Below are positions 1-64,000 of a stretch of DNA of 64,000 bases, piece by piece. The notes under the pieces are model-generated. The model was not told the DNA's origin. It did no database searches and saw only the letters and a list, made by a program, of their open reading frames with translations. Positions within the stretch are counted from its first letter, which is position 1, and each line of letters begins with the position of its first letter. A program made the translations under genes and the position numbers. Location of the stretch: contig NZ_JAOTJC010000008.1 in the NCBI RefSeq assembly GCF_025628895.1, positions 369,315 through 433,314 on the forward strand. Reading direction: 5' to 3'. The stretch is from Alteromonas salexigens. Lineage in GTDB: Bacteria; Pseudomonadota; Gammaproteobacteria; Enterobacterales; Alteromonadaceae.

Positions 1-847
1 AGGTGGTAAGGCCACGAATATGACTGAGATTATCGAGCTTTTGCACATTACCGGAAAAGATCAGTTTATCCCCTTCCAGGATAACCAGTTCCGGTGATAT
101 CGGCGAGATGAGCTGGCCTTCGCGGACCACCTCTACTAAAAACAGCTCCGGTAAATTCCGCAGGTGATTGTCTTCTACGGTTTTGCCTACCAGTTCAGAG
201 TCGGGTTCAACTTCAGCTTCCAGTAAATATTCCCGGTAGTCGCCGCCTTTATGCGCAATGGTGGGCAGCAAGGGGGTAAGAAAAAACATAAACACCCCAC
301 AGGTCAGCCCGGCTATCATGCCGTACAGGGTAAAGTCCCAGAATTTAAACCCCGGGTGCCCCTGTTCCTGCAGGAAACTGTCAACAATCAGGTTGGTGGA
401 TGTCCCTATCAGGGTGACGGTGCCGCCCAGAATAGCCGCATACGACAACGGGATAAGCAGCCGTGAGGCGTGAAAGTGTTGGTTTTGCTTCACCGGACCA
501 ATCAGACTGGCCACAATAGCCGTGTTGTTCAGCAAAGCAGAAGAAAAGAATGTCAGCCCAAACAGACGCCAGTAGGAGGCAGTATAGCTGGCCGTAACCA
601 GCTTTCTGCCAAGGCGCTTAATGAGGGCCGTCTTGTCGATGGCACTACTGACGATAAGCAGCAGTATCAGCGTAATCAGGCCCTTATTGGTCAGGTTGTG
701 CAGGACATCGTCAAACGTGATTTGCTGGGTGACCAGTAAACTGAGCACGGCCAGTGCGAAAATCGAAGCAGGGCGCCGTTTCGTAAAAATCAGCGCAGCA
801 ATGGTACCGAAGAAAATCCCCAGTACCATTAACTGGTTTAACTCCAT
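1..847 (-). CDS. SLC13-family (DASS/SAC1-like) permease, 3' part outside window
   Basis: The start codon is at 847 on the minus strand (MELNQLMVLGIFFG...). About 282 codons are present and the frame is open to the window edge, so the C-terminus is missing. Residues 1-160 are strongly hydrophobic, with a typical 'NNTAIVA' stretch and a 'GGTVTLIGTSTNLIV' stretch, the conserved SLC13 substrate/Na+ loop. Residues from about 195 resemble a TrkA-C (RCK_C) regulatory domain, as in SAC1/YbiR-like permeases. It begins 17 nt after the cysN stop on the same strand, so it is probably the last gene of the cys operon and may import sulfate. The family is clear; the substrate is inferred from context. Confidence 0.85.
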   Translation of the reverse strand, partial: MELNQLMVLGIFFGTIAALIFTKRRPASIFALAVLSLLVTQQITFDDVLHNLTNKGLITLILLLIVSSAIDKTALIKRLGRKLVTASYTASYWRLFGLTFFSSALLNNTAIVASLIGPVKQNQHFHASRLLIPLSYAAILGGTVTLIGTSTNLIVDSFLQEQGHPGFKFWDFTLYGMIAGLTCGVFMFFLTPLLPTIAHKGGDYREYLLEAEVEPDSELVGKTVEDNHLRNLPELFLVEVVREGQLISPISPELVILEGDKLIFSGNVQKLDNLSHIRGLTT

Positions 848-864
848 GTTGTCCTGTCCTGTGG

Positions 865-2280
865 TTACAGCTTAGTAATATCCAGTGCATTCCAGTGTGG
901 GAAATGCTTACGAACCAGGGCGTTAAACTCTTGCTCGAACTCAGAGAACTGTGGGCTCTCGTGTTGTTCATCCTGACTCAGTTCGTCAATGATCATGCCT
1001 GCGCCAACGGTGCCGTTGGTCATGCGGTCAATCACAATAAACGAGCCGGTAGGCTGGTTGCGGGTGTACGGGTCGCACGCTACCGCTTGCTGGAACTTCA
1101 GGTCAACCACACCGATTTCATTCAGGTTCAGATGCAGCGCATCTTTTTTCTGTAACGTATTCACATCAATCTGGCAGTCGATATGGGCCACAGAGCCGGT
1201 GGTGGTCTTGGTAGCGAATTTGAACGCGTATTGCTTGTTCGGCATCATCGGTTCTTCGCTCATCCACACCAGGTGCGACTTAAACTGCGTGGACAGCAGC
1301 GGCAGGTTGTCTGATTTTACAATCATGTCGCCACGGGAAATATCAATTTCATCTTCCAGCGTCAGTGTCACGGCTTGTGGCACATAGGCACGTTCCTGCT
1401 CGCCATCAAAGGTGACCACAGATTTCACTTTGGACGTTTTACCTGAGGGCAGGGCCGTCACTGCGTCACCCGGGGCGATCTGGCCAGACACCACGGTGCC
1501 GGCAAAGCCACGGAAATCCAGGTTCGGACGGTTCACATACTGCACCGGGAAGCGGAAGTCGTCATGGTTGGCGTCTTCGCCAATTTCAATGTTTTCCAGC
1601 AGTTGCATCAGCGGGGTGCCGTCGAACCACGGTGTACTCGGGCTCTGGTTTACTACGTTGTCGCCTTCCAGCGCTGAAATAGGCACAAAGCGGATATCCG
1701 GAATGTCCAGCTGCTCGGCAAACTTCAGGTAGTCTTCACGGATCTCGTTGTAGACGTCTTCACTGTAATCCATCAGGTCCATCTTGTTGACGGCCACGAT
1801 CACGTGCTTAATGCCCAGCAAGGACACCAGGAAGGAGTGACGTTTAGTCTGTACCTTCACTCCACCACGGGCATCTACCAGTATAATTGCCAGATCACAG
1901 GTGGAAGCACCGGTAACCATGTTGCGGGTATACTGTTCGTGTCCCGGCGTGTCAGAAATAATGAACTTACGTTTTTCGGTTGAGAAATAACGATACGCCA
2001 CATCAATGGTGATGCCTTGTTCACGCTCAGACTGCAGGCCATCGACCAGCAGGGCCAGATCGACTTTTTCGCCGGTGGTGCCCATTTTTTTGCTGTCTTT
2101 AGTGATGGCTGCCAGCTGATCTTCATAAATCATTTTTGAGTCATGCAGTAAGCGACCGATAAGGGTGCTTTTGCCATCGTCCACACTACCGCAGGTTAAA
2201 AAGCGTAGCAGGTCTTTCTTTTCATGTTGTTCAAGGTAAGACAGTACGTCTTCTTTCAATAAACTGTTTTCGTTATTCAT
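865..2280 (-). CDS. cysN: Sulfate adenylyltransferase subunit 1 (GTPase)
   Basis: 471 residues, the usual CysN length without a fused APS kinase. It is the GTPase subunit of ATP sulfurylase, coupling GTP hydrolysis to sulfate activation (ATP + sulfate to APS) with CysD in the cytoplasm. GTPase motifs are intact: G1 GSVDDGKST at 31-39, G3 DTPGHEQY at 110-117 and G4 NKMD at 165-168, followed by EF-Tu-like beta-barrel domains. It lies 2 nt after cysQ in a minus-strand cysD-cysC-cysQ-cysN series. In E. coli cysN directly follows cysD; here cysC and cysQ are placed between them. Confidence 0.97.
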
Positions 2281-2282
2281 GC

Positions 2283-3071
2283 TTATGCACTCACAAGGAA
2301 GAAGGGGTTCAAAACAGACTCTTTCTGATTGTAGGTCAGAGCCTCTGCATCGGGATCAAGTGGGTTTTCAGGATCCAGCACGGTGACTTTTGCGCCGGCG
2401 GCAGTTGCCACGGCGTGGGCGGCGCCAGTGTCCCATTCTGAGGTTGGCCCCAGACGCGGGTACAGGTGAGCTTCACCTTCGGCGACCAGACACAGCTTCA
2501 GTGAGCTGCCCATGGCGACCAGTTCGGTTCCACCATCCAGCTGTGCCATCAGGTTCTGGATTTCGGGGCTCTGATGCGAGCGGCTACCGACGATCTTCCA
2601 GGTTTCGCCGGCGCTGTGCACTTTTGCCGAAATGGCGGTAAGTTCACCGTCCTGTTCGGTCCAGGCACCTTTGCCCTCAATGCCTACATAGGCTTTGTTC
2701 AGCGCGGGAGCGTACACTACGCCCATGACTGGTTTGCCGCCGTCAATCAGCGCGATATTGACGGTAAACTCACCATTTTTCTTGATGAATTCTTTGGTTC
2801 CGTCAAGCGGGTCAACCAGCCAGTACTGCTGCCATGTCTGACGCTCCTGCCAGTCGATATCGGCAGATTCTTCAGACAAGATGGGCAGCTCAGATATGCT
2901 TTTAAGCTCATCCACGATAACGTGGTGGGCAGCAAGGTCAGCCTCAGTTAGCGGACTGGTATCCTGCTTTTCATAAATGGCGAAGTCTTTTTCATAAATC
3001 GCCATGATCTTATCACCGGCCAGCTTGGTGATGTGTAACACCTGCTGGGCAAGTGGATCGGGTAATCCCAT
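2283..3071 (-). CDS. cysQ: 3'(2'),5'-bisphosphate nucleotidase
   Basis: 262 residues of the inositol-monophosphatase superfamily. The Mg2+/Li+-sensitive signature DPLDGT is at 87-92, an acidic metal site SEES lies near 66-69, and the second motif EWDTGAAHA is at 212-220. CysQ hydrolyses PAP (and PAPS) to AMP, removing the by-product of PAPS reduction and limiting PAPS toxicity. Its start overlaps the cysC stop by one base and it ends 2 nt before cysN. Its position inside the sulfate-activation operon supports a PAP/PAPS role rather than inositol phosphatase. Confidence 0.95.
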
Positions 3072-3664
3072 TATACAAGTCCTTTTTCTGCTAAGAGGTG
3101 GTACAAACGTTCGGCGGTGTCTTCTGCCGACTCATCGCGATATTCAAGATGAATTTCTGGGTTTACCGGCGCTTCATACGCAGAATCAATTCCCGTGAAG
3201 TCTTTAATATCCCCGTTGCGGGCTTTCTTGTACAAACCCTTAGGGTCACGTTGTTCACAAACTTCCAGTGGCGTATCGACAAACACTTCCACAAACTCGT
3301 TCTCGCCAAGCAGATTGCGGCAAAAGCTGCGGTCAGCCTTAAATGGCGAAATGAAGGCGGTCAAAACGATGACACCTGAGTCGACAAACAATTTGGCCAC
3401 TTCGCTGATGCGACGGATGTTCTCCACCCGATCAGTATCAGAAAAGCCAAGGTCGCCACACAACCCATGACGGATATTGTCTCCGTCCAGCAGGTAGGTG
3501 TGTTTACCTTCGTCGTGTAATTTCTTTTCCAGCAAGTTTGCCAGCGTCGATTTGCCCGACCCGGATAAGCCAGTCAACCAGACCACACGTGGGGTTTGTC
3601 CAAGACTTTCGGCACGGGTCTGTTTATTTACCTCATGCTTATGCCAGACAATATTGGTGGTCAT
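3071..3664 (-). CDS. cysC: Adenylylsulfate (APS) kinase
   Basis: 197 residues. It phosphorylates APS to PAPS with ATP. The P-loop GLSGSGKST is at 32-40, the APS-binding segment '[11 protein letters not shown]' is at 58-68, and the conserved serine in 'FISPFKADR' is near 106. The start ATG overlaps the cysD stop by one base and the stop overlaps the cysQ start by one base, indicating translational coupling within the operon. The N-terminal 25 residues are a short extension typical of stand-alone gammaproteobacterial CysC. Confidence 0.97.
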
Positions 3665-4578
3665 TAGAAATATCCTTCCATTTTCTTCTTCTCCATCGAC
3701 CCGGCGCTGTCGTGGTCAATGACCCGGCCCTGGCGCTCTGACGTTTTCGTCAGCAGCATTTCCTGAATAACCTCAGGCAAGGTGTCTGCGGTAGACTCCA
3801 CGGCACCGGTCAGCGGGTAGCAGCCTAGCGTCCGGAAACGCACCGAACGCATTTCTGGTTCTTCGCCTTCTTCCAGTGGCATACGGTCATCGTCAACCAT
3901 GATCAATACGCCATCACGCTCTACTACCGGACGGGGCTTGGCCAGATACAATGAAGGAATGTCGATGTTTTCCAGGTAGATATATTGCCAGATATCCAGC
4001 TCAGTCCAGTTAGACATCGGGAATACCCGAATGCTTTCGCCTTTGTTCACTTCTGAGTTATAGATATTCCACAGTTCAGGACGCTGGTTCTTTGGATCCC
4101 AGCGGTGGTTGCTGTCACGGAACGAGTATACCCGTTCTTTGGCACGTGACTTTTCTTCATCACGGCGTGCGCCACCAAAGGCCGCGTCAAACTGATACTT
4201 GTTCAGCGCCTGTTTCAGGGACGCGGTCTTCATGATATCGGTGTGTTTAGCACTGCCATGAGTGAACGGCCCTACGCCTTGCTCGACGCCTTCCTTGTTA
4301 ATGTGGACCAGCAGGTCGAAACCGTATTTTTCTGCCTGACGATCCCGAAACTCAATCATTTCCCGGAATTTCCACGTGGTATCAACGTGCAGCAGGGGGA
4401 AAGGAATTTTGCCAGGCGCGAAGGCCTTACGGGCAAGATGCAAGAGAACCGAGGAGTCTTTACCTACTGAGTAGAGCATGACCGGATTATCAAATTCGGC
4501 TGCTACTTCTCTGAAGATATGGATACTCTCGGCTTCGAGTTGTTTTAAATGCGTAATAGACGGGATACTTGCTGTCAT
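3664..4578 (-). CDS. cysD: Sulfate adenylyltransferase subunit 2
   Basis: 304 residues, close to E. coli CysD in length. It is the nucleotidyl-transfer subunit of ATP sulfurylase, a PP-loop ATP pyrophosphatase with SVGKDSS at 37-43. The arginine-rich '[16 protein letters not shown]' segment and the C-terminal 'EKKKMEGYF' are hallmark CysD sequences. It is the first gene of the minus-strand operon cysD-cysC-cysQ-cysN-permease; the preceding 140-nt region should carry the promoter. Confidence 0.98.
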
Positions 4579-4601
4579 TAGTCGAGTCCGATGGTTATGG
4601 G

Positions 4602-4624
4602 TTATATGCTAAAAGATTATATGC
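4602..4624 (-). promoter_or_regulatory. Candidate cysD promoter -10 and direct repeat
   Basis: Read on the minus strand, a perfect TATAAT lies at 4616-4621, about 40 nt before the cysD start, with no good -35 at 16-18 nt. An 8-base direct repeat (plus strand ttatatgc) occurs at 4602-4609 and 4617-4624. A good -10 with a poor -35 suits an activator-dependent promoter such as the CysB-controlled cys promoters, but CysB sites are too degenerate to recognise by eye. Confidence 0.35.
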
Positions 4625-4718
4625 ATAGAACACTAACACATTTGTGCAAAAAAGTGCTATGCGATTTTGCTATTTAAAATACTCTTGTTATTACCCAGTA
4701 CGATTTAGTGTCGCACTA

Positions 4719-4746
4719 TAAAAAACGCCGCTTATAGGCGGCGTTC
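4719..4746 (-). terminator. Rho-independent terminator of putP
   Basis: The 8-bp stem aacgccgc (4724-4731) / gcggcgtt (4738-4745) has a 6-nt loop and, on the minus strand, a following T run (4719-4723). It sits 16 nt after the putP stop. Confidence 0.9.
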
Positions 4747-4761
4747 TTACTGAGATGAAAC

Positions 4762-6270
4762 TTATAAGTATTCTTTCATTTTTCGATCAAACTGATCGAA
4801 CATTTCTGTGACACCGTCACGGGGCTCGTTGGTCCGGCTGAGTATAATAATTGTCAGCGTAGACAGGATGAAGCCCGGGACAATCTCATACATCCAGTCG
4901 CTTAAGCGCTGGCCCTGAATTTCTACCGGGAAGTAAATCCAGAACAATACGGTGACGGCGCCGACGATCATTCCACCCAGTGCGGCCCGACGTGTCATCT
5001 GGCGCTTAAACAGGCTGAACAACACTAATGGTCCGAACGCTGCACCGAAGCCTGCCCAGGCGTTACTGACCAGCGTCAGAATCGTGCTGTCGCGGTCATA
5101 GGCCAGGTAAATTGCTACCGCGGCTACTACTACCACTGAAATCCGCCCGGCAATCACCAGCTCAGTATCAGATGCCTCACGACGCAGGAACGCTTTGTAG
5201 AAATCTTCCGTGAGTGAACTGGACGTTACCAGCAGCTGGGATGAGATGGTACTCATGATCGCCGCCAGAATAGCTGCCAGTAAGAAGCCGCCAATCAATG
5301 GGTGGAATAGAATTTGTGACAGGTAAATAAATACCGTTTCAGGATCGATAGTGTTGTTGTTACCTGTGACATACGCCAGTCCGAACAGGCCGGTCATCAA
5401 CGCACCAATAATAGAAACAATCATCCATCCCATACCGATATTGCGGGCTGCAGGCACGTCGTTCACTGAACGGATAGCCATAAAGCGCACAATAATATGT
5501 GGCTGTCCAAAATAGCCCAGGCCCCAGGATGCCAGCGAAATAATACCGATAAAGGAAATGGCCGCGCCGGACTCTGCATTCATGAAGGGGTCAAACAGGG
5601 CCGGGTCGATATCTTTCAGTGCCGTCACCGACGCGCCCAGTCCACCCAGTTCCATCACTACCACCACGGGCACCATCACCAGCGAGATAAACATAATACA
5701 GCCCTGGACGAAGTCGGTCATACTGACCGCCATAAAGCCGCCAATCAGTGTATAGGTCACTACCACACCGGCGGTAACATACAGGCCAACTTCATAGCTT
5801 AGGCCGAACGAGCTTTCAAATAATTTTCCCCCCGCGACCACGCCGGATGACGTATACAGGGTGAAAAATACCACGATGACCACCGATGCGATGACGCGAA
5901 GTACCCGGGTGTCGTCTGCAAAGCGGTTTTCAAAATAGTCAGGAAGGGTAATAGAATTCTTTGCCACCTCTGTAAACACCCGCAGGCGTGGTGCGACCAA
6001 CAGGTAGTTGGCCAGTGCGCCAATCACCAGTCCGATGGCGATCCAGCCGGCTGATATACCCTGCACATACATGGCGCCGGGCAGACCCATCAGCATCCAG
6101 CCGCTCATGTCAGATGCGCCGGCAGACAGGGCGGTGACCGCGGGCCCCAGTTGTCTGCCACCAAGCATGTAACCTTCAACGTCAGTGTTGGTTTGCCGGT
6201 AGGCAAAGATGCCAATTCCCAGCATTACAACAAAATATAAACCCAGTGAAATTATCGTGCCTGTAGCCAT
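4762..6270 (-). CDS. putP: Sodium/proline symporter
   Basis: 502 residues, the same length as E. coli PutP. It imports L-proline with Na+ across the inner membrane (sodium:solute symporter family, about 13 membrane helices). Visible signatures are 'AGASDMSGW' at 50-58 with the Na+-site Asp, 'SWGLGYFGQPHIIVRF' in the middle and 'ILAAIMSTISSQLLVTSSSLTEDFY' near 335-360. It is transcribed alone: its own terminator follows and no putA is adjacent. It could supply proline as nutrient or osmoprotectant; the window does not say which. Confidence 0.93.
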   Translation of the reverse strand: MATGTIISLGLYFVVMLGIGIFAYRQTNTDVEGYMLGGRQLGPAVTALSAGASDMSGWMLMGLPGAMYVQGISAGWIAIGLVIGALANYLLVAPRLRVFTEVAKNSITLPDYFENRFADDTRVLRVIASVVIVVFFTLYTSSGVVAGGKLFESSFGLSYEVGLYVTAGVVVTYTLIGGFMAVSMTDFVQGCIMFISLVMVPVVVVMELGGLGASVTALKDIDPALFDPFMNAESGAAISFIGIISLASWGLGYFGQPHIIVRFMAIRSVNDVPAARNIGMGWMIVSIIGALMTGLFGLAYVTGNNNTIDPETVFIYLSQILFHPLIGGFLLAAILAAIMSTISSQLLVTSSSLTEDFYKAFLRREASDTELVIAGRISVVVVAAVAIYLAYDRDSTILTLVSNAWAGFGAAFGPLVLFSLFKRQMTRRAALGGMIVGAVTVLFWIYFPVEIQGQRLSDWMYEIVPGFILSTLTIIILSRTNEPRDGVTEMFDQFDRKMKEYL

Positions 6271-6575
6271 AAGTTATCCTTTTTTCTTTCATGCTAACAG
6301 GAAGCCGACAGACTCGCCATGCCAGTCAATCGCTTTCTTTTTCAAATACAAAGGCTTCCCAAGATGCACTCAGGAACATCAACAACTAATGAATACGCGC
6401 TTCGGGGTCATTCAGATGACAGACGGGGAAAAATGCTGGTGGCCGGATGGCTCATCAAAAAGTATACATTTGAGCGTGTGGTTATGGCTGAAGAGCCAGT
6501 CAGGATAACCCGGCTGGGGCAAGGGAGCCCGGTAACGATGTTGCCGGGCCGCGACGTTATTTTCACAGCCGGTAA
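6271..6575. other. 305-nt intergenic region between DUF3379 gene and putP
   Basis: No credible gene. Short open frames here lack ribosome sites and family features. The region should hold the putP promoter. A GC-rich inverted repeat gcccgg...ccgggc (about 6528-6550) lies 25 nt after the DUF3379 stop but has no T run, so it is at best a weak terminator for the sigma-factor operon. Confidence 0.5.
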
Positions 6576-7280
6576 CTACGCGGAAAACCGCATAGACCGG
6601 CGAACTTTTTCCATGACCGGCGCGAGGTCGGCGTGCTTATCTCCCACCACCATGATGTTTGCCCGTTGCATATTAACAGCCTGGCCATGGTAACGCTCGT
6701 CAGCAAACTGGGCTGGCAGGTCGACATCATCCCGTGGTGGGACAATGAATACCGAGACTGTGCCCTGGCTGGTTCGCATGATCAGATGCAGGCTCCTTAC
6801 CGACTGCAAATGGCAGTAGTTTGCTACTTTCACATCACCAATCATATCGGTGAAGGAGGCGCCAAAGCCTGCCAGTTTGGCATTAATCTGCGCCAAATCG
6901 ACCGGCAGTACGGAGTGCGCTTGTTCCGTTTCTGCATACTGCATGTGTACCAGCGCTTCATTACCGAGACTGACCGACTGCTGCGGCAGTAAGGTAATAC
7001 TCAACCCTATTGCGAACGCGACTGAGGCGGCCAGGGCCACATACCACTTGTTGCGTTTACGCTGTCTGACAAATTCATTGGCCGATTGCTGCCAGATTAA
7101 ACGATGCGCCAGATCAGGCGGCACATCTATCCGCGCAGTATCAGCTAACGCACGGTTAAGTTGTTTTTGTTCCTGCCAGAAAGCCATTTTGGCAGGATCG
7201 GCTGTTGCTGCCGCTACTACGTCCTGGTCTGTCGTGTCTGGATTGGCGTAGACACGACGCCTGAATTCTAACTCATCCAT
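6576..7280 (-). CDS. DUF3379 membrane protein, probable anti-sigma factor
   Basis: 234 residues from the ATG at 7280, chosen because it overlaps the sigma-gene stop as ATGGATGA; upstream in-frame starts lie inside the sigma gene. The N-terminal ~75 residues are soluble and charged, one membrane helix follows (about 82-102, 'WYVALAASVAFAIGLSITLLP'), and ~130 residues would lie in the periplasm. Co-translation with an ECF sigma factor and this topology fit an anti-sigma factor. DUF3379 is typical of Alteromonadales and Vibrio next to such sigma genes. I see no zinc-binding HxxxCxxC motif, so it is not a canonical ZAS anti-sigma. The function is inferred. Confidence 0.8.
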   Translation of the reverse strand: MDELEFRRRVYANPDTTDQDVVAAATADPAKMAFWQEQKQLNRALADTARIDVPPDLAHRLIWQQSANEFVRQRKRNKWYVALAASVAFAIGLSITLLPQQSVSLGNEALVHMQYAETEQAHSVLPVDLAQINAKLAGFGASFTDMIGDVKVANYCHLQSVRSLHLIMRTSQGTVSVFIVPPRDDVDLPAQFADERYHGQAVNMQRANIMVVGDKHADLAPVMEKVRRSMRFSA

Positions 7281-7830
7281 TTTGACGACCTCGTTGGTTA
7301 TCTTGTCTTTGCAATGCATCCCGGATCTGATTTCTGGCTCTGAACAGGCGGGTCATTACAGTATTTTTATTAAGCTGAAGTTGGGTGGCGATTTCTTCGC
7401 CGGTAAAACCGAAAATGAGTTGCATGACCAGTGGCTCACGATACTCTTCACTTAGCCCTCCGAGCAGCCGGTGTAAATCACGTTCTCGAAGTGAGGCATC
7501 AGAACTGGCCGTGTCATCTGCCACCAGCTCATTATCCAGCTCGGTGGTGTCCAGCTGTTTGCGCTCAAACCGCCGGGCATTTTCGCGCCGCAAAATTGTG
7601 ATCAGCCATGCTTTAGCGGCCTGCTCATCCTTCAGTGAATCCAGGGAGCGCCAGGCGCGCAGAAACGTCTCCTGGACAATGTCTTCGGCGACGCTTTTAT
7701 CTTTAACCAGCCAGAACGCATAACGGTAAATGTCGGCATGAAACGCGTGCACCAGGGCTTCGTAACGTTGTTGTTTTTGTTTCATATCCGATAAGACCTG
7801 CTTGTCGGATGAATTATTTCGCCGGAACAT
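7273..7830 (-). CDS. ECF-type RNA polymerase sigma factor (RpoE-like)
   Basis: 185 residues with sigma region 2 ('DIYRYAFWLVKDKSVAEDIVQ', about 34-54, continuing 'ETFLRAWRSL') and region 4 ('LSEEYREPLVMQLIFGFTGE' and 'NKNTVMTRLFRARNQI' helix-turn-helix, about 126-170). Regions 1.1 and 3 are absent, as expected for group 4. It directs RNA polymerase to a small regulon and is paired with the overlapping downstream DUF3379 gene. It is not rpoE itself: rseA/rseB are missing. The inducing signal cannot be read from the sequence. Confidence 0.92.
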   Translation of the reverse strand: MFRRNNSSDKQVLSDMKQKQQRYEALVHAFHADIYRYAFWLVKDKSVAEDIVQETFLRAWRSLDSLKDEQAAKAWLITILRRENARRFERKQLDTTELDNELVADDTASSDASLRERDLHRLLGGLSEEYREPLVMQLIFGFTGEEIATQLQLNKNTVMTRLFRARNQIRDALQRQDNQRGRQNG

Positions 7831-7964
7831 AAAAAATCTCTGCAGCTGGCCGGTGACGGCAAGAGTAGGGGGTTGCCAGACAAGTATATCCTATTCTGTG
7901 GTGGGCACGCAGAAGGAATTGGGGGCAGGATATGCCTTACTGCGAACAATGCGGACAGGCCAGA

Positions 7965-7990
7965 TAAAAGCCCGGCATCGCGGCCGGGCT
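7965..7990 (-). terminator. Terminator of DUF885 lipoprotein gene
   Basis: The 8-bp stem agcccggc (7969-7976) / gccgggct (7983-7990) has a 6-nt loop. On the minus strand it is followed by TTTTAT. It lies 23 nt after the stop at 8013. Confidence 0.85.
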
Positions 7991-8012
7991 GTGGGTATTC
8001 AGTTAAAACGCG

Positions 8013-9884
8013 TTAATCCTGTGCTTTCACAGTGGCAATCCACTGGGTGATTTTTTCTTCCAGAATGGATAAGGGTACGGTGCCGTCTTTTAAAACTTCA
8101 TCGTGAAAGCCAGCGTAGGTGAATTTATCACCCAGTTCCGACTTCGCCCGCTCCCGTAAGGCCATGATTTCCAGTTTTCCGATCATATAGGCGGTAGCCT
8201 GGCCCGGCATGGCGATATACCGCTCAATGGCCTTTTGCGCGTCGTATTCCGGGTTGGGGGTATTTTCAATTAAATACTGCACGGCTTTTTCACGGCTCCA
8301 TTGCTTAGCGTGAATGCCGGTGTCGACGACCAGCCGGCACGCGCGCCACAACTCCATCGCCAGACGCCCGAAATCAGAGTAGGGATCCTCATAGAAGCCC
8401 ATGTCCTTCGCCAGTTCCTCAGAGTACAGGCCCCAGCCCTCGGTATACGCGGTAAAACTCTGAAATTTCTGAAACTGCGGGATCCCGTCTAGCTCCTGGG
8501 CGATAGCGCGTTGCATATGGTGGCCCGGGATCCCCTCGTGATAGGCCAGCGCTTCCAGCTGATAGCTGGGCATAGATTTCATATCGTACAGGTTGGCATA
8601 GTAAATACCCGGGCGGCTGCCATCCTGAGCGGGGTTCTGATAAAACGCCTTACCGGCTGACTGCTCGCGGAACGCTTCTACCCGTTTAACCACCACAGCG
8701 GCTTCTGGCAAAATACCGAAATATTCTGGAATCGCTTCCCGCATATTGTCGATAGCCTGTTTAGCGTCAGCCAGGTATTGCTGACGGCCTTCAGAGGTAT
8801 TGGCATAATAAAACTGATCATCCTCACGCATAAACGTGAAGAACTCCTGCAGGCTTCCCTCAAAGCCCACCCGCTTCATTATTCCGCGCATGGCGGTATG
8901 AATTCGCTCAACGTTCTCAAGGCCTACCTGGTGGACTTCATCGGCGGTCATTGCTGTGGTGGTGAAGTGCTTAAGACGGTTCTGATACCACGCATCGCCG
9001 TCAGGTAAGCGCCAGACACCATCGCCTTCAGGACTTAGTGACTGTTGACTGGCCAGCGCCTCTATCAGCGCTTCATACCCGGATTTTACTGACGTGAGCA
9101 GCGCTGACTTGGCTTCCCCTTTCAGGTTTTGCTTTTCCACGTCACTGATGTCCAGACTGTCTATTTTTTTCTGCACGTCAGCCCACAGCGTGGAAGGCGT
9201 ATCACTGATATCAAAAGGGGCGCCGGAAATAACGTTTTTTGAGGCACTGATCATCTGTTCATAAGCCCAGGCCGGCGGGAATACTCCCGCTTCTTCGCGC
9301 AGTTTCAGTTGTTCTATAACCTGATCAAACAAGGTATCCACACTGTCCAGACGACTGATATACGCTTCTGCATCCGCCTTATTGGTCACCCGGTGAATAT
9401 TAATAAGAAAACTTGGGACCATAGTATGTGGGGCGCGGTACTGGTGCATAACATAGGTATGATGACGGAAACGATCATTTTCGATATCCCGCTCCAGCCC
9501 CAGCCGGTATAGCCGCAGACTTAGCTTCTCCTGCTCTGACAGTTGCTCAGTGTCGAACATTGCCAGTGTTTCAAGCCGGTTTTTGGCTACAGCAATCTGT
9601 CGCTCCTGGTGCTCTTCTGACATGTCGTCCCACTTACCGTAATCCCATTTAATGCCCAGATAACTCTGGAATACCGGTGACTGCCGCAAGTCTTCCTCAA
9701 AGGTACGCTCGAAAAAATCCTGTAAACGTTCCGATTCGGTTTTGTCTGCCACCGTGTCAGTGGGTTCGTCAGACGTAACGGTCGCAGACTCCTGCTGCGG
9801 GGGCGCTTGCTCGGCAGGCGAACAGGCCACCAGTGCAGACAGGGTTAACGCTAAAGGTGTGAGTCGCCAGCGAGGTGTGAGCAT
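8013..9884 (-). CDS. DUF885 family lipoprotein, putative metallopeptidase-like
   Basis: 623 residues from the ATG at 9884, preceded by GGGAGA at a good distance; an in-frame ATG at 9905 is less likely. A lipoprotein signal peptide ends in 'LSALVAC', so the protein is probably membrane-anchored outside the cytoplasm. The rest is a DUF885 domain, with the family motif 'YHEGIPGHHMQ' and a later 'YTEGWGLYSEEL'. These resemble HExxH-type zinc peptidases, with Glu-Gly replacing the usual spacing. DUF885 proteins are annotated as probable peptidases; the substrate is unknown. The gene is monocistronic with its own terminator. Confidence 0.88.
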   Translation of the reverse strand: MLTPRWRLTPLALTLSALVACSPAEQAPPQQESATVTSDEPTDTVADKTESERLQDFFERTFEEDLRQSPVFQSYLGIKWDYGKWDDMSEEHQERQIAVAKNRLETLAMFDTEQLSEQEKLSLRLYRLGLERDIENDRFRHHTYVMHQYRAPHTMVPSFLINIHRVTNKADAEAYISRLDSVDTLFDQVIEQLKLREEAGVFPPAWAYEQMISASKNVISGAPFDISDTPSTLWADVQKKIDSLDISDVEKQNLKGEAKSALLTSVKSGYEALIEALASQQSLSPEGDGVWRLPDGDAWYQNRLKHFTTTAMTADEVHQVGLENVERIHTAMRGIMKRVGFEGSLQEFFTFMREDDQFYYANTSEGRQQYLADAKQAIDNMREAIPEYFGILPEAAVVVKRVEAFREQSAGKAFYQNPAQDGSRPGIYYANLYDMKSMPSYQLEALAYHEGIPGHHMQRAIAQELDGIPQFQKFQSFTAYTEGWGLYSEELAKDMGFYEDPYSDFGRLAMELWRACRLVVDTGIHAKQWSREKAVQYLIENTPNPEYDAQKAIERYIAMPGQATAYMIGKLEIMALRERAKSELGDKFTYAGFHDEVLKDGTVPLSILEEKITQWIATVKAQD

Positions 9885-9990
9885 GGGGGTCTCCCTAATA
9901 TGCAATTATCAAAGTGGGTTTGGCCGTGGAGCATGGGGGGGTAGCCCCGGCGCTCAGTTGTGACCCCGTTGCTAACCAACAGGTCATGGT

Positions 9991-11694
9991 TTATTTAACA
10001 TCAGGGTACAGATCTGGCAACCGCGAACTCGCGCTGTTTTGCTGTCTTTTTAACGAATTTCTGGCCCGTTCCAGCGCGCTGCGCATCTCGCTGGCCTGCC
10101 AGGCTTGTGGTTGCGCGCCATAGCGGGCTGCCAGCAATTGATTGAGTTGCTGCTGTACTTCGCTGAATGTGGGGTGAGTGGACAACACCACAGCAGGGCG
10201 ATGATGGGGTAGCAGCGTGCCCAGCCAGTCGCGTAACCGCGCCTGAATGTTAGCAGATTCGCCGCTGTCTACCGCGCGCAGCAGGGCAGAAAACGCGTGT
10301 TTTTCGTTTACTGACACAGGCTGATTCACCCCGACCGGCGCGGGCGCTGTGCCCGTGCGTCGACGATAATAAAGCCAGGTAAATAGCCAGCCAGCCAGGG
10401 CGATCGCTAACGCTCCCGCTAAGTACAGATCAAAGGAGTACGTGGGGGACCGGACCGGCGCACTGTCGGCACCTGGTAATGGCGAAGCGGGTGGTGTCTC
10501 TGCCGGGCTTTGCGGTTGAGTCTGAGGTGGTGCTGAAGTGTCTGCCGCGGCAGGCGCCACAGTGATGGTACGTGCGGGCAGGGTGGCATACTCCGTTTCG
10601 CCCGTGAGTACGTTAAACCAAGGTACGGTAACTTCAGGCAACACAAAATCCCCGGCCTTGGTGGGAATAATGGCCAGTGATTCTACCCGTTGTGCTATCA
10701 GCAGGTTATCTTTTTCTACTGTGGCCGTGGAGGCCTGGTCGGGGTAAAGCTTGAATCCGGGCGGATAATGGCTGGGCAATTCCGGAAGCTGCTCCTCCAC
10801 CACACCCATGGCCGTGAATGTCAGGACCCGGGTCATCGGCTCACCCACAGTGAATGATTCCTGGTCCGGCCATTCCTCGTCGAGTCCGACAAATTCACTG
10901 GGAAGCCAGTGGTAATCAATGTCGGTGGGTACGGGTTTTACTTCAATGGTAATATCCGCCCCCACCCGGTTGACCTGTTGCGTACGGTTGAAAAAACCAA
11001 ATCGCTGGTTGCTGTCCGCGGCAATAACCTCGCCCTGGAAAACCGGACCGCGCAGTGTAAAGGTCCCGGATTTCTGCGGTACCACAGCAAAGTTTCGCTC
11101 AATCACCTGATACCGCTTGCCGTTCACAATATCAGTGTACTGCTTATCTTCGCCCACCTGCCGAATCTCTGCATTCGCCAGTTCAGGCGCCTGTAACGAC
11201 CCTTGCTCAATGCGGGTAGCCAGATGAAGTTTCGCGGTATACAGAATTTGTTGATTCAGGTACACCTCGCGGGTGTCAGCCTGGGTGGTGACAAAATAAT
11301 CCCGGGTCGCCTGAGTGCTGCCCTGAGCAACCGGAATAACTTCTATTTCAATAGGCGCGGACTGTTTACCCTCAATAGTAATGGCCGGAATGGTGAAGGT
11401 GCCCACTGCGCGGGGAAACAGGGTGGTGGTCCACACTGTCGTGCGGGTGGTGTTAAAATTCACCATCGACGTCCGGCTACTTACCGAGGTACGGCCAACC
11501 ACAAAGTCATCGAGCAGCACAGAGCTGTCAAACGCGTCGCGATCAGCATCGCCATGCGCGGTGACCGTCAGGCGTATGGCCTCGTCCAGCATTACAGGGT
11601 TATTGTCGACACTGGCCTCCACCGCCTCAACCTCAGCAAGGGCAGGCAGATGCCATCCCAAAACAGAAATTAATATAAATACCAGTGTTCTCAT
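9991..11694 (-). CDS. batD: BatD family membrane protein
   Basis: 567 residues from the ATG at 11694, which overlaps the upstream stop as TAATG; a GTG at 11700 is possible. It has a signal peptide ('LVFILISVLGWHLPALA'), a long beta-rich periplasmic region with BatD 'oxygen tolerance' repeats (to about residue 390), a Pro/Ala/Ser-rich linker (about 395-430), one membrane helix ('LAGALAIALAGWLFTWLYY', about 437-455) and a cytoplasmic C-terminal domain. It is last in the moxR-DUF58-DUF4381-batA-batB-batD operon. Bat proteins have been linked to stress and aerotolerance, but their biochemistry is not settled. Confidence 0.88.
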   Translation of the reverse strand: MRTLVFILISVLGWHLPALAEVEAVEASVDNNPVMLDEAIRLTVTAHGDADRDAFDSSVLLDDFVVGRTSVSSRTSMVNFNTTRTTVWTTTLFPRAVGTFTIPAITIEGKQSAPIEIEVIPVAQGSTQATRDYFVTTQADTREVYLNQQILYTAKLHLATRIEQGSLQAPELANAEIRQVGEDKQYTDIVNGKRYQVIERNFAVVPQKSGTFTLRGPVFQGEVIAADSNQRFGFFNRTQQVNRVGADITIEVKPVPTDIDYHWLPSEFVGLDEEWPDQESFTVGEPMTRVLTFTAMGVVEEQLPELPSHYPPGFKLYPDQASTATVEKDNLLIAQRVESLAIIPTKAGDFVLPEVTVPWFNVLTGETEYATLPARTITVAPAAADTSAPPQTQPQSPAETPPASPLPGADSAPVRSPTYSFDLYLAGALAIALAGWLFTWLYYRRRTGTAPAPVGVNQPVSVNEKHAFSALLRAVDSGESANIQARLRDWLGTLLPHHRPAVVLSTHPTFSEVQQQLNQLLAARYGAQPQAWQASEMRSALERARNSLKRQQNSASSRLPDLYPDVK

Positions 11695-13625
11695 TACCAC
11701 TCACTCCGGTTGGTTGGCATACGTTGGCGGCGACGCTGTTGTGCCTCTAACTGCATTTTGCGTTTAAGCAGATACGCCGGATCATCCGGCACCCGGCGCA
11801 ACAGGTTATCCAGTCGCTGCTGAGCTTCTTTTTGTTCTTCGGTCATTTCGCCGGCGACCCCTGCATTGCCCTCAGGTTCACCTTCGGCTTGTTCTGACTG
11901 GCTATTTTGAATTGGCGTCTGGTCTTCCTGAGCCGCTTGTTCATCGGCGGTTGTGTCGCCGGGCTGAGGCTCGCTATCCTCCGCAGACGGGGCAGGTTGG
12001 TCATCTTCGTTCTGTGGCGCCGAGTCAGCACCGCCCTGTTGGCTCTGGTCACCGGAGTCCGGTGACTCACCCTCCTGGGGCTGATCTTCCCCCTCGCCGG
12101 ACTCTCCCTGTGATTGATCCCCGTTGTCGCTGCTGCTGTCTGAAGACTCGCCATTGTCGCCTTGCTGGCTGTCAGAAGACTCGCTGTCCGATGATTGCGA
12201 GTCTTGCTGTTGCTGCTGTTTTTGCTGATCTTTCAGCGACTCCAGTAGTGCCTTATTCGTCGCTGCATCTTCGTGATCCGGATTGGCTTCAAGCACTTCT
12301 GCATATTTTTTAATAGCGGCATCCAGCTCCCCCATCTTCGCCAGTGCGTTGGCCTGATTATAAGTGGCCTGAGGGGTATTAAGCTGACTATAAGCCTGTG
12401 CTGCGGCAGCGTAGTTCCCGGCTTTGTAGTGCGCCGCGCCACGCCAGGCCGGGTTCTCAAACTGGCTGGCGGCCTGCTCAAATTGCTGCGCATCAAAGGC
12501 AGCAGCCGCTTCCTGATTATCATTTAAAAACGGACGCTGCCAGCCTGGTACCGGGTCTGCTGGCGCCTCTTGGGCGTGCGCCGGCGGCGAAAGGGGGACC
12601 AGTGCGGGCAACAGCAAAAACAGGATTATCCCGCGGCGAAAGCCGTAAGCTGCCAGAGGGATAAGCAGAAGCAGCAGATACGGACCAAGTTCCTGCCACT
12701 GGTCGCCGGCGCGGCGTTCGTCGGTACTGTCACTGCCAGACTGACGCTGACTGAGTGTGAGTTCGGCCAAATATTTAATATCCCTGTCGTCCGCTGTCAG
12801 GGTTGTAAAGCGGCCGCCGCCGGCCTGACTGATGCCCTTCAGCAGCCCACTGTCCATTTTAGGAATGACGATGGCGCCACTGGTTTGTTTTAGCAACTCA
12901 CCATCCAGCTGGCGAATAGGCGCGCCCTCGCGGGTGCCCACCCCCAGCACGCTGACGGTGTAGGGTAATTTGCGGATATATGACTGTAATTCGCTTTGCT
13001 GGTCCCGCTCAATCCCATCGGTGATCCAGTAGATGCTGCCTTGCGTGTAGCCAGCCTGCTCCAGTAAATCGGCGGCAGTCCGGATCCCCAGTAAGGGATC
13101 CGAGCCGGTTACTGGCATAATCTCAGGACTCAGGCTGGGCAGCAGGGTAGTGAGGTTACTGGCATCACTGGTAAGCGGGCTGATTACAAACGCATCCCCC
13201 GCGTAGGCCACCAGGCCCATTTCCCCTTCACCAATTTGATTCACCAAATCGATGGCTTTGTACTTGGCACGAGTAAGACGATCTGGCGACACATCGGTGG
13301 CCCGCATAGAAAGTGACATATCAATCACCACCACGTGGCCGGTATTTAACTGATAAACCGGTTGGGGCAGACGTTCCCAGGTAGGGCCCGCCAGGGCCAC
13401 TACGGCCAGTAGCCAGCCAGCGGCCAATAGCCAGAATGGCGGGCGCTGCCCCCGTCCCGCTTTCCCGGCCACCATGTGTTGATACAGGTGATTGGCCACC
13501 ACCTGCTGCCAGCCAGACTGTTTATGGCGGAGTTGCCGAACCGCAAACAACAGTGCCAGCAGTGGCAACAACGCCAGAAACCATTCGGGGCGAAGAAAAT
13601 GAAACTGGGCAAACGGTATATCCAT
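11694..13625 (-). CDS. batB: BatB-like VWA protein fused to a TPR (BatC-like) domain
   Basis: 643 residues. Two N-terminal membrane helices precede a von Willebrand A domain (about 95-290) with an intact MIDAS motif D102-M-S-L-S106. A further hydrophobic segment (about 312-350) ends in an 'AHA'-like site. TPR repeats follow (about 370-465), then a very acidic, Gln/Ser/Glu/Asp/Gly-rich stretch (about 470-600) and a basic tail. In Bacteroidetes batB and batC are separate genes; here they are one polypeptide. The start overlaps the batA stop (TAATG) and the stop overlaps the batD start the same way. Confidence 0.9.
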   Translation of the reverse strand: MDIPFAQFHFLRPEWFLALLPLLALLFAVRQLRHKQSGWQQVVANHLYQHMVAGKAGRGQRPPFWLLAAGWLLAVVALAGPTWERLPQPVYQLNTGHVVVIDMSLSMRATDVSPDRLTRAKYKAIDLVNQIGEGEMGLVAYAGDAFVISPLTSDASNLTTLLPSLSPEIMPVTGSDPLLGIRTAADLLEQAGYTQGSIYWITDGIERDQQSELQSYIRKLPYTVSVLGVGTREGAPIRQLDGELLKQTSGAIVIPKMDSGLLKGISQAGGGRFTTLTADDRDIKYLAELTLSQRQSGSDSTDERRAGDQWQELGPYLLLLLIPLAAYGFRRGIILFLLLPALVPLSPPAHAQEAPADPVPGWQRPFLNDNQEAAAAFDAQQFEQAASQFENPAWRGAAHYKAGNYAAAAQAYSQLNTPQATYNQANALAKMGELDAAIKKYAEVLEANPDHEDAATNKALLESLKDQQKQQQQQDSQSSDSESSDSQQGDNGESSDSSSDNGDQSQGESGEGEDQPQEGESPDSGDQSQQGGADSAPQNEDDQPAPSAEDSEPQPGDTTADEQAAQEDQTPIQNSQSEQAEGEPEGNAGVAGEMTEEQKEAQQRLDNLLRRVPDDPAYLLKRKMQLEAQQRRRQRMPTNRSEW

Positions 13626-14647
13626 TAACGTCCCTCACTATGCAGACGACGACCAACGGACACTTTGCGCCAGGCAGCCCGGCAGATATACACCAGCAGC
13701 GGAAGTACTGACAGCACTAGCCCCAGCATGAGCGGGTAGTAGAACAGGGCGGTGAGCGGACGCATTTTGCGGCTTTCGCCTTCGATGGGCTCAAGGGCAT
13801 CCAGGGTCTGGTATATGGCTTCCAGTTCCTGGGCGTCCCGTGCGCGAAAGTACTGGCCACCGGTTTGTTTGGCAAGCTCGGTGAGCATCCGCTCATCCAG
13901 CTCCTGAGAAGGATTAACCTGGCGGCTGCCAAAGAAGCTTTGGATTAGCATGCGATCCGCACCGACTCCGATGGTGTAAATGGTCACATCTTTATTGACT
14001 GCAAGTTCCAGCGCTTGCTCCGGCGAAATATTGCCTGCCGTATTTTGTCCGTCGGTGAGCAAAATCAGAACCTTATTCGACTCGTCTTTTTCGTCGAACC
14101 GTTTCACGGCCAGTCCGATTGCATCTCCGATGGCGGTTTGTTCACCCACCAGACCGATTACCGATTCGTTGAGCAGGGTGGCGACGGTTTCGCGGTCAAA
14201 GGTTAAGGGAGCTTGCAAGTAGGCCGTATCAGCAAACAGGATAAGGCCAAGGCGGTCGCCGACCCGACGCTTTATGAAATCGTCCAGCACCGATTTGGTC
14301 ATTGCCAGGCGATTTACCTGGCGGCCATTTACCTGCATATCATCTATTTTCATGCTGCCGGAGAGATCCACGGCCAGCATCATCTCCCGTCCCTGATCGG
14401 GGATACTCACGGGCTCACCCAGCCACTGGGGACGGGCAGCGGCGCCCAGCAAACATATCCACACCAGCACCGTCAGCACACTACGCCAGCGGCTGACACC
14501 GGCTTTGAGCGGCGCAGCAGTATACCCGGGACGTAGCGCGGGCACTTTCAGTGCGGCGTTTTGTGAATAGGCGCGGGCTGGTAACATCCAGACAAGCAAC
14601 GGCAAAGGGAGTGCCAGCCATACCCACCACCAGGCGAACTCAAACAT
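13625..14647 (-). CDS. batA: BatA-like VWA-domain membrane protein
   Basis: 340 residues from the ATG at 14647, which overlaps the DUF4381 stop (ATGTTTGA). A longer reading from 14680 would start inside the upstream gene. The N-terminus has two helices (about 5-22 and 55-70). A VWA domain follows from about 88 with complete MIDAS D94-L-S-G-S98, then a C-terminal helix (about 305-325). It is a predicted inner-membrane protein with Mg2+-dependent protein-protein binding, probably remodelled by the MoxR ATPase encoded upstream. Confidence 0.9.
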   Translation of the reverse strand: MFEFAWWWVWLALPLPLLVWMLPARAYSQNAALKVPALRPGYTAAPLKAGVSRWRSVLTVLVWICLLGAAARPQWLGEPVSIPDQGREMMLAVDLSGSMKIDDMQVNGRQVNRLAMTKSVLDDFIKRRVGDRLGLILFADTAYLQAPLTFDRETVATLLNESVIGLVGEQTAIGDAIGLAVKRFDEKDESNKVLILLTDGQNTAGNISPEQALELAVNKDVTIYTIGVGADRMLIQSFFGSRQVNPSQELDERMLTELAKQTGGQYFRARDAQELEAIYQTLDALEPIEGESRKMRPLTALFYYPLMLGLVLSVLPLLVYICRAAWRKVSVGRRLHSEGR

Positions 14648-15149
14648 TGTCTCGCTCCTGTTGCTTAGGCAGCCGTGCATGTCTCAACCATACCCTGACC
14701 CCCGCTACAGCGTCATCAAACGCGGTGGCATCAGCGGTGGTGGGCTGATAGCGCTGCGCATTCAGTTGTTGTAAGCCCCCTTGTGCCTGTGAGGCCTTTC
14801 GGGCAGGCAAGGTTTTTAACAGAAACTGCTGCCATTGCTCACCATATAAGGCTGCAACTTCAGACGAAGGATAATAAACCAGTGCCACCCGCTTCATTAA
14901 ACCGTTCAGCTGAGTGGGCCAGTCGTCATCCCGGGCAGAGACGGCGGACAGCTGACGCAGAGCTTCGCGACGGGGTCGCTGCCGGCGCCGGTGCTTTACA
15001 TAGCGGTATACACCGAAACTGACCAACATTAACACCAGCGCAATGACACACCACCATCCCCATGCAAGTGGCCATGCGCTTACCGGGTCGGGCGTGTGGA
15101 TGTCCCGCAGTTGAGCCAGCGGATCCTGGGTTGGCATACCCTGCATCAT
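14640..15149 (-). CDS. DUF4381 membrane protein of the MoxR/Bat operon
   Basis: 169 residues with one membrane helix (about 27-49, 'LAWGWWCVIALVLMLVSFGVY') followed by an arginine-rich stop-transfer sequence. The cytoplasmic tail carries the DUF4381 signature 'LMKRVALVYYPSSEVAALYGEQW' region. The start ATG overlaps the DUF58 stop by 4 nt (ATGA). DUF4381 genes occur almost only between DUF58 and batA in proteobacterial MoxR/Bat clusters. The molecular role is unknown; a scaffold for the VWA proteins is plausible. Confidence 0.88.
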   Translation of the reverse strand: MMQGMPTQDPLAQLRDIHTPDPVSAWPLAWGWWCVIALVLMLVSFGVYRYVKHRRRQRPRREALRQLSAVSARDDDWPTQLNGLMKRVALVYYPSSEVAALYGEQWQQFLLKTLPARKASQAQGGLQQLNAQRYQPTTADATAFDDAVAGVRVWLRHARLPKQQERDNV

Positions 15150-16114
15150 AATGGCCTCCTGCGCAGTTCTGCCAGCTGTTCATCCAGTGAGGCGCCGGCA
15201 CTTACATGGTTCTGACTTACTTTGGCGCGGGCAAAGAAATCAGTCAGCCGCTGGTTGTGTTGGGCGCGCCATTGCCGGTATTGCTGCTGTTCTTTTTTGT
15301 CGCCCAGTAACCAGGTTTGTAGGTTACTGCCATCTGTGACATTGACCGACTGGGTTATTCCTGTGTCAGGGAGAGCGTGCTCCATTGGATCGGTAATGGT
15401 CACCGCATTTACTTCACAATGGCGGGCAAGCTGGCTGATATGTTGTTGCGCGTTAGCAGTAAGATGATGGAAGTCGGAAATCAGGTAAACCAGACTGCCC
15501 GGTCTTGCCAGGCGCCGGGCGCGGGCGCACACATCGGTAAATCCCTCAGCCTGGGACTGCTCGTCACTCTGCTGATTCAGGCTGAATCCTTGTAGTGTAA
15601 TTAACTCATGACAAATGGCCAGCACCGCCCGCTTGCGGGATAAGGGCTTACATTCCCGGTGTTGCTGGCCGGCAAATAACAATGCCCCGACCTTGTCACC
15701 CCGACTCGCGGCTGCCCAGCTCACCAGCGCGGTAACATGGGCGGCCTGAACAGCCTTGGTAAGCAGTTGGGTACCAAACTGCATCGAGGTGGACAGATCG
15801 CACAAAATAAATACCGGCCGTTCCCGTTCTTCCCGGTAAATCTTCGTGTGGGTCTTTCCGGTGCGAGCTGTGACGCGCCAGTCAATGGCCCGGATATCGT
15901 CGCCAGGCTGGTAATGGCGGGCTTCATCAAATTCCATACCACGGCCTTTATGCCGGGTCAGGTAACCCCCTGATAACCGCGCCTGAGGCATACGCTGAGG
16001 GGTTAAATCCAGCAGCCGGGTAAATTGCTGGTACCGCACCAGCTCAGAGACGCTTAAATGCACGCCATCTGAACCCAGTGCGGTCAGTGTATGATCAGTT
16101 GAAGTTGCTCTCAT
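15146..16114 (-). CDS. DUF58 domain protein (VWA-like)
   Basis: 322 residues. The family signature spans about 58-102: 'GRGMEFDEARHYQPGDDIR' followed by the invariant Asp-Trp and 'TARTGKTHTKIYREERERPV'. A VWA-like fold follows, with 'CDLSTSM' as a MIDAS-like motif (about 106-112). It has no membrane helix and is predicted cytoplasmic. It starts on the last base of the moxR stop codon (TGATG), the usual MoxR-DUF58 pair in which the AAA+ ATPase is thought to remodel the VWA-containing partner. The target is unknown. Confidence 0.92.
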   Translation of the reverse strand: MRATSTDHTLTALGSDGVHLSVSELVRYQQFTRLLDLTPQRMPQARLSGGYLTRHKGRGMEFDEARHYQPGDDIRAIDWRVTARTGKTHTKIYREERERPVFILCDLSTSMQFGTQLLTKAVQAAHVTALVSWAAASRGDKVGALLFAGQQHRECKPLSRKRAVLAICHELITLQGFSLNQQSDEQSQAEGFTDVCARARRLARPGSLVYLISDFHHLTANAQQHISQLARHCEVNAVTITDPMEHALPDTGITQSVNVTDGSNLQTWLLGDKKEQQQYRQWRAQHNQRLTDFFARAKVSQNHVSAGASLDEQLAELRRRPL

Positions 16115-17070
16115 CAGGGTACAGGTACAGTTTCAAGTATTTTATCCAGCACGTGATTGACGGTGATCCCTTCTGCTTCAGCCTGATAAGAGAGAATAAT
16201 CCGGTGGCGTAATACGTTGTGGGCTACTGCCTGAATGTCATCCGGTCCGACGAAGTCACGACCAGCCAGCCAGGCGTGCGCCCGGGCGCACCGATCCAGT
16301 GAAATCGTGGCCCGCGGGCTTGCTCCGAACTCAATCCAGTCGGCCATATTGGCATCGTAACGGCCGGGTGTGCGGGTCGCCACGATAAGCTGAACCAGAT
16401 ATTCTTCAAGCTCGGGTGCCATGTGCAGTGCCAGCGAGGCCTTGCGGGCAGCGAAAATATCTGTTTGTGACAATGCGGATGGCACCACAGTATTGGTTTG
16501 CAGTTCTTCGCTGCGGGTGAGTCGAAGAATGTCCAGCTCAGTCGCGGCTTCCGGATAATCTATTTCAACATGCATCAGAAAGCGGTCGAGCTGCGCCTCA
16601 GGAAGCGGGTAGGTGCCTTCCTGCTCTAAGGGGTTCTGAGTGGCCATTACCAAGAACAGTTCAGGTAAGGGATAGGTTTTATTCCCCACAGTGATTTGCC
16701 GTTCGGCCATGGCTTCCAGTAAAGCGGACTGCACTTTCGCCGGCGCCCGGTTTATTTCATCGGCCAGCATCAGATTATGGAACAACGGGCCTTGCTGAAA
16801 CACAAACTCACCTGTCTCCGGGCGGTAAATGTCGGTGCCGGTCAGGTCGGCCGGCAACAAATCGGGAGTAAACTGGACCCGGTGAAAGTTACCGTCCATG
16901 CCGTTGGCTAATGCATTTATGGCCCGGGTCTTGGCCAGGCCCGGCGGGCCCTCGACTAACAAATGACCGTCGGCGAGAAGTGCGATTAATAAGCTGCGCG
17001 TCAGCGCCTGCTGCCCAATGATCTGCGAGTCCAGATACGTTTGCAATTGCCTGAATTGCTCTGCTGCCAT
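16114..17070 (-). CDS. MoxR-family AAA+ ATPase
   Basis: 318 residues from the ATG at 17070 (MAAEQFRQ); a longer frame to 17154 adds 28 residues unlike the family. Walker A GPPGLAKT is at 41-48, Walker B LADEIN at 102-107 and sensor 1 'MATQNPLEQEGTYPLPEAQLD' near 148-168. It is first in the six-gene Bat operon, all with overlaps of 1-8 nt. MoxR proteins act as chaperone-like ATPases on VWA proteins; DUF58, batA and batB here are the likely clients. Confidence 0.95.
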   Translation of the reverse strand: MAAEQFRQLQTYLDSQIIGQQALTRSLLIALLADGHLLVEGPPGLAKTRAINALANGMDGNFHRVQFTPDLLPADLTGTDIYRPETGEFVFQQGPLFHNLMLADEINRAPAKVQSALLEAMAERQITVGNKTYPLPELFLVMATQNPLEQEGTYPLPEAQLDRFLMHVEIDYPEAATELDILRLTRSEELQTNTVVPSALSQTDIFAARKASLALHMAPELEEYLVQLIVATRTPGRYDANMADWIEFGASPRATISLDRCARAHAWLAGRDFVGPDDIQAVAHNVLRHRIILSYQAEAEGITVNHVLDKILETVPVP

Positions 17071-17358
17071 ATACCAAAATCCCGTTGTGAGGTTGTTGTT
17101 GAGTGGCGAATTTAGCCCAGCCAACATAATTGCATTACAGACTATCAAACTCATATATGGTTCCGTCCGTAATCTTCAAGTCGTTGGAATGATTGTTTTT
17201 TACGACCAGTCCCCGGCAATCCCGTGCTGGGTTTGCCATGCTACAGCATACAATTAACAGATACACGCCTTGAAACAGCCCGCTGTTATAACAGGAAGCT
17301 GCGCAGCATGAGGTGATATTTGCTATTTTGTTCATTGTTTGTAAAAATCAGCAACCAT

Positions 17359-17375
17359 TACAGGTCAGACCACTT
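17359..17375. promoter_or_regulatory. FadR-operator-like palindrome upstream of fadI
   Basis: A 17-nt sequence with perfect central palindrome ggtcagacc (17363-17371), 27 nt before the fadI ATG. FadR operators share the core TGGTCNGACCA; here the outer T is A. FadR controls fadIJ in E. coli, so an acyl-CoA-responsive site is plausible. No binding evidence can be seen here. Confidence 0.4.
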
Positions 17376-17401
17376 AGGTGGCAAAACACACAGGTGCACT
17401 A

Positions 17402-18712
17402 ATGGCAGCAAAACAATCAGTAACCACTCGCGAAGGTGATCGCATCGCGATAGTGGCGGGACTCAGAACGCCATTCGCAAAAATGGCGACAAATTTCCAC
17501 GGCGTGCCCGCCGTGGACTTAGGAAAGATGGTCGTCAACGAGATGTTGATTCGACACGGCGTTAAGCCAGAGTGGGTCGACCAGGTGGTTTACGGCCAGG
17601 TTGTACAAATGCCGGAAGCACCAAACATCGCCCGTGAAATTGTGCTGGGCACTGGCATGAATGTGCATACCGATGCGTACAGTGTGTCCCGGGCCTGTGC
17701 AACCAGCTTCCAGTCCACCGTAAACATTGCCGAAAGCATGATGGCTGGCACCGTACAGGTAGGGGTAGCCGGTGGAGCAGACTCCACGTCGGTTTCGCCC
17801 ATTGGGGTATCGAAAAACCTCGCCCGGGCGCTGGTGGATCTGCAGAAAACGAAAACCATGGGTCAGAAATGGAACGTATTTAAAAAGCTTCGTTTCAAAG
17901 ACTTGTTGCCGGTTCCCCCTGCGGTGGCAGAATATTCTACTGGTCTGTCTATGGGCCAGACGGCCGAGCAGATGGCAAAAACACACCATATCGACCGAAG
18001 CGAGCAGGACAAGCTTGCTCATCGCTCGCATTCCTTAGCTGCGCAAAGCTGGGAAGAAGGAAAACTGGACGGCGAAGTGATGACCGCCTATCCGGAACCA
18101 TTTAAAGGTGCCCTGGAGCGGGACAACAACATCCGGTTTGATTCTAAGCTGGAAGGCTACGCCAAGCTGCGGCCGGTATTTGACAAAAAATACGGGTCGG
18201 TGACCGCGGCCAATGCAACACCGCTCACCGACGGCGCGTCGGCAGTACTTATGATGACGGAAAGCCGGGCGAAAGCACTGGGTTATACGCCTTTAGGTTA
18301 CATCAAGAGCTATGCGTTCTCGGCCATTGATGTATGGGAAGATATGCTGATGGGGCCGTCGTACGCGACACCTGTTGCCCTGGACAGAGCAGGGATGACC
18401 CTGAATGACCTGACCCTGATTGAAATGCATGAGGCGTTTGCGGCGCAGACACTGGCAAACGTTAAAATGTTTGCCAGCGATAAATTCGCCAGAGAAAAGC
18501 TCGGCCGTGATAAAGCCACCGGTGAAATCGATATGGATAAGTTTAATGTTATGGGCAGCTCAATTGCGTATGGTCATCCGTTCGCGGCGACCGGCACACG
18601 CATGATCACGCAGATGCTCAATGAACTGAATCGCCGTGGCGGTGGTACCGGACTGGTCACTGCCTGTGCGGCGGGTGGACTGGGCGCAGCAATGATAGTG
18701 GAGACAGAATAA
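17402..18712 (+). CDS. fadI: 3-ketoacyl-CoA thiolase, FadI subunit
   Basis: 436 residues from the ATG at 17402, preceded by CAGGTG. A GTG at 17378 would add 8 residues; the chosen start gives E. coli FadI length. It cleaves 3-ketoacyl-CoA with CoA to acetyl-CoA and a shortened acyl-CoA, the last step of beta-oxidation. The acylated Cys is C99 in '[10 protein letters not shown]'. The distal motifs '[11 protein letters not shown]' and '[12 protein letters not shown]' carry the catalytic His and second Cys. It overlaps fadJ by one base, forming the FadIJ trifunctional complex operon. Confidence 0.96.
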
Positions 18713-20865
18713 TGACGCAGGACGTAACGACAGACAATGGCGCCGCTGACTCAGGCGCCTTTACGCTGACCCGCCAGGATAACGGTGTGGCCATTCTGAC
18801 TATGGACGTACCGAATGAGTCCATGAATACGCTGAAAGCCGAATTTGGTGACGAAATTTCGGCCATGCTGGATGAGATCGAAGCGGATCCAGGTATTAAA
18901 GGTGTGGTGCTGGCCAGTGGCAAACCTTCATCGTTTGTTGCCGGTGCGGATATCAGCATGCTTGCAGCCTGTGAAACCGAAGCTGACGCGCGTGCGTTGG
19001 CCACCGGTGGCCAGGAAGTGTTTGATCGTATCGAGCGTATGCGCCCTACCTTTGTTGCCGCTATCCATGGTGCTGCGTTAGGTGGCGGACTGGAGCTGGC
19101 GCTGGCGTGTCATTACCGAGTGTGTACGGACGACCAGTCCACGCAGTTAGGTCTTCCTGAAGTACAACTCGGGTTGTTACCGGGAAGTGGCGGCACCCAG
19201 CGTCTGCCACGCCTGATTGGCATTCAGCAGGCTATGAAAATGATGCTGACCGGCTCCCCGGCACGGGCAAAGCAAGCGAAAAAGTATGGCATTGTCGATG
19301 ATATGGTGCCACAAAGTGTGCTGATGGAAGTTGCTGAAACCTATGCGTTAAAAGGCAAGCCTGCCCGCGAAAAACCGCAGCGTAGTCTGATGAATAAAGC
19401 CCTGGAGCTGACCGGACCGGGCAAGAAGATGCTGTTTAAAAAGGCGCGGGAACAAACGCTGTCTAAAACCAAAGGCAATTATCCGGCTCCAGGCTATATC
19501 ATTGATGTTATTGAAACCGGCATGAACGAAGGCATGCAAGCCGGATTACGGGCTGAGGCAGATGCGTTTGGTAAACTGGTGATGACGCCCGAGTCCTACC
19601 AGCTACGTCAGATTTTCTTTGCGACCACGCAGATGAAAAAAGAAAACGGTGTGGAAGGTGTCGCCCCTCAGTCAGTGAACAAGGTGGGCGTCCTGGGTGG
19701 TGGTCTGATGGGCGGCGGGATCGCCTATGTTACTGCCACCAAAGCTGGCAAACCGGTGCGTATCAAAGACGTCCGTCCTGAGGGCATCGCCAATGCCATG
19801 AAGTACAGCTATGACCTGCTGAACAAGAAAGTGAAAAAGCGTTTCATGCGCAAAACTGAAATGCAAAAGCAGATGTCGTTGCTTACCGGCTCACTGGACT
19901 ATAACGGTTTCCAGGATGCTGACATTGTGGTGGAAGCGGTGTTCGAAGATGTTGATTTAAAGCAGCGCATGGTGGCAGACATTGAAAGCCACTGTCATGA
20001 GGGGACCATCTTTGCGTCCAACACCTCATCGATACCTATTACCCAGATTGCTGCGAAAGCCAATCGTCCTGAGCAGGTCATTGGTCTGCACTATTTCTCG
20101 CCCGTAGACAAAATGCCGCTGGCGGAAGTCATCGCCCATGCAGAGACCTCTGACAGCACTATCTCAACCACTGTGGAGTTTGCCAAGAAGCAAGGTAAAA
20201 CGCCGGTGGTGGTAAAAGACGGGGCGGGTTTCTATGTTAACCGTATATTAGCGCCTTACATGAATGAAGCGGCTAACCTTATCCTTGCCGGCGAGCCTGT
20301 GGATCATATCGATAAGTCACTGGTGAAGTTTGGCTTCCCGGTGGGACCGGTGAAGTTGCTGGATGAGGTGGGCATTGATGTAGGCACGAAAATCATTCCG
20401 TTCCTGGTGGATGAGTTTGGGGAGCGCTTTACCGCGCCACCGGCATTTGACAAAGTTCTGGCCGACGGGCGTAAGGGTAAGAAAAACAAGAAAGGCTTCT
20501 ACCTCTACGAAAGTAAAAATCCGGGCAAAGAAGTGGATGACACGATTTACGCGCTATTGGGGTTAACCCCGTCGGTGTCGCGAAGTGAGCGCGACATCGC
20601 TGAGCGTTGCGTACTGATGATGCTGAATGAAGCCGCACGCTGCCTGGATGAAGGGGTGATTCGAAGTGCCCGCGACGGAGATATTGGCGCTATCTTTGGC
20701 ATTGGCTTCCCGCCGTTCTTGGGTGGTCCGTTCCGTTATATGGATACCCTAGGTGTGAGTCACGTAGTCGAGCGTCTGCGCCATTATGAACAGGAAGTAG
20801 GTGAGAAGTTTGCTCCTGCTGATGTGTTAATTAAGATGGCAGAAAATGATCAGTCGTTTTATTAA
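18712..20865 (+). CDS. fadJ: Fatty acid oxidation complex alpha subunit FadJ
   Basis: 717 residues. The N-terminal crotonase (enoyl-CoA hydratase) domain has oxyanion loop 'GAALGGG' (120-126) and catalytic glutamates corresponding to E128 and E150. The central 3-hydroxyacyl-CoA dehydrogenase domain begins with NAD motif '[11 protein letters not shown]' near 328, followed by '[15 protein letters not shown]' with the catalytic His. C-terminal HAD domains follow. The start overlaps the fadI stop (TAATG). Length and the fadI partner point to FadJ rather than FadB. Confidence 0.95.
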
Positions 20866-20886
20866 ACTGTAAGGACTATGTAAAAG

Positions 20887-20909
20887 AGCCGGCTTGCGCC
20901 GGCTTTTTT
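20887..20909 (+). terminator. Terminator of fadIJ
   Basis: The 7-bp stem agccggc / gccggct (20887-20904) has loop ttgc and is followed by six T. It lies 21 nt after the fadJ stop. Confidence 0.95.
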
Positions 20910-21030
20910 GTATAAAAAACAAATTGCTGCTGGTTTAATAAGCATAGATCCGTACAATCGCTGGTCGAAAATTCCAGAGCGGTCAATTTATTGACAAAAA
21001 GTATTACTACGTAGGTGAGGGAGGCGGATT

Positions 21031-21228
21031 GTGCTGGTGTATTTTGCGGTTACGCTATTAAGCAGTGTGTTTTTCTATATTGAGGCATTGAAGTGCGGTA
21101 TGAACGCCCGTGTATGGGGGCTGGCTGCGTGCGCTCTGGGTCCGGCTCTGCTGCCCCTGTTTACTATCCAGCGACATATCCTGTGGCGTCGGGACAGTGG
21201 GTTTAATAACCTGTACCTGAAAGCCTGA
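21031..21228 (+). CDS. Small predicted membrane protein (GTG start)
   Basis: 65 residues from GTG 21031, preceded by the strong ribosome site GGGAGGCGG. Two hydrophobic segments are visible (about 2-17 'LVYFAVTLLSSVFFYI' and 29-46 'GLAACALGPALLPLF'), then a basic tail 'RHILWRR'. I do not recognise a named family. It stands between the fadIJ terminator and its own terminator, so it is an independent unit. An inner-membrane location is predicted; the function is unknown. Confidence 0.6.
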   Translation: MLVYFAVTLLSSVFFYIEALKCGMNARVWGLAACALGPALLPLFTIQRHILWRRDSGFNNLYLKA

Positions 21229-21256
21229 AGGGGCCTGGACTGGTTTTTCAGATATA

Positions 21257-21284
21257 AAAAAAGAGAGCAGAGGCTCTCTTTTTG
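21257..21284. terminator. Bidirectional terminator
   Basis: The stem aagagagc (21261-21268) / gctctctt (21273-21280) has loop agag, with A run before and T run after. It can end both the plus-strand 65-residue gene and the converging 54-residue gene. Confidence 0.9.
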
Positions 21285-21306
21285 TAGCAATTCTTAAGCA
21301 AGCTTC

Positions 21307-21471
21307 TTATAGCCCTGCGCCAAGTCCATTACCTGTTTTAGGACGGTAAGTTTGCGGCTGGGTAACCACTTCCTTCTGGTTAGAAGGTGCTTTGTCGGCA
21401 CTTTCCTGCTTTTCCGTAGCAACCGGTGTTGTTGTAGATAGGGCAACTGCAACTGCGTATGCTTTCAACAT
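21307..21471 (-). CDS. Small hypothetical protein, possibly exported
   Basis: 54 residues, MLKAYAVAVALSTTTPVATE at the N-terminus, ending 'YRPKTGNGLGAGL'. The ribosome site AGAGGA lies 8 nt before the ATG, and the bidirectional terminator follows 23 nt after the stop, so this is a complete transcription unit. The N-terminal ~18 residues are short and apolar, resembling a weak signal peptide; the mature part is hydrophilic, rich in Lys/Gln/Thr/Pro. I do not recognise a family. Confidence 0.6.
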   Translation of the reverse strand: MLKAYAVAVALSTTTPVATEKQESADKAPSNQKEVVTQPQTYRPKTGNGLGAGL

Positions 21472-21622
21472 AACTCATTCCTCTGATTCATTATTTTTGT
21501 GAACAAAACAAACAAAACCGACTGTCAAGGTAGTTGCCGGTCAATCAGATTAATGCGAGAGTTGTGCCAGTTTTATAAATCCTTTATTTTACAAGTGGTT
21601 ATATTTTTACGTCAAAAAACCG

Positions 21623-24600
21623 TCACGCGTTGGAGTGACTAATTAAATGGTGCAGTTTCTGGTTTTCGCGTAACAGCTTTTCAAACCGTTCTGCATTCAA
21701 GGGCTTACTGTACAAGTAGCCCTGCAGCATTTCACAGTCGTAGCGACGCAGAATACTTAGCTGACTTTCTTCTTCCACCCCTTCTGCGACCACTTTTAGT
21801 CCCAGGTTATGGGCAATGCTGATGATGGCGGCAGCCATATGCCGGTCTACACTGCTCTTGGCAATATCATCTATAAACGCTTTATCAATTTTCAGCGTGT
21901 TGAGTGGGAAGCGTTTCAGATAAGCCAGCGAGGAATAACCCGTACCAAAGTCATCCAGAGCCAGATGGATCCCGCGCTCACGGAGGCGTTCCATCATCCG
22001 CAGGCCGGCTTCCGGGTTTTCCATCAGGGTGCCTTCGGTAATTTCACATTCCAAATGAAGGGGAGAAAGTCCCACATCGTTCAGAATTTTATCTATGCGG
22101 TCGTCCAGGTCAGGTAATTCAAACTGCTTCACTGAAATGTTCACGGCTACCCGGCCGCTGAAGAGCCCTTCGTTTACCCATCGTTTGGTGTCGGCCAGCG
22201 ACTTCCGTAGTACCTGCTCACCAATTTCAATGATCTGGCCAGTTTGTTCCGCCAGCGGAATAAACTGGCCGGGGCTGACAATGCCTTTATGCGGGTGTTC
22301 GAAACGCACCAGCGCTTCCATACTCACCAGCCGGCCGGAGGCAATGTCTACCTTTGGCTGGTAATACACCGTAAACAGGTCGTCTTTTATGCCCTGGCGG
22401 ATCAGGTTTTCAATTTGCAGTTGGCGTACCGCATTCTGGTTCATCTCACCGCTAAAGAACTGGTAGCTGTTACCACCGTTGTTTTTAGCGAAGTACATGG
22501 CCGTGTCGGCGTTTTTCAGCATCTCCTGAGGGGTAGTGCCGTCATCAGGATAGAAAGCGATACCGACACTGGCGCCCAGTACAAATTCCTGCTTATTAAT
22601 AATGAATGGCCGCGAAAGATTATCAAGCACACTTTGGGCGTAATGGGTGACGGTATGAATGTCAGTGTGATCTTCCATCAGTACACTGAACTCATCGCCG
22701 CCCAGGCGGTAACAGGTTGCATCCTTGCCGGTAATTCGTTGCAGGCGCTTGGCAATTTGTTTTATCAGAATATCGCCGGTCTGGTGACCAAGGGAGTCAT
22801 TAATCTTTTTGAAGTTATCCATATCCAGACAAATCAGGGTATGGGGCACTGCCTTGCGCACCAGGTTGCGGTGACTGGCCTGGAAAAATGACCGGTTTGG
22901 TAACTCAGTCAGCGGGTCGGTATTGGCCAGTTTCAGCAGTTCTTTTTCAGTGCTCTTACGGGAGGTGATATCAGAGAAAACGCCCACGAAGTGGCTTATC
23001 TTGCCGTCCTCATCGTGAACCGCGTCAATATTCAGCTCCATCTCATACCGCTCACCATTGATCCGGGTCGACTCAACTTCACCTGACCAGTTGCCTTTCG
23101 AGCGTAAAGTTTTCTTAATTTCTTCGGTAAATGCTTCCGGGTACTGGTGGAAGTACAGGTACGAAGCCAGCGCCTGGTCACGGGTCTCACCGGTATATTT
23201 ACAATATGCATTGTTAATAGAAATAAACCGGAACTGGGTATCGGTAATAAACACGCCCTCTGAAATATTTTCGATAGAGCGCTTAAACAGATTTAGTTGC
23301 TCCTCGGCTTCTTTCAGGTGATGGATATTCTTAAGGGTGCCGGTCATCCGTACAGGCTGATTATTGTGATCACGCTGTACCACTTTGCCGCGGTCAAGGA
23401 TCCATATCCATTTATTCTTAAACGTACGGGCACGATAGGCCAGCTCGAAGAACTCTGACTTACCGTCAAGGTGCGCCTGCAGCGCTTCCTTTACTCTTAC
23501 CATGTCGTTCGGGTGGATATTGGCATCGTAAGACGAGTGGGTGCGAATATCATCCTGCGGAAAATCCAGGGTTCCCCAGGTGTTTGCGCGGTAAACCTGA
23601 CCGCGATACACATCCCAGTCCCACAATTCGTCACCGGAGCTCCACAGAGTGAGTTTCAACCGTTCTTCAGATTCATAAATGGCCTGTTGATTAGCCTTAC
23701 GAATTTGATACTGGCGAATAATAAATACCAGCACAACGGTTAAGATAAGCGCATAAAAGCCCAGCGCTACCGAGTGCAGCCATGGCGGACGGGCCACCTT
23801 AATGGCCAACTGACGGCTGTCAGACCATTGTTTTCCCGACTCTCTGGCCTGCACTTCGAACACATGCTGGCCGAATGACACATTGTTGAACTGTGCGGTG
23901 CGGTTATTTTCCGCGTTGGTCCATTCGTCGTCGTAGCCGGATAACCGGTAGCGGTACTGTACCGATTCCGGCGACAGTGGGTTGATAAGGCCAAAAGTCA
24001 CGCTGAATTTTGACTCTTCATAGGCCAGACTGAGGTTGTTTTTATAGGTGATGTTGGTGATGGCATCAGCGGCCTGTTGCGTTTCCTTGTCAACAGTAAT
24101 AGAGCTCGTGTCTGGTGAGCCGCTGTTGTCTCTGTTTCTGCCAAATACTTTGAAGTCGAGTAACTGGGGAGGGCGGGTAGGTTCAGCCTGAGCATCATTC
24201 CCATTAAGCTGCCGATCGATGATGATACTGTTAAAACCCAGTTCGCCACCAAAAATCAGTTCGCTGTCGTTCGCTTTTAACACCGCATCTTCATTCAGCG
24301 GATTGAAGTTCAGCTGAACGTTGCTGATGGTATCCACCACATTCAGGGTATTCAGGTCAACCGTATGGACCCCCTGACTGTCGGCGTACCAGATAAAATT
24401 ATCCACCCCTATCGTTGAGAAGATAAACCCACCTTCATTGCGCTGTTGCTTGTGGAGGATCTGCAGGGTACGTTTATCCAGTTTTAGGACGCCGTCAGAC
24501 CGGGTGGTAACCCAGTAGTTGCTGCTGGTTTCATACACACCTATCGCCCGGGACATAAAGCCGTCTCTGGCGTTCAGGCTCTTGACGATCTGCCCGGTAG

Positions 24601-26215
24601 CCAGGCTCAGAAGATGAATCCCGTTAGCGCTGGTCAGCCACAAGCGGTTATTGCCGTCCAGAAAAATAGGAATTAAATACTCACCACTTTCAAGGCCTTT
24701 TGTCTGGCTAAGGTTATATATTTTGAAGAAAGGGTCGTCGCCGCCGGTCGCCAGGTAGTCTTTTAACAAATTCGTTCTTACGGATGCCAGTTGGTTATCA
24801 TCCCTGACCAGCCATAAACGCTTGTTGCCAAAATAGAGTCGATCGAAAAGCTCGTCTTTATAGAAAGTTGCCAGACGCTTGATGGTGTTGTCGTGAAACT
24901 CATAAGCAAGTAAACCATTCGAGGAGGCAATCCAAAACACACCATATTCGTCAATAATAACGTCCCAGAAACTGACGCCACTGTCGGCCAGTGAAGTTAG
25001 ATAATATTGGATATCACCGGTTTGTTTATTGTAGCTGCCCAGGCCTTGCTCCTGGGTAACGAACCAGATATTGCCTTCAGTATCCTTATCCAACCCCCAC
25101 ACGGTGGCATTTTTGGCGGTATTCTGAAAATCGCCGATATTCGAGATGAGCTTTTGGTTTCTTTGTTCCGGGTGATAGCGAAATGCGCCGTTTAATGACC
25201 CTAACCATAGTCCGCCTGCTGAATCAGGTACTAACGTTGAGATTGTACGTTCAGTTAAGCCTGTAATATCAGCGAGATCAGGACCTATATGGTCCAGCTC
25301 AGCGATTACCGGCCCTTGTTCGCCGGTGGTCGTAGTAAGCACGAACAGCCCGCTGTCGGTACCCAGCCAGACTTTATCGTTATATTCCTTTATTGCATAT
25401 ATTTTAACTGTGTCTGACAGACCCAGTGAGGTTTTATCAAAGCGGGCTATTGTCGCTCCATTGGCACCCAGCACGGTAATGCCCTGATCGGTACCCAGCC
25501 AGTATTCTCCGTTAATCACAGCAATATCATACATGGCTGACGATTCGAGACTGATGCCCCAGGGGTTGACTTTATCCAGCGGATATAAGGTCTTGTCCGT
25601 TTTTGAGTACAGATAACCCACATGGTCTATGGAGCCTATCCAGGTGCGGTTAGGTTCATCCAGCAAGGTGCGGGTGCCTTCGGCGACACGGATATTGTTG
25701 TTCAGCACTTGAATGGCGTTGGTAGCCACGTCAACCCGGTAAATGGTGTTGTTACTGTCCGCTATCAACACGTCTCCGTCGTGGGTGTTGCTAATAGCAA
25801 ATATAAAACCGGAGCGCAGTGCCGAATTGGATTCGTTAAATACCTTAAAGTTATCCGTTTCGGGAATATAGCGGGCGAGGCCGGAATAGGTGCCCACCCA
25901 GAGGTTGCCACCGTTATCCACATGTAATGATTTAATCAGGCCGGAGGGAAGTGAATTACTGTCAGTGTCTGAGGGATGATATTGCACCATGTCGTAACCG
26001 GAATAGCGGTTCAGACCATTCATGGTGGCTATCCAGATGTAGCCTTTAGGGTCTTCGGCAATATCAAACACCAGTCCGTCTGACAGGCCGCCACGTTGGC
26101 TGACTTCACTGAACTGATAATCTGTGATTTCTGCAGCATAGCCAGAAACTGACCCTAAACTACTGCTAGCAAAAAGAACTACTATGAACGAAAAAAAGAG
26201 TGTTGTGCGCACCAA
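21623..26215 (-). CDS. Beta-propeller/Y_Y_Y/PAS/GGDEF/EAL signalling protein
   Basis: 1530 residues. After a signal peptide (about 1-28) come many two-component-regulator propeller repeats of the type 'DNGGNLWVGTYSGLARY' (about 40-640), a Y_Y_Y domain (about 735-805), one membrane helix (about 812-832), two PAS domains (about 850-1090), a GGDEF domain with intact G1172-G-D-E-F and an EAL domain with E1300-A-L, 'DDFGTGYSSL' and 'KVVAEGVE'. Both enzyme motifs are complete, so it may make and degrade cyclic di-GMP under control of a periplasmic ligand. The propeller/Y_Y_Y sensor usually precedes a histidine kinase or HTH output; here it feeds c-di-GMP. Monocistronic. Confidence 0.93.
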   Translation of the reverse strand: MVRTTLFFSFIVVLFASSSLGSVSGYAAEITDYQFSEVSQRGGLSDGLVFDIAEDPKGYIWIATMNGLNRYSGYDMVQYHPSDTDSNSLPSGLIKSLHVDNGGNLWVGTYSGLARYIPETDNFKVFNESNSALRSGFIFAISNTHDGDVLIADSNNTIYRVDVATNAIQVLNNNIRVAEGTRTLLDEPNRTWIGSIDHVGYLYSKTDKTLYPLDKVNPWGISLESSAMYDIAVINGEYWLGTDQGITVLGANGATIARFDKTSLGLSDTVKIYAIKEYNDKVWLGTDSGLFVLTTTTGEQGPVIAELDHIGPDLADITGLTERTISTLVPDSAGGLWLGSLNGAFRYHPEQRNQKLISNIGDFQNTAKNATVWGLDKDTEGNIWFVTQEQGLGSYNKQTGDIQYYLTSLADSGVSFWDVIIDEYGVFWIASSNGLLAYEFHDNTIKRLATFYKDELFDRLYFGNKRLWLVRDDNQLASVRTNLLKDYLATGGDDPFFKIYNLSQTKGLESGEYLIPIFLDGNNRLWLTSANGIHLLSLATGQIVKSLNARDGFMSRAIGVYETSSNYWVTTRSDGVLKLDKRTLQILHKQQRNEGGFIFSTIGVDNFIWYADSQGVHTVDLNTLNVVDTISNVQLNFNPLNEDAVLKANDSELIFGGELGFNSIIIDRQLNGNDAQAEPTRPPQLLDFKVFGRNRDNSGSPDTSSITVDKETQQAADAITNITYKNNLSLAYEESKFSVTFGLINPLSPESVQYRYRLSGYDDEWTNAENNRTAQFNNVSFGQHVFEVQARESGKQWSDSRQLAIKVARPPWLHSVALGFYALILTVVLVFIIRQYQIRKANQQAIYESEERLKLTLWSSGDELWDWDVYRGQVYRANTWGTLDFPQDDIRTHSSYDANIHPNDMVRVKEALQAHLDGKSEFFELAYRARTFKNKWIWILDRGKVVQRDHNNQPVRMTGTLKNIHHLKEAEEQLNLFKRSIENISEGVFITDTQFRFISINNAYCKYTGETRDQALASYLYFHQYPEAFTEEIKKTLRSKGNWSGEVESTRINGERYEMELNIDAVHDEDGKISHFVGVFSDITSRKSTEKELLKLANTDPLTELPNRSFFQASHRNLVRKAVPHTLICLDMDNFKKINDSLGHQTGDILIKQIAKRLQRITGKDATCYRLGGDEFSVLMEDHTDIHTVTHYAQSVLDNLSRPFIINKQEFVLGASVGIAFYPDDGTTPQEMLKNADTAMYFAKNNGGNSYQFFSGEMNQNAVRQLQIENLIRQGIKDDLFTVYYQPKVDIASGRLVSMEALVRFEHPHKGIVSPGQFIPLAEQTGQIIEIGEQVLRKSLADTKRWVNEGLFSGRVAVNISVKQFELPDLDDRIDKILNDVGLSPLHLECEITEGTLMENPEAGLRMMERLRERGIHLALDDFGTGYSSLAYLKRFPLNTLKIDKAFIDDIAKSSVDRHMAAAIISIAHNLGLKVVAEGVEEESQLSILRRYDCEMLQGYLYSKPLNAERFEKLLRENQKLHHLISHSNA

Positions 26216-26460
26216 TACACCTTTGGCATAAACGCCTTGTTTTTATAATTTGTTTTTATCGGCTGCATCCTTTCAGACCGGATGCACCAATATGCCCAAT
26301 TCACGCGACTGCCACAAGGACTTTTTGGTTCTGCTAGCACGTAAAATCAGCACAAATTTATCGTGTACTATGTTACGGGTAAACAGGATGTCACTGTACA
26401 TGGCTAACGTGTCGAAACACATTAGACCTATGGGGAAAATCGGCTGAAAACCGAAAAAGT

Positions 26461-29211
26461 TTAGCTAAAATACGGCGAACTGCGTTTAAATTCAGCAATA
26501 TCCGTTATTGTGTCTTCAGGCGGAGTATCTAGACCAGAGAACTTGCCATGGGCGTAAAGCACCAGCTCACCGTACAGCGTTCGGTCTGCCAGGCGAGCGG
26601 CAAAGTCCTGAATTGCTTCAAAGGTAATGTTATTGATACATTCTGCCAGCCTGACGTTGCGGTTAAACTCGAGGTCCTTAGTCCCCAGGCTCACCCATAA
26701 ACGTTGCGACTTCATCGCCAGCGACATGTCCCGTTCATCAAGCTGCTTCAACAGGTTTTGTTTGATGGTGGGCCAGTAGTACCGATAAAAATCTATTTCT
26801 TTTAATTGCTGGTACAGAAATTCAGTCATGGCAGAGAGTAGTTGCTCAGGACCGTGGGTGGGACTTTGTACATAAAAGGCCACACCGGGATGCTGGTTGT
26901 GGGGAACGTAGCCGGTCCCTACCACATACCCAAGTTGCTGTTCAGTGCGCAATGCATTGAAAAACGGCGCGGCCAGCATCTGCTCCAGGACCATGCACAT
27001 GGCACTGTCCGGCAAACTGGCGCTGGGCGACTGCAGGTACAGTACCACCGCAGCATCACTGTGCTCGCTCGGCACCTGATGATAGAGAGTTCGGCCTACC
27101 GGCAATTGGGAAACAGCACGTGAAATAGCGTCACCGGTGGCATTCGGGCATCGATTGCGTACCAGCTCGGTAAGCTCCCGTGCCTGTTCGCTGCCCCAGT
27201 TCCCATGCATGAACCCTTCAACGAAATACTCGCTGAAAGCGGCTTCACGTAAGCATTCCATCTCCGAAAAAGTACAGGCGTTAACAGCATTCAGTAACTC
27301 TGCGGGTGCCTGGGTATTGCGCTGCACTAACACACTTAAACGTGAAAACAGACGGTTAGTGGGCTTATTTAGCAAAGAGTTTTGTAACGCTTGCTGCTGC
27401 ATACTCTTACTGTTCTCAAACGCCCGTTCGCTTAGCCGGTATGTCAGAATCGCATCAATTAACTGCTCTGCCAGCAACATTTGCTGGTTAGTGAACCCTC
27501 GTGTATGCAGTGTCAGGCCAGCCTGGTGGCCATAAATGCGATAGTGAAGGCCAGCAATTTCAGCGCGATAATACCGGGATTGTAAGTAGTCGTTAAGTGC
27601 GCCAATCCAGATTCGCTTAGCAGCCACAGCAGCCAGCGGGTCAGCAAACGCCGGTATTTCAAATGACAAATAAATATCGCCCTTCGGGCTGTGAAACTGA
27701 TGATCCTGTGCATACCAAATACACATACCAGGCTCATCTGCTACGGCGTGCGGCGTGTCCTTACCTTCTTCCGGGAGTACCAAGTGGTAATCATCGGCAA
27801 GGTAAGGGTTTGGCCCCGGGAGCGCAATGTCTTGTACCGGTCGGGACTTGGCTAAATCGTCGAGCAGGGCAGGGGAGAGCGGAGTAACCCGATATTCGGC
27901 ATCGTAATACGCGCACTGTTTATCCGTGATCACCTCTGGCGCAATCACTTTCACCCGTAGCCGGTCTGGTACAAAATAGCTGAGTGCTTGTTGCAGTAAC
28001 GTCTCGTCATAACTGTCGATGGTGCAGTGCAGCTGCACAATCTCTTCTGGTGAATATAAAAACAGGTGGTGTGCATAGTCGCACGCCACTGATAATGGCC
28101 GCGCACTTTCGTCGTATTGTTGTGCCAGCGCGGTGAGTTGTGCTTTCTCCTGAAATCGCCACGCCGAGCCCACTGATTCCTTTACCAGCGCCAGGCAGCC
28201 AAACAGTGCCCGCAATATTTCACCTTTATGCGCCAGCCCCGCTTTTGTCAGCTGAAAGCTGACATTAAAGTCTTTAAAGTCATCGCCTTCAATGCCGGAA
28301 CCGGCAATCAGATTAGTTACCCAGTTTCGCGCTTTGAGGGCGGCCAGTAAGCTGCCTTCACCCTCGTCCCCCAGCAGATGACTAATATAATTCAGGGGTT
28401 TGGTTTGGAAATCGTTGTGCAGCCCGGGCATAGCAAACGTGACTATCATCCGGCGCGCTTCCTGTAAGGGCCGGATATTAATTTCGATACCGAGTTGGTC
28501 CCGGGTATATAAGTCAGGCCAGTCGTTGGCCGCCAGTTGTCCCGCAGGCAGCGGATTAAACGCACGCTCTACAGCCGGTAGCACCTCTTCCGGCGGCTGT
28601 GGGGTGATAATACACAGTGCCATATTGGCGGCACAGTAATACTGGCGGTGATAGAGCTGCAGCATGCTGTGCAGTTCATCAATATGATGTTGCTGAAACA
28701 GTGCGGCGGTGCCTACTGAGAATTTGCTGAACGGGTGGTGCGGGTTACAGGTTTCTTTATGCACCTGATACAACCTGCGTAAATCGTCCTTACGCTTAAA
28801 CTGAAATTCAGCATCGATAGACTGAATTTCATTCTCGATGGCTTGCTTGTTGAGCAACGGCCGTCGCAGCATATCTGCAAACGCTGGCAGTACTGCAGGC
28901 AAGGCCTCGCCATTACAATGAAAGTGGTAATTGGCGTACTCTGTGCCAGTCCAGGCGTTAAGTGTACCGCCATGTTTTTCCATTAATGAGTTGATGGCGT
29001 TCGGCGCGGGCAGGTGGCGACTGCCCATAAACAGCATATGCTCAAGTAAATGCGCCAGCCCGTGACAATTTTCGGGGTCATAAAAATGGCCGGCCCGCAC
29101 AGCCATTGAGACATAGCTGGCCTCGCCGTCAGGTTGCGGACACAGCATGACCTTCAGACCGTTTTCTAAGGTGATGAACTGCGCGTTTTCAAGTGCTAAT
29201 GATGTTGTCAA
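26461..29211 (-). CDS. M16 (insulinase/pitrilysin) family zinc protease
   Basis: 916 residues. The inverted zinc motif HxxEH is H54-LLE-H58, with the third ligand Glu in the 'ENEIQSIDAEFQ' segment (about 125-136). Four M16-type domains fit the length of pitrilysin/insulin-degrading enzyme. Unlike E. coli PtrA there is no signal peptide, so a cytoplasmic location is likely. It would degrade peptides of limited size in an enclosed chamber. It is monocistronic and divergent from sixA. Confidence 0.9.
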   Translation of the reverse strand: MTTSLALENAQFITLENGLKVMLCPQPDGEASYVSMAVRAGHFYDPENCHGLAHLLEHMLFMGSRHLPAPNAINSLMEKHGGTLNAWTGTEYANYHFHCNGEALPAVLPAFADMLRRPLLNKQAIENEIQSIDAEFQFKRKDDLRRLYQVHKETCNPHHPFSKFSVGTAALFQQHHIDELHSMLQLYHRQYYCAANMALCIITPQPPEEVLPAVERAFNPLPAGQLAANDWPDLYTRDQLGIEINIRPLQEARRMIVTFAMPGLHNDFQTKPLNYISHLLGDEGEGSLLAALKARNWVTNLIAGSGIEGDDFKDFNVSFQLTKAGLAHKGEILRALFGCLALVKESVGSAWRFQEKAQLTALAQQYDESARPLSVACDYAHHLFLYSPEEIVQLHCTIDSYDETLLQQALSYFVPDRLRVKVIAPEVITDKQCAYYDAEYRVTPLSPALLDDLAKSRPVQDIALPGPNPYLADDYHLVLPEEGKDTPHAVADEPGMCIWYAQDHQFHSPKGDIYLSFEIPAFADPLAAVAAKRIWIGALNDYLQSRYYRAEIAGLHYRIYGHQAGLTLHTRGFTNQQMLLAEQLIDAILTYRLSERAFENSKSMQQQALQNSLLNKPTNRLFSRLSVLVQRNTQAPAELLNAVNACTFSEMECLREAAFSEYFVEGFMHGNWGSEQARELTELVRNRCPNATGDAISRAVSQLPVGRTLYHQVPSEHSDAAVVLYLQSPSASLPDSAMCMVLEQMLAAPFFNALRTEQQLGYVVGTGYVPHNQHPGVAFYVQSPTHGPEQLLSAMTEFLYQQLKEIDFYRYYWPTIKQNLLKQLDERDMSLAMKSQRLWVSLGTKDLEFNRNVRLAECINNITFEAIQDFAARLADRTLYGELVLYAHGKFSGLDTPPEDTITDIAEFKRSSPYFS

Positions 29212-29381
29212 AATGCTCTCAGTAGGGTGGTTGGATGCATTTTCTCAGGATGAAATAAGACAACTGCTCCCCTGATCCAGGCGGCTTTACGACTTTATAC
29301 CTAATCTTTATCTTTCAGCTAGGCGCAACGTAATGGGTCTGCTATCGTTACCGTGTCTCATTTCATACTATGCGTTAAGTT

Positions 29382-29897
29382 ATGTCAGGTCAAAGCAGCA
29401 ACGACGACATTTTGTTCTTTATCATGCGACATGGTGAAGCGGAGCCGTTACAACTGGATGATAAAAGTCGCCAGCTAACCGGGGTAGGGCGGCGTCAGGT
29501 CGCTGATGCAACGCAATGGCTGACTGCCCACTGGTGTCCGGAGGGCAAGGTTGATCTGGCACTGGTAAGTCCTTACCGCCGGGCCAGACAAACCTACGAT
29601 GTGATGTCACTGGACATACGGCCCGGGAAAATGGAAGTCTTCGAAGATATCACACCCGCGGGTAATCCCCAGCTGGTACATGATTATCTGGATGCCAGGG
29701 TGGCCACGGCGCAGGCGCGTAAACAGTCACTCAACAGTATCCTGCTGGTGAGTCATATGCCGCTGGTGAGTTACCTGGTTGATACCGTGTGTCAATCTTA
29801 TACCACCAGTTTGTTCGCCACAGCCTCTATTGCAGTTATCCGCTACCAGCCTACGTCTCAGCGGGGGCACCTGGAAACCCACTTTCAGGGTAACTGA
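29382..29897 (+). CDS. sixA: Phosphohistidine phosphatase SixA
   Basis: 171 residues of the histidine phosphatase (phosphoglycerate mutase-like) superfamily, with the catalytic RHG in 'FIMRHGEAEP' (about 14-23), 'LTGVGRRQV', 'VSPYRRARQT' and distal 'LLVSHMPLVSYL' with the second catalytic His. SixA removes phosphate from phosphohistidine proteins (ArcB HPt, or the nitrogen PTS protein in E. coli). It is about 10 residues longer at the N-terminus than E. coli SixA. Confidence 0.92.
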   Translation: MSGQSSNDDILFFIMRHGEAEPLQLDDKSRQLTGVGRRQVADATQWLTAHWCPEGKVDLALVSPYRRARQTYDVMSLDIRPGKMEVFEDITPAGNPQLVHDYLDARVATAQARKQSLNSILLVSHMPLVSYLVDTVCQSYTTSLFATASIAVIRYQPTSQRGHLETHFQGN

Positions 29898-29982
29898 CTC
29901 GCCGCGCCTCAAAGCGGCAAAAAATTGACACTTTTTCTAAAAATTACTTCAGAAGTTGTGTCCCCTGACCGATACCTAAGAT

Positions 29983-30153
29983 AACCGGCTGGTGATAAAC
30001 CGTACGGGTTGGGTAGTGAGAGAGGCTAACCGCAATACTCCACATTACGTAGCAGCCATTGGGCATGCGCGTGTTGCCTGTGTGCCGGAATAACTGGCGG
30101 CAGGCCCAATCCAGTTGCATCCAGAGTCAATTGCTCACCAGCTACCGGTTTTT
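29983..30153 (+). ncRNA. Possible structured RNA or 5' leader closed by a long-range stem
   Basis: The 295 nt between sixA and the next small gene hold no credible protein frame. Segment aaccggctggtg (29983-29994) is complementary to 30136-30150 (12 pairs with a 3-nt bulge), followed by five T. Inside are a stem aacc/ggtt (29998-30010) and a hairpin attgggc (30058-30064) / gcccaat (30104-30110), itself holding tgcc/ggca and gcc/ggc pairs. This resembles a ~170-nt RNA with its own terminator-like end, or a riboswitch-like leader for the 59-residue gene 40 nt downstream. It matches no RNA class I know, and no clear promoter was found. Confidence 0.35.
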
Positions 30154-30192
30154 ACCTATGGATTAACCTGAAGCGGGGGGAGTCGCCCAGCG

Positions 30193-30372
30193 ATGACTTC
30201 AAAATCGATACCTGAACTGCTCAAGCGTTCTTTGCAGTCACACATGGAGGAAGCTGACCTTCGTGACGATGCAGAGATGCAGGCCCTGATGGGGAAGTTA
30301 AACACCCTGTCGGCAAAAGTGGCGGCGGCTAAAGCTCAGGTGATGGCTCGCCGGGCAAACAAGAAAAATTAG
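30193..30372 (+). CDS. Small hypothetical protein, 59 residues
   Basis: Begins ATG ACT TCA AAA after a GGGGGGAG ribosome-site-like run 10 nt upstream. The product (MTSKSIPELLKRSLQSHMEE..., ending 'VMARRANKKN') is highly charged and predicted all-helical, alternating Leu/Met/Ala with Lys/Glu/Arg. It has no membrane segment or signal peptide. It lies between sixA and the converging corB gene. I do not recognise a family. Its coding status rests on the ribosome site and regular amphipathic composition. Confidence 0.5.
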   Translation: MTSKSIPELLKRSLQSHMEEADLRDDAEMQALMGKLNTLSAKVAAAKAQVMARRANKKN

Positions 30373-30388
30373 TCCGGCCAGCGGGTCA

Positions 30389-31681
30389 CTAATCTGATGC
30401 CGGTTCTGACACTTCCCGATAGTATTCCGGCAGGATCCGAACAGTTTTAATCATGTTTTCTGAGATATCGACGATTTCAATGGGGTAGCCCGCCAGCCGT
30501 ATACTCACTTTATATTCCGGGATCTCTTGCAAATATTCCAGAATCAGGCCATTGAGCGTTTTCGGGCCTTCGGTAGGCAAATTCCACTGCATCTCTTTAT
30601 TGAGATCCCGTACGTTGGCACTGCCGTCGACCAGTACACTGCCATCCTGTTGCACATATGCCTCTTTGCTGTGATTGGGGACCATGCTGGTGGTGAAGTC
30701 ACCGATAATTTCTTCGAGTATATCTTCCAGCGTGACCAAGCCCATGATATCGCCGTATTCATCCACCACCAGAGCTATACGCTCTTTTTCGGACTGGAAT
30801 TTATACATAAGGGTATGCAGCGGAGTCGACTCGGGCGTGAAATAAATCTCTCTTACGGCACGTAGCAAGCTGGCCTTGGTAAACTGGTCTTTCGATAACA
30901 GCCGCAGCGCATCCCGGGCATGCACAAATCCTACTGCGTCGTCGATACTATCGCGGTATAAAAGGACGCGGGTGTGTTGTGCCTGAGTGAGGTGCTTTTG
31001 AATTTTCTTCCAGTCGTCGTTAATGTCAATGGCGACGATTTCCGCTCGCGGCACCATGACATCTTCGGCAGTCACACTTTCTAAATCTAAAATACCCACC
31101 AACATGTCCTGGTGCTTTTTGGGGATCATGGCACCGGCTTCATACACTACCGTACGCAATTCCTCCCGGCTCAATGAGTCATCATTGCCGTTTAGCGGAC
31201 TAATGCGCAGTAGCGACAGGATGCCATTAGTAATTCCATTGATAAAGGTCACAAACGGATACAGTACTGTAAGCAGTGGTAACAGAATGAGTGAACTGGG
31301 AAAGGCAATCTTCTCCGGGTAAAGCGCAGCCAGCGTTTTCGGCGTAACTTCGGCAAAAATGAGCAGAATAAACGTCAGGCCGAAAGTCGTCGCAATAAAG
31401 CCCCAATAATCCCCGAACAGGCGAATACAAATCACGGTGGCGATAGAGGAGGCCGCAATATTGACCAGATTATTACCAATCAGGATTAAACCAATCAGGC
31501 GGTCAGGGCGGTCGAGGAGTTTCTGAACCCGCTTTGCTGAGCGGTTGCCTTCATTCTGAAGGTGTTTCAGGCGATATCGGTTTATCGACATCATGCCTGT
31601 TTCGGAACTTGAAAAATACGCAGAGAGTAAAATAAGCACGCTCAATGCGATTACGAGCGTACTGGTTGCTATGTCGTCCAA
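30389..31681 (-). CDS. corB: HlyC/CorC family membrane protein (CorB/YfjD)
   Basis: 430 residues: an N-terminal DUF21/CNNM membrane domain with about four helices (about 5-180), a CBS-domain pair ('DVMVPRAEIVAIDIN...' about 205-330) and a C-terminal CorC_HlyC transporter-associated domain (about 345-425). E. coli YfjD has this layout and also sits with ypjD beside ffh. The family (CNNM/CorB) is linked to Mg2+ transport or homeostasis. It follows ypjD on the same strand about 100 nt away. Confidence 0.92.
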   Translation of the reverse strand: MDDIATSTLVIALSVLILLSAYFSSSETGMMSINRYRLKHLQNEGNRSAKRVQKLLDRPDRLIGLILIGNNLVNIAASSIATVICIRLFGDYWGFIATTFGLTFILLIFAEVTPKTLAALYPEKIAFPSSLILLPLLTVLYPFVTFINGITNGILSLLRISPLNGNDDSLSREELRTVVYEAGAMIPKKHQDMLVGILDLESVTAEDVMVPRAEIVAIDINDDWKKIQKHLTQAQHTRVLLYRDSIDDAVGFVHARDALRLLSKDQFTKASLLRAVREIYFTPESTPLHTLMYKFQSEKERIALVVDEYGDIMGLVTLEDILEEIIGDFTTSMVPNHSKEAYVQQDGSVLVDGSANVRDLNKEMQWNLPTEGPKTLNGLILEYLQEIPEYKVSIRLAGYPIEIVDISENMIKTVRILPEYYREVSEPASD

Positions 31682-31781
31682 CTAAAAGGGCCCTTGTGCC
31701 TGCCAGGCTGCCCAATGTAGTAATTCGGGCAACCGGATTCAAGAAAAATATCGGATTGTAATACTACCAGCTAAATGGTTT

Positions 31782-32573
31782 TTATAGCAGCCATTCCCGG
31801 ACTACCCGGCTGCCAAAGTAGGCCAGTGACAACAACACCAGCCCGGTAGTGGTTAACGCAATAACCTGTTTTCCCCGCCAACCCCATACACGCTGGCCGG
31901 CAAGTAAAAATACGTAGACCAGTAAGGCAATCAATGACAATACCGTTTTATGTGCGGCGGTGCGACTGAACATATCGTCTAAAAAGACAAACCCGCTGAT
32001 AAGGGAAACTACCAGAAACAGCGTCCCGGCTAACAATAATTTAAACAGGATCCCTTCTACCAGCATCAGTGGCGGCAACGAGGAATGTAATAACGAGGCC
32101 CCTTTTTGCTTGAGTTTGTGGGTAATGAAGGACATCTGCAACGCGTACAAAAACGCGATTGCCAGCAAACCATAGGCAATCAGTGACAGAGTGATATGAA
32201 TGATGAGGCCCGGTTCGAGCTGGATCTGCATGATATACGCCACGGGTATAAACAGTGACGCCAGTACCGTAAGCCCGGCAAAGCCATACACCACCGGCAA
32301 CAAAATAGTGTTGGGTAGCACCCGGGCCGACAACAGCATAGAAATGGTAATTAACCACGCTACCAATGAGAGTACGTTGGTGATACTCATGTTCTGTCCC
32401 GGCACCTGCATAATTGCGCCGCTCAAAAAGATTGCGTGAGCCAGTACAGCTATGACGGCCAGCACATACCCGAGGCGCTGGTTAGGTCCTTCTTTATGGA
32501 CAAAGCGGCCCATCAGTATAAATGCGGCCAGAAAATACAATCCGGCGGCTACCATGGCAAACATCGTGTTCAT
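31782..32573 (-). CDS. ypjD: YpjD/CcsA-like inner-membrane protein (cytochrome c assembly fold)
   Basis: 263 residues from the ATG at 32573, preceded by GGGAAG; a longer frame to 32612 is less likely. About eight membrane helices of the CcsA/CcmC-like 'cytochrome c assembly' domain, with 'HITLSLIAYGLLAIAFLYAL' and the C-terminal 'AYFGSRVV' shared with E. coli YpjD. It is divergent from ffh, as in E. coli, with corB following. Such proteins have been implicated in heme handling or Mg2+/cation efflux (CorE in Salmonella literature); the role here is not determined. Confidence 0.88.
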   Translation of the reverse strand: MNTMFAMVAAGLYFLAAFILMGRFVHKEGPNQRLGYVLAVIAVLAHAIFLSGAIMQVPGQNMSITNVLSLVAWLITISMLLSARVLPNTILLPVVYGFAGLTVLASLFIPVAYIMQIQLEPGLIIHITLSLIAYGLLAIAFLYALQMSFITHKLKQKGASLLHSSLPPLMLVEGILFKLLLAGTLFLVVSLISGFVFLDDMFSRTAAHKTVLSLIALLVYVFLLAGQRVWGWRGKQVIALTTTGLVLLSLAYFGSRVVREWLL

Positions 32574-32804
32574 AATCTTCCCGTAGACAAAACCGACAAC
32601 GTGCGCGGTCATCAGGCGCTATTGATACTGGAACTGCCTGCTAAATTCAACCATATGCGTTGTATTTAAGCATTTTGTACTTATTTAACCCAGACAAGCT
32701 GGCGAGTTATTGTGCATATTGGCTTTAGACAGTGGTACGTTCACGTCTGCTTTTGCGATACAATACGCCGCAATACCTTTTAAAAAGACAGAAGTTTCTC
32801 AATT

Positions 32805-34217
32805 ATGTTTGAAAATTTATCTGAACGCCTCGGCCAGACGTTACGCAATGTCAGCGGAAAAGGGCGTCTAACAGAAGACAATATCAAAGAAACACTGCGT
32901 GAAGTGCGCATGGCGCTGCTGGAAGCCGATGTGGCCCTGCCGGTGGTGAAGTCGTTTGTGGCGCAGGTTAAAGAACGCGCAGTGGGCGCCGAAGTCAGTA
33001 AGAGCCTTAAGCCCGGTCAGGTGTTCATTAAAATTGTTCAGTCTGAACTGGAAGCAGTCATGGGGGAGGCGAATGAAAAGCTGAACCTGGCGACTCAGCC
33101 CCCGGCGGTAGTGCTCATGGCAGGTCTGCAAGGGGCGGGTAAAACCACCAGTGTGGGCAAACTGGCTAAATACCTCACTGAACGTGAGAAGAAAAAAGTG
33201 ATGGTGGTCAGTGCCGACGTCTATCGTCCGGCAGCGATCAAACAACTTGAAACCCTGGCTGACGAAGTCAACGTGGGCTTCCATCCCTCCACCGAATTTC
33301 AAAAGCCGGTAGACATTGTTAATGGCGCCATCGATGCGGCCAAAAAGCAATTCTACGATGTCCTGCTGGTAGATACCGCCGGCCGTCTGCATGTGGACAA
33401 CGACATGATGGGCGAGATTCAGGCCCTGCATAATGCGGTTAAGCCAGTAGAAACCCTGTTTGTGGTTGATGCTATGACCGGTCAGGACGCCGCCAATACC
33501 GCCAAAGCGTTTAACGACGCGTTGCCGCTGACCGGTGTCATCCTCACCAAAGCCGACGGGGACGCCCGTGGTGGTGCTGCCTTGTCTGTACGTCATATCA
33601 CCGGCAAACCCATTAAGTTCATCGGTATGGGTGAAAAGGTCGATGCCCTTGAACCCTTCCATCCTGAGCGTATTGCCTCGCGTATCCTTGGCATGGGAGA
33701 TGTACTGAGTCTGATTGAAGAAGTCGAGCGCAAGGTAGACAAAAATAAAGCCCAGCAACTGGCCAAGAAAGTGCAGAAAGGCAAAGGCTTCGATCTACAG
33801 GACTTTAAAGATCAGCTTGAGCAGATGAAAAACATGGGTGGCATGATGGGGATGCTGGACAAGCTGCCTGGTATGGGCGGCATGTCTGACAAAATTAAAG
33901 ATCAGGCCAACGACAAACAGTTTGTGCAGATGGAAGCCATCATCAACTCCATGACGCCGGGTGAACGCTCGCGTCCTGAGATTATCAAAGGCTCACGCAA
34001 GCGCCGTATTGCTGCGGGTTCAGGTACCCAGATCCAGGATGTGAACCGGTTGCTGAAGCAGTTTACCCAGATGCAGAAAATGATGAAAAAAATGTCCGGT
34101 GGCGGCATGAAGAAAATGATGCGCCAGATGAAAGGCATGATGCCGCCGGGTGGCGGTGGTCCGGGCGGCCCGGGCGGAATGGGCGGCGGTATGGGCGGTA
34201 TGTTCCCGCCTCGCTAA
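32805..34217 (+). CDS. ffh: Signal recognition particle protein Ffh
   Basis: 470 residues. N domain (about 1-90), G domain with G1 GLQGAGKTT at 107-115, 'DTAGR', 'TKADGDARGGAAL', and a methionine-rich M domain (about 330-430) that binds 4.5S RNA and signal sequences. It targets nascent inner-membrane proteins to FtsY/SecYEG. The C-terminus ends in a Gly/Met/Pro-rich low-complexity tail (about 433-470). In E. coli ffh is followed by rpsP; here about 15.8 kb separates them. Confidence 0.98.
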   Translation: MFENLSERLGQTLRNVSGKGRLTEDNIKETLREVRMALLEADVALPVVKSFVAQVKERAVGAEVSKSLKPGQVFIKIVQSELEAVMGEANEKLNLATQPPAVVLMAGLQGAGKTTSVGKLAKYLTEREKKKVMVVSADVYRPAAIKQLETLADEVNVGFHPSTEFQKPVDIVNGAIDAAKKQFYDVLLVDTAGRLHVDNDMMGEIQALHNAVKPVETLFVVDAMTGQDAANTAKAFNDALPLTGVILTKADGDARGGAALSVRHITGKPIKFIGMGEKVDALEPFHPERIASRILGMGDVLSLIEEVERKVDKNKAQQLAKKVQKGKGFDLQDFKDQLEQMKNMGGMMGMLDKLPGMGGMSDKIKDQANDKQFVQMEAIINSMTPGERSRPEIIKGSRKRRIAAGSGTQIQDVNRLLKQFTQMQKMMKKMSGGGMKKMMRQMKGMMPPGGGGPGGPGGMGGGMGGMFPPR

Positions 34218-34235
34218 CCTGCGTCTGATTTTACC

Positions 34236-34262
34236 GGCCACCCACGCGTGTGGGTGGCCGTT
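34236..34262 (+). terminator. Terminator hairpin after ffh
   Basis: A perfect 10-bp stem ggccacccac (34236-34245) / gtgggtggcc (34250-34259) with loop gcgt, 18 nt after the ffh stop. The following sequence (gttcgttat) is only moderately T-rich. Confidence 0.75.
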
Positions 34263-34359
34263 CGTTATACTCGCAGTGCCAGTCTGCCCGCTCACGGCAA
34301 GTGCCGTAATTCTCCGCAGCACCCACACCTTCTCCTGCAACACCACTGAATAAAACACC

Positions 34360-34389
34360 TTGACAGCATCATAAAGATGGCATCATTAT
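34360..34389 (+). promoter_or_regulatory. Promoter and probable operator of the WYL regulator/SMC locus
   Basis: A consensus -35 TTGACA (34360-34365) and -10-like CATTAT (34384-34389) are separated by 18 nt, ending 16 nt before the WYL gene. The spacer contains a direct repeat GCATCAT (34366-34372 and 34380-34386) and an inverted repeat catc-N5-gatg (34367-34379). A repeat placed between -35 and -10 of a repressor gene suggests autoregulation. Confidence 0.6.
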
Positions 34390-34405
34390 GAGTCCATATT
34401 AACCG

Positions 34406-35311
34406 ATGGATGTACTTATGCCCTCAAATACTTCCGCTATCGCTGAACTTCCCCATGCGCAGCGTGAGCGTCTGGCCTTTATTGATTTCAGCTTACAGTA
34501 CTTCGGGCATATCAGCCGACAGGAACTTATCCAACGCTTTGCCACCGGTCTGGCGGCCAGTACCCGTGATTTTGCTACCTACCGTGAACTGGCACCAGAT
34601 AACCTGCTACTGGATCACCAGTTTAAACGATACCGGCGCACCGACCGGTTTGCGGCACTCTTCTCTCATGATCCGCAGGTGATTCTGAATAGCCTGAGTT
34701 TAGGGTTCGGAGACGGCATCGCTACCGCAGTCACGCCATCGGCGCACTGTGTGAACGCGGTTAACCTGATCCATCCGCAGCCGGATATTATTGCCGGGCT
34801 CACCCGGGCCATCCATAACCAATATCCGGTAGAGGCGGAGTATGTCAGCGTCACATCCGGCCAGAAAAAGCGGCTGCTGGTGCCCCATGCCATTGTAAAC
34901 AACGGGCATCGCTGGCATGTCCGTGCCTATGACTGCGACTCACAGAGTTTTCGCGACTTTGTGTGTACCCGGTTTATTCGCGTGACCGCCGTAGACCGAG
35001 CGCTGGCGAACCGTGAGCGGGCAGAACAGGATGCACTCTGGCAGCAGCAGGTTTGCCTCACGCTTATTCCCCATCCGGGCTTGCCGAACAGCCGTGCGAT
35101 CGCACTGGATTACGCCATGCAGGACGGCCGCAAAGAGGTCACCATCCGCGCGGCGCTGGCCGCGTATTTGTTGCGATACTGGCAGGTAGACTGTTCGCCA
35201 GGCGCGCAAATAACCGGGCAGGGATGCCAACTGGCGCTGGCCAACCCTGAGATCCTGGGTAGCATTGACAGCGCCCACCTGGCGCCGGGGGCAGGGCGGG
35301 CACCACACTGA
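34406..35311 (+). CDS. BrxR/CapW-like WYL-domain transcriptional regulator
   Basis: 301 residues, or 297 from the second Met. The N-terminal winged helix (about 15-95) contains 'RLAFIDFSLQYFGHISRQEL' and 'ATRDFATYRELAPDNL'-type sequence (here 'STRDFATYRELAPDNLLLD'), characteristic of the BrxR/CapW group. A WYL ligand-sensing domain follows (about 125-195, 'NGHRWHVRAYDCDSQSFRDF'), then a WCX-like C-terminal dimerisation domain (about 212-290). In the literature such proteins repress BREX, CBASS and other phage-defence operons until a signal is sensed. It precedes the SMC-like operon by about 240 nt and has a promoter with repeats. Regulation of the downstream genes is inferred. Confidence 0.87.
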   Translation: MDVLMPSNTSAIAELPHAQRERLAFIDFSLQYFGHISRQELIQRFATGLAASTRDFATYRELAPDNLLLDHQFKRYRRTDRFAALFSHDPQVILNSLSLGFGDGIATAVTPSAHCVNAVNLIHPQPDIIAGLTRAIHNQYPVEAEYVSVTSGQKKRLLVPHAIVNNGHRWHVRAYDCDSQSFRDFVCTRFIRVTAVDRALANRERAEQDALWQQQVCLTLIPHPGLPNSRAIALDYAMQDGRKEVTIRAALAAYLLRYWQVDCSPGAQITGQGCQLALANPEILGSIDSAHLAPGAGRAPH

Positions 35312-35550
35312 CCACTTTGGTATGTGCAGTACAAAAAATGTGCGGTCGAACCCCAGGAATCCGCCCTGGGTAAGCCTGCCACTGGGCAGCGCAGGCATTT
35401 CATAATACACTGTCCGGCTACACAATGCGGGTCTCATGCGCAGCCGATTTAGCCTGCCTTACAACATCACCCGCAGCCCAAAGCAGTAGCCTACTTACGG
35501 GTGTTCCGCCCGCACGGCTTCTTCATTTGATGAATGTTTACAGGATTACT
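35312..35550 (+). promoter_or_regulatory. Leader region between WYL regulator and SMC gene with two hairpins
   Basis: 239 nt without a credible gene. Two consecutive hairpins occur: cccagg (35352-35357) / cctggg (35365-35370), and gcctgc (35374-35379) / gcaggc (35391-35396). Only a short T stretch follows, so they could attenuate read-through from the WYL promoter rather than fully terminate. A possible -10 (cataat, within 35400-35407) follows; no clear -35. Confidence 0.35.
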
Positions 35551-38500
35551 ATGGCCGGCTTAAAACGCATTATTCTTATCGATACACACCTGCCAGGGGT
35601 GGTCGAACTCAAGCTGGATGGACATACCAACATCTGCGGTACCAACGCCTCGGGGAAAACCACCCTGCAACGTCTTATTCCGGTATTCTATGGGGAGTAT
35701 CCCAGCCGCGTGGTACCGGCCACCCGTGACAGTTTCGAGCGCTGGTATCTGCCCCGCCAGTCAAGTTTCATTATTTATGAATATGCCCGGGCAGAGGGCG
35801 ATCTGTGCCAGGCGGTGCTCTCGTCAAACGGTACTGGCGTCAACTACCGACTCATTGGTAAACCGTTCGAGAGTGACGATTACCTGATTAAGCAGAAAAA
35901 CGGCAAATATACCAGTACCACCAGTGCGGAACTGGCCCGGGCTATGAAGCGCAACAATGTACTGGTCAGTAGCTTGCTCACGACCAAAGACTTCCGGGCC
36001 ATCATGCAAAACGATCAGGGCGTGTTGAATCAGAGCGCCAATGGCCGGGAGTTGCTGGGCTATGCCAAAATCTTCAGCCTGTGCACACCGGGCCTGCATA
36101 TGCGCCACATTGAGAAGCTGGCGAAGGCAGTGCATTCCAAAGAAGGCAAGATGGAAACCATCAAGGCCATGATTGCCGCTATTCTGGAAGAGGATGGTGT
36201 ACAGCCACCGTCCTCCAACCTGAGCCGCAACCGGGTAGACGACTGGATAAAAGAATGCCATCTGATTAAGCAGTTTGACAAAATCCGCCCGGAGTTTTCA
36301 AAACTGGAACAGGCCAACATGGCCCTTACCAGCACCGAACAGACACTCTCTACGCTGAAGAAGTCCTTTGAGCTGGATAAAACCCGGCTGTCGGCAAAAG
36401 CCGAAACGTTACAGAACCAGCTTCAGGAGAACCAGTTCCAGCGTAAGCAGAGTGACGCCCAGTGGCATGACAGCCGTGATGAACTTAATCAGGTGGTGTC
36501 TTCGGCCAGAGCGGATGTCGAGAAGTTCACCAGTGAACTCGACGCCGTCGAACGGGAGTTCGATCACTGGCAGGAACAGAATATAGAACAACTGAAAGAA
36601 GACGTGGCCAACCTGCCACAATGGCAAAATGAACTGGAGCTGGTGTCCAGTCGCTATCAGTTACTGACCGAAAAGCACCAGGATATCGAGTCTGCATTTA
36701 ACCGTCGTCTCGCTGAACTGGGTGATAAGCTGAGTCTGACCCTGGAGCAATTGTCAGCCTCACGTCAGGAAGCCGCAGACAAACGCAGTGAGCAACAGCA
36801 GGGAGAACGGGACGCGCTGCAAGCCATCCGCGATGATTTTTCCCAGCAACTGCAGGCGCTCAGTGACAGTTATCAGGCCCAGCTCAGTGATTTGAAAGTC
36901 ACCGAGGCGGAACTGAAAGCGTCGCTGGCCAATGCGGGTTATAACGAATTCGAACAGTCCCAGCTGGACTTACTGGACGCGGCCATTAAAGAGGCGTCGG
37001 TGTCTGAGGATGCGGCGCGACAAGAACTCCGCCATGCGCAGCAGCAACACAGCAAGGCTGTGCAGCAGCGCCAGGAAGCCTCGTCAGCCCTCGACAAAGC
37101 GCGCCAAACCTACCAGCGGGAAGAAAAGGCAGTGGCCAGCGTGAATGCGCTATTGTATCCCGGTAAGGGCTCGCTACTGGAATATTTACGCGCGAACGTG
37201 GAAAACTGGGAAGCCTCGCTGGGGAAAGTACTGCGCCCGGAACTGCTTGAACGCACCGATCTTGCCCCTGGCACCGCAACAGGCGATAGCCTGTATGGTG
37301 TGACACTGGCCCTGGCGGCATTGGAAACACCGGAATATGCGGCCACTGAGCAGTCGCTTAAACAGCGGCTTGCTGATGCTCAAGCGGCTCAGGCTGAGGC
37401 TCTGAGTATCCAGAACAGCCGTGAAACGGAGCTGGCCCAGGCCAATGAAGAAGTCCGTAACGCCGAGCTGTCCATGACGCAGAAGGATAATGCGGTTAAA
37501 TCTGCCGAAGCCAGCCGTAAACGCGCCCAGCAGGACCGCGATACCGTGCTCAGCGAATACCAGCAGGCACTGGCGGGACGCAAACAAAAAGCCAAGAGCC
37601 GCCTGGAATCTAACCAGCAGGCTCAGAAACAATGCCGTGCCCAGTACGAGCTGGACCGGGACGAGATGAAAGACCAGCAGCGTGAGTCGGAGACCGAGCA
37701 TAGTTTCCACTGGCAGCAGCTCATTGCCGACACCGACGCCCGTATCGCGCAGCTGGACGCGGATATGAAAAAAGCCCGCGACGCTACCGCCAGTGACCGC
37801 AAAGATATGGAGCAGTGGCTGGAAGATGAACTGAATAACCGGGGTGTCGATGTAGATGAAATCGGCCAGCTGAAAAAGCGGATGAAGACGTTGAAAGACG
37901 ACATCTACCGCACCGAATCACACCGTCATAAAGTCAGCGATTATGCCCGCTGGTATGACACCGTGTTCAACGGCCATAAAGTCAGCTGGCAGCAGTCGCT
38001 GGCCAAAGCCCGTAAAGTGCTGGGCGAAGCGGAGCGCAGTCTGGCGCAGAAGCAAAGTGCCTATAAAGAAACCCGCGAACAGCTAAAAGATCAGCAGATC
38101 ACGCTGGAACGGGAACACAAGACGGTCACTGAGCATTTAGAGCAAGTGAACAGTTTATCCCGGGCGCTGGCCAAACTCACCCTGCGGCCTGCCGAAGACA
38201 GCGCGGTAGATGCCGATGACAATACCATTGGCCAGCGGTTGTCAGAAGCACAGAGCCTGCTGCAGGAGCGGGAAAACCTGCTCAGTGATGTCCGAAGCTA
38301 TGTGGAGCGTTTCGATCAGCTTATTGCCGCGCAGGCGGGAACCGGGTTGTCCGATACCTGGGAACGGGCCCGTGAAGAGTGTGCGGTCATCAACGCCCAC
38401 GGCGTGAAAGGTATTGATCACCGGCGCATGGTGGCGCACCTGGCGCAGCTGCTGAATGTCATTGTTCCGCAGAAGCTGCAGGGACTGCGGGAGCAGGGCC

Positions 38501-39231
38501 GTATATTCGGGGCGGATCTGAGTCAGTACTATTATGTGCTGGCGGATATCGATAAACGTATCGTGTCGCAGAGCCGCCGGATTACCAAAGAAGTCGACGG
38601 CGAGTTATTCCTCGACGGGGTATCTGATTCAGCCGTGAAAATTCGTTCCCGGATCAGTGAACTTGAGTTCTGGCCGGAGCTGGAGCAGTTCCGCAAGCAC
38701 TATGATGCGTGGATGGAGCAGGGCGCGAACGAGTTACCAGAGGAAGAATACGGGCAAAGTATGCGCCGGGTGCTGGATATCCTTGGCCGTGCTGCACTGA
38801 CAGGGGGCATCAGTAAGCTGCTGGATATTGAGCTGCACCTGCGAGAGGGCAACAGTGATTTGGTGATCCGTACCGACCGACAGCTAAATGAGTCCTCCAG
38901 TCACGGTATGGCTTACCTCATATTATGTAAATTCCTGCTGGCATTTACCCGCTTACTGCGAGGCGATGCCGACGCGGTGATCCACTGGCCAATCGATGAA
39001 CTGGGTACCTTGCACCAAAGCAATGTGAAGAAGATTTTTGACGCCTGTCAGAACAATAACATCAGTGTGGTCGGCGCTTTCCCTAATCCGGAGTCGGATG
39101 TACTCACATTGTTTGAAAACCGTTATCTGATTGACAAGGTGACCCGCAAGTTACAGGTGGTGCAGCCTCAGGCAAGTATTATTGCCGATCGGCTGAAAGC
39201 CCGTCGCGAGCAACAGGAGGTATCAGCATGA
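35551..39231 (+). CDS. SMC/MukB/MksB-like ATPase (DUF3584-type)
   Basis: 1226 residues from the ATG at 35551, chosen for AGGA 7 nt upstream; in-frame starts at 35530 and 35425 are possible. Walker A is G30-TNASGKTT38. Long coiled-coil arms (about 250-530 and 606-930) flank a small globular hinge-like insert (about 531-605). The C-terminal head has a divergent ABC signature 'LNESSSHGMAYL' (1112-1123) and Walker B 'VIHWPIDE' (1143-1150) with the catalytic Glu. Head-arm-hinge-arm-head order defines an SMC-type motor, closest by appearance to the MksB/JetC and DUF3584 proteins. Its stop overlaps the next gene by 4 nt (ATGA). It probably entraps or extrudes DNA loops with the next two products. 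Confidence 0.9.
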   Translation: MAGLKRIILIDTHLPGVVELKLDGHTNICGTNASGKTTLQRLIPVFYGEYPSRVVPATRDSFERWYLPRQSSFIIYEYARAEGDLCQAVLSSNGTGVNYRLIGKPFESDDYLIKQKNGKYTSTTSAELARAMKRNNVLVSSLLTTKDFRAIMQNDQGVLNQSANGRELLGYAKIFSLCTPGLHMRHIEKLAKAVHSKEGKMETIKAMIAAILEEDGVQPPSSNLSRNRVDDWIKECHLIKQFDKIRPEFSKLEQANMALTSTEQTLSTLKKSFELDKTRLSAKAETLQNQLQENQFQRKQSDAQWHDSRDELNQVVSSARADVEKFTSELDAVEREFDHWQEQNIEQLKEDVANLPQWQNELELVSSRYQLLTEKHQDIESAFNRRLAELGDKLSLTLEQLSASRQEAADKRSEQQQGERDALQAIRDDFSQQLQALSDSYQAQLSDLKVTEAELKASLANAGYNEFEQSQLDLLDAAIKEASVSEDAARQELRHAQQQHSKAVQQRQEASSALDKARQTYQREEKAVASVNALLYPGKGSLLEYLRANVENWEASLGKVLRPELLERTDLAPGTATGDSLYGVTLALAALETPEYAATEQSLKQRLADAQAAQAEALSIQNSRETELAQANEEVRNAELSMTQKDNAVKSAEASRKRAQQDRDTVLSEYQQALAGRKQKAKSRLESNQQAQKQCRAQYELDRDEMKDQQRESETEHSFHWQQLIADTDARIAQLDADMKKARDATASDRKDMEQWLEDELNNRGVDVDEIGQLKKRMKTLKDDIYRTESHRHKVSDYARWYDTVFNGHKVSWQQSLAKARKVLGEAERSLAQKQSAYKETREQLKDQQITLEREHKTVTEHLEQVNSLSRALAKLTLRPAEDSAVDADDNTIGQRLSEAQSLLQERENLLSDVRSYVERFDQLIAAQAGTGLSDTWERAREECAVINAHGVKGIDHRRMVAHLAQLLNVIVPQKLQGLREQGRIFGADLSQYYYVLADIDKRIVSQSRRITKEVDGELFLDGVSDSAVKIRSRISELEFWPELEQFRKHYDAWMEQGANELPEEEYGQSMRRVLDILGRAALTGGISKLLDIELHLREGNSDLVIRTDRQLNESSSHGMAYLILCKFLLAFTRLLRGDADAVIHWPIDELGTLHQSNVKKIFDACQNNNISVVGAFPNPESDVLTLFENRYLIDKVTRKLQVVQPQASIIADRLKARREQQEVSA

Positions 39232-39863
39232 TGACTGAACAGGGGCGTGTAGTAAGCAAGTTACTGCAGGGAGAATTTATTTGTCAGGTCAGTGATGAAG
39301 AAGGCTGGCGGTATCTGAAGCGCCGGGACAGTGCCGAGCAGATTGAACCCCATTTGAATTTGCTGAACCGCACGCTGGCCAGCACCGCGGAAGGTGAGGT
39401 GTTTTTTGCCGGCTACCTCACTTTAGGTGATGATGAGCGTAAAGTACTTCATCAGCAGTTTCAGGAAACCGCCACCAGTCTGGTACCGCTGGTAGAGTGG
39501 CTGTTGCTGGTTCAGCAGGCCAGTGAGTCAGATATGCCCGTTACCATGGGTAATGCGATACGCCTGAACGAGCTGCAGAGCACCATCGAAGATACCCCGG
39601 CCTATGCTGAGCAACTGGAAAAAATTTCCCGCTACCGTTTGTTCGGTTCCACCAGTGTGAATTTGGACGGGCAGCTGAAACAGGTATTTAAACGCCTGAC
39701 CGAGCTGGGTTATCTGTTAAAGCCCAATTCTGAAAAGCAGATCTATCTGGCGACCGGCAAAGTGGAACATTTATATGAGATGATCCGCTTTATCGATGAA
39801 ACGGAGTCGCTGTCACTCTCGGAACAGGCGGAGGCGGCCATTCAACAGGGTAGTCTGCTATGA
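39228..39863 (+). CDS. MksE/JetB-like (DUF4194-type) condensin accessory protein
   Basis: 211 residues. The ribosome site AGGAGG (39215-39220) lies 7 nt before the ATG at 39228; a second ATG follows at 39231. The N-terminal 'VVSKLLQGEFICQVSDEEGW' and the 'LNLLNRTLASTAEGEVFFAG' segment resemble the winged-helix start of MksE/MukE/JetB. The C-terminus has a second helical/winged-helix section ('LKQVFKRLTELGYLLK'). It overlaps both neighbours by 4 nt (ATGA). In MukBEF/MksBEF/Wadjet this KITE-type dimer bridges kleisin and DNA. Similarity is weak and assigned mainly by size, order and pattern. Confidence 0.75.
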   Translation: MMTEQGRVVSKLLQGEFICQVSDEEGWRYLKRRDSAEQIEPHLNLLNRTLASTAEGEVFFAGYLTLGDDERKVLHQQFQETATSLVPLVEWLLLVQQASESDMPVTMGNAIRLNELQSTIEDTPAYAEQLEKISRYRLFGSTSVNLDGQLKQVFKRLTELGYLLKPNSEKQIYLATGKVEHLYEMIRFIDETESLSLSEQAEAAIQQGSLL

Positions 39864-41080
39864 GCCAGGTGTTGATTCAGGCGGGCAACCGGCTGCTGAA
39901 TGCCCTGGGGCGTCACAGTGAATTGATTATGCAGGCCTATGTGAACGGCACGGTAACCGAACGGGATCACAGCCCCAAAGTGCTCGAGCAACTGGTGCAG
40001 CTGGGGGTGCTATGGCGCCCGGATCCAGACAGCGAATTGCGACTGAAAAGTGCCGTACGTACATTGCTGGAGGGCAGCTTGCAGGACGAGCGTAGCCGCA
40101 CTATAAATGCCAATATCGGCGCCTCGCTGGCGAGCCTGAAAACCCTCGCCGAGCACTACAAAGAAGCATTGCATTACGGCCGCTACAATGATGCCACGGC
40201 TCACATGGGCGATCTCACGGAACACGTATATCAGCTTACCGAGTCGCTCAGTAACAGCGTACGGGTAATGTTCAGCCGCATTGCTAACGAATTCGGCTAT
40301 GTGGCCTCGGTAGAGGCGAAAATTCGCGAGAATGAACTGGCACAGGGGCAGGTTACTGAGCTGTTGTATCAGCTGGAGTGTTTCCGGTTCGATGAGTTAA
40401 GTGAAATCGCCGGATCTAACCGCGAGTTACGCCATCTGCTGGTGGTCTCACTGCAAAAGAGCTTCTCACGGGCAGCGCAGGAACTGTCAGTCGTGCAGGC
40501 CCGGTTGCTCGACTTACTGGGGCGGTTCCGTGAATTTCAGGGCCGCACCCGTCTGTTGAAAGGCTACTTATTACACATGGAGCAACAGCCTGATTTTGTG
40601 CCCGGTAATTATACCAGGCTCAGTCAGGTACCGGTGTTGTTCAATCAGGCCGCGAGCATGCTGAAACCGGCATTTGCCGACGTTAATAACGTCAGCCATG
40701 AAGCACAACTGCAGGAAGTGGTGGGGTCACTTACCCAGTTGCATAAACGCCAGCCTGAACAACATGCGTCGTCCCCCGACAGCGACATAGATGTCAGCGA
40801 GCAGGATACGGTGTCACTGACTAAAGATCCTATCCACCGTGAGGTGGACAGCTTCTTCTGCGCGGTGATCGACACTGGCCAGCCCCGATCGGCCCTCACC
40901 TATTATGCCGAACAAGGCCTCAGCTTCGATCCGGAAGTCTGGATTTATCAGGTTATCGGAGGCTTCCAGGCGTTAAACGATACCGACAAGCAATACTTTG
41001 CGCTGGAGCCCCACGGCCGGGTAGACCGCACCTTTGATGGTAACTTTTACATCAATGATATTACGCTGGGTTTACGCTAA
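39860..41080 (+). CDS. MksF/JetA-like kleisin subunit
   Basis: 406 residues; the start ATG overlaps the previous stop (ATGA). The N-terminal ~75 residues look like a winged helix. The middle is almost all helical (about 85-300), including coiled-coil-like 'SVQARLLDLLGRFREF'-type heptads (here 'VVQARLLDLLGRFREFQGR'). A Ser/Asp-rich disordered segment (about 300-320) precedes a C-terminal compact domain ending 'FYINDITLGLR'. Its position as third partner of an SMC and an MksE-like gene, with helical-linker-C-domain architecture, argues for a kleisin. No nuclease motif is visible. A terminator follows. Confidence 0.72.
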   Translation: MSQVLIQAGNRLLNALGRHSELIMQAYVNGTVTERDHSPKVLEQLVQLGVLWRPDPDSELRLKSAVRTLLEGSLQDERSRTINANIGASLASLKTLAEHYKEALHYGRYNDATAHMGDLTEHVYQLTESLSNSVRVMFSRIANEFGYVASVEAKIRENELAQGQVTELLYQLECFRFDELSEIAGSNRELRHLLVVSLQKSFSRAAQELSVVQARLLDLLGRFREFQGRTRLLKGYLLHMEQQPDFVPGNYTRLSQVPVLFNQAASMLKPAFADVNNVSHEAQLQEVVGSLTQLHKRQPEQHASSPDSDIDVSEQDTVSLTKDPIHREVDSFFCAVIDTGQPRSALTYYAEQGLSFDPEVWIYQVIGGFQALNDTDKQYFALEPHGRVDRTFDGNFYINDITLGLR

Positions 41081-41091
41081 GACAGCACAGG

Positions 41092-41119
41092 AAAAGGGGG
41101 TTAACACTCCCTTTTTTTA
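41092..41119 (+). terminator. Terminator of the SMC-like operon
   Basis: The stem aaaaggg (41092-41098) / cccttttt (41109 onward) is followed by a T run (41112-41118), 11 nt after the kleisin-like stop. It separates the SMC unit from the TerB-like gene. Confidence 0.85.
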
Positions 41120-41144
41120 TACCTAAAAAGTCTAGCGGCCAGCC

Positions 41145-41172
41145 TTGGCTATTTAGCCGCCGCGCCTATAAT
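41145..41172 (+). promoter_or_regulatory. Sigma-70 promoter for the TerB-like gene
   Basis: -35 TTGGCT (41145-41150), 16-nt spacer, perfect -10 TATAAT (41167-41172). The untranslated leader to the start at 41328 is about 150 nt. Confidence 0.65.
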
Positions 41173-41327
41173 TAATTTGGGCATTTAAGAGTGAACCTTA
41201 AAAAAATGTCTGCCGTACTACGGTGGCTTATATGCACAATCCGCGTATGGACACCGTTGTTTTGACCTGTTGCGAGCCGGTCAGATAGTTGTAGCGTCGA
41301 AAGCGCGACGCGTAAGGAGAAACGCTT

Positions 41328-41747
41328 ATGTACGTAACACCGCAGCAAGCCTTTAACGAGGCACTTATCAGAATGTCAGTATTGCTTTATCAGGCTGACG
41401 GTATGGTCACCCTCACCGAACAGGATTACCTTGACGAGTTTATCGATTCCCTCGACTGGCAGAGTCCGATCAGCGAGAGTGCGTTCCTGAATAATGCCAT
41501 TTACGAAACCCGTAAAGCGCTGGATGTCGGGGATGGTGAAAAATACCTCAAAGCGCTTCAGCAGGATTTATTGTTTGATGCCGATAAGGCTATGGAAGTG
41601 GCAATGGCCATCACCGGCGCAGACGGCGAACGGTGCGACGAAGAAGCAGAGTTGCTGACCCTGCTGACCCATAAATTGCTTGCCAAGGCGCTGGTCAGCT
41701 GCGGACAGCCTAACGGGCCGGGCGGCACCGCGCCGGTAAGTATCTGA
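41328..41747 (+). CDS. TerB-like (tellurite-resistance TerB fold) protein
   Basis: 139 residues with ribosome site AAGGAG upstream of the ATG at 41328. All-helical pattern of the TerB/DjlA-N fold: 'ALIRMSVLLYQADGMVTLTE', 'FLDE'-like acidic positions and the second half 'AMAITGADGERCDEEAELL', the repeated A/G-D-G...E metal-binding-like motif. The last ~15 residues are Gly/Pro-rich. It is probably cytoplasmic. No other ter genes are nearby, so tellurite resistance is not implied. It has its own promoter and may or may not be linked to the SMC system. Confidence 0.78.
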   Translation: MYVTPQQAFNEALIRMSVLLYQADGMVTLTEQDYLDEFIDSLDWQSPISESAFLNNAIYETRKALDVGDGEKYLKALQQDLLFDADKAMEVAMAITGADGERCDEEAELLTLLTHKLLAKALVSCGQPNGPGGTAPVSI

Positions 41748-41771
41748 GCGGTGGACAATAGTTGCCCTTGT

Positions 41772-41807
41772 TCACCTGACGTATAGGCTATTCCTCTGCT
41801 CAGGTGA
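41772..41807. repeat. Inverted repeat upstream of the lipoprotein hydrolase
   Basis: tcacctga (41772-41779) and tcaggtga (41800-41807) are perfect 8-nt inverted arms 20 nt apart, in the 164-nt gap after the TerB-like gene. It could be an operator or an RNA hairpin; no T run follows. Confidence 0.35.
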
Positions 41808-41911
41808 GCAACATGTCACGGGAAGTAGCATCCTGGCCGCGAGTCCGGCATCATAGTTCACACTGGATGGCGGCAGTGTAAACAACCTGCCCGGGCGTAA
41901 ACCGGAGTGAC

Positions 41912-43072
41912 ATGAAAAAAATCTTCATTGCCTTATTGGTCTACTTGCTTTCTGCCTGCCAGCAGGTGCAGTCACCACGTTACGCGCCGTCGGCCAGCCT
42001 GCCCCCCTATCAGTTTGCAAAGTTTGCCGACTATCGCCAGGCGACCGCTGACTGGTTACAGCAGCACCGGCTGCCGGTTACCCGCAATGCTGACTGGGAG
42101 GTAACACTCAATACGCCGTTTAGTTGTGGGGAGCAATTCAACAAAGGCGTTATGCTGGTTCATGGATTAGGCGACTCGCCGTATTTTTTCCATGATGTGG
42201 CCCGTGACTTGTGTCAGGCCGGATATCAGGTGCGCACTATTTTACTGCCCGGTCACGGATCTAAACCGGGGGATATGCTGCAGGCCGACTATGCTACCTG
42301 GCAAGAGGTGACTAATTATCAGGTGGCGCAATTTGCCCGGGACGTAGACACGCTGGTGCTGGGTGGTTTTTCTACCGGCGCCAATCTGGTCACGCTGACC
42401 GCCGCAAATCGAGATGATATCGCCGGGCTAGTGTTATTTTCACCGGCATTCCAGCCCGATTTTTTTGTTACCCGTCTGGCGCCTTATGCTACCGCGCTGT
42501 ATCCCTGGCCGAATCTGGAAGATGAAGATAACCCTACCCGGTACAACTCCATTGCCATGCAAGGCTTTTCTGCCTATCAGCAGAGTGTAACCGCGCTGAG
42601 CGACACCCTGGAAGCAAGGCGCCTGTCTGTGCCGGTGTTTATGGTGGTGGCAGAAAAGGACAGTGTGGTAAACGTCGATAAGGTGGCCGACGCTTTTCAC
42701 TCCAGATTCACTGGCAAACCGAAAACGATGATGTGGCTGGGTGAACAACCCCCTTCGTATCCGGGCGTTACCGGCTATACCATGCAATTGCCCCAGCAAC
42801 GTATAGGGGCTGCCTCGCACATGGCGGTGCTGTTCGACCCCGGCAATGTGCTGTATGGCACCAAAGGCAGCTTACGGATTTGTGATAACGGTCAGTCAGA
42901 CAGCAAAACGGAAGCCTGCAAACGGGGAGAGGTGGTCTGGTACGGGCCTTGGGGATATACCGAAGAGGATAAAGTGTTTGCCCGGTTAACGTATAACCCG
43001 TATTACCCGACCATGCTCAGCCAGATACAAGGGTTTCTCAAACAGGTCGTGGCGCAGCATACCGATCAGTGA
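41912..43072 (+). CDS. Alpha/beta-hydrolase lipoprotein
   Basis: 386 residues. A lipoprotein signal has lipobox LLSAC (12-16), with lipidated C16. The alpha/beta-hydrolase core has the oxyanion 'HGLGDSP' (84-90), nucleophile S154 in GGFSTGAN, an acid in 'VVAEKDSVV' (about 240-248) and a His in 'ASHMAVLFD' (about 297). Two extra Cys-containing stretches near the C-terminus may form disulfides. It is a likely membrane-anchored, periplasm- or surface-facing esterase/lipase-like enzyme; substrate unknown. Monocistronic. Confidence 0.88.
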   Translation: MKKIFIALLVYLLSACQQVQSPRYAPSASLPPYQFAKFADYRQATADWLQQHRLPVTRNADWEVTLNTPFSCGEQFNKGVMLVHGLGDSPYFFHDVARDLCQAGYQVRTILLPGHGSKPGDMLQADYATWQEVTNYQVAQFARDVDTLVLGGFSTGANLVTLTAANRDDIAGLVLFSPAFQPDFFVTRLAPYATALYPWPNLEDEDNPTRYNSIAMQGFSAYQQSVTALSDTLEARRLSVPVFMVVAEKDSVVNVDKVADAFHSRFTGKPKTMMWLGEQPPSYPGVTGYTMQLPQQRIGAASHMAVLFDPGNVLYGTKGSLRICDNGQSDSKTEACKRGEVVWYGPWGYTEEDKVFARLTYNPYYPTMLSQIQGFLKQVVAQHTDQ

Positions 43073-43087
43073 GCCAGGCAACAAACA

Positions 43088-43104
43088 CGGCGGCAGCGCC
43101 GCCG
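43088..43104. terminator. GC hairpin between converging genes
   Basis: The 7-bp stem cggcggc (43088-43094) / gccgccg (43098-43104) has a 3-nt loop and no T run. It lies between converging stops at 43072 and 43118, so a weak bidirectional terminator is possible. Confidence 0.4.
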
Positions 43105-43117
43105 CGTTCCGATGTCC

Positions 43118-43579
43118 CTAGACTATGTTTGACCCTCGACCGGCACTTTTGATGTCTTCCAGCCAGCGCGCTTCATCGGCTTTCACCACGTCTTTATTGA
43201 CGGTGTAACCCACCAGTTTCTCCAGTTGCTTATTGAAGTTATTGCGCAGTTTCCCCAGAAAGCCAGGTTCGGCAATAATATCAATGTGTTCGACTTTTTC
43301 GCTGCAGCGGCGGTCGTCCAGCCATTCGGCTACCGTATGCGCGAATCGCTCTGCTTCGGTTTCGGCAGCGTCTTTGCGGCTCATGGAATCTACTCCCTGA
43401 ACGGCACCACTGGGTGAGTGGGTTGCCCCCGGGCGGTCGGTGACAAGGTCGCTGTCAGAAGCACGACCATCGTCGTTACTCAACGTGGTTACCAGCTCAA
43501 GAGAGGAAGCACCCTCCTTTTCGAGCAGAATTTTTGCCTGATTCTGATTAGCAACAACGAGATAAGATTTACCTAACAT
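43118..43579 (-). CDS. Host-attachment family protein (baeRF/eRF1-like)
   Basis: 153 residues. Matches the pattern of the 'protein required for attachment to host cells' family: N-terminal 'YLVVANQNQAKIL', 'LVTDRPGATHSPSG' after a variable loop, 'ERFAHTVAEWLDDRR' and 'IDIIAEPGFLGKLRNNF'. These proteins belong to the archaeo-eukaryotic release-factor (baeRF) superfamily; the original name comes from Agrobacterium and the biochemical role is unclear. It is cytoplasmic and monocistronic. Confidence 0.85.
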   Translation of the reverse strand: MLGKSYLVVANQNQAKILLEKEGASSLELVTTLSNDDGRASDSDLVTDRPGATHSPSGAVQGVDSMSRKDAAETEAERFAHTVAEWLDDRRCSEKVEHIDIIAEPGFLGKLRNNFNKQLEKLVGYTVNKDVVKADEARWLEDIKSAGRGSNIV

Positions 43580-43712
43580 GATAACTCCTTTTCTTGCGGT
43601 TCATCTGCTTATAAGACAGGGGGCAGGAAATAGTTTAGTCATAAGCGGTAAGTGGGAAAAGTTTAATCAACGACCCGGGCAGGGCGCCACTGTCTGACTT
43701 TTGGGAGATAAT

Positions 43713-43735
43713 AGCCGGCAGCAGCGCTGCCGGCT
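43713..43735 (-). terminator. Hairpin after the RND transporter gene
   Basis: A 10-bp stem agccggcagc (43713-43722) / gctgccggct (43726-43735) with 3-nt loop, 6 nt after the RND stop on the minus strand. The following tattatct is weakly T-rich. Confidence 0.6.
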
Positions 43736-43741
43736 GTAGTG

Positions 43742-46700
43742 TCAGTGCTGCTCTTCCGCCAGTTCCATTTCACGCGCAAGACGCTTGGTTTCGTCCGCGC
43801 GGGGCTGGGTAAAGCGTGCTAGGGCAAGGTACAGCACAGGCGTAAGGTACAGCGTGAATACCACCGCAATACCCAGACCACCGAACACCACCCAGCCAAT
43901 GGCGTTACGGGATTCAGCACCGGCGCCGGATGACAAAATCAGCGGCAGGCCACCCAGGATGGTAGAGACCAGGGTCATCATGATGGGGCGCAGGCGCACC
44001 GTACCGGCTTCCACGATTGCATCATAAATACTGTGACCCTTATCGCGCAGCTGATCGGCAAATTCAATCAGCAGGATGGCGTTTTTAGCCAGCAGGCCAA
44101 TCAGCATGACCAGGCCTATCTGTGAATACACGTTGATGGTGGTATTAGTGAGGTACAAGGCATAGATAGCCGCAGCAATACCAAAGGGCACCGTCAACAT
44201 GACGACCACCGCGCTGTTCACGCTTTCGAACTGTGCAGCCAGCACCAGCAGTACAATAATGAAGGCCAGCACGTAGGTTACCGCTACCTGCTGGGAAGTT
44301 TCTTCAAAGGTCTGTGCCTCGCCGAGAAAAACCAGACCAATGCCCTCGGGCAGTGTTTCGTCGCCCAGCGCCCGCAGGGTGTCGACCACGTCACTGAGCG
44401 CCACGTCTTCGGGGAGCTCCATTTCCATCTCAATAGCACGGCGCTGCGCCTGCCGCTCCAGCTCTGCCGCGACCCCTTCTTCGCTGATATAGGCCACACT
44501 GGACAGCGGGACCAGGTTACCCGATGTGGACTTCACGTACAGGTTGGTAAGATCAGAGGGGTTACTTTCACTACGGTTATTCGTTTGCAGCATAATCGGA
44601 ATGGCCTGATCGCCCACATTTAAATCGGCAATATCATAGCCGGCTACGGCTGCCCGCAAGGTACTGGCAATATCATTTAGCGGAACGCCAAGCTCTTCGG
44701 CCCGGCGTCGGTCTATATTTACCCGCAGCTGCGGCTGAGTAGGCTCGTAGCTGATGCGCGGGCGACCCAGCTCGGGCAGTGCCTCTTCAATTTTAACGGC
44801 GAAGTTCTGCGCTACATCGAAGATGCGGGCATAGGTATCGCCCGTCAGCGCCAGTTCCAGGCCGCCGCCCTGACCGCGCAGGTTCAGACTATTGCCCCCA
44901 AATGCGTTACCCGGAGCACCGGGCACCGCCTGCAGACGCGGACGAATTTCCTCAACCACATCCTGCAGGGACTGATCCCGGTCGTCCCAGTGCTTGAGCG
45001 GCGCGGTAATAAAGACGATATTCGGATCCCACTGGCCAACCACGGTGTAAATGGAGTCGATAGTGCCGTTGTCCACATAGGGCATCAGCACTGCTTCCAT
45101 TTTTTCTGCCTGACGATCCATAAAATTAAGACCAGCACCATCCGGCCCGCGGGCGAAGATCCGGATAGTCCCCCGGTCCTCACTGGGCAACAATTCGTTA
45201 TCGATATTTTGTGCAGTGAAGTAAGCTCCGACACCGGCCAGTAAACTGAGCGTGACGATGATCCAGCCGAACTTCAGGCTCCAGCGCAGCGTGCGCTGGT
45301 AAAAGTGCAGGCATTTGTTACCCGCCGCGCCCAGTGTGCGGCTAAACTTACCTTCACCCTGACGCTTTTTAAGCGGCAGCTTGGCGGTTAAGGCCGGCAC
45401 CAGAGACAGCGCCACAAACGATGAGATTATCACCGCACCAGCCAGCACCCCGCCGAATTCACGGAACAGACGGCCAGCGGTAGACGGCAGAAAGGCGATT
45501 GGTATGAACACCGAGGCTAACACCGCCGTTGTGGCAACGACCGCAAAAAATACTTCCCGGGTACCAATCACGGCGGCGGCCCGGGCACCCAGTCCCATGG
45601 CCCGGCGTCGCTGAATATTCTCTGAAACCACAATGGCGTCATCGACAATCATGCCCGTGGCCAGCACCAATGCCAGTAAGGTCAGGATATTCACCGAGAA
45701 GCCCAGGGCGTAGATAATAGCGAGTGCGCCCACCAGGGATACCGGAATAGACAGGGCAGGGACAATGGTGGCCCGCCACGAGCCTATAAAGACCAGTAAG
45801 GTGAAAATAACCAGCAAGATAGTCAGGCTCAGCGAGATCACCACCTCTTTCACTGAGTCGCGGATGAATTCCGCATCATCGGAGGTCACCACAATATTCA
45901 TATCGGTGAAGCGTTTATTGAGGTTTTCCACCATTGCGATCACCTGATCTGATATTTCAATGGTGTTGGAACTGGCCTGACGAATCACCCCTAAGCCGAT
46001 AACCGGCTGCCCGTCCAACCGCACCATGCTGGTGGTATCGGCAGGGCCAAAAAACACACTGGCAACATCGCCCACGCGAATATCGCCGTTGATCACAATA
46101 TCCTGAACATCCTGCGCCGTGACGGAGGTGGCATCCGCGCGCACAATGAGAGCCTGATCCGCAGACTGAATACTGCCTGCTGGTACATCAAAGGGCGCCA
46201 GCGCCAGTGCATCGGCCACATCGGTCATCGACAGCCCGAAGCTGGTTAACCTGAGCGGATCGACTGACACCCGTAGCACCCGTTCACGATCACCCCGCAA
46301 GTTCACGTCCGCTACGCCGGGAATAGCGAGAAATAGCGGCGCTAAGTCGGTTTCCACCCGCTCGGTCATGGTTTCCATATCCAGGGTGGTGCTGGATACC
46401 GCCAGGCTTACTACCGCCTGCGCGTCGTTGTCGGCGCGGATGATGGCCAGTTGTTCAATGTCATCCGGCAACTGACGGCGTACCCGGTCAACCGACTCGC
46501 GGGTTTCATTGGCCGCATCTTCCAGATTAATATTGGGCATAAATTCGACGCGGATCCGCGCCGAGTTTTCTTCACTCTGGGCATAAATATTTTTTACCCC
46601 GCTGACCCGGGCCACGGCGCCTTCAAGGCGACTGGTCACCTCAGCATCCACCGTTTCCGGAGAGGCGCCGGGGTAGCTGGCGGTGACCGTTATGGTGGGA

Positions 46701-46849
46701 GTATCCACATCTGGCAGCTCCCGTACTTCCAGGCCATACAGGGCCGCGAGGCCGGCAATTGCAATCAGCAGGTTCAGTACCACAATCAGCACCGGCCGGC
46801 GGATGGCCAGCGAGGGCAGGTCGCTGGTGGCCACGGTTGGCTTACTCAT
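43742..46849 (-). CDS. RND efflux transporter permease (HAE1-type)
   Basis: 1035 residues, typical of AcrB/MexB-type pumps: 12 membrane helices with two large periplasmic loops. The proton-relay helix contains 'ATGMIVDDAIVVSENI' with the Asp pair. The C-terminal 'MLIGLLAKNAILLIEFA' repeats the family pattern. It exports drugs, detergents or metabolites by proton antiport. The start overlaps the adaptor stop by 8 nt. No outer-membrane TolC gene is in the operon. N-terminal sequence ('ELPDVDTPTITVTASYPGAS') resembles the MdtB/MexF-like environmental pumps; the substrate is unknown. Confidence 0.93.
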   Translation of the reverse strand: MSKPTVATSDLPSLAIRRPVLIVVLNLLIAIAGLAALYGLEVRELPDVDTPTITVTASYPGASPETVDAEVTSRLEGAVARVSGVKNIYAQSEENSARIRVEFMPNINLEDAANETRESVDRVRRQLPDDIEQLAIIRADNDAQAVVSLAVSSTTLDMETMTERVETDLAPLFLAIPGVADVNLRGDRERVLRVSVDPLRLTSFGLSMTDVADALALAPFDVPAGSIQSADQALIVRADATSVTAQDVQDIVINGDIRVGDVASVFFGPADTTSMVRLDGQPVIGLGVIRQASSNTIEISDQVIAMVENLNKRFTDMNIVVTSDDAEFIRDSVKEVVISLSLTILLVIFTLLVFIGSWRATIVPALSIPVSLVGALAIIYALGFSVNILTLLALVLATGMIVDDAIVVSENIQRRRAMGLGARAAAVIGTREVFFAVVATTAVLASVFIPIAFLPSTAGRLFREFGGVLAGAVIISSFVALSLVPALTAKLPLKKRQGEGKFSRTLGAAGNKCLHFYQRTLRWSLKFGWIIVTLSLLAGVGAYFTAQNIDNELLPSEDRGTIRIFARGPDGAGLNFMDRQAEKMEAVLMPYVDNGTIDSIYTVVGQWDPNIVFITAPLKHWDDRDQSLQDVVEEIRPRLQAVPGAPGNAFGGNSLNLRGQGGGLELALTGDTYARIFDVAQNFAVKIEEALPELGRPRISYEPTQPQLRVNIDRRRAEELGVPLNDIASTLRAAVAGYDIADLNVGDQAIPIMLQTNNRSESNPSDLTNLYVKSTSGNLVPLSSVAYISEEGVAAELERQAQRRAIEMEMELPEDVALSDVVDTLRALGDETLPEGIGLVFLGEAQTFEETSQQVAVTYVLAFIIVLLVLAAQFESVNSAVVVMLTVPFGIAAAIYALYLTNTTINVYSQIGLVMLIGLLAKNAILLIEFADQLRDKGHSIYDAIVEAGTVRLRPIMMTLVSTILGGLPLILSSGAGAESRNAIGWVVFGGLGIAVVFTLYLTPVLYLALARFTQPRADETKRLAREMELAEEQH

Positions 46850-47897
46850 CGCCGGGTCCTCTGGCTAGCTCGGTGGTAATTTCCTGGCCATTGCGCAGCC
46901 GTTGAATGCCTTCGCTAATAAGGGTATCGCCATCGCTCAGTTTACCCGACACCAATATGGTGCCACGTAAGCGCTGATGCACTTCCACGTCGACCCGCCT
47001 GGCTTTACCATTTTCTGCAGTCCACAGATAGGCGCCGGTTGCGCCCCACAGTAACGAGGCTTCAGGGATCGCCGCGTAGCGATTACCGTCAATAGCCAGC
47101 TTCACCCGAAAGCTCATTCCCGGGCGAAAGCGATCCTGGCTGTTGTCGAGAATGGCGCGGACCCGCAAGGTGCGGTCAGACTCGTTAATACGAGAATCAA
47201 GCTGGGCAACCTCAGCCTGTAATTCTGTATTGCGGTTGGCCCACGGTTCCAGTGTCACTTTTGGGGCATTCATCAACACCGGCAGCGAGGCTTCCGGGGC
47301 GCGGAAATTGATATACAGCTTACTGCGATCATCCAGTGTGGTGATGGCTGTTGAGGTGGTGATCCGGTCGCCCACTTCAATTTCAGTCAGGCCGACAACG
47401 CCCGTGAAAGGCGCGCGGATATGGCGGTCGTCCAGATCGGCCTGGGCATCGGCTACGTTGACTTCCGCCAGGTCACGGGCGGTCTGGGCAAGGTCCAGTT
47501 CATTTTGTGCCACCGCACCCTGCTGCTGACTATTGAGCAAACGCTGATAGGTGCGTTCGGCGTCTTTCAATTGCAGTTTTGCCCGCTTAAGGGCAGTGAG
47601 TTGCTTTCTGTCATCCAGACGTACCAGCACTTTTCCTGCCTCAACTTGCTGGCCGGGCACAAAATTCACTTCCATGACTTCTTCCGCCACCGCCGGGTAC
47701 AGCACCACCGAACGCACCGCTTCCGCCGTGCCTACCGCTTCTACCCGCCGCGTCTCATTTTGAAACTGCACGGGTTCAGTGACCACCAGTTTAGCTTCTT
47801 TGTCGCCTCTGAACTGCGCCAGGGCTGGGGTGGCTGGCACGCTTAAAAGGACCGTGGCGGTTACCGTAGCCAGCAGTCGGAAAATCTGTGCTTTCAT
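46842..47897 (-). CDS. RND efflux periplasmic adaptor subunit
   Basis: 351 residues from the ATG at 47897 (MKAQIFRLL); a longer frame to 47912 is less likely. The signal peptide is about 1-28, ending 'PALAQ'. Membrane-fusion-protein architecture: barrel/lipoyl halves around a coiled-coil hairpin (about 90-150, 'LKRAKLQLKDAERTYQRLL'), 'IRAPFTGVVGLTEIEVGDRI' and a beta-barrel. It is upstream of and overlapping the RND permease, with which it forms the tripartite pump. Confidence 0.92.
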   Translation of the reverse strand: MKAQIFRLLATVTATVLLSVPATPALAQFRGDKEAKLVVTEPVQFQNETRRVEAVGTAEAVRSVVLYPAVAEEVMEVNFVPGQQVEAGKVLVRLDDRKQLTALKRAKLQLKDAERTYQRLLNSQQQGAVAQNELDLAQTARDLAEVNVADAQADLDDRHIRAPFTGVVGLTEIEVGDRITTSTAITTLDDRSKLYINFRAPEASLPVLMNAPKVTLEPWANRNTELQAEVAQLDSRINESDRTLRVRAILDNSQDRFRPGMSFRVKLAIDGNRYAAIPEASLLWGATGAYLWTAENGKARRVDVEVHQRLRGTILVSGKLSDGDTLISEGIQRLRNGQEITTELARGPGDE

Positions 47898-47998
47898 GAA
47901 TTGTCCATACAAACAACGCCGCCGTCACGGAGCACCGTGCAGCGGCGGGGGAGTAAATTAAAGAAGTCAAAGTGTATACGTATGGCAACACGCTTAGC

Positions 47999-49753
47999 TC
48001 AGCTGAGCAATTGCAGTTCGGCGTATTCTCTGTACAGCATATCGTTTTCAATCAGTTCGTCGTGAGTGCCGGTGCTGGTAATTTTACCTTTGTCCATTAC
48101 CACTATGCGGTCGGCGTGCTGGACCGTGGCCAGGCGGTGGGCTATGACAATGGTGGTGCGGCCGTGCATCAGACGGTTCAGGGCTTGCTGAACACGCCTT
48201 TCACTATTGGCGTCCAGCGCCGAGGTCGCTTCATCCAGCAGCAAAACCGGACGGTCGGCGAGGATCGCCCGGGCGATGGCAATCCGCTGGCGTTGCCCGC
48301 CGGACAAGCGAACGCCCCGTTCACCTAATTCAGTATGGTAACGTTGCGGTAACTGGTCGATAAATTCATGGGCAAAGGCCGCCTTCGCCGCCTGACAGAT
48401 ATCGTCATCACTGGCATGGCTATTCCCGTAGCGGATGTTTTCCATCACTGTAGTGGCAAAGACCACCGGCTCCTGAGTAACAATGGCAATCTGTTGGCGT
48501 AAGGAGTTCAGCGTAAAGCGGTCGATAGGCTCACCGTTGAGCGTGATCTGCCCCTGCTGTGGCTGATAAAAGCGCAGTAATAAGTGGAACAGTGTCGATT
48601 TACCGGCGCCGCTTGGGCCCACCAGCGCCACAGTTTCACCGGCCGCGACATGCAGGTTAAGATTGGTAAACAGGGGCGCACTGTCGGGGTAGTGAAACAA
48701 TATGTCAGCGAAATCAATGGTGGGAGGCTGGTTGGTCACGGGTAGCACCTGCGAACCCGCGCTTATATCTGAGCGGCTGGCCAGCAGTTGCAGTAACCGC
48801 TCACTGGCACCTACACCACGCTGTACCTCACCAATCACTTCTGAAATAGTGGCAATACTGCCCCCGGCCATCACCGCATAGAACAAAAATGCCGAGAGCT
48901 CGCCCATGCTCATGCTGCCCGCGAATACCTGCCGGGCACCTACCCAGGCAATCACAATAATGGCAGATAAACTAAACGCCATGATGGTGCCGATAAGCAG
49001 GGAACGGTAGTGGATACGTTGCCGAGCCGTATCCATGGCTGCTTCAACCCGCTGACCAAAGGCGTCGGCTTCGAGGCTTTCTGCCGTGTAGGCCTGCACC
49101 GTGCGGATTTCGTGGAGGCTTTGATCGACGTTGGCCCCAATGTCCGCCACCTTGTCCTGTGATAATTTAGCGTATCGCCGAACGCGGGGCGCCAGCAGCC
49201 GGATAGGTAACAGCACCGCGGGTACGGCAAGGAGGACGCAGAGCGTCAGTAACGGACTGGTGATCCCCATCAGCACAAGGGAGCCGATAAAGGTAATGGC
49301 GGAGCGGATGGCCATTGATAAGCTCATACCGATGACCGTCTGTAATACGGTGCTGTCGCTGGTAAATCGGGATATGACCTCGCCGGTACGGGTTTGCGCA
49401 TAGAACGTGGGCGGTAGCGTCAACAAATGGGTAAACACTTGCTGGCGGATGTCGGCGCTAACCCGCTCACCCAACCATGTCATCAGGTAAAACCGGCAGT
49501 AGGTGGCCAGACTGGCAACTAAACAAATCACCAGCACCGCGACAATGGCAGTATTCAGGGTGCCGGGGTTTTCTGCCATAAACCCTTTATCGACGGCGAA
49601 CCGCACGCCCTGGCCTAATAACAGCCAGGCGCCTGCAGCAATGAGCAGCGCGGCCACTGCACCGGCTACCCGCCAGCGGTAGGGCGAGAGGTACCCGCCC
49701 AGCCAGTGAATGACCTGGCGGGTGGTGACGGTATCCTGAAGCGGTGACGACAT
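47999..49753 (-). CDS. ABC transporter, fused permease/ATPase (MsbA-like exporter)
   Basis: 584 residues: six membrane helices (about 20-310), then a nucleotide-binding domain with Walker A GPSGAGKST (about 373-381), signature LSGGQRQRIAIARA (about 484-497), Walker B 'VLLLDEATSALD' and the H-loop 'IAHRLAT'. It is a half-size homodimeric exporter. MsbA (lipid A) itself is usually paired with lpxK, which is absent, so a multidrug or lipid exporter is more likely. It is immediately upstream of the RND pair on the same strand, about 100 nt apart. Confidence 0.92.
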   Translation of the reverse strand: MSSPLQDTVTTRQVIHWLGGYLSPYRWRVAGAVAALLIAAGAWLLLGQGVRFAVDKGFMAENPGTLNTAIVAVLVICLVASLATYCRFYLMTWLGERVSADIRQQVFTHLLTLPPTFYAQTRTGEVISRFTSDSTVLQTVIGMSLSMAIRSAITFIGSLVLMGITSPLLTLCVLLAVPAVLLPIRLLAPRVRRYAKLSQDKVADIGANVDQSLHEIRTVQAYTAESLEADAFGQRVEAAMDTARQRIHYRSLLIGTIMAFSLSAIIVIAWVGARQVFAGSMSMGELSAFLFYAVMAGGSIATISEVIGEVQRGVGASERLLQLLASRSDISAGSQVLPVTNQPPTIDFADILFHYPDSAPLFTNLNLHVAAGETVALVGPSGAGKSTLFHLLLRFYQPQQGQITLNGEPIDRFTLNSLRQQIAIVTQEPVVFATTVMENIRYGNSHASDDDICQAAKAAFAHEFIDQLPQRYHTELGERGVRLSGGQRQRIAIARAILADRPVLLLDEATSALDANSERRVQQALNRLMHGRTTIVIAHRLATVQHADRIVVMDKGKITSTGTHDELIENDMLYREYAELQLLS

Positions 49754-49900
49754 GAGACTCCTAAAATGAAGCGATGAATTCAGAGGGGGTAGTTTACGGT
49801 GAAAACCCGTAAAAAGCCCCGGCTTTGCGATAACCTAGAGTAGCAAAACGTTAAGCCTGTTTCCCCGCCCTTTATTGTTGCCGCTAACAGTGGATTCTCC

Positions 49901-49928
49901 TTGCATTCGGCTGTCATTTCCGTATAAT
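49901..49928 (+). promoter_or_regulatory. Promoter of rpsP-rimM-trmD-rplS
   Basis: -35 TTGCAT (49901-49906), 16-nt spacer, perfect -10 TATAAT (49923-49928), 87 nt before rpsP. Confidence 0.75.
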
Positions 49929-50014
49929 TCCGCGGCCTTTCTCCTCGTCCGCAAAAGTTGTGGGCAGGCTGAAAGGTAAGTTAACGGTAACGCTACAACG
50001 AGTTTGAGGCATAC

Positions 50015-50266
50015 ATGGTTACTATTCGTTTACAGCGTGGTGGCGCGAAAAAGCGTCCATTTTATCAACTAGTGGTGGCAGATAGCCGTCGCGCAAGAAA
50101 CGGTCGTTTTATTGAAAACGTTGGTTTCTTCAACCCAACAGCACAAGGTCAGGCAGAACGTCTGCGCATCGACCTTGAGCGTATTGAACACTGGGTTGGT
50201 GTTGGCGCGACACTTTCTGATCGCGTATCTAGCTTGGTAAAAGAAGCTAAAAAAGCAGCTGCATAA
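50015..50266 (+). CDS. rpsP: 30S ribosomal protein S16
   Basis: 83 residues, the usual length. '[20 protein letters not shown]' is the highly conserved S16 N-terminus, and '[12 protein letters not shown]' follows. It helps early assembly of the 30S 5' domain. First gene of rpsP-rimM-trmD-rplS, with rimM starting 25 nt later. Confidence 0.99.
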
Positions 50267-50291
50267 TGCAGCGTGCAACTGGTGGGTATAG

Positions 50292-50813
50292 ATGAGTCAA
50301 GCGTCTGACATGGTAGTAATTGGCAAAATCGGTGCGCCTTATGGCGTTAAAGGTTGGGTCAAGATAAACAGCTATACCGAAACACCGGCCGGTATTTTCG
50401 ATTATAAGCCCTGGTTTATCAGTGGCGATACCGAATACCGCATTGACCAATGGCGACCAAACGGTAAAAACCTGGTAGCAAAGATTACGGGTGTTGAGTC
50501 CAGAGAAGATGCCGAGCGCATCAAAAATCTGGATATCTGTATTCTGGCCGACCAGTTACCTGATTTAGGTGACGAAGGTTATTACTGGCGGGAGCTCACC
50601 GGCATGAAGGTGGTAACAACGCAAGGTTACGACCTCGGTGTGGTGAAAGACGTATTTAACACAGGTGCCAATGACGTACTTCAGGTACGGGCAAATGTGG
50701 GCGATGCGTTTGGTCAAAAAGAAAGATTATTGCCGTTCGTGTTCGACGAAGTCGTACATGAGGTCGATAAAGAAGGCAAGGTCATAACAGTTGACTGGGA
50801 TCCGGGGTTCTAA
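50292..50813 (+). CDS. rimM: Ribosome maturation factor RimM
   Basis: 173 residues. The N-terminal RimM barrel has 'VVIGKIGAPYGVKGWVKI', and the C-terminal PRC-barrel begins 'GYYWRELTGMKVVT' and ends 'LLPFVFDEVV...VDWDPGF'. It assists 30S head assembly with S19. The stop codon directly abuts the trmD GTG start. Confidence 0.98.
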   Translation: MSQASDMVVIGKIGAPYGVKGWVKINSYTETPAGIFDYKPWFISGDTEYRIDQWRPNGKNLVAKITGVESREDAERIKNLDICILADQLPDLGDEGYYWRELTGMKVVTTQGYDLGVVKDVFNTGANDVLQVRANVGDAFGQKERLLPFVFDEVVHEVDKEGKVITVDWDPGF

Positions 50814-51575
50814 GTGACCGCGGAAAAATGGTTTGGCATTGTCAGCCTGTTTCCGGAAATGTTTGCGCCGTTTACCCAGCAGGGTGTAACGGGGCGGGCT
50901 GTGAAATCAGGGCTGCTCAGTGTAGATACGTTTAACCCACGAGACTTTACCCATGATCGTCATCGCACGGTTGATGATCGTCCCTATGGGGGCGGTCCCG
51001 GCATGTTAATGATGGTTAAGCCTTTAACTGACGCCATAACCGCAGCCAAACAGGTTGGCGGGGAAAACAGTAAGGTGATTTATCTGTCACCACAGGGTAA
51101 GCCCCTGGACCAGGCAGGCGTTAAACGCTTGTCAGAGACAGACCGCACGATTTTAATCTGCGGCCGTTATGAAGGAATTGATGAGCGTGTAATCGATGCC
51201 CATGTAGACGAAGAAGTCTCCATTGGTGATTACGTTCTCAGTGGTGGTGAGCTACCGGCAATGGTGTTAATGGATGCCGTTTCCCGGTTAGTGCCCGGTG
51301 TACTGGGTCACAAAGCCTCCGCAGTGGAAGATTCCTTTACTGACGGACTTCTGGATTGTCCGCATTATACGCGACCAGAAGTGCTCGAGGGTCAGGCGGT
51401 TCCTGAGGTGTTATTAAGCGGTGATCACGAGAAAATCAGGCAGTGGCGACTCATGCAATCGCTGGGAAGAACCTGGCAGCGTCGCCCTGAGTTATTTAAC
51501 CACCTAGCTCTGACTGAGGAGCAACAGCAGTTACTTGATAAGTTCAGGTTACAGTTGCGGCAAGATGACAGTTAA
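50814..51575 (+). CDS. trmD: tRNA (guanine-37-N1)-methyltransferase
   Basis: 253 residues from a GTG start with no gap after rimM. SPOUT (trefoil-knot) methyltransferase using SAM to make m1G37 in tRNAs, preventing frameshifts. Signatures: '[20 protein letters not shown]', '[11 protein letters not shown]', '[11 protein letters not shown]' and the knot '[15 protein letters not shown]'. The lack of spacing and of a clear ribosome site suggests translational coupling to rimM. Confidence 0.98.
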
Positions 51576-51592
51576 CTAGATGAGAGGAAATG

Positions 51593-51952
51593 ATGAGCAA
51601 AGTCAGTCAAGATATCATCAAAAAAATTGAACAAGCACAGTTAAAAACTGATGTTCCTGAGTTTGGTCCAGGGGACACAGTGAGTGTAAAAGTTCGCGTT
51701 ACCGAAGGTGACAAAGAGCGTCTTCAGGCCTATGAAGGTGTTGTTATCGCTAAGCGTAACCGTGGTCTTCACTCGTCTTTTACAGTTCGTAAAATCTCTA
51801 GCGGCGAAGGCGTTGAGCGTGTTTTCCAAACACACAGCCCGGCCATCTCTTCTATTGAAGTGAAACGTCGTGGTGCGGTTCGTCGTGCTAAGCTTTACTA
51901 TCTTCGCGAGCGTTCAGGTAAATCTGCACGTATCAAAGAGAAGCTTAACTAA
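51593..51952 (+). CDS. rplS: 50S ribosomal protein L19
   Basis: 119 residues from the second of two adjacent ATGs (51590 and 51593); AGAGGA lies only 1 nt from the first, so the second is preferred and gives the conserved '[14 protein letters not shown]' start. L19 lies at the 30S-50S interface. '[20 protein letters not shown]' and '[19 protein letters not shown]' are diagnostic. Last gene of the operon. Confidence 0.98.
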
Positions 51953-51985
51953 GATTACTAATACTTGCGTTATCGTTAACTTCGA

Positions 51986-52011
51986 AAAAGCCCGCATCTG
52001 CGGGCTTTTTT
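51986..52011. terminator. Bidirectional terminator, rplS and hybrid kinase
   Basis: The 10-bp stem aaaagcccgc (51986-51995) / gcgggctttt (52000-52009) has loop atct and a T run on both strands. It serves rplS (stop 51952) and the converging kinase gene (stop 52042). Confidence 0.95.
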
Positions 52012-52041
52012 GTGTCTGTGAGTTGGTGAGAGGATAAGGCG

Positions 52042-54603
52042 CTAAGCACCTTGCACGCTGGCAGTTTTCTGCGGCGGGTTAAGAAAGGGCTGCAGACTTC
52101 CCAGTAAATGACTTTTCTGAATCGGCTTGCTGATGTGACCGTCCATACCCACCTGGAGGCAGGCATCAATATCCTGTTGCATGGCATTGGCAGTCAGCGC
52201 CAGAATGGGCGTATCCAGCGCCAGCTGTTCCCGGATCCGGCGGGACGCCTCATAGCCATCCATTTCCGGCATCTGAATATCCATTAAAATTATGTCGAAT
52301 TCATGGTTGGCCAACGTATCCAACGCTTGCTTACCGTTTTCAACCCGGGTGATATCCAGATTGGTGGTATTCAGCATTGCCTGCAAGACTTCCACGTTAA
52401 TGTCGTTATCTTCTACCAGCAGTACCCGGGTATATAAAAACTCTGTGCTGTAGTCAGCTTCCAGGGCCGACTTTTCCTGTTGCCGGGTGCGGGGCAGGTT
52501 AACTTCAAATGAAAAGGTAGTGCCTACGCCCGGCTCGCTTTCCAGCTGCATATCGCTGCCCATCAGGGCTAACAGCTGATTACAAATATGTAGCCCAAGC
52601 CCGGAGCCGCCAAATTTCCGGGCAGTAGAGCTTTCTGCCTGTGTGAACGGCTGAAAGAGGCGCTGCTGTTGTTCTTCGGAGATCCCAATTCCTGTGTCTT
52701 TCACCCAGACTTTTAAGCGACAGTGTGTATCTGTCATACCGGCCGTCACCACACCTATTTCCACTTTGCCGCGTTCGGAGAATTTAATGGCGTTGCTCAT
52801 TAAATTAGCCAGCACCTGCTTAAACCTGAGCTCATCGAAAATCAATAATTTGGGTGTTTCCGGGTCAATTTTAAATACCAGGCTTAACTCTTTGGCCTGG
52901 GCCTGAGCACTGAAGATGTCACCGAGCTTTTTCAGGCTGCGTTTAATGTTGTATGGGCCCGGGTCCAGTGCCAGCTTACCGGCTTCAATTTTAGAGAAGT
53001 CCAGCAGATCGTTAATCAGTTGCAGCAGCATTTCCGATGAATTGGTGACCTGATAAATGAGTTTTTTGTGCCGGGCGTCTTGAAGTTGTTCGGTAAGCAC
53101 CTGACCAAAGCCAATAATGGCATTCAGCGGTGTGCGAATCTCATGACTGATGTTGGATATAAATTCTGATTTCAGACGATTATGCAGCTGTGCCTGATCA
53201 CGTGCTTTGGCATTCAATGCCATTGTCTGGCGGGACTTCTTAAGGAGAATCAGAATAATTGCCAGCGTCACCAGGGTCAGCGCTACCAGAATAATCAGCC
53301 ACTGATTAAATTGCCGCTCAGTCTCCCGGGCATCATCCTGTGCTGCCAGCAACTCGGAAATGGCCCGGTTTTCTTCTTCAAGCATGTTCGCTTTGGCTTT
53401 TTCCTGCTCAATCTGGTAGACCAGTTGTGAACTTTCTATAAGCTCCAAATCGTCGTACTTTTTGGCGTCCAGGTAAGCCTGATGAAATTGCGTGTACTGC
53501 TCGTAGGCGGTTTTATAGTTGCCTTCACTGGCCGCAATAAACGCTGCGATTTGTTCAAGCTCAGCCCGCCAGGTAGTTTGCTCTTCGGGCCGGTCCTGAT
53601 CAAACATCTGACGTGAAACCTGTAATGCTTCCCGGGCCTTATCAGGGTCGCCGAGCTCAAGGTACGCTTTGGCTTTCCATTTGTAAATTTCACTATCAAA
53701 AAATGGCGAGGTCAGGGGGTGGCTGGTCACCCGGTCAGACAATGTCAGGGCTTTATCAAGCTGCCCGGCACGGAAGTAAGTGGTGGCCATGCCATACAGT
53801 GCGAGGTATTCAGAATAGTTGATGTCTATATTGCGGTCGTTATCCAGTGCTTGCTCAAAATAGCGGATTGCCTCGCCATAATTCTCTTTGTTGCGATACA
53901 GGATGCCCGAGGCATACAGGTTGTCACTTACCAAAACCCAGTCTTTATTTTCCCGGGCGCCCTCCAGTGACTCGGCATAATGTTCCAGCGCAATATCCAG
54001 TTGCTGGATAGAGTGATAATAATCAGCCACCTTGTTGTAATAAAGTGGCCAGAGGTCGGTGAGCCCCTCACTGCGCAATAAGTCGTTTAACGTGTCGATG
54101 AGCTGGCCATTCGTTGCGAACGCCTGGTTCTCACTGTTGGTCACCATCAGGTAAGAAATAGTCACTGCCCGTAACCGTGGACTGATATTCTTATTGGCCA
54201 ACACCTGTTCAAACAGGCTGTAGGATTGTTCGTAATTCGCATTAATACTGTGCATACGGGCCAGGCCCATTTTAATCGCCGGTCCGTATTCGGGGGGGCT
54301 GGCCAGGCGGCTTAGTTGCTCAATTAATGCGGGCTCAGCAGCCTGGTTTAGAGTAATCATATACCAGGCATAGTCGGCTGCAATCTGTGCTTTTTCATTG
54401 CGACTGTAGGCGGGATCACCCAGCCACATCGCCAATGTTTCGGTAATTTGTCCGATGGGCATGGGGGTTTCACTGGCAAGTCGCTGCTCAAAACTCTCCA
54501 GCTGTCGGCTTACATCTGCCAGCACCGAAAAACTGCATAGCCAGACTATCAGAGCCAGCGCGCACTGGCGAAATCGGGGCGCGAATTTACGCTGAAGAAC
54601 CAT
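52042..54603 (-). CDS. Hybrid sensor histidine kinase with periplasmic TPR repeats
   Basis: 853 residues. Signal peptide or N-terminal anchor (about 12-29); tetratricopeptide repeats across about 40-385 ('DLWPLYYNKVADYYHSIQQL', 'GEAIRYFEQALDND'); a coiled segment; one membrane helix (about 437-457). HisKA has the phospho-accepting H487 in 'SNISHEIRTPLN'. The ATPase domain has N box 'NLMSNAIKFSERG' and G boxes 'DTGIGIS'/'GGSGLGL'. The C-terminal receiver has acceptor D775 in 'ILMDIQMPEMDG'. There is no HPt domain, so phosphate must pass to a separate protein. It lies between rplS and aroF, which are close in E. coli. The signal is unknown. Confidence 0.93.
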   Translation of the reverse strand: MVLQRKFAPRFRQCALALIVWLCSFSVLADVSRQLESFEQRLASETPMPIGQITETLAMWLGDPAYSRNEKAQIAADYAWYMITLNQAAEPALIEQLSRLASPPEYGPAIKMGLARMHSINANYEQSYSLFEQVLANKNISPRLRAVTISYLMVTNSENQAFATNGQLIDTLNDLLRSEGLTDLWPLYYNKVADYYHSIQQLDIALEHYAESLEGARENKDWVLVSDNLYASGILYRNKENYGEAIRYFEQALDNDRNIDINYSEYLALYGMATTYFRAGQLDKALTLSDRVTSHPLTSPFFDSEIYKWKAKAYLELGDPDKAREALQVSRQMFDQDRPEEQTTWRAELEQIAAFIAASEGNYKTAYEQYTQFHQAYLDAKKYDDLELIESSQLVYQIEQEKAKANMLEEENRAISELLAAQDDARETERQFNQWLIILVALTLVTLAIILILLKKSRQTMALNAKARDQAQLHNRLKSEFISNISHEIRTPLNAIIGFGQVLTEQLQDARHKKLIYQVTNSSEMLLQLINDLLDFSKIEAGKLALDPGPYNIKRSLKKLGDIFSAQAQAKELSLVFKIDPETPKLLIFDELRFKQVLANLMSNAIKFSERGKVEIGVVTAGMTDTHCRLKVWVKDTGIGISEEQQQRLFQPFTQAESSTARKFGGSGLGLHICNQLLALMGSDMQLESEPGVGTTFSFEVNLPRTRQQEKSALEADYSTEFLYTRVLLVEDNDINVEVLQAMLNTTNLDITRVENGKQALDTLANHEFDIILMDIQMPEMDGYEASRRIREQLALDTPILALTANAMQQDIDACLQVGMDGHISKPIQKSHLLGSLQPFLNPPQKTASVQGA

Positions 54604-55119
54604 GAGAAGTCCGTTTCGCCACCTGGCGTTGGTTAGTTGCTGTGGCTGACATCAGTCGATACTAATGGCCATGCACGACGTACCGACGCCGGATGCTGGC
54701 AAACCGTTGCAAATGAAATAAAGTGACATAGCTAAAACACGATCAAGAGTGCCTGACATTGAAGCTAGCAAACTCCGGAATAAAAGTCTGTAAGTAAGTG
54801 CATGAAAAGTATTCAACTTTAGTTGTGTGTGAAGAAAGTTTAATCGTCAACCCCGGGATTGCAAGGTGAACTGGCGAACAAAAAGTATCCAGCTACAGCA
54901 GAATTTTCAGTGTCATTTAACCAATTGTCGTGCGCAGACCCTTTAAGCATGTGTTAGAACAAAGTATTCTTCACAATGTCTTGCCTGATCTCCAGCCTAT
55001 TGTTAAAAAGTCAATAGTTATCAGGCTTTGGCCGTTTTCTTTGTTGTATCTTTTTTTTTACATATTGGCGTAGCTTTGGGTAGGCGTCAGTTTCTCTGTT
55101 TGCAAATAATGAGAGCATT
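54604..55119. other. 516-nt intergenic region upstream of aroF and the hybrid kinase
   Basis: No credible gene on either strand. It holds the divergent start regions of the hybrid kinase (minus) and aroF (plus). AT-rich from about 54900 onward. A TyrR-box-like site is annotated at 55045-55062. No convincing -35/-10 pair could be assigned by eye. Confidence 0.6.
55045..55062 (+). promoter_or_regulatory. TyrR-box-like site upstream of aroF-tyrA
   Basis: TGTATC-N6-TTTACA matches the TyrR box TGTAAA-N6-TTTACA at 10 of 12 defined positions and keeps the essential G-N14-C. It lies 57 nt before the aroF start. TyrR represses aroF-tyrA in E. coli. Confidence 0.55.
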
Positions 55120-56211
55120 ATGATCAAGGACACCGTTAACAATATTCATATCAGCGCCGAAGATGTGCTGGTTACGCCGGAAGCCCTCGCCAATGAGCTG
55201 CCGGTTTCTGATAAGGCCTTACAGGCCATCTCTGACTCGCGCACAATTATTTCCGATATTATTCATCGCCGTGACCACCGGATGCTGGTGGTGTGTGGCC
55301 CGTGTTCAATTCATGATGTGGATGCCGCGAAAGAGTATGCGTTACGCTTAAAAGAGCTTCACGAGTCATGCAAAGATACCCTGTTTATTGTTATGCGGGT
55401 GTATTTTGAAAAACCACGCACCACCACCGGCTGGAAAGGGTTGATTAACGATCCGCATCTGGATGGCTCTTTCGATATTGAAACCGGACTACGCAAAGCC
55501 CGGGAGCTGCTGATCTGGCTGGCTGAACTGGAACTACCGGTGGCAACCGAAGCCCTGGATCCGATCAGCCCGCAGTATCTGGCAGAGCTGTTCAGCTGGA
55601 GTGCCATTGGTGCGCGTACCTCTGAATCACAGACTCACCGTGAAATGGCCAGTGGTCTGTCAATGCCGGTGGGCTTCAAAAACGGCACCGACGGCAGCCT
55701 TGGCATCGCTATTAATGCGTTGCAATCCGCAGCTTCGGGCCACCGCTTCATGGGCATCAACAAACAAGGGCAGGTAAGTATCATTGCCACCAGTGGCAAT
55801 CCGGATGGTCACATCATCCTGCGGGGTGGCAAACAGCCGAATTACGACTCTGTGTGTGTCTCTGAGAGTGAGCAGGAAATGGCGCAGGCAGGACTGTCTG
55901 CAGGACTGGTAGTAGATTGCAGTCATGCCAACTCCAGTAAGGATTATCGCCGTCAGCCGCTGGTGGCACAAAATGTGGTAAACCAGATCCTCGAAGGTAA
56001 CCAGTCAATCATCGGTATTATGCTGGAAAGCCATTTAAAATCGGGGAATCAGAAAGCCGACGGTAAGACCCCGCAGGAGCTGGAATATGGCGTCTCTGTC
56101 ACAGACGGCTGCATTGACTGGACGACCACGGAAAATCTGATCACCCAGACCCGGGACAAACTGATTACTGTGTTACCCTTGCGTCAGGATAAACGCTCTG
56201 ACGTCGCCTGA
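55120..56211 (+). CDS. aroF: 3-deoxy-7-phosphoheptulonate (DAHP) synthase, AroF type
   Basis: 363 residues, type I-alpha. It condenses phosphoenolpyruvate with erythrose 4-phosphate, the first step of the shikimate pathway. Motifs: 'GPCSIHD' (about 66-72), 'MRVYFEKPRTTTGWKGLIND' (about 90-109), 'GARTSESQTHREMASGLSMP', 'VDCSHANSSKDYRRQP'. The N-terminus 'IKDTVNNIHISAEDVLVTPE' and 'ATEALDPISPQYLAELFSWS' resemble tyrosine-sensitive AroF more than AroG. It is followed 33 nt later by tyrA as in E. coli, supporting the isozyme call. Confidence 0.93.
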   Translation: MIKDTVNNIHISAEDVLVTPEALANELPVSDKALQAISDSRTIISDIIHRRDHRMLVVCGPCSIHDVDAAKEYALRLKELHESCKDTLFIVMRVYFEKPRTTTGWKGLINDPHLDGSFDIETGLRKARELLIWLAELELPVATEALDPISPQYLAELFSWSAIGARTSESQTHREMASGLSMPVGFKNGTDGSLGIAINALQSAASGHRFMGINKQGQVSIIATSGNPDGHIILRGGKQPNYDSVCVSESEQEMAQAGLSAGLVVDCSHANSSKDYRRQPLVAQNVVNQILEGNQSIIGIMLESHLKSGNQKADGKTPQELEYGVSVTDGCIDWTTTENLITQTRDKLITVLPLRQDKRSDVA

Positions 56212-56244
56212 TTTTGGTTGCCTCAACAGGAACCTCGATACGTT

Positions 56245-57387
56245 ATGACGACTGAGTCAACAAACCTGGACGGGCTGCGCTCGGGTATCGATCAGCTGGA
56301 TGCCCGGCTGATCGATATTCTGGCGAAACGGGCGGAACTGACCCGGCAGGTTGGCGAATTAAAAGCGAAAACCGGTATGCCGGTCTACGTACCGGAGCGG
56401 GAAGCGGCGCTTATTAACAAGCTTCGCGATCTGGCCACACAGGCCGGGGTATCTCCGGAGCTGGCAGAAGATCTTATGCGCCGTATCATGCGCGACTCCT
56501 ATCATACCCAGAATAACCGCTATCAGTGTGTGAACCCTGACGCGGGCAGAGTGGTGGTAGTAGGTGGGGGCGGTGCGCTGGGCCAGGTCTTTGTAAGCTT
56601 GTTTCAACGCAGTGGCTATGCCGTTGACGTGGTAGAGCAGGCGGACTGGGGCAACGGGCACGCAGAAAACATGTTGAAGCGCGCCGCACTGGTTATTGTG
56701 GCCGTGCCGATTAACCTGACCGAAGCTGTGATTGGACAGCTTTCCACTTTGCCGGAGCACTGCATACTGGCCGATATTACCAGTATCAAAAGCCGCCCGC
56801 TGACCGCCATGCTCGACGTGCACAGTGGCCCGGTGGTTGGTCTTCACCCTATGTTTGGACCGGATGCGCCCGGTATGATTAAGCAGGTGGTGGTGGTTTG
56901 CCATGGACGTCAGCAACCCCACTACCAGTGGCTACTCGACCAGATGCAAATTTGGGGTGCTACTTTGCATGAAAGCAGTGCCGAAGAGCACGATCAGGCT
57001 ATGGCTTATATTCAGGTGATGCGGCACTTCAATACCTTTGTATATGGCGCACACCTGCAGGGGGAAGACCCGGATCTGGATACCCTGACGGTATTCAGCT
57101 CACCCATTTACCGGCTGGAGCTGGCCATGGTGGGACGCCTGTTTGCGCAACCCCCGGAACTGTACGCCGATATTATTTTCAATAACCCGCAAAACGTGGC
57201 GCTGTTACGCCGTTTCCATCAGCGCTTTGGACTGGCACTTGATATGCTGGAAGCCGCCGATAAAACAGCCTTTATTGAGCAGTTTAAGGAAATTGGCGAC
57301 TGGTTCGGTGATTATGCAAAAATGTGCTTAAGTGACAGCAAGCAGCTGCTGCTAAAAGCTGACGACGGTAAGTTACTGCGTAAATAA
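56245..57387 (+). CDS. tyrA: Chorismate mutase / prephenate dehydrogenase (T-protein)
   Basis: 380 residues from the ATG at 56245 (a TTG at 56218 would extend it). The N-terminal AroQ chorismate mutase (about 5-90, '[19 protein letters not shown]') is fused to NAD-dependent prephenate dehydrogenase: dinucleotide motif '[12 protein letters not shown]' (about 102-113), 'HPMFGPD' and '[13 protein letters not shown]'. It makes 4-hydroxyphenylpyruvate for tyrosine. Probably co-transcribed with aroF. It converges on the LysR gene with 8 nt between stops and no terminator. Confidence 0.95.
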
Positions 57388-57395
57388 TTTCCCAT

Positions 57396-58301
57396 TTATT
57401 GCCGGGCAAGCTGTTCCCAGTAAGGTGTATCGCCAAAATAGTCAGCCAGATAGTCGATAAATACACGCACTTTGGGCGCCAGCAAGCGCGAGCTGGGATA
57501 GACCGCCCAAATTGCCGTGTCAGACACCAACGAGTGATCCTGTAATACCGGTACTAGCTCGCCCCGTTGCAAGTGGCGGTAGGCGCACCACAGTGAGCTG
57601 ACAGTAATGCCCAGGCCTGCCGCGCAGGCGTCGCGCACCGCCTCACCATTATCGGCGCGCAGCGGACTATTCACCTGAACACTGTAGTTGCCGGTACGGT
57701 CCCTGAATTGCCAGGTGTCCATCCCCACCAGGGTCACGCAGCGGTGCTCGCTGAGGGACGCCGGTGTCGCCGGTTCTCCCCATTGTTCAAGATAACCTGG
57801 CGACGCGACCAGCAACCGTGTATCACTGGCCAGTTTTCTGGCTACCATCGTGGAATCCTCCAGCGCCGCATCACGAATGGCCACATCAAAGCCGCCTTCT
57901 ACCAGGTTCACAATACTGTCGCTTAAACGCAGTTCAATGGTCAGATCCGGGTAGCGCTGCATAAATCCGGGCAGCGCCGACATCAGGTGCATTCTGCCAA
58001 ACGACGCCGGCGCAGTAACGCGTAAATTGCCCTGTGGGGAAAGGTTACCCGCACCCACTGCGGCGCGCGCTGTTTCAGCGCTGGTCAGCACATCTAAAGC
58101 ATGGGGGAGGAACGCCTGTCCGTCTTCCGTCAGGGACACCCGGCGTGTGGTTCGGTGGATCAACCGCACACCAAGTTGCTGCTCCAGCTTATTCAAATGG
58201 GCGCTGGCCACGGCCGGTGACAATCCCAGTTCTTTACCAGCCTGACTGATATTGTGAGTACTGGCTACCCGGGTAAACAACGCAAGGTATTCTAGATTCA
58301 T
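57396..58301 (-). CDS. LysR-family transcriptional regulator
   Basis: 301 residues from the ATG at 58301 (MNLEYLALF); a longer frame reaches 58406 but crosses the divergent promoter region. N-terminal winged HTH ('NISQAGKELGLSPAVASAHL', about 17-36) and a LysR substrate-binding domain ('GNLRVTAPASFGRMHLM' about 90-106 onward). The 'RVTAPASFGR' and 'IRDAALEDSTMVARKL' patterns suit the AaeR/DsdC-like group that controls a divergent oxidoreductase. It is divergent from the MDR oxidoreductase, its likely target. Confidence 0.93.
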   Translation of the reverse strand: MNLEYLALFTRVASTHNISQAGKELGLSPAVASAHLNKLEQQLGVRLIHRTTRRVSLTEDGQAFLPHALDVLTSAETARAAVGAGNLSPQGNLRVTAPASFGRMHLMSALPGFMQRYPDLTIELRLSDSIVNLVEGGFDVAIRDAALEDSTMVARKLASDTRLLVASPGYLEQWGEPATPASLSEHRCVTLVGMDTWQFRDRTGNYSVQVNSPLRADNGEAVRDACAAGLGITVSSLWCAYRHLQRGELVPVLQDHSLVSDTAIWAVYPSSRLLAPKVRVFIDYLADYFGDTPYWEQLARQ

Positions 58302-58396
58302 TTTCAATAAAAAGTAAAAACTGATTCTATATAAGCTTACATTATCATCAAAAAGAAAGTAGTTATACTGTGTGCAGTGTAATTGAGGAGAACAGT
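58302..58396. promoter_or_regulatory. Shared divergent promoter region, LysR regulator / oxidoreductase
   Basis: 95 AT-rich nt. For the oxidoreductase there is a -10-like TATACT (58364-58369) and ribosome site GAGGAG (58385-58390). For the regulator, on the minus strand, a TATAGA-like -10 lies near 58326-58331. Typical place for LysR binding; no clear T-N11-A palindrome stands out. Confidence 0.45.
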
Positions 58397-59383
58397 ATGA
58401 AAGCAATGATAGTTAATGAATTTGGCGGCCCTGACGTTTTTACCCAGTCAGACATTTCGAAACCAGCGCTCACCAGCGGTCATATACTGGTACGGATTAA
58501 AGCTACCAGCGTGAATACGGTGGACACCATGATCCGCAGCATGGGGCCGGAATTACCGCTGGCTCCGGCTGCGCCCGCGCTGCTCGGAATGGATTTCGCA
58601 GGAGTGGTAGAAGAAGTGGGTGAAAATGTGTCTGGCTTTAAGCCCGGCGATGAAGTGTATGGTTGTGCAGGTGGGCTCGGCGACTTGCCTGGCACACTCA
58701 CCGAGTACATCGCGGCAGATGCGCGACTGGTGGCACGCAAGCCAGCTAATCTGAGTATGGAAGAAGCCGCTGCCCTACCTTTGGTGGGGATCACCGCCTA
58801 CGAGGGATTGACTCGCGCTGGCATTAAAGCCGGGCAAAAGGTATTAGTGCATGGCGGCTCAGGCGGCGTAGGGCACGTGGCTTTACAACTTGCCAAACAC
58901 TTTGGCGCCGACGTTTACTCTACCGGCGGCGGGGAAGCGCAGCTTGCTCTGATTGACAGGCTGGGGGCTACTGCCATCAATTACAAAACAGACTCAGTGT
59001 CGGACTATGTAGAGCAATACACGCAAGGTGCGGGCTTTGATGTGGTCTTTGATTCAGTCGGTGGCGCGAACATGGCCAATTCATTTGCAGCTGCAGCTCT
59101 TAACGGGCAGGTGGCCTCTACGGTGGCGATGGTGGATCTGGACCTGTCAGAAGCGCACTTTAAAGGCTTGTCGCTGCATGTCGTGTTTATGCTTATACCC
59201 ATGCTGCATAATGTGCAGCGGGACGTACACGGTGACATCCTGAACACTCTTACTGATATTGTGGAAGCCGGGCAGCTGACCCCGGTACTGGACGAGAAAC
59301 GTTTTACGCTGGCACAGGCAGGGGATGCGCATGCTCGACTGGAAAGCGGCAAGGCGATGGGCAAGGTGGTCATCAGCGTGTAG
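58397..59383 (+). CDS. NADP-dependent MDR-family oxidoreductase (quinone-reductase-like)
   Basis: 328 residues from the ATG at 58397, 6 nt after GAGGAG. Medium-chain dehydrogenase/reductase without structural zinc cysteines: N-terminal GroES-like domain with 'LLGMDFAGVVEEVGENVSGF', nucleotide motif 'VLVHGGSGGVGHVALQLAK' (about 150-168), 'FDVVFDSVGG'. It resembles zinc-independent quinone oxidoreductases (QOR/crotonyl-CoA-type). Divergent from the LysR gene; probably induced by a small aldehyde, quinone or similar compound, which cannot be read from sequence. Confidence 0.92.
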   Translation: MKAMIVNEFGGPDVFTQSDISKPALTSGHILVRIKATSVNTVDTMIRSMGPELPLAPAAPALLGMDFAGVVEEVGENVSGFKPGDEVYGCAGGLGDLPGTLTEYIAADARLVARKPANLSMEEAAALPLVGITAYEGLTRAGIKAGQKVLVHGGSGGVGHVALQLAKHFGADVYSTGGGEAQLALIDRLGATAINYKTDSVSDYVEQYTQGAGFDVVFDSVGGANMANSFAAAALNGQVASTVAMVDLDLSEAHFKGLSLHVVFMLIPMLHNVQRDVHGDILNTLTDIVEAGQLTPVLDEKRFTLAQAGDAHARLESGKAMGKVVISV

Positions 59384-59389
59384 TGCTGA

Positions 59390-59412
59390 GGAGGTGGCGT
59401 TCTGCCACCTCC
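59390..59412. terminator. Hairpin between converging oxidoreductase and pheA
   Basis: A perfect 9-bp stem ggaggtggc (59390-59398) / gccacctcc (59404-59412) with loop gttct, between stops at 59383 and 59427. No T run on either strand. Confidence 0.55.
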
Positions 59413-59426
59413 CGCTGCTTTACGTA

Positions 59427-60608
59427 CTATTCTGACAGGGCGTTAGCCGCGGCCACTTTGGTGGGGCTGATTTCCTCACTGGGGTAGCATCCTAATACTT
59501 TTACGTACCGGGTGATGGCGCGCAAGGCATCCAGCGCTTTTTGCACAGGGCCGTCCTGCACGTTCCCTTCCATATCAATATAGAACATTTCTTCCCATGG
59601 ATTCCCCGGGATTGGGCGGGACTCAAGCTTGGTCATATTGATGCGGTTATCCCGCAATACCATCAAGGCTTCAACCAAGGCGCCGGGTTTTTGTACGGTA
59701 GACATGACCAGGGTAGTTTTGGCAGGTACCTGCAACGGTACGACCACCGGATCCCGGGCGACCACAATAAAGCGGCTGTGATTTTCTTTCTGGTTTGCCA
59801 GGTTAGACTTGATAGCAAGGAGTCCGTACAGGCTGCCGCCGGCCTCGCTGCCAATGGCGGCGACATCATCCCGCTGTAGCTCACTGACTTTGAGCATGGC
59901 CGATGAAGTGCTGTCGATGGTTTTTACTTCCACATTGCCCAGTTCGGCCAGAAAGTGACTGCACTGAGTAAATACCTGAGGGTGGGCGTACAGGGTTCTG
60001 ATTTTACTGATACTGGTATCTTTTGCGACTAATAACGTGTGGCGAATGGGGTGAGTCAGCTCGCCGATAATACTTAACTGCGTATGCTGCAGCTGATCAT
60101 AAACTTCGTTGATACTGCCTGAGGTGGTGTTTTCGATAGGCAGCACCGCATAATCTGCCTCGGTGTGTTCCACTTTATGGATGATTTCACTGAAGCTCTG
60201 ACAGCCAACCTCCAGTAACTCACCCGGTCGCCGGGAAAAGTATTTCTGTGTGGCCAGATAAGAATAAGAGCCCTTATCGCCCAAAAACGCTACCCGGTTG
60301 AGGGGCAGAGCACTACCGGGATTAGCCCGTTCCGCCAGCATGGCTTGCTGATTCAAAACCGAATCTTCAATAATCACATGAAAAAGCTGAGTGACGTAAT
60401 GTGCGTCCAGGCCTGCTTTCTGGCCTTCCTTAATGAGCTTAACCAGCAGTTGTTCTTCCCGTTTAACATCGCGGACCGGAATGTGATGCCGGATCTTGGT
60501 TTCAGCTACTTCATTGGTCAGCTTGCGTCGTTCAGCCAGCAGGCGCAATAATTCACTGTCTAATTTGGTAATTTGGTCTCTGACCTGGGCCAGTGCATCA
60601 TCAGGCAT
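59427..60608 (-). CDS. pheA: Chorismate mutase / prephenate dehydratase (P-protein)
   Basis: 393 residues: AroQ chorismate mutase (about 5-90, 'LAQVRDQITKLDSELLRLLA'), prephenate dehydratase (about 105-285, 'AFLGDKGSYSYLATQKYF', 'VLPIENTTSGSINEVYDQL', 'STSSAMLKV') and a C-terminal ACT domain with the phenylalanine-binding 'GALVEALMVL' and 'KLESRPIPGNPWEEMFYID' motifs. It makes phenylpyruvate and is feedback-inhibited by Phe. Controlled by the attenuator just upstream. Confidence 0.97.
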   Translation of the reverse strand: MPDDALAQVRDQITKLDSELLRLLAERRKLTNEVAETKIRHHIPVRDVKREEQLLVKLIKEGQKAGLDAHYVTQLFHVIIEDSVLNQQAMLAERANPGSALPLNRVAFLGDKGSYSYLATQKYFSRRPGELLEVGCQSFSEIIHKVEHTEADYAVLPIENTTSGSINEVYDQLQHTQLSIIGELTHPIRHTLLVAKDTSISKIRTLYAHPQVFTQCSHFLAELGNVEVKTIDSTSSAMLKVSELQRDDVAAIGSEAGGSLYGLLAIKSNLANQKENHSRFIVVARDPVVVPLQVPAKTTLVMSTVQKPGALVEALMVLRDNRINMTKLESRPIPGNPWEEMFYIDMEGNVQDGPVQKALDALRAITRYVKVLGCYPSEEISPTKVAAANALSE

Positions 60609-60631
60609 AGGGTGTCGCTCCGGTAATCAGC

Positions 60632-60655
60632 AAAAAAAAACCTCCCGGTGGGAGG
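60632..60655 (-). terminator. pheA attenuator terminator
   Basis: On the minus strand, stem CCTCCC-ACC-GGGAGG (60641-60655; the flanking G-C may extend it) is followed by nine T (60632-60640), 24 nt before pheA. A competing GGGAG at 60675-60679, overlapping the leader stop codon, can pair with CTCCC of the terminator's 5' arm and act as antiterminator. Confidence 0.9.
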
Positions 60656-60678
60656 CTTTTCGTACACAACGTCTCTCC

Positions 60679-60738
60679 CTACGCGTCGCTAACGAGCGTA
60701 AAAAAAGTAAACTGTGCACGCAGAATATTTTTCATCAT
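60679..60738 (-). CDS. pheL: Phenylalanine-operon leader peptide
   Basis: 19 residues, M-M-K-N-I-L-R-A-Q-F-T-F-F-T-L-V-S-D-A, ending TAG. Three Phe codons, all TTT, lie within four positions (10, 12, 13), followed by a possible pause hairpin (cgct-cgtt-agcg), an antiterminator segment and the terminator. This is the classic layout of Phe-tRNA-sensed attenuation. It differs from E. coli pheL (seven Phe). The promoter -10 ends only about 8 nt before the first ATG, so the leader mRNA may begin at or next to its start codon; the second ATG at 60735 is an alternative. Confidence 0.85.
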   Translation of the reverse strand: MMKNILRAQFTFFTLVSDA

Positions 60739-60745
60739 GCATCCG

Positions 60746-60774
60746 ACTGTATGCTTAGCCCGTAATAGTGTCAA
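60746..60774 (-). promoter_or_regulatory. pheL-pheA promoter
   Basis: On the minus strand, consensus -35 TTGACA (60769-60774), 17-nt spacer, -10 TACAGT (60746-60751). Transcription would begin near 60738-60740. Confidence 0.8.
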
Positions 60775-60786
60775 CTCTTTATTACA
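60769..60786 (-). promoter_or_regulatory. TyrR-box-like site overlapping the pheA -35
   Basis: TGTAAT-N6-TTGACA (minus strand) matches TGTAAA-N6-TTTACA at 10 of 12 positions with the required G-N14-C. The right half is the -35 box itself, so binding would block RNA polymerase. Part of the match follows from the -35 consensus, which lowers confidence. Confidence 0.4.
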
Positions 60787-60836
60787 GCTGATGTGAAACT
60801 TTTTAGGGGGCACTATTGCAAGCATACTCAAATCTG

Positions 60837-61637
60837 CTATTCGCCCAGCAGCGCAGCCAGCATCACGCGGACTTCAGTAGGCTCGAACGGCTTGTCACAC
60901 AGTGCGTTAACACCCGTTTGCTGGATGTTTGCCATGTGCGCACTGTCCGCGGACTCAGACGTTACCATGATGATAGGAATATGGGTGGTTTCCGGATTGA
61001 AGCGGATAAATTCAGACAACTCACGGCCATCCATTTCCGGCATATTATAGTCAGTGACGACCAGATCGAACTGTTCATCTTTAATAAAGGTCAGCGCCAT
61101 AGCACCGTTCTCGGCTTCTCTGATGCGCTTGAGTCCCATGCCTTCCAGCACCCGCCGTATATGATTCCGTGCCAGTTTACTGTCGTCCACCAGTAGTACA
61201 CGTACGTCCTGAACATCAAACAGCTCCAGTTCAAGTTCGTCATGGTTTATTAAATCCAAACTGGCGTTAAGCGCTCGGGACAAGTGTAACGGGGCGAAGG
61301 GCTTGGGCAGAATGGCGGCTACACCGGCCTGTTTGAATTCCTCAAGCTTGGCCAGCCGGTTTTCACTGGAAACCAACATAAAAGGAATGGTTTCGAAGTC
61401 TGGTGACTGCTTGATGTATTTCAGTAAATCCAGTGCGGTACCGTCTTCGAAATACATAGCACTGACTACCAGGTCGGCACCATGAGAACGTAGGGCAGCT
61501 TTAGCTTCTGCTACCGTACTGACCGGGTCAATTTCTTTGACTTTTTCCTTCAGTAGCAAGGTTGTAATAATTTTTCTTTGGGTATCTGAAGGTTCGATAA
61601 GCACAATGTGCAGATCGGAAATTGACAGCTTTTCCAT
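60837..61637 (-). CDS. Double-receiver response regulator
   Basis: 266 residues with two CheY-like receivers and no output domain. REC1 (about 8-125) is degenerate: the acidic pocket reads 'LIEPSD' and the acceptor position holds Ala ('VVSAMYFEDG', A60), though the distal 'PKPF' Lys remains. REC2 (about 145-265) is complete: 'LLVDDS', acceptor D196 in 'VVTDYNMPEMDG' and 'DKPF'. It may act as a phosphate-sensing adaptor, with REC1 serving as a binding module. It lies upstream of pheA on the same strand, with the pheA promoter between them. Confidence 0.9.
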   Translation of the reverse strand: MEKLSISDLHIVLIEPSDTQRKIITTLLLKEKVKEIDPVSTVAEAKAALRSHGADLVVSAMYFEDGTALDLLKYIKQSPDFETIPFMLVSSENRLAKLEEFKQAGVAAILPKPFAPLHLSRALNASLDLINHDELELELFDVQDVRVLLVDDSKLARNHIRRVLEGMGLKRIREAENGAMALTFIKDEQFDLVVTDYNMPEMDGRELSEFIRFNPETTHIPIIMVTSESADSAHMANIQQTGVNALCDKPFEPTEVRVMLAALLGE

Positions 61638-61690
61638 TTCAATAACTCAATGTAGTAGTTTAAACATTTCCCTTCGGCGGGGAAAATAAA

Positions 61691-62020
61691 TCAGCCACCG
61701 GCAATTTTGGCCATATAGCCTGCACTTTCCAGTAACCCTTTAAGCTTTTCCCGGTCATCAGTTTGGATTTCCAGGGTGCCGTTTTTTACCGCGCCGCCGC
61801 AGCCACATTTTTTCTTCAGGGTGGTACAGAGGGCTTTCAGGGCTTTGGGGTCGAGATCAAGGCCGACTATGATAGACACGCCTTTGCCCTTGCGGCCTTT
61901 GGTTTCGCGATGAATACGCACCACGCCATCGGCACTTACAGAGCGGGCGGCAGGGGCTTTGTCCTGCTGTACTTTGCCACTGTCGGTGGTATAAACAAGA
62001 TGAGAATTTTGCATAGACAT
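61691..62020 (-). CDS. yciH: SUI1/YciH-family translation factor-like protein
   Basis: 109 residues from the ATG at 62020, behind AAAGG; GTG 62026 and ATG 62014 are alternatives. SUI1/eIF1 domain with 'VVRIHRETKGRKGKGVSIIV' and 'LCTTLKKKCGCGGAVKNGTL', as in E. coli YciH. Such proteins can discriminate start codons in vitro and have been linked to translation under stress. Confidence 0.95.
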   Translation of the reverse strand: MSMQNSHLVYTTDSGKVQQDKAPAARSVSADGVVRIHRETKGRKGKGVSIIVGLDLDPKALKALCTTLKKKCGCGGAVKNGTLEIQTDDREKLKGLLESAGYMAKIAGG

Positions 62021-62179
62021 TATCACCTTTTAACAAGACGGCAAGAGGACCGCCTTTTACTGCATATTTTGCCTATAGTAGAAGAAAGCCATTGAAATTA
62101 ACACCGTTATAGATTCACACTAGCCATGCCGGTTATCGGACACAGCTTTAGAGCCACCAACTACACGCGAGGACGCACA

Positions 62180-62485
62180 ATGAGTATTTCCACCAACGTC
62201 AGTGACGACGGTAACAAGCTTGTGATTATTATGGATGACAAATTCGACTACGTGAAAGCGCAGGATTTTCGTGCCGCTTACGATGGCCTGCCTGAGACTG
62301 TCCATCATGTTGAGATAAATCTGGCGGCGACCGATTATATGGACAGTTCGGCTCTTGGCATGTTGTTGAATATGCAAAAGTCGCTCAGTCACCGCAATCT
62401 TACCTATAGTATTTCCCACTGTCGCATGCAGGTCGCACGGGTGCTGAAGATTGCACGCTTCGACAAGAAATTTGATATTAGCTAA
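62180..62485 (+). CDS. STAS-domain anti-sigma-factor antagonist
   Basis: 101 residues from the ATG at 62180, behind GAGGA; an in-frame start at 62126 adds 18 unlikely residues. Single STAS domain (SpoIIAA/RsbV type) with the phosphorylatable serine in 'ATDYMDSSALGMLLNMQ' (S56/S57). It precedes by 10 nt a receiver-PP2C-kinase gene that probably (de)phosphorylates it. Comparable pairs are HsbA-HsbR in Pseudomonas and CrsA-CrsR in Shewanella, which control FlgM or sigma-S access. Confidence 0.92.
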   Translation: MSISTNVSDDGNKLVIIMDDKFDYVKAQDFRAAYDGLPETVHHVEINLAATDYMDSSALGMLLNMQKSLSHRNLTYSISHCRMQVARVLKIARFDKKFDIS

Positions 62486-62495
62486 GAAATAAATC

Positions 62496-64000
62496 ATGCG
62501 TATTCTTGTAGTAGACGATGAGTCAATAAACCGGACGTTACTGGTAAACATGCTGGAGCAGGAAGGCTACCGGGATTGCATGTCAGCGGAGAGCGGGGAG
62601 CAGGCGCTGCGTTTAGCGAAAGAAAACCCGCCGGATCTGGTGTTGCTGGATGTGATGATGCCGGGCCTGAATGGCTACGAGGTAGCTCCGAAACTAAAAA
62701 TGATGGCTGAGGGCGGCTATTTACCGGTAATTTTCATTACCTCTCTGGATGATAAACGCAGCATTATCCGCTGTCTGGAAGTCGGCGGGGATGATTTCAT
62801 GCTCAAGCCCTTCGACCGGCATATTCTTGCTGCAAAAATTCGCGCCCACGACCGCATCCGCACCTTAAGTAAACGCATTGATGAACAAAATCAGCAACTG
62901 CGGGTTCACCAGCAAAAAGTAGAGCGTGAGCACGCCATTGTGGAACATATCTTTGGCAATGCGATAGTCAATAAACCGGAAATACAGGCCTATTTCGATG
63001 TGGTGGTCGCGCCTGCCACCGACTTCAACGGTGATGTGTTTTTGTGTGAAAGAAGCCCGAAAGGGGGGCTATATTTTTTATTGGGCGACTTTACCGGTCA
63101 CGGGCTGGCCTCTGCGATAGGTGCGTTGCCCGTAACCCGGGCCTTCCAAACAATGTCGTCAAAAGGTCTGGCCGTATCAGAGATGGCTTTTACGCTAAAT
63201 CAAACTCTGTATAGCTTGCTCCCCGCCGACATGTTTTTCGCGGCCAGCATTGTGGAAATCAGCGAAAGCGGCAAGCGCTTTACTATCTGGAACGGTGGCT
63301 TGCCGGCGCTGGTACTGAAAAATCGCAGCGGGCGTCAGATCCGCCGCTTTGTCTCCCGGCATATGGCGCTTGGGGTGCTTCAGGAACATGAATTCGATAG
63401 TCATTGCGATGTTTTTGAAGCTGAAGAAGGTGATCAGCTTATGGCCTATTCAGACGGGATCATCGAGATCACTGATAACCAGGGCAACCAGCTGAACGAG
63501 GAAGGCGTTGCCGCGTGGTTTACGCAAGCGCCGGACGTGAGTGCCCACACCCTGTACTCCCAGGCCAGAGATTATTTACAGGGGCGCGCACCTGACGATG
63601 ACATGACGTTGGCCATCTATCGGTGCCAATCGCTGGACGGGTTACGTCACTCGGCCAATGTCAGTGCACTGCCGTTTGCTATTAGCTGCACGTTATCCGC
63701 TGAGGATCTTAAAGCCGATAATGTCGTTGCGCCCATGCTGGAAATGGTAAACAGCCAGCAAGGGTTGGGCAGACTACGGTCTGACCTGTTTACGGTTCTG
63801 ACTGAAATGTTAAGTAATGCGGTCGAACACGGGTTACTTGAGCTTGACTCCACACTGAAAAACTCGCCGGACGGTTTTGTTAAATATTACGCCCTGCGGG
63901 AAAGCCGACTGGCGGAGTTGCAGGACGGTGAGGTGCAAATCTCGATAGCCTTCTGTCCGCAACAACAAACGCTTTCGTTGTGTGTTGATGACACCGGAAA
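62496..64000 (+). CDS. Response regulator with PP2C phosphatase and kinase-like ATPase domain, 3' end outside window
   Basis: Starts at ATG 62496 (MRILVVDDESIN) and is open to the window edge, 501 codons seen. The receiver (1-120) has DD7-8, acceptor D52 in 'LLDVMMPG' and K104. A coiled linker (about 125-150) leads to a SpoIIE/PP2C phosphatase (about 170-370, 'LLGDFTGHGLASAIG', 'GRAPDDDMTLAIY'), then an anti-sigma-kinase-like HATPase domain with N box 'TEMLSNAVEHGL' (about 430-442), cut before the later G boxes. Receiver-phosphatase-kinase in one chain next to a STAS gene is the HsbR/CrsR layout. Confidence 0.93.
   Translation, partial: MRILVVDDESINRTLLVNMLEQEGYRDCMSAESGEQALRLAKENPPDLVLLDVMMPGLNGYEVAPKLKMMAEGGYLPVIFITSLDDKRSIIRCLEVGGDDFMLKPFDRHILAAKIRAHDRIRTLSKRIDEQNQQLRVHQQKVEREHAIVEHIFGNAIVNKPEIQAYFDVVVAPATDFNGDVFLCERSPKGGLYFLLGDFTGHGLASAIGALPVTRAFQTMSSKGLAVSEMAFTLNQTLYSLLPADMFFAASIVEISESGKRFTIWNGGLPALVLKNRSGRQIRRFVSRHMALGVLQEHEFDSHCDVFEAEEGDQLMAYSDGIIEITDNQGNQLNEEGVAAWFTQAPDVSAHTLYSQARDYLQGRAPDDDMTLAIYRCQSLDGLRHSANVSALPFAISCTLSAEDLKADNVVAPMLEMVNSQQGLGRLRSDLFTVLTEMLSNAVEHGLLELDSTLKNSPDGFVKYYALRESRLAELQDGEVQISIAFCPQQQTLSLCVDDTG

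Follow-up and report, generated by a model that had tools for sequence, protein, structure and literature searches.

The closest described relatives of the operon studied here are the Wadjet and MksBEF complexes. Wadjet motors use a separate nuclease subunit (PMC10586767), and Wadjet-like defence systems are put forward in a review as the possible source of MukBEF and MksBEF (PMC10586767). In P. aeruginosa, MksBEF is reported to contribute to chromosome organisation and is described as a probable JetABCD derivative through loss of JetD (PMC10586767, PMC7485682), an earlier case of a chromosomal complex with no nuclease (PMC10586767). In both C. glutamicum and Pseudomonas, the mks genes reportedly keep the order F-E-B-G (PMC10123090). 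Regulators of the BrxR/CapW family have two named structures, described as regulators of BREX (BrxR; PMC9122601) and of CBASS (CapW), and BrxR homologues are reported to co-localise with Wadjet (PMC9122601).

The locus analysed here lies in a stretch of 64,000 nucleotides (the window) from an Alteromonas-like genome and is an operon of MksBEF type that has no nuclease gene (Table 1). Like P. aeruginosa MksBEF, it encodes a three-subunit SMC-KITE-kleisin complex beside Smc-ScpAB (ScpA is present in the genome), a likeness in subunit make-up; unlike it, the operon is headed by a BrxR-type regulator. Its gene order, SMC-KITE-kleisin (C-B-A in Jet terms), departs from the F-E-B-G of mks loci as well as from the jetA-B-C-D of Wadjet, the order in its relatives being C-B-A-(D). 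With Wadjet type I (JetABCD/MksBEFG) it shares the SMC and KITE subunits, and its relatives further share, by profile, a JetD-like Toprim subunit, DUF7281. We consider it probable that the operon encodes an MksBEF-type complex derived from a four-gene Wadjet-like system, and that, after loss of the nuclease, the motor survived as an accessory chromosomal condensin.

Subunits and regulator of the operon

Table 1. Features of the operon and its borders (positions in the window)
Feature	Position	Strand	Basis or remark
Terminator-like hairpin closing ffh (upstream neighbour)	34235..34260	+	11-pair stem, 9 GC
Promoter-like site of WYL gene, TTGACA-18-CATTAT	34360..34389	+	10/12 matches
23-bp operator-like palindrome TCATAAAGATGGCATCATTATGA	34369..34391	.	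overlaps WYL promoter-like site
BrxR/CapW-family wHTH-WYL repressor gene, 301 aa	34406..35311	+	Pfam WYL, BrxR 7QFZ
SMC-type ATPase, MksB/JetC-like, DUF3584, 1226 aa	35551..39231	+	ORF opens 35425
MksE/MukE-like KITE subunit, 211 aa	39228..39863	+	Pfam, profile matrix, fold model
MukF-like kleisin, 406 aa	39860..41080	+	fold model
Intrinsic terminator after kleisin gene	41089..41118	+	folding energy -16.2 kcal/mol, z -5.0
TerB-like gene, syntenic neighbour	41328..41747	+	Pfam TerB 26.4 bits

The four open reading frames of the original prediction are in place, with overlaps of 4 nt between the SMC and MksE-like genes (stop 39231, start 39228) and between the MksE-like and kleisin genes (stop 39863, start 39860); there is no such overlap between the WYL and SMC genes. 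The predicted numbering of Walker A (30-38) and Walker B (1143-1150) fits an SMC start at ATG 35551, which is residue 43 of the 1268-aa open reading frame; in the latter, Walker A (GTNASGKTT) occupies residues 72-80. The predicted terminator is also there, although a pattern-based terminator scan does not list the hairpin.

The SMC protein gives a full-length match to Pfam DUF3584 (1094 bits) and has, as in MksBEF, the Walker A, signature region and Walker B of an SMC ATPase. The 211-aa protein just reaches the cut-off of Pfam MksE (27.2 bits vs 27), and its AlphaFold2 model (pLDDT 61) retrieves MukE-sized chains of MukEF/MukBEF at PDB ranks 1-9 (E 0.02-0.17); on this low-confidence model we count it as a putative KITE subunit of MukE/MksE type. 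For the 406-aa protein, the Pfam search yielded no kleisin family and sequence-profile comparison gave no match to JetA or MukF. Its model (pLDDT 65) retrieves MukF-sized MukBEF/MukEF chains at PDB ranks 1-10 (E 3.6e-3 to 6.1e-2, none reaching E 0.001), and it is from this model that the protein is taken as a probable MukF-type kleisin. Among the subunit profiles, SMC pairs with JetC (96.8%, E 2e-10), MksE with JetB (47%, E 2e-4) and DUF7281 with JetD (96%, E 5e-9), with mismatched pairs never better than E 0.027. Three of the four subunits have profile homology to JetC, JetB and JetD, and the kleisin has its MukF-like fold model. These matches, together with the Muk-type PDB chains, bear out the predicted affinity to MksBEF and Wadjet and, as far as the fold models can be trusted, the SMC-KITE-kleisin make-up. 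E. coli MukBEF is resembled insofar as the KITE and kleisin models retrieve MukE- and MukF-type chains first in the PDB; profile matches of the subunits to MukB, MukE and MukF are weak, and the MukB N-terminal family (PF04310) has no match in the window's genome or in 11 other genus genomes sampled.

The WYL protein, predicted to be of BrxR/CapW type, is a full-length homologue of that family: it matches Pfam WYL at 44 bits, BrxR 7QFZ over residues 8-296 of 301 (E 3.5e-72) and CapW 9C5G at E 1.7e-31, and has the wHTH-WYL-C-terminal domain make-up. The family's inverted-repeat operator at the gene's own promoter has a candidate counterpart here in the palindrome over the promoter-like site. The latter is by itself no evidence, because the region has nine TTGACA/CATTAT-type sites where shuffled sequence averages 4.2. 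A motif resembling the palindrome lies 5' of the WYL genes of relatives and of those heading four Wadjet-type loci (L190, L192, L193, L194), so that a BrxR-type WYL gene with an operator-like motif is common to the window and these loci; whereas the named structures regulate BREX and CBASS, the WYL gene of the window heads an SMC operon. No operator was found directly upstream of the SMC gene. The locus has a WYL gene in only 3 of 37 named relatives, the other 34 keeping the operon, and the predicted WYL control applies to this genome and few relatives but not elsewhere.

The nuclease gene in relatives

As predicted, no JetD/MksG-like gene is found in the operon, and the 3.55-Mb genome gives no match to a JetD-type nuclease by the JetD_C, A3 or DUF7281 profiles. 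JetD_C alone is weak evidence because it also misses the DUF7281 gene of another genome (G203); at E up to 0.1 it matches 15 of 26 DUF7281 members. In relatives, DUF7281 (~290 aa) is the product of a fourth gene just 3' of the kleisin gene. Its Toprim-type residues are invariant and its length is about 274-308 aa in aligned members vs 399-430 aa in the eight JetD compared, from which we predict a compact JetD-like Toprim nuclease.

This gene occurs in 35 of the 118 family genomes with DUF3584 but in only 3 of the 59 main copies of the genus. Of 97 non-duplicate chromosomal loci, 26 have it after the kleisin gene. Across the family sample, 35 of 39 hits over the cut-off share the strand of the DUF3584 gene and lie 2.2-2.6 kb 3' of it. 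Of the 27 DUF7281 hits in the loci set, 26 come immediately after the kleisin gene, overlapping it or separated from it by no more than 103 bp; the other (L178) is 4.9 kb away. Plasmid-borne copies number 45, of which 17 were fetched, and all 17 have DUF7281 3' of the kleisin gene with its eight invariant residues. Plasmids that carry the four-gene operon include conjugative ones from Marinobacter, Azospira and Vibrio and mobilizable ones from Acinetobacter, Vibrio and Rhodoferax. The distances of DUF7281 and SMC agree (Mantel 0.387, 0/999).

The original prediction had named a JetD homologue consistently linked in relatives, or an ordinary core condensin, as what would speak against it; the first is partly the case (35 of 39 hits, 17 of 17 plasmid copies), and within the genus the locus behaves like the second. 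Action without DNA cutting, as it proposed, is thereby supported for the window's lineage, as a probably derived state.

Conservation of the locus and its possible origins

DUF3584 is present in 59 of 59 genus genomes and occupies a fixed chromosomal site in nearly all named loci: of these 37, 36 have ffh upstream and 35 the TerB-like gene alongside. Of 15 Alteromonas pairs, 12 have usable dS for SMC, with dN/dS of 0.015-0.046, close to that of Ffh (0-0.021 in 15 of 15), some loci being shared between pairs; between the window and the relative nearest to it, dS is saturated for SMC and kleisin, so that this pair gives no dN/dS. All three remaining operon genes are under strong purifying selection in the genus, and the ATPase residues GTNASGKTT and HWPIDE are invariant in 37 of 37. 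Presence throughout the genus together with selection close to that of ffh gives the locus the look of a core function.

Under the reading we favour, the ancestor would be an unnamed four-gene system, SMC-KITE-kleisin-DUF7281, which by analogy with Wadjet would extrude DNA loops and cut small circular DNA once extrusion is complete. In the lineage of the window the nuclease gene would have been deleted, and the remaining motor would fold or segregate DNA without cutting, beside Smc-ScpAB. A nuclease gene gone and a motor strictly preserved suggest a plasmid-defence machine converted to a chromosome-handling one. Beside the low-confidence model behind the kleisin and the directionless tree changes described below, two observations weigh against this: at family level DUF3584 is patchy (118 of 246 genomes), which differs from a core condensin, and a constitutive housekeeping condensin would not normally be expected to keep a BrxR regulator. 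The WYL gene with an operator on its own promoter may be leftover defence-type control, missing in most sister species.

Both observations speak for nuclease-free defence, in which the BrxR-type protein would repress the operon and the induced complex would compact or silence circular foreign DNA, as proposed for Smc5/6. The palindrome over the promoter-like site, the plasmid carriage of four-gene relatives and the probable in situ replacement of the operon in some of the genus point the same way. We nevertheless regard it as unlikely, given the 34 named relatives that lack the WYL gene, the SMC gene without an adjoining operator, the core-like conservation, and ten scanned neighbouring proteins of the window, none in a defence family. 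The distinct defence system of the original prediction is, on the 59 of 59 genomes and the conserved ffh, less likely than genome maintenance.

A three-gene ancestor that gained DUF7281 several times would agree with the large clade holding the window, where 62 of 70 rows are without it. On the tree, which has long branches, the DUF7281 label changes 13 times (starred branches require at least 11 of these), counts that have no direction and cannot separate losses from gains. Against repeated gain, which we find improbable, stand the presence of DUF7281 in 10 of the 11 rows that make up the two outermost clades and in every fetched plasmid copy, its agreement with SMC distances and its nearly constant place after the kleisin gene. 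That the motor recruits a nuclease encoded elsewhere, also predicted, would suit the separate nuclease subunit of Wadjet motors, but it found no support in the genome by the three profiles, which other folds would escape, and appears very improbable. A decaying remnant, as the split SMC gene of one genus genome (G529), interrupted by a stop, might suggest, is hardly credible with dN/dS of ~0.02, motifs intact across the genus and the SMC gene uninterrupted in 58 of 59 genomes.

Beyond nuclease loss in the window's lineage, we tentatively propose, at somewhat less than even chances, that SMC-DUF7281 forms a class of its own, so far without a name, among SMC-nuclease systems that cut plasmids, and that its nuclease would have been repeatedly shed on chromosomes to leave a domesticated condensin, with Alteromonas showing the switch in one genus at one locus. 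Plasmid copies would so far always have the nuclease, and four- and three-gene versions would interchange beside ffh and the TerB-like gene. In E. coli such a step from defence to maintenance would be ancient; here both states occur in one genus and seemingly at one chromosomal site, which makes the conversion directly testable with natural pairs. The four-gene system is missed by PADLOC, the defence catalogue used, and would be an SMC-nuclease class unrecognised by it: JetD models give at most 16.1 bits in four-gene relatives (L212, L214), and in the window the best JetC model gives 17.7 bits over 43 residues, with other JetC models weaker and none matching KITE or kleisin, whereas 8 of 8 proteins of the control loci L190 and L192 match strongly. 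The TerB-like neighbour stands next to three- and four-gene versions alike (L210, L211, L212).

Organization of the operon and its regulator

The original prediction of a WYL-controlled operon of SMC, MksE-like and kleisin-like genes is correct in its description, gene overlaps and motif positions. The SMC ATPase belongs to Pfam DUF3584, which it matches over its whole length (1094 bits), and the 211-aa protein barely reaches Pfam MksE (27.2 bits, cut-off 27). The closest named relatives of the SMC protein are in Alteromonas (86% in A. antoniana), which we take to be the genus of the window's genome. From its sequence, we take the gene upstream of the WYL regulator, in the same direction, to be ffh.

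Features of the operon in the window
Feature	Position	Remarks
WYL-domain regulator gene	34406-35311	same direction as rest of operon
SMC-type ATPase gene	35425-39231 (ORF), with the start most likely at 35551	same direction
211-aa protein gene	39228-39863	same direction
406-aa protein gene	39860-41080	same direction
Terminator hairpin	41089-41118	z -5.0
TerB-like gene	3' of terminator hairpin	same direction as operon

The WYL protein is homologous to BrxR (E 3.5e-72), and a 23-bp palindrome overlaps the promoter-like site of its gene. The palindrome motif, which was partly written from the same sites it was scored on, occurs with 19-23 of 23 positions upstream of the WYL genes in loci L060, L068, L084, L139, L144, L156, L211, and L212 (0/200 shuffles as good for each), and it also precedes those of the JetD-type loci L190, L192, L193, and L194 (21/23; 0/200 shuffles as good). 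It was not found in L195, L197-L199, L150, L168, L186, or L187, and the stretch immediately 5' of the SMC gene has no operator-like site. L190 and L192 are identified by PADLOC as type I Wadjet (8/8 proteins), and their WYL proteins share 51-52% identity with that of the window. BrxR is described as binding inverted repeats and as co-localizing with Wadjet among other systems (PMC9122601).

We also noticed that L190, L192, L193, and L194 are Alteromonadaceae Wadjet-type operons headed by a BrxR-type WYL gene and an operator-like palindrome, the first two with an extra 347-387 aa gene between JetC and JetD. In L199 (G218:C14) the WYL gene is divergent from a four-gene operon whose products include a protein of SMC size (1736 aa) and one with JetD_C (354 aa).

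DUF7281, the fourth gene of relatives

When 246 family genomes were searched with the JetD_C profile, neither the window's genome nor any of the 11 other sampled members of its genus gave a match; in other genera, weak matches lie 2-3 kb 3' of the DUF3584 gene. In a comparison of 98 loci (60 fetched DUF3584 loci, 37 named loci, and the window), SMC and kleisin are present in 98/98 and MksE in 97/98. A ~290-aa gene directly follows the kleisin gene in 26 of the 97 non-duplicate loci (L160 is identical to L084), a count that includes L184, whose gene reaches only 26 bits, and leaves out L178, whose gene is 4.9 kb away. The family is Pfam DUF7281 for 26/26 aligned members (L178 in, L184 out), 15 of which match JetD_C at E up to 0.1, and a profile comparison pairs DUF7281 with JetD (96%, E 5e-9). 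Residues K, E, N, G, D, D, G, and Q are kept in 26/26, with a mean column identity of 28%; the invariant E and DxD are presumably those of a Toprim nuclease.

Over the cut-off, DUF3584 is found in 118/246 family genomes and DUF7281 in 39/246, and 35 of these 39 matches follow a same-strand DUF3584 gene at a distance of 2.2-2.6 kb. The respective counts are 104/295 and 60/295 in the order sample and 2/114 each in the class sample, where the window's genome is one of the two with DUF3584 and G638 carries both genes, adjacent. The two families are therefore rare outside the order. In three family genomes, at G023:C28 145608-148875, G064:C42 3657-6921, and G140:C13 21349-24559, a weak JetD_C match (ORF of 276-283 aa) and a weak DUF3584 match (ORF of 962-979 aa) are ~2.4-2.6 kb apart, perhaps another SMC-like and Toprim pair.

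Plasmid records with a DUF3584 relative number 45 by tblastn. In all 17 top-ranked loci, which are partly non-independent (four Vibrio loci and two Acinetobacter pairs are near-copies), a DUF7281-type gene lies 3' of the kleisin gene and retains the eight invariant residues; conjugative plasmids of Marinobacter, Azospira, and Vibrio are among them. On the Vibrio campbellii plasmid pLA16-1 (L219), the annotation breaks both the SMC and the kleisin gene into two pieces, with the DUF7281 gene whole.

Chromosomal site and history in the genus

DUF3584 is present in 59/59 genomes of the genus (control genomes gave matches in 3/14, 0/14 over the cut-off) and DUF7281 in 4/59. It adjoins the main copy, the three- or four-gene operon of the genus, in G535, G557, and G203, and 56/59 main copies have none beside them. 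In G561, which has a main copy and a second, distant four-gene copy (contigs C112, L209, and C54), it accompanies the distant one, whose SMC is 24% identical to the window's; the two forms can therefore coexist in one genome. In G529 (C1 1374339-1377922), and in no other of the 59 genomes, the DUF3584 gene consists of two parts with a stop, either a pseudogene or a sequencing error.

In the named loci, ffh is upstream in 36/37 and a TerB-like gene downstream in 35/37. The TerB-like gene also follows all three four-gene main copies (L210, L211, L212), with ffh upstream in L210 and L212 (the L211 contig begins at the WYL gene), and both versions seem to occupy the same chromosomal site. Gene content between ffh and SMC is variable; a homologue of the window's WYL gene is found in 3/37 named loci (L060, L068, L084). 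The interval at 34217-35551, and its counterpart in L060-L096, is a variable insertion spot holding WYL genes, a 280-330-aa family, 700-aa genes, and others.

On the SMC tree (101 proteins, FastTree), which contains long branches and gives no direction, the window sits among 37 rows that form a supported clade, 0/37 with DUF7281. There are 13 changes of the DUF7281 label, of which starred branches force at least 11; DUF7281 is carried by 10/11 rows of the two outermost clades, 12/20 of the next, and 8/70 of the clade holding the window. DUF7281 and SMC distances agree (Mantel 0.387, 0/999 permutations, 41 rows), and this agreement speaks for repeated loss rather than repeated gain. A single clade of all Alteromonas SMC rows, a group suggested by an earlier tree, was rejected (p-AU 0.002, 42 rows) although the site looks shared, so the operon was probably replaced in place.

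Selection and proposed function

In 15 nuclease-free Alteromonas pairs, some of which share a locus, dN/dS is 0.015-0.046 for SMC (12/15 with usable dS), 0-0.033 for MksE (14/15), and 0.008-0.038 for kleisin (13/15), compared with 0-0.021 for Ffh (15/15). For the three core genes it is 0.006-0.080 in other nuclease-free pairs and 0.034-0.065 in DUF7281-bearing pairs, with few usable values in each. The residues GTNASGKTT (Walker A) and HWPIDE (Walker B) are unchanged in 37/37 SMC rows. The motor is not decaying. In three DUF7281-bearing pairs, dN is 0.26-0.30 for DUF7281 and 0.056-0.111 for SMC, a 2.7- to 5-fold difference; the dN/dS of DUF7281 is 0.159 in the sole pair with usable dS for it.

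ScpA is present in the window's genome, as in 55/59 family genomes, from which we infer a housekeeping Smc-ScpAB there; MukB gave no match in this genome. The working precedent is P. aeruginosa, described as having both Smc-ScpAB and MksBEF, the latter acting in chromosome segregation, with joint loss of SMC, MksB, and ParB being lethal (PMC7485682). On these grounds we propose that the three-gene operon would be an accessory chromosomal condensin. The main rival to this reading is nuclease-free defence under WYL control.

MksBEF, described as several distant families (PMC7485682), and Wadjet are already known. Within the open-licence literature searched, the four-gene SMC-KITE-kleisin-DUF7281 system, which PADLOC does not recognize, seems not to have been described, nor does its occurrence without the nuclease inside a single genus. 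Elsewhere in the window, the gene for a VWA and TPR protein (11697-13625) is one of a series on the same strand (8.0-17.2 kb) that may be an aerotolerance-type operon.
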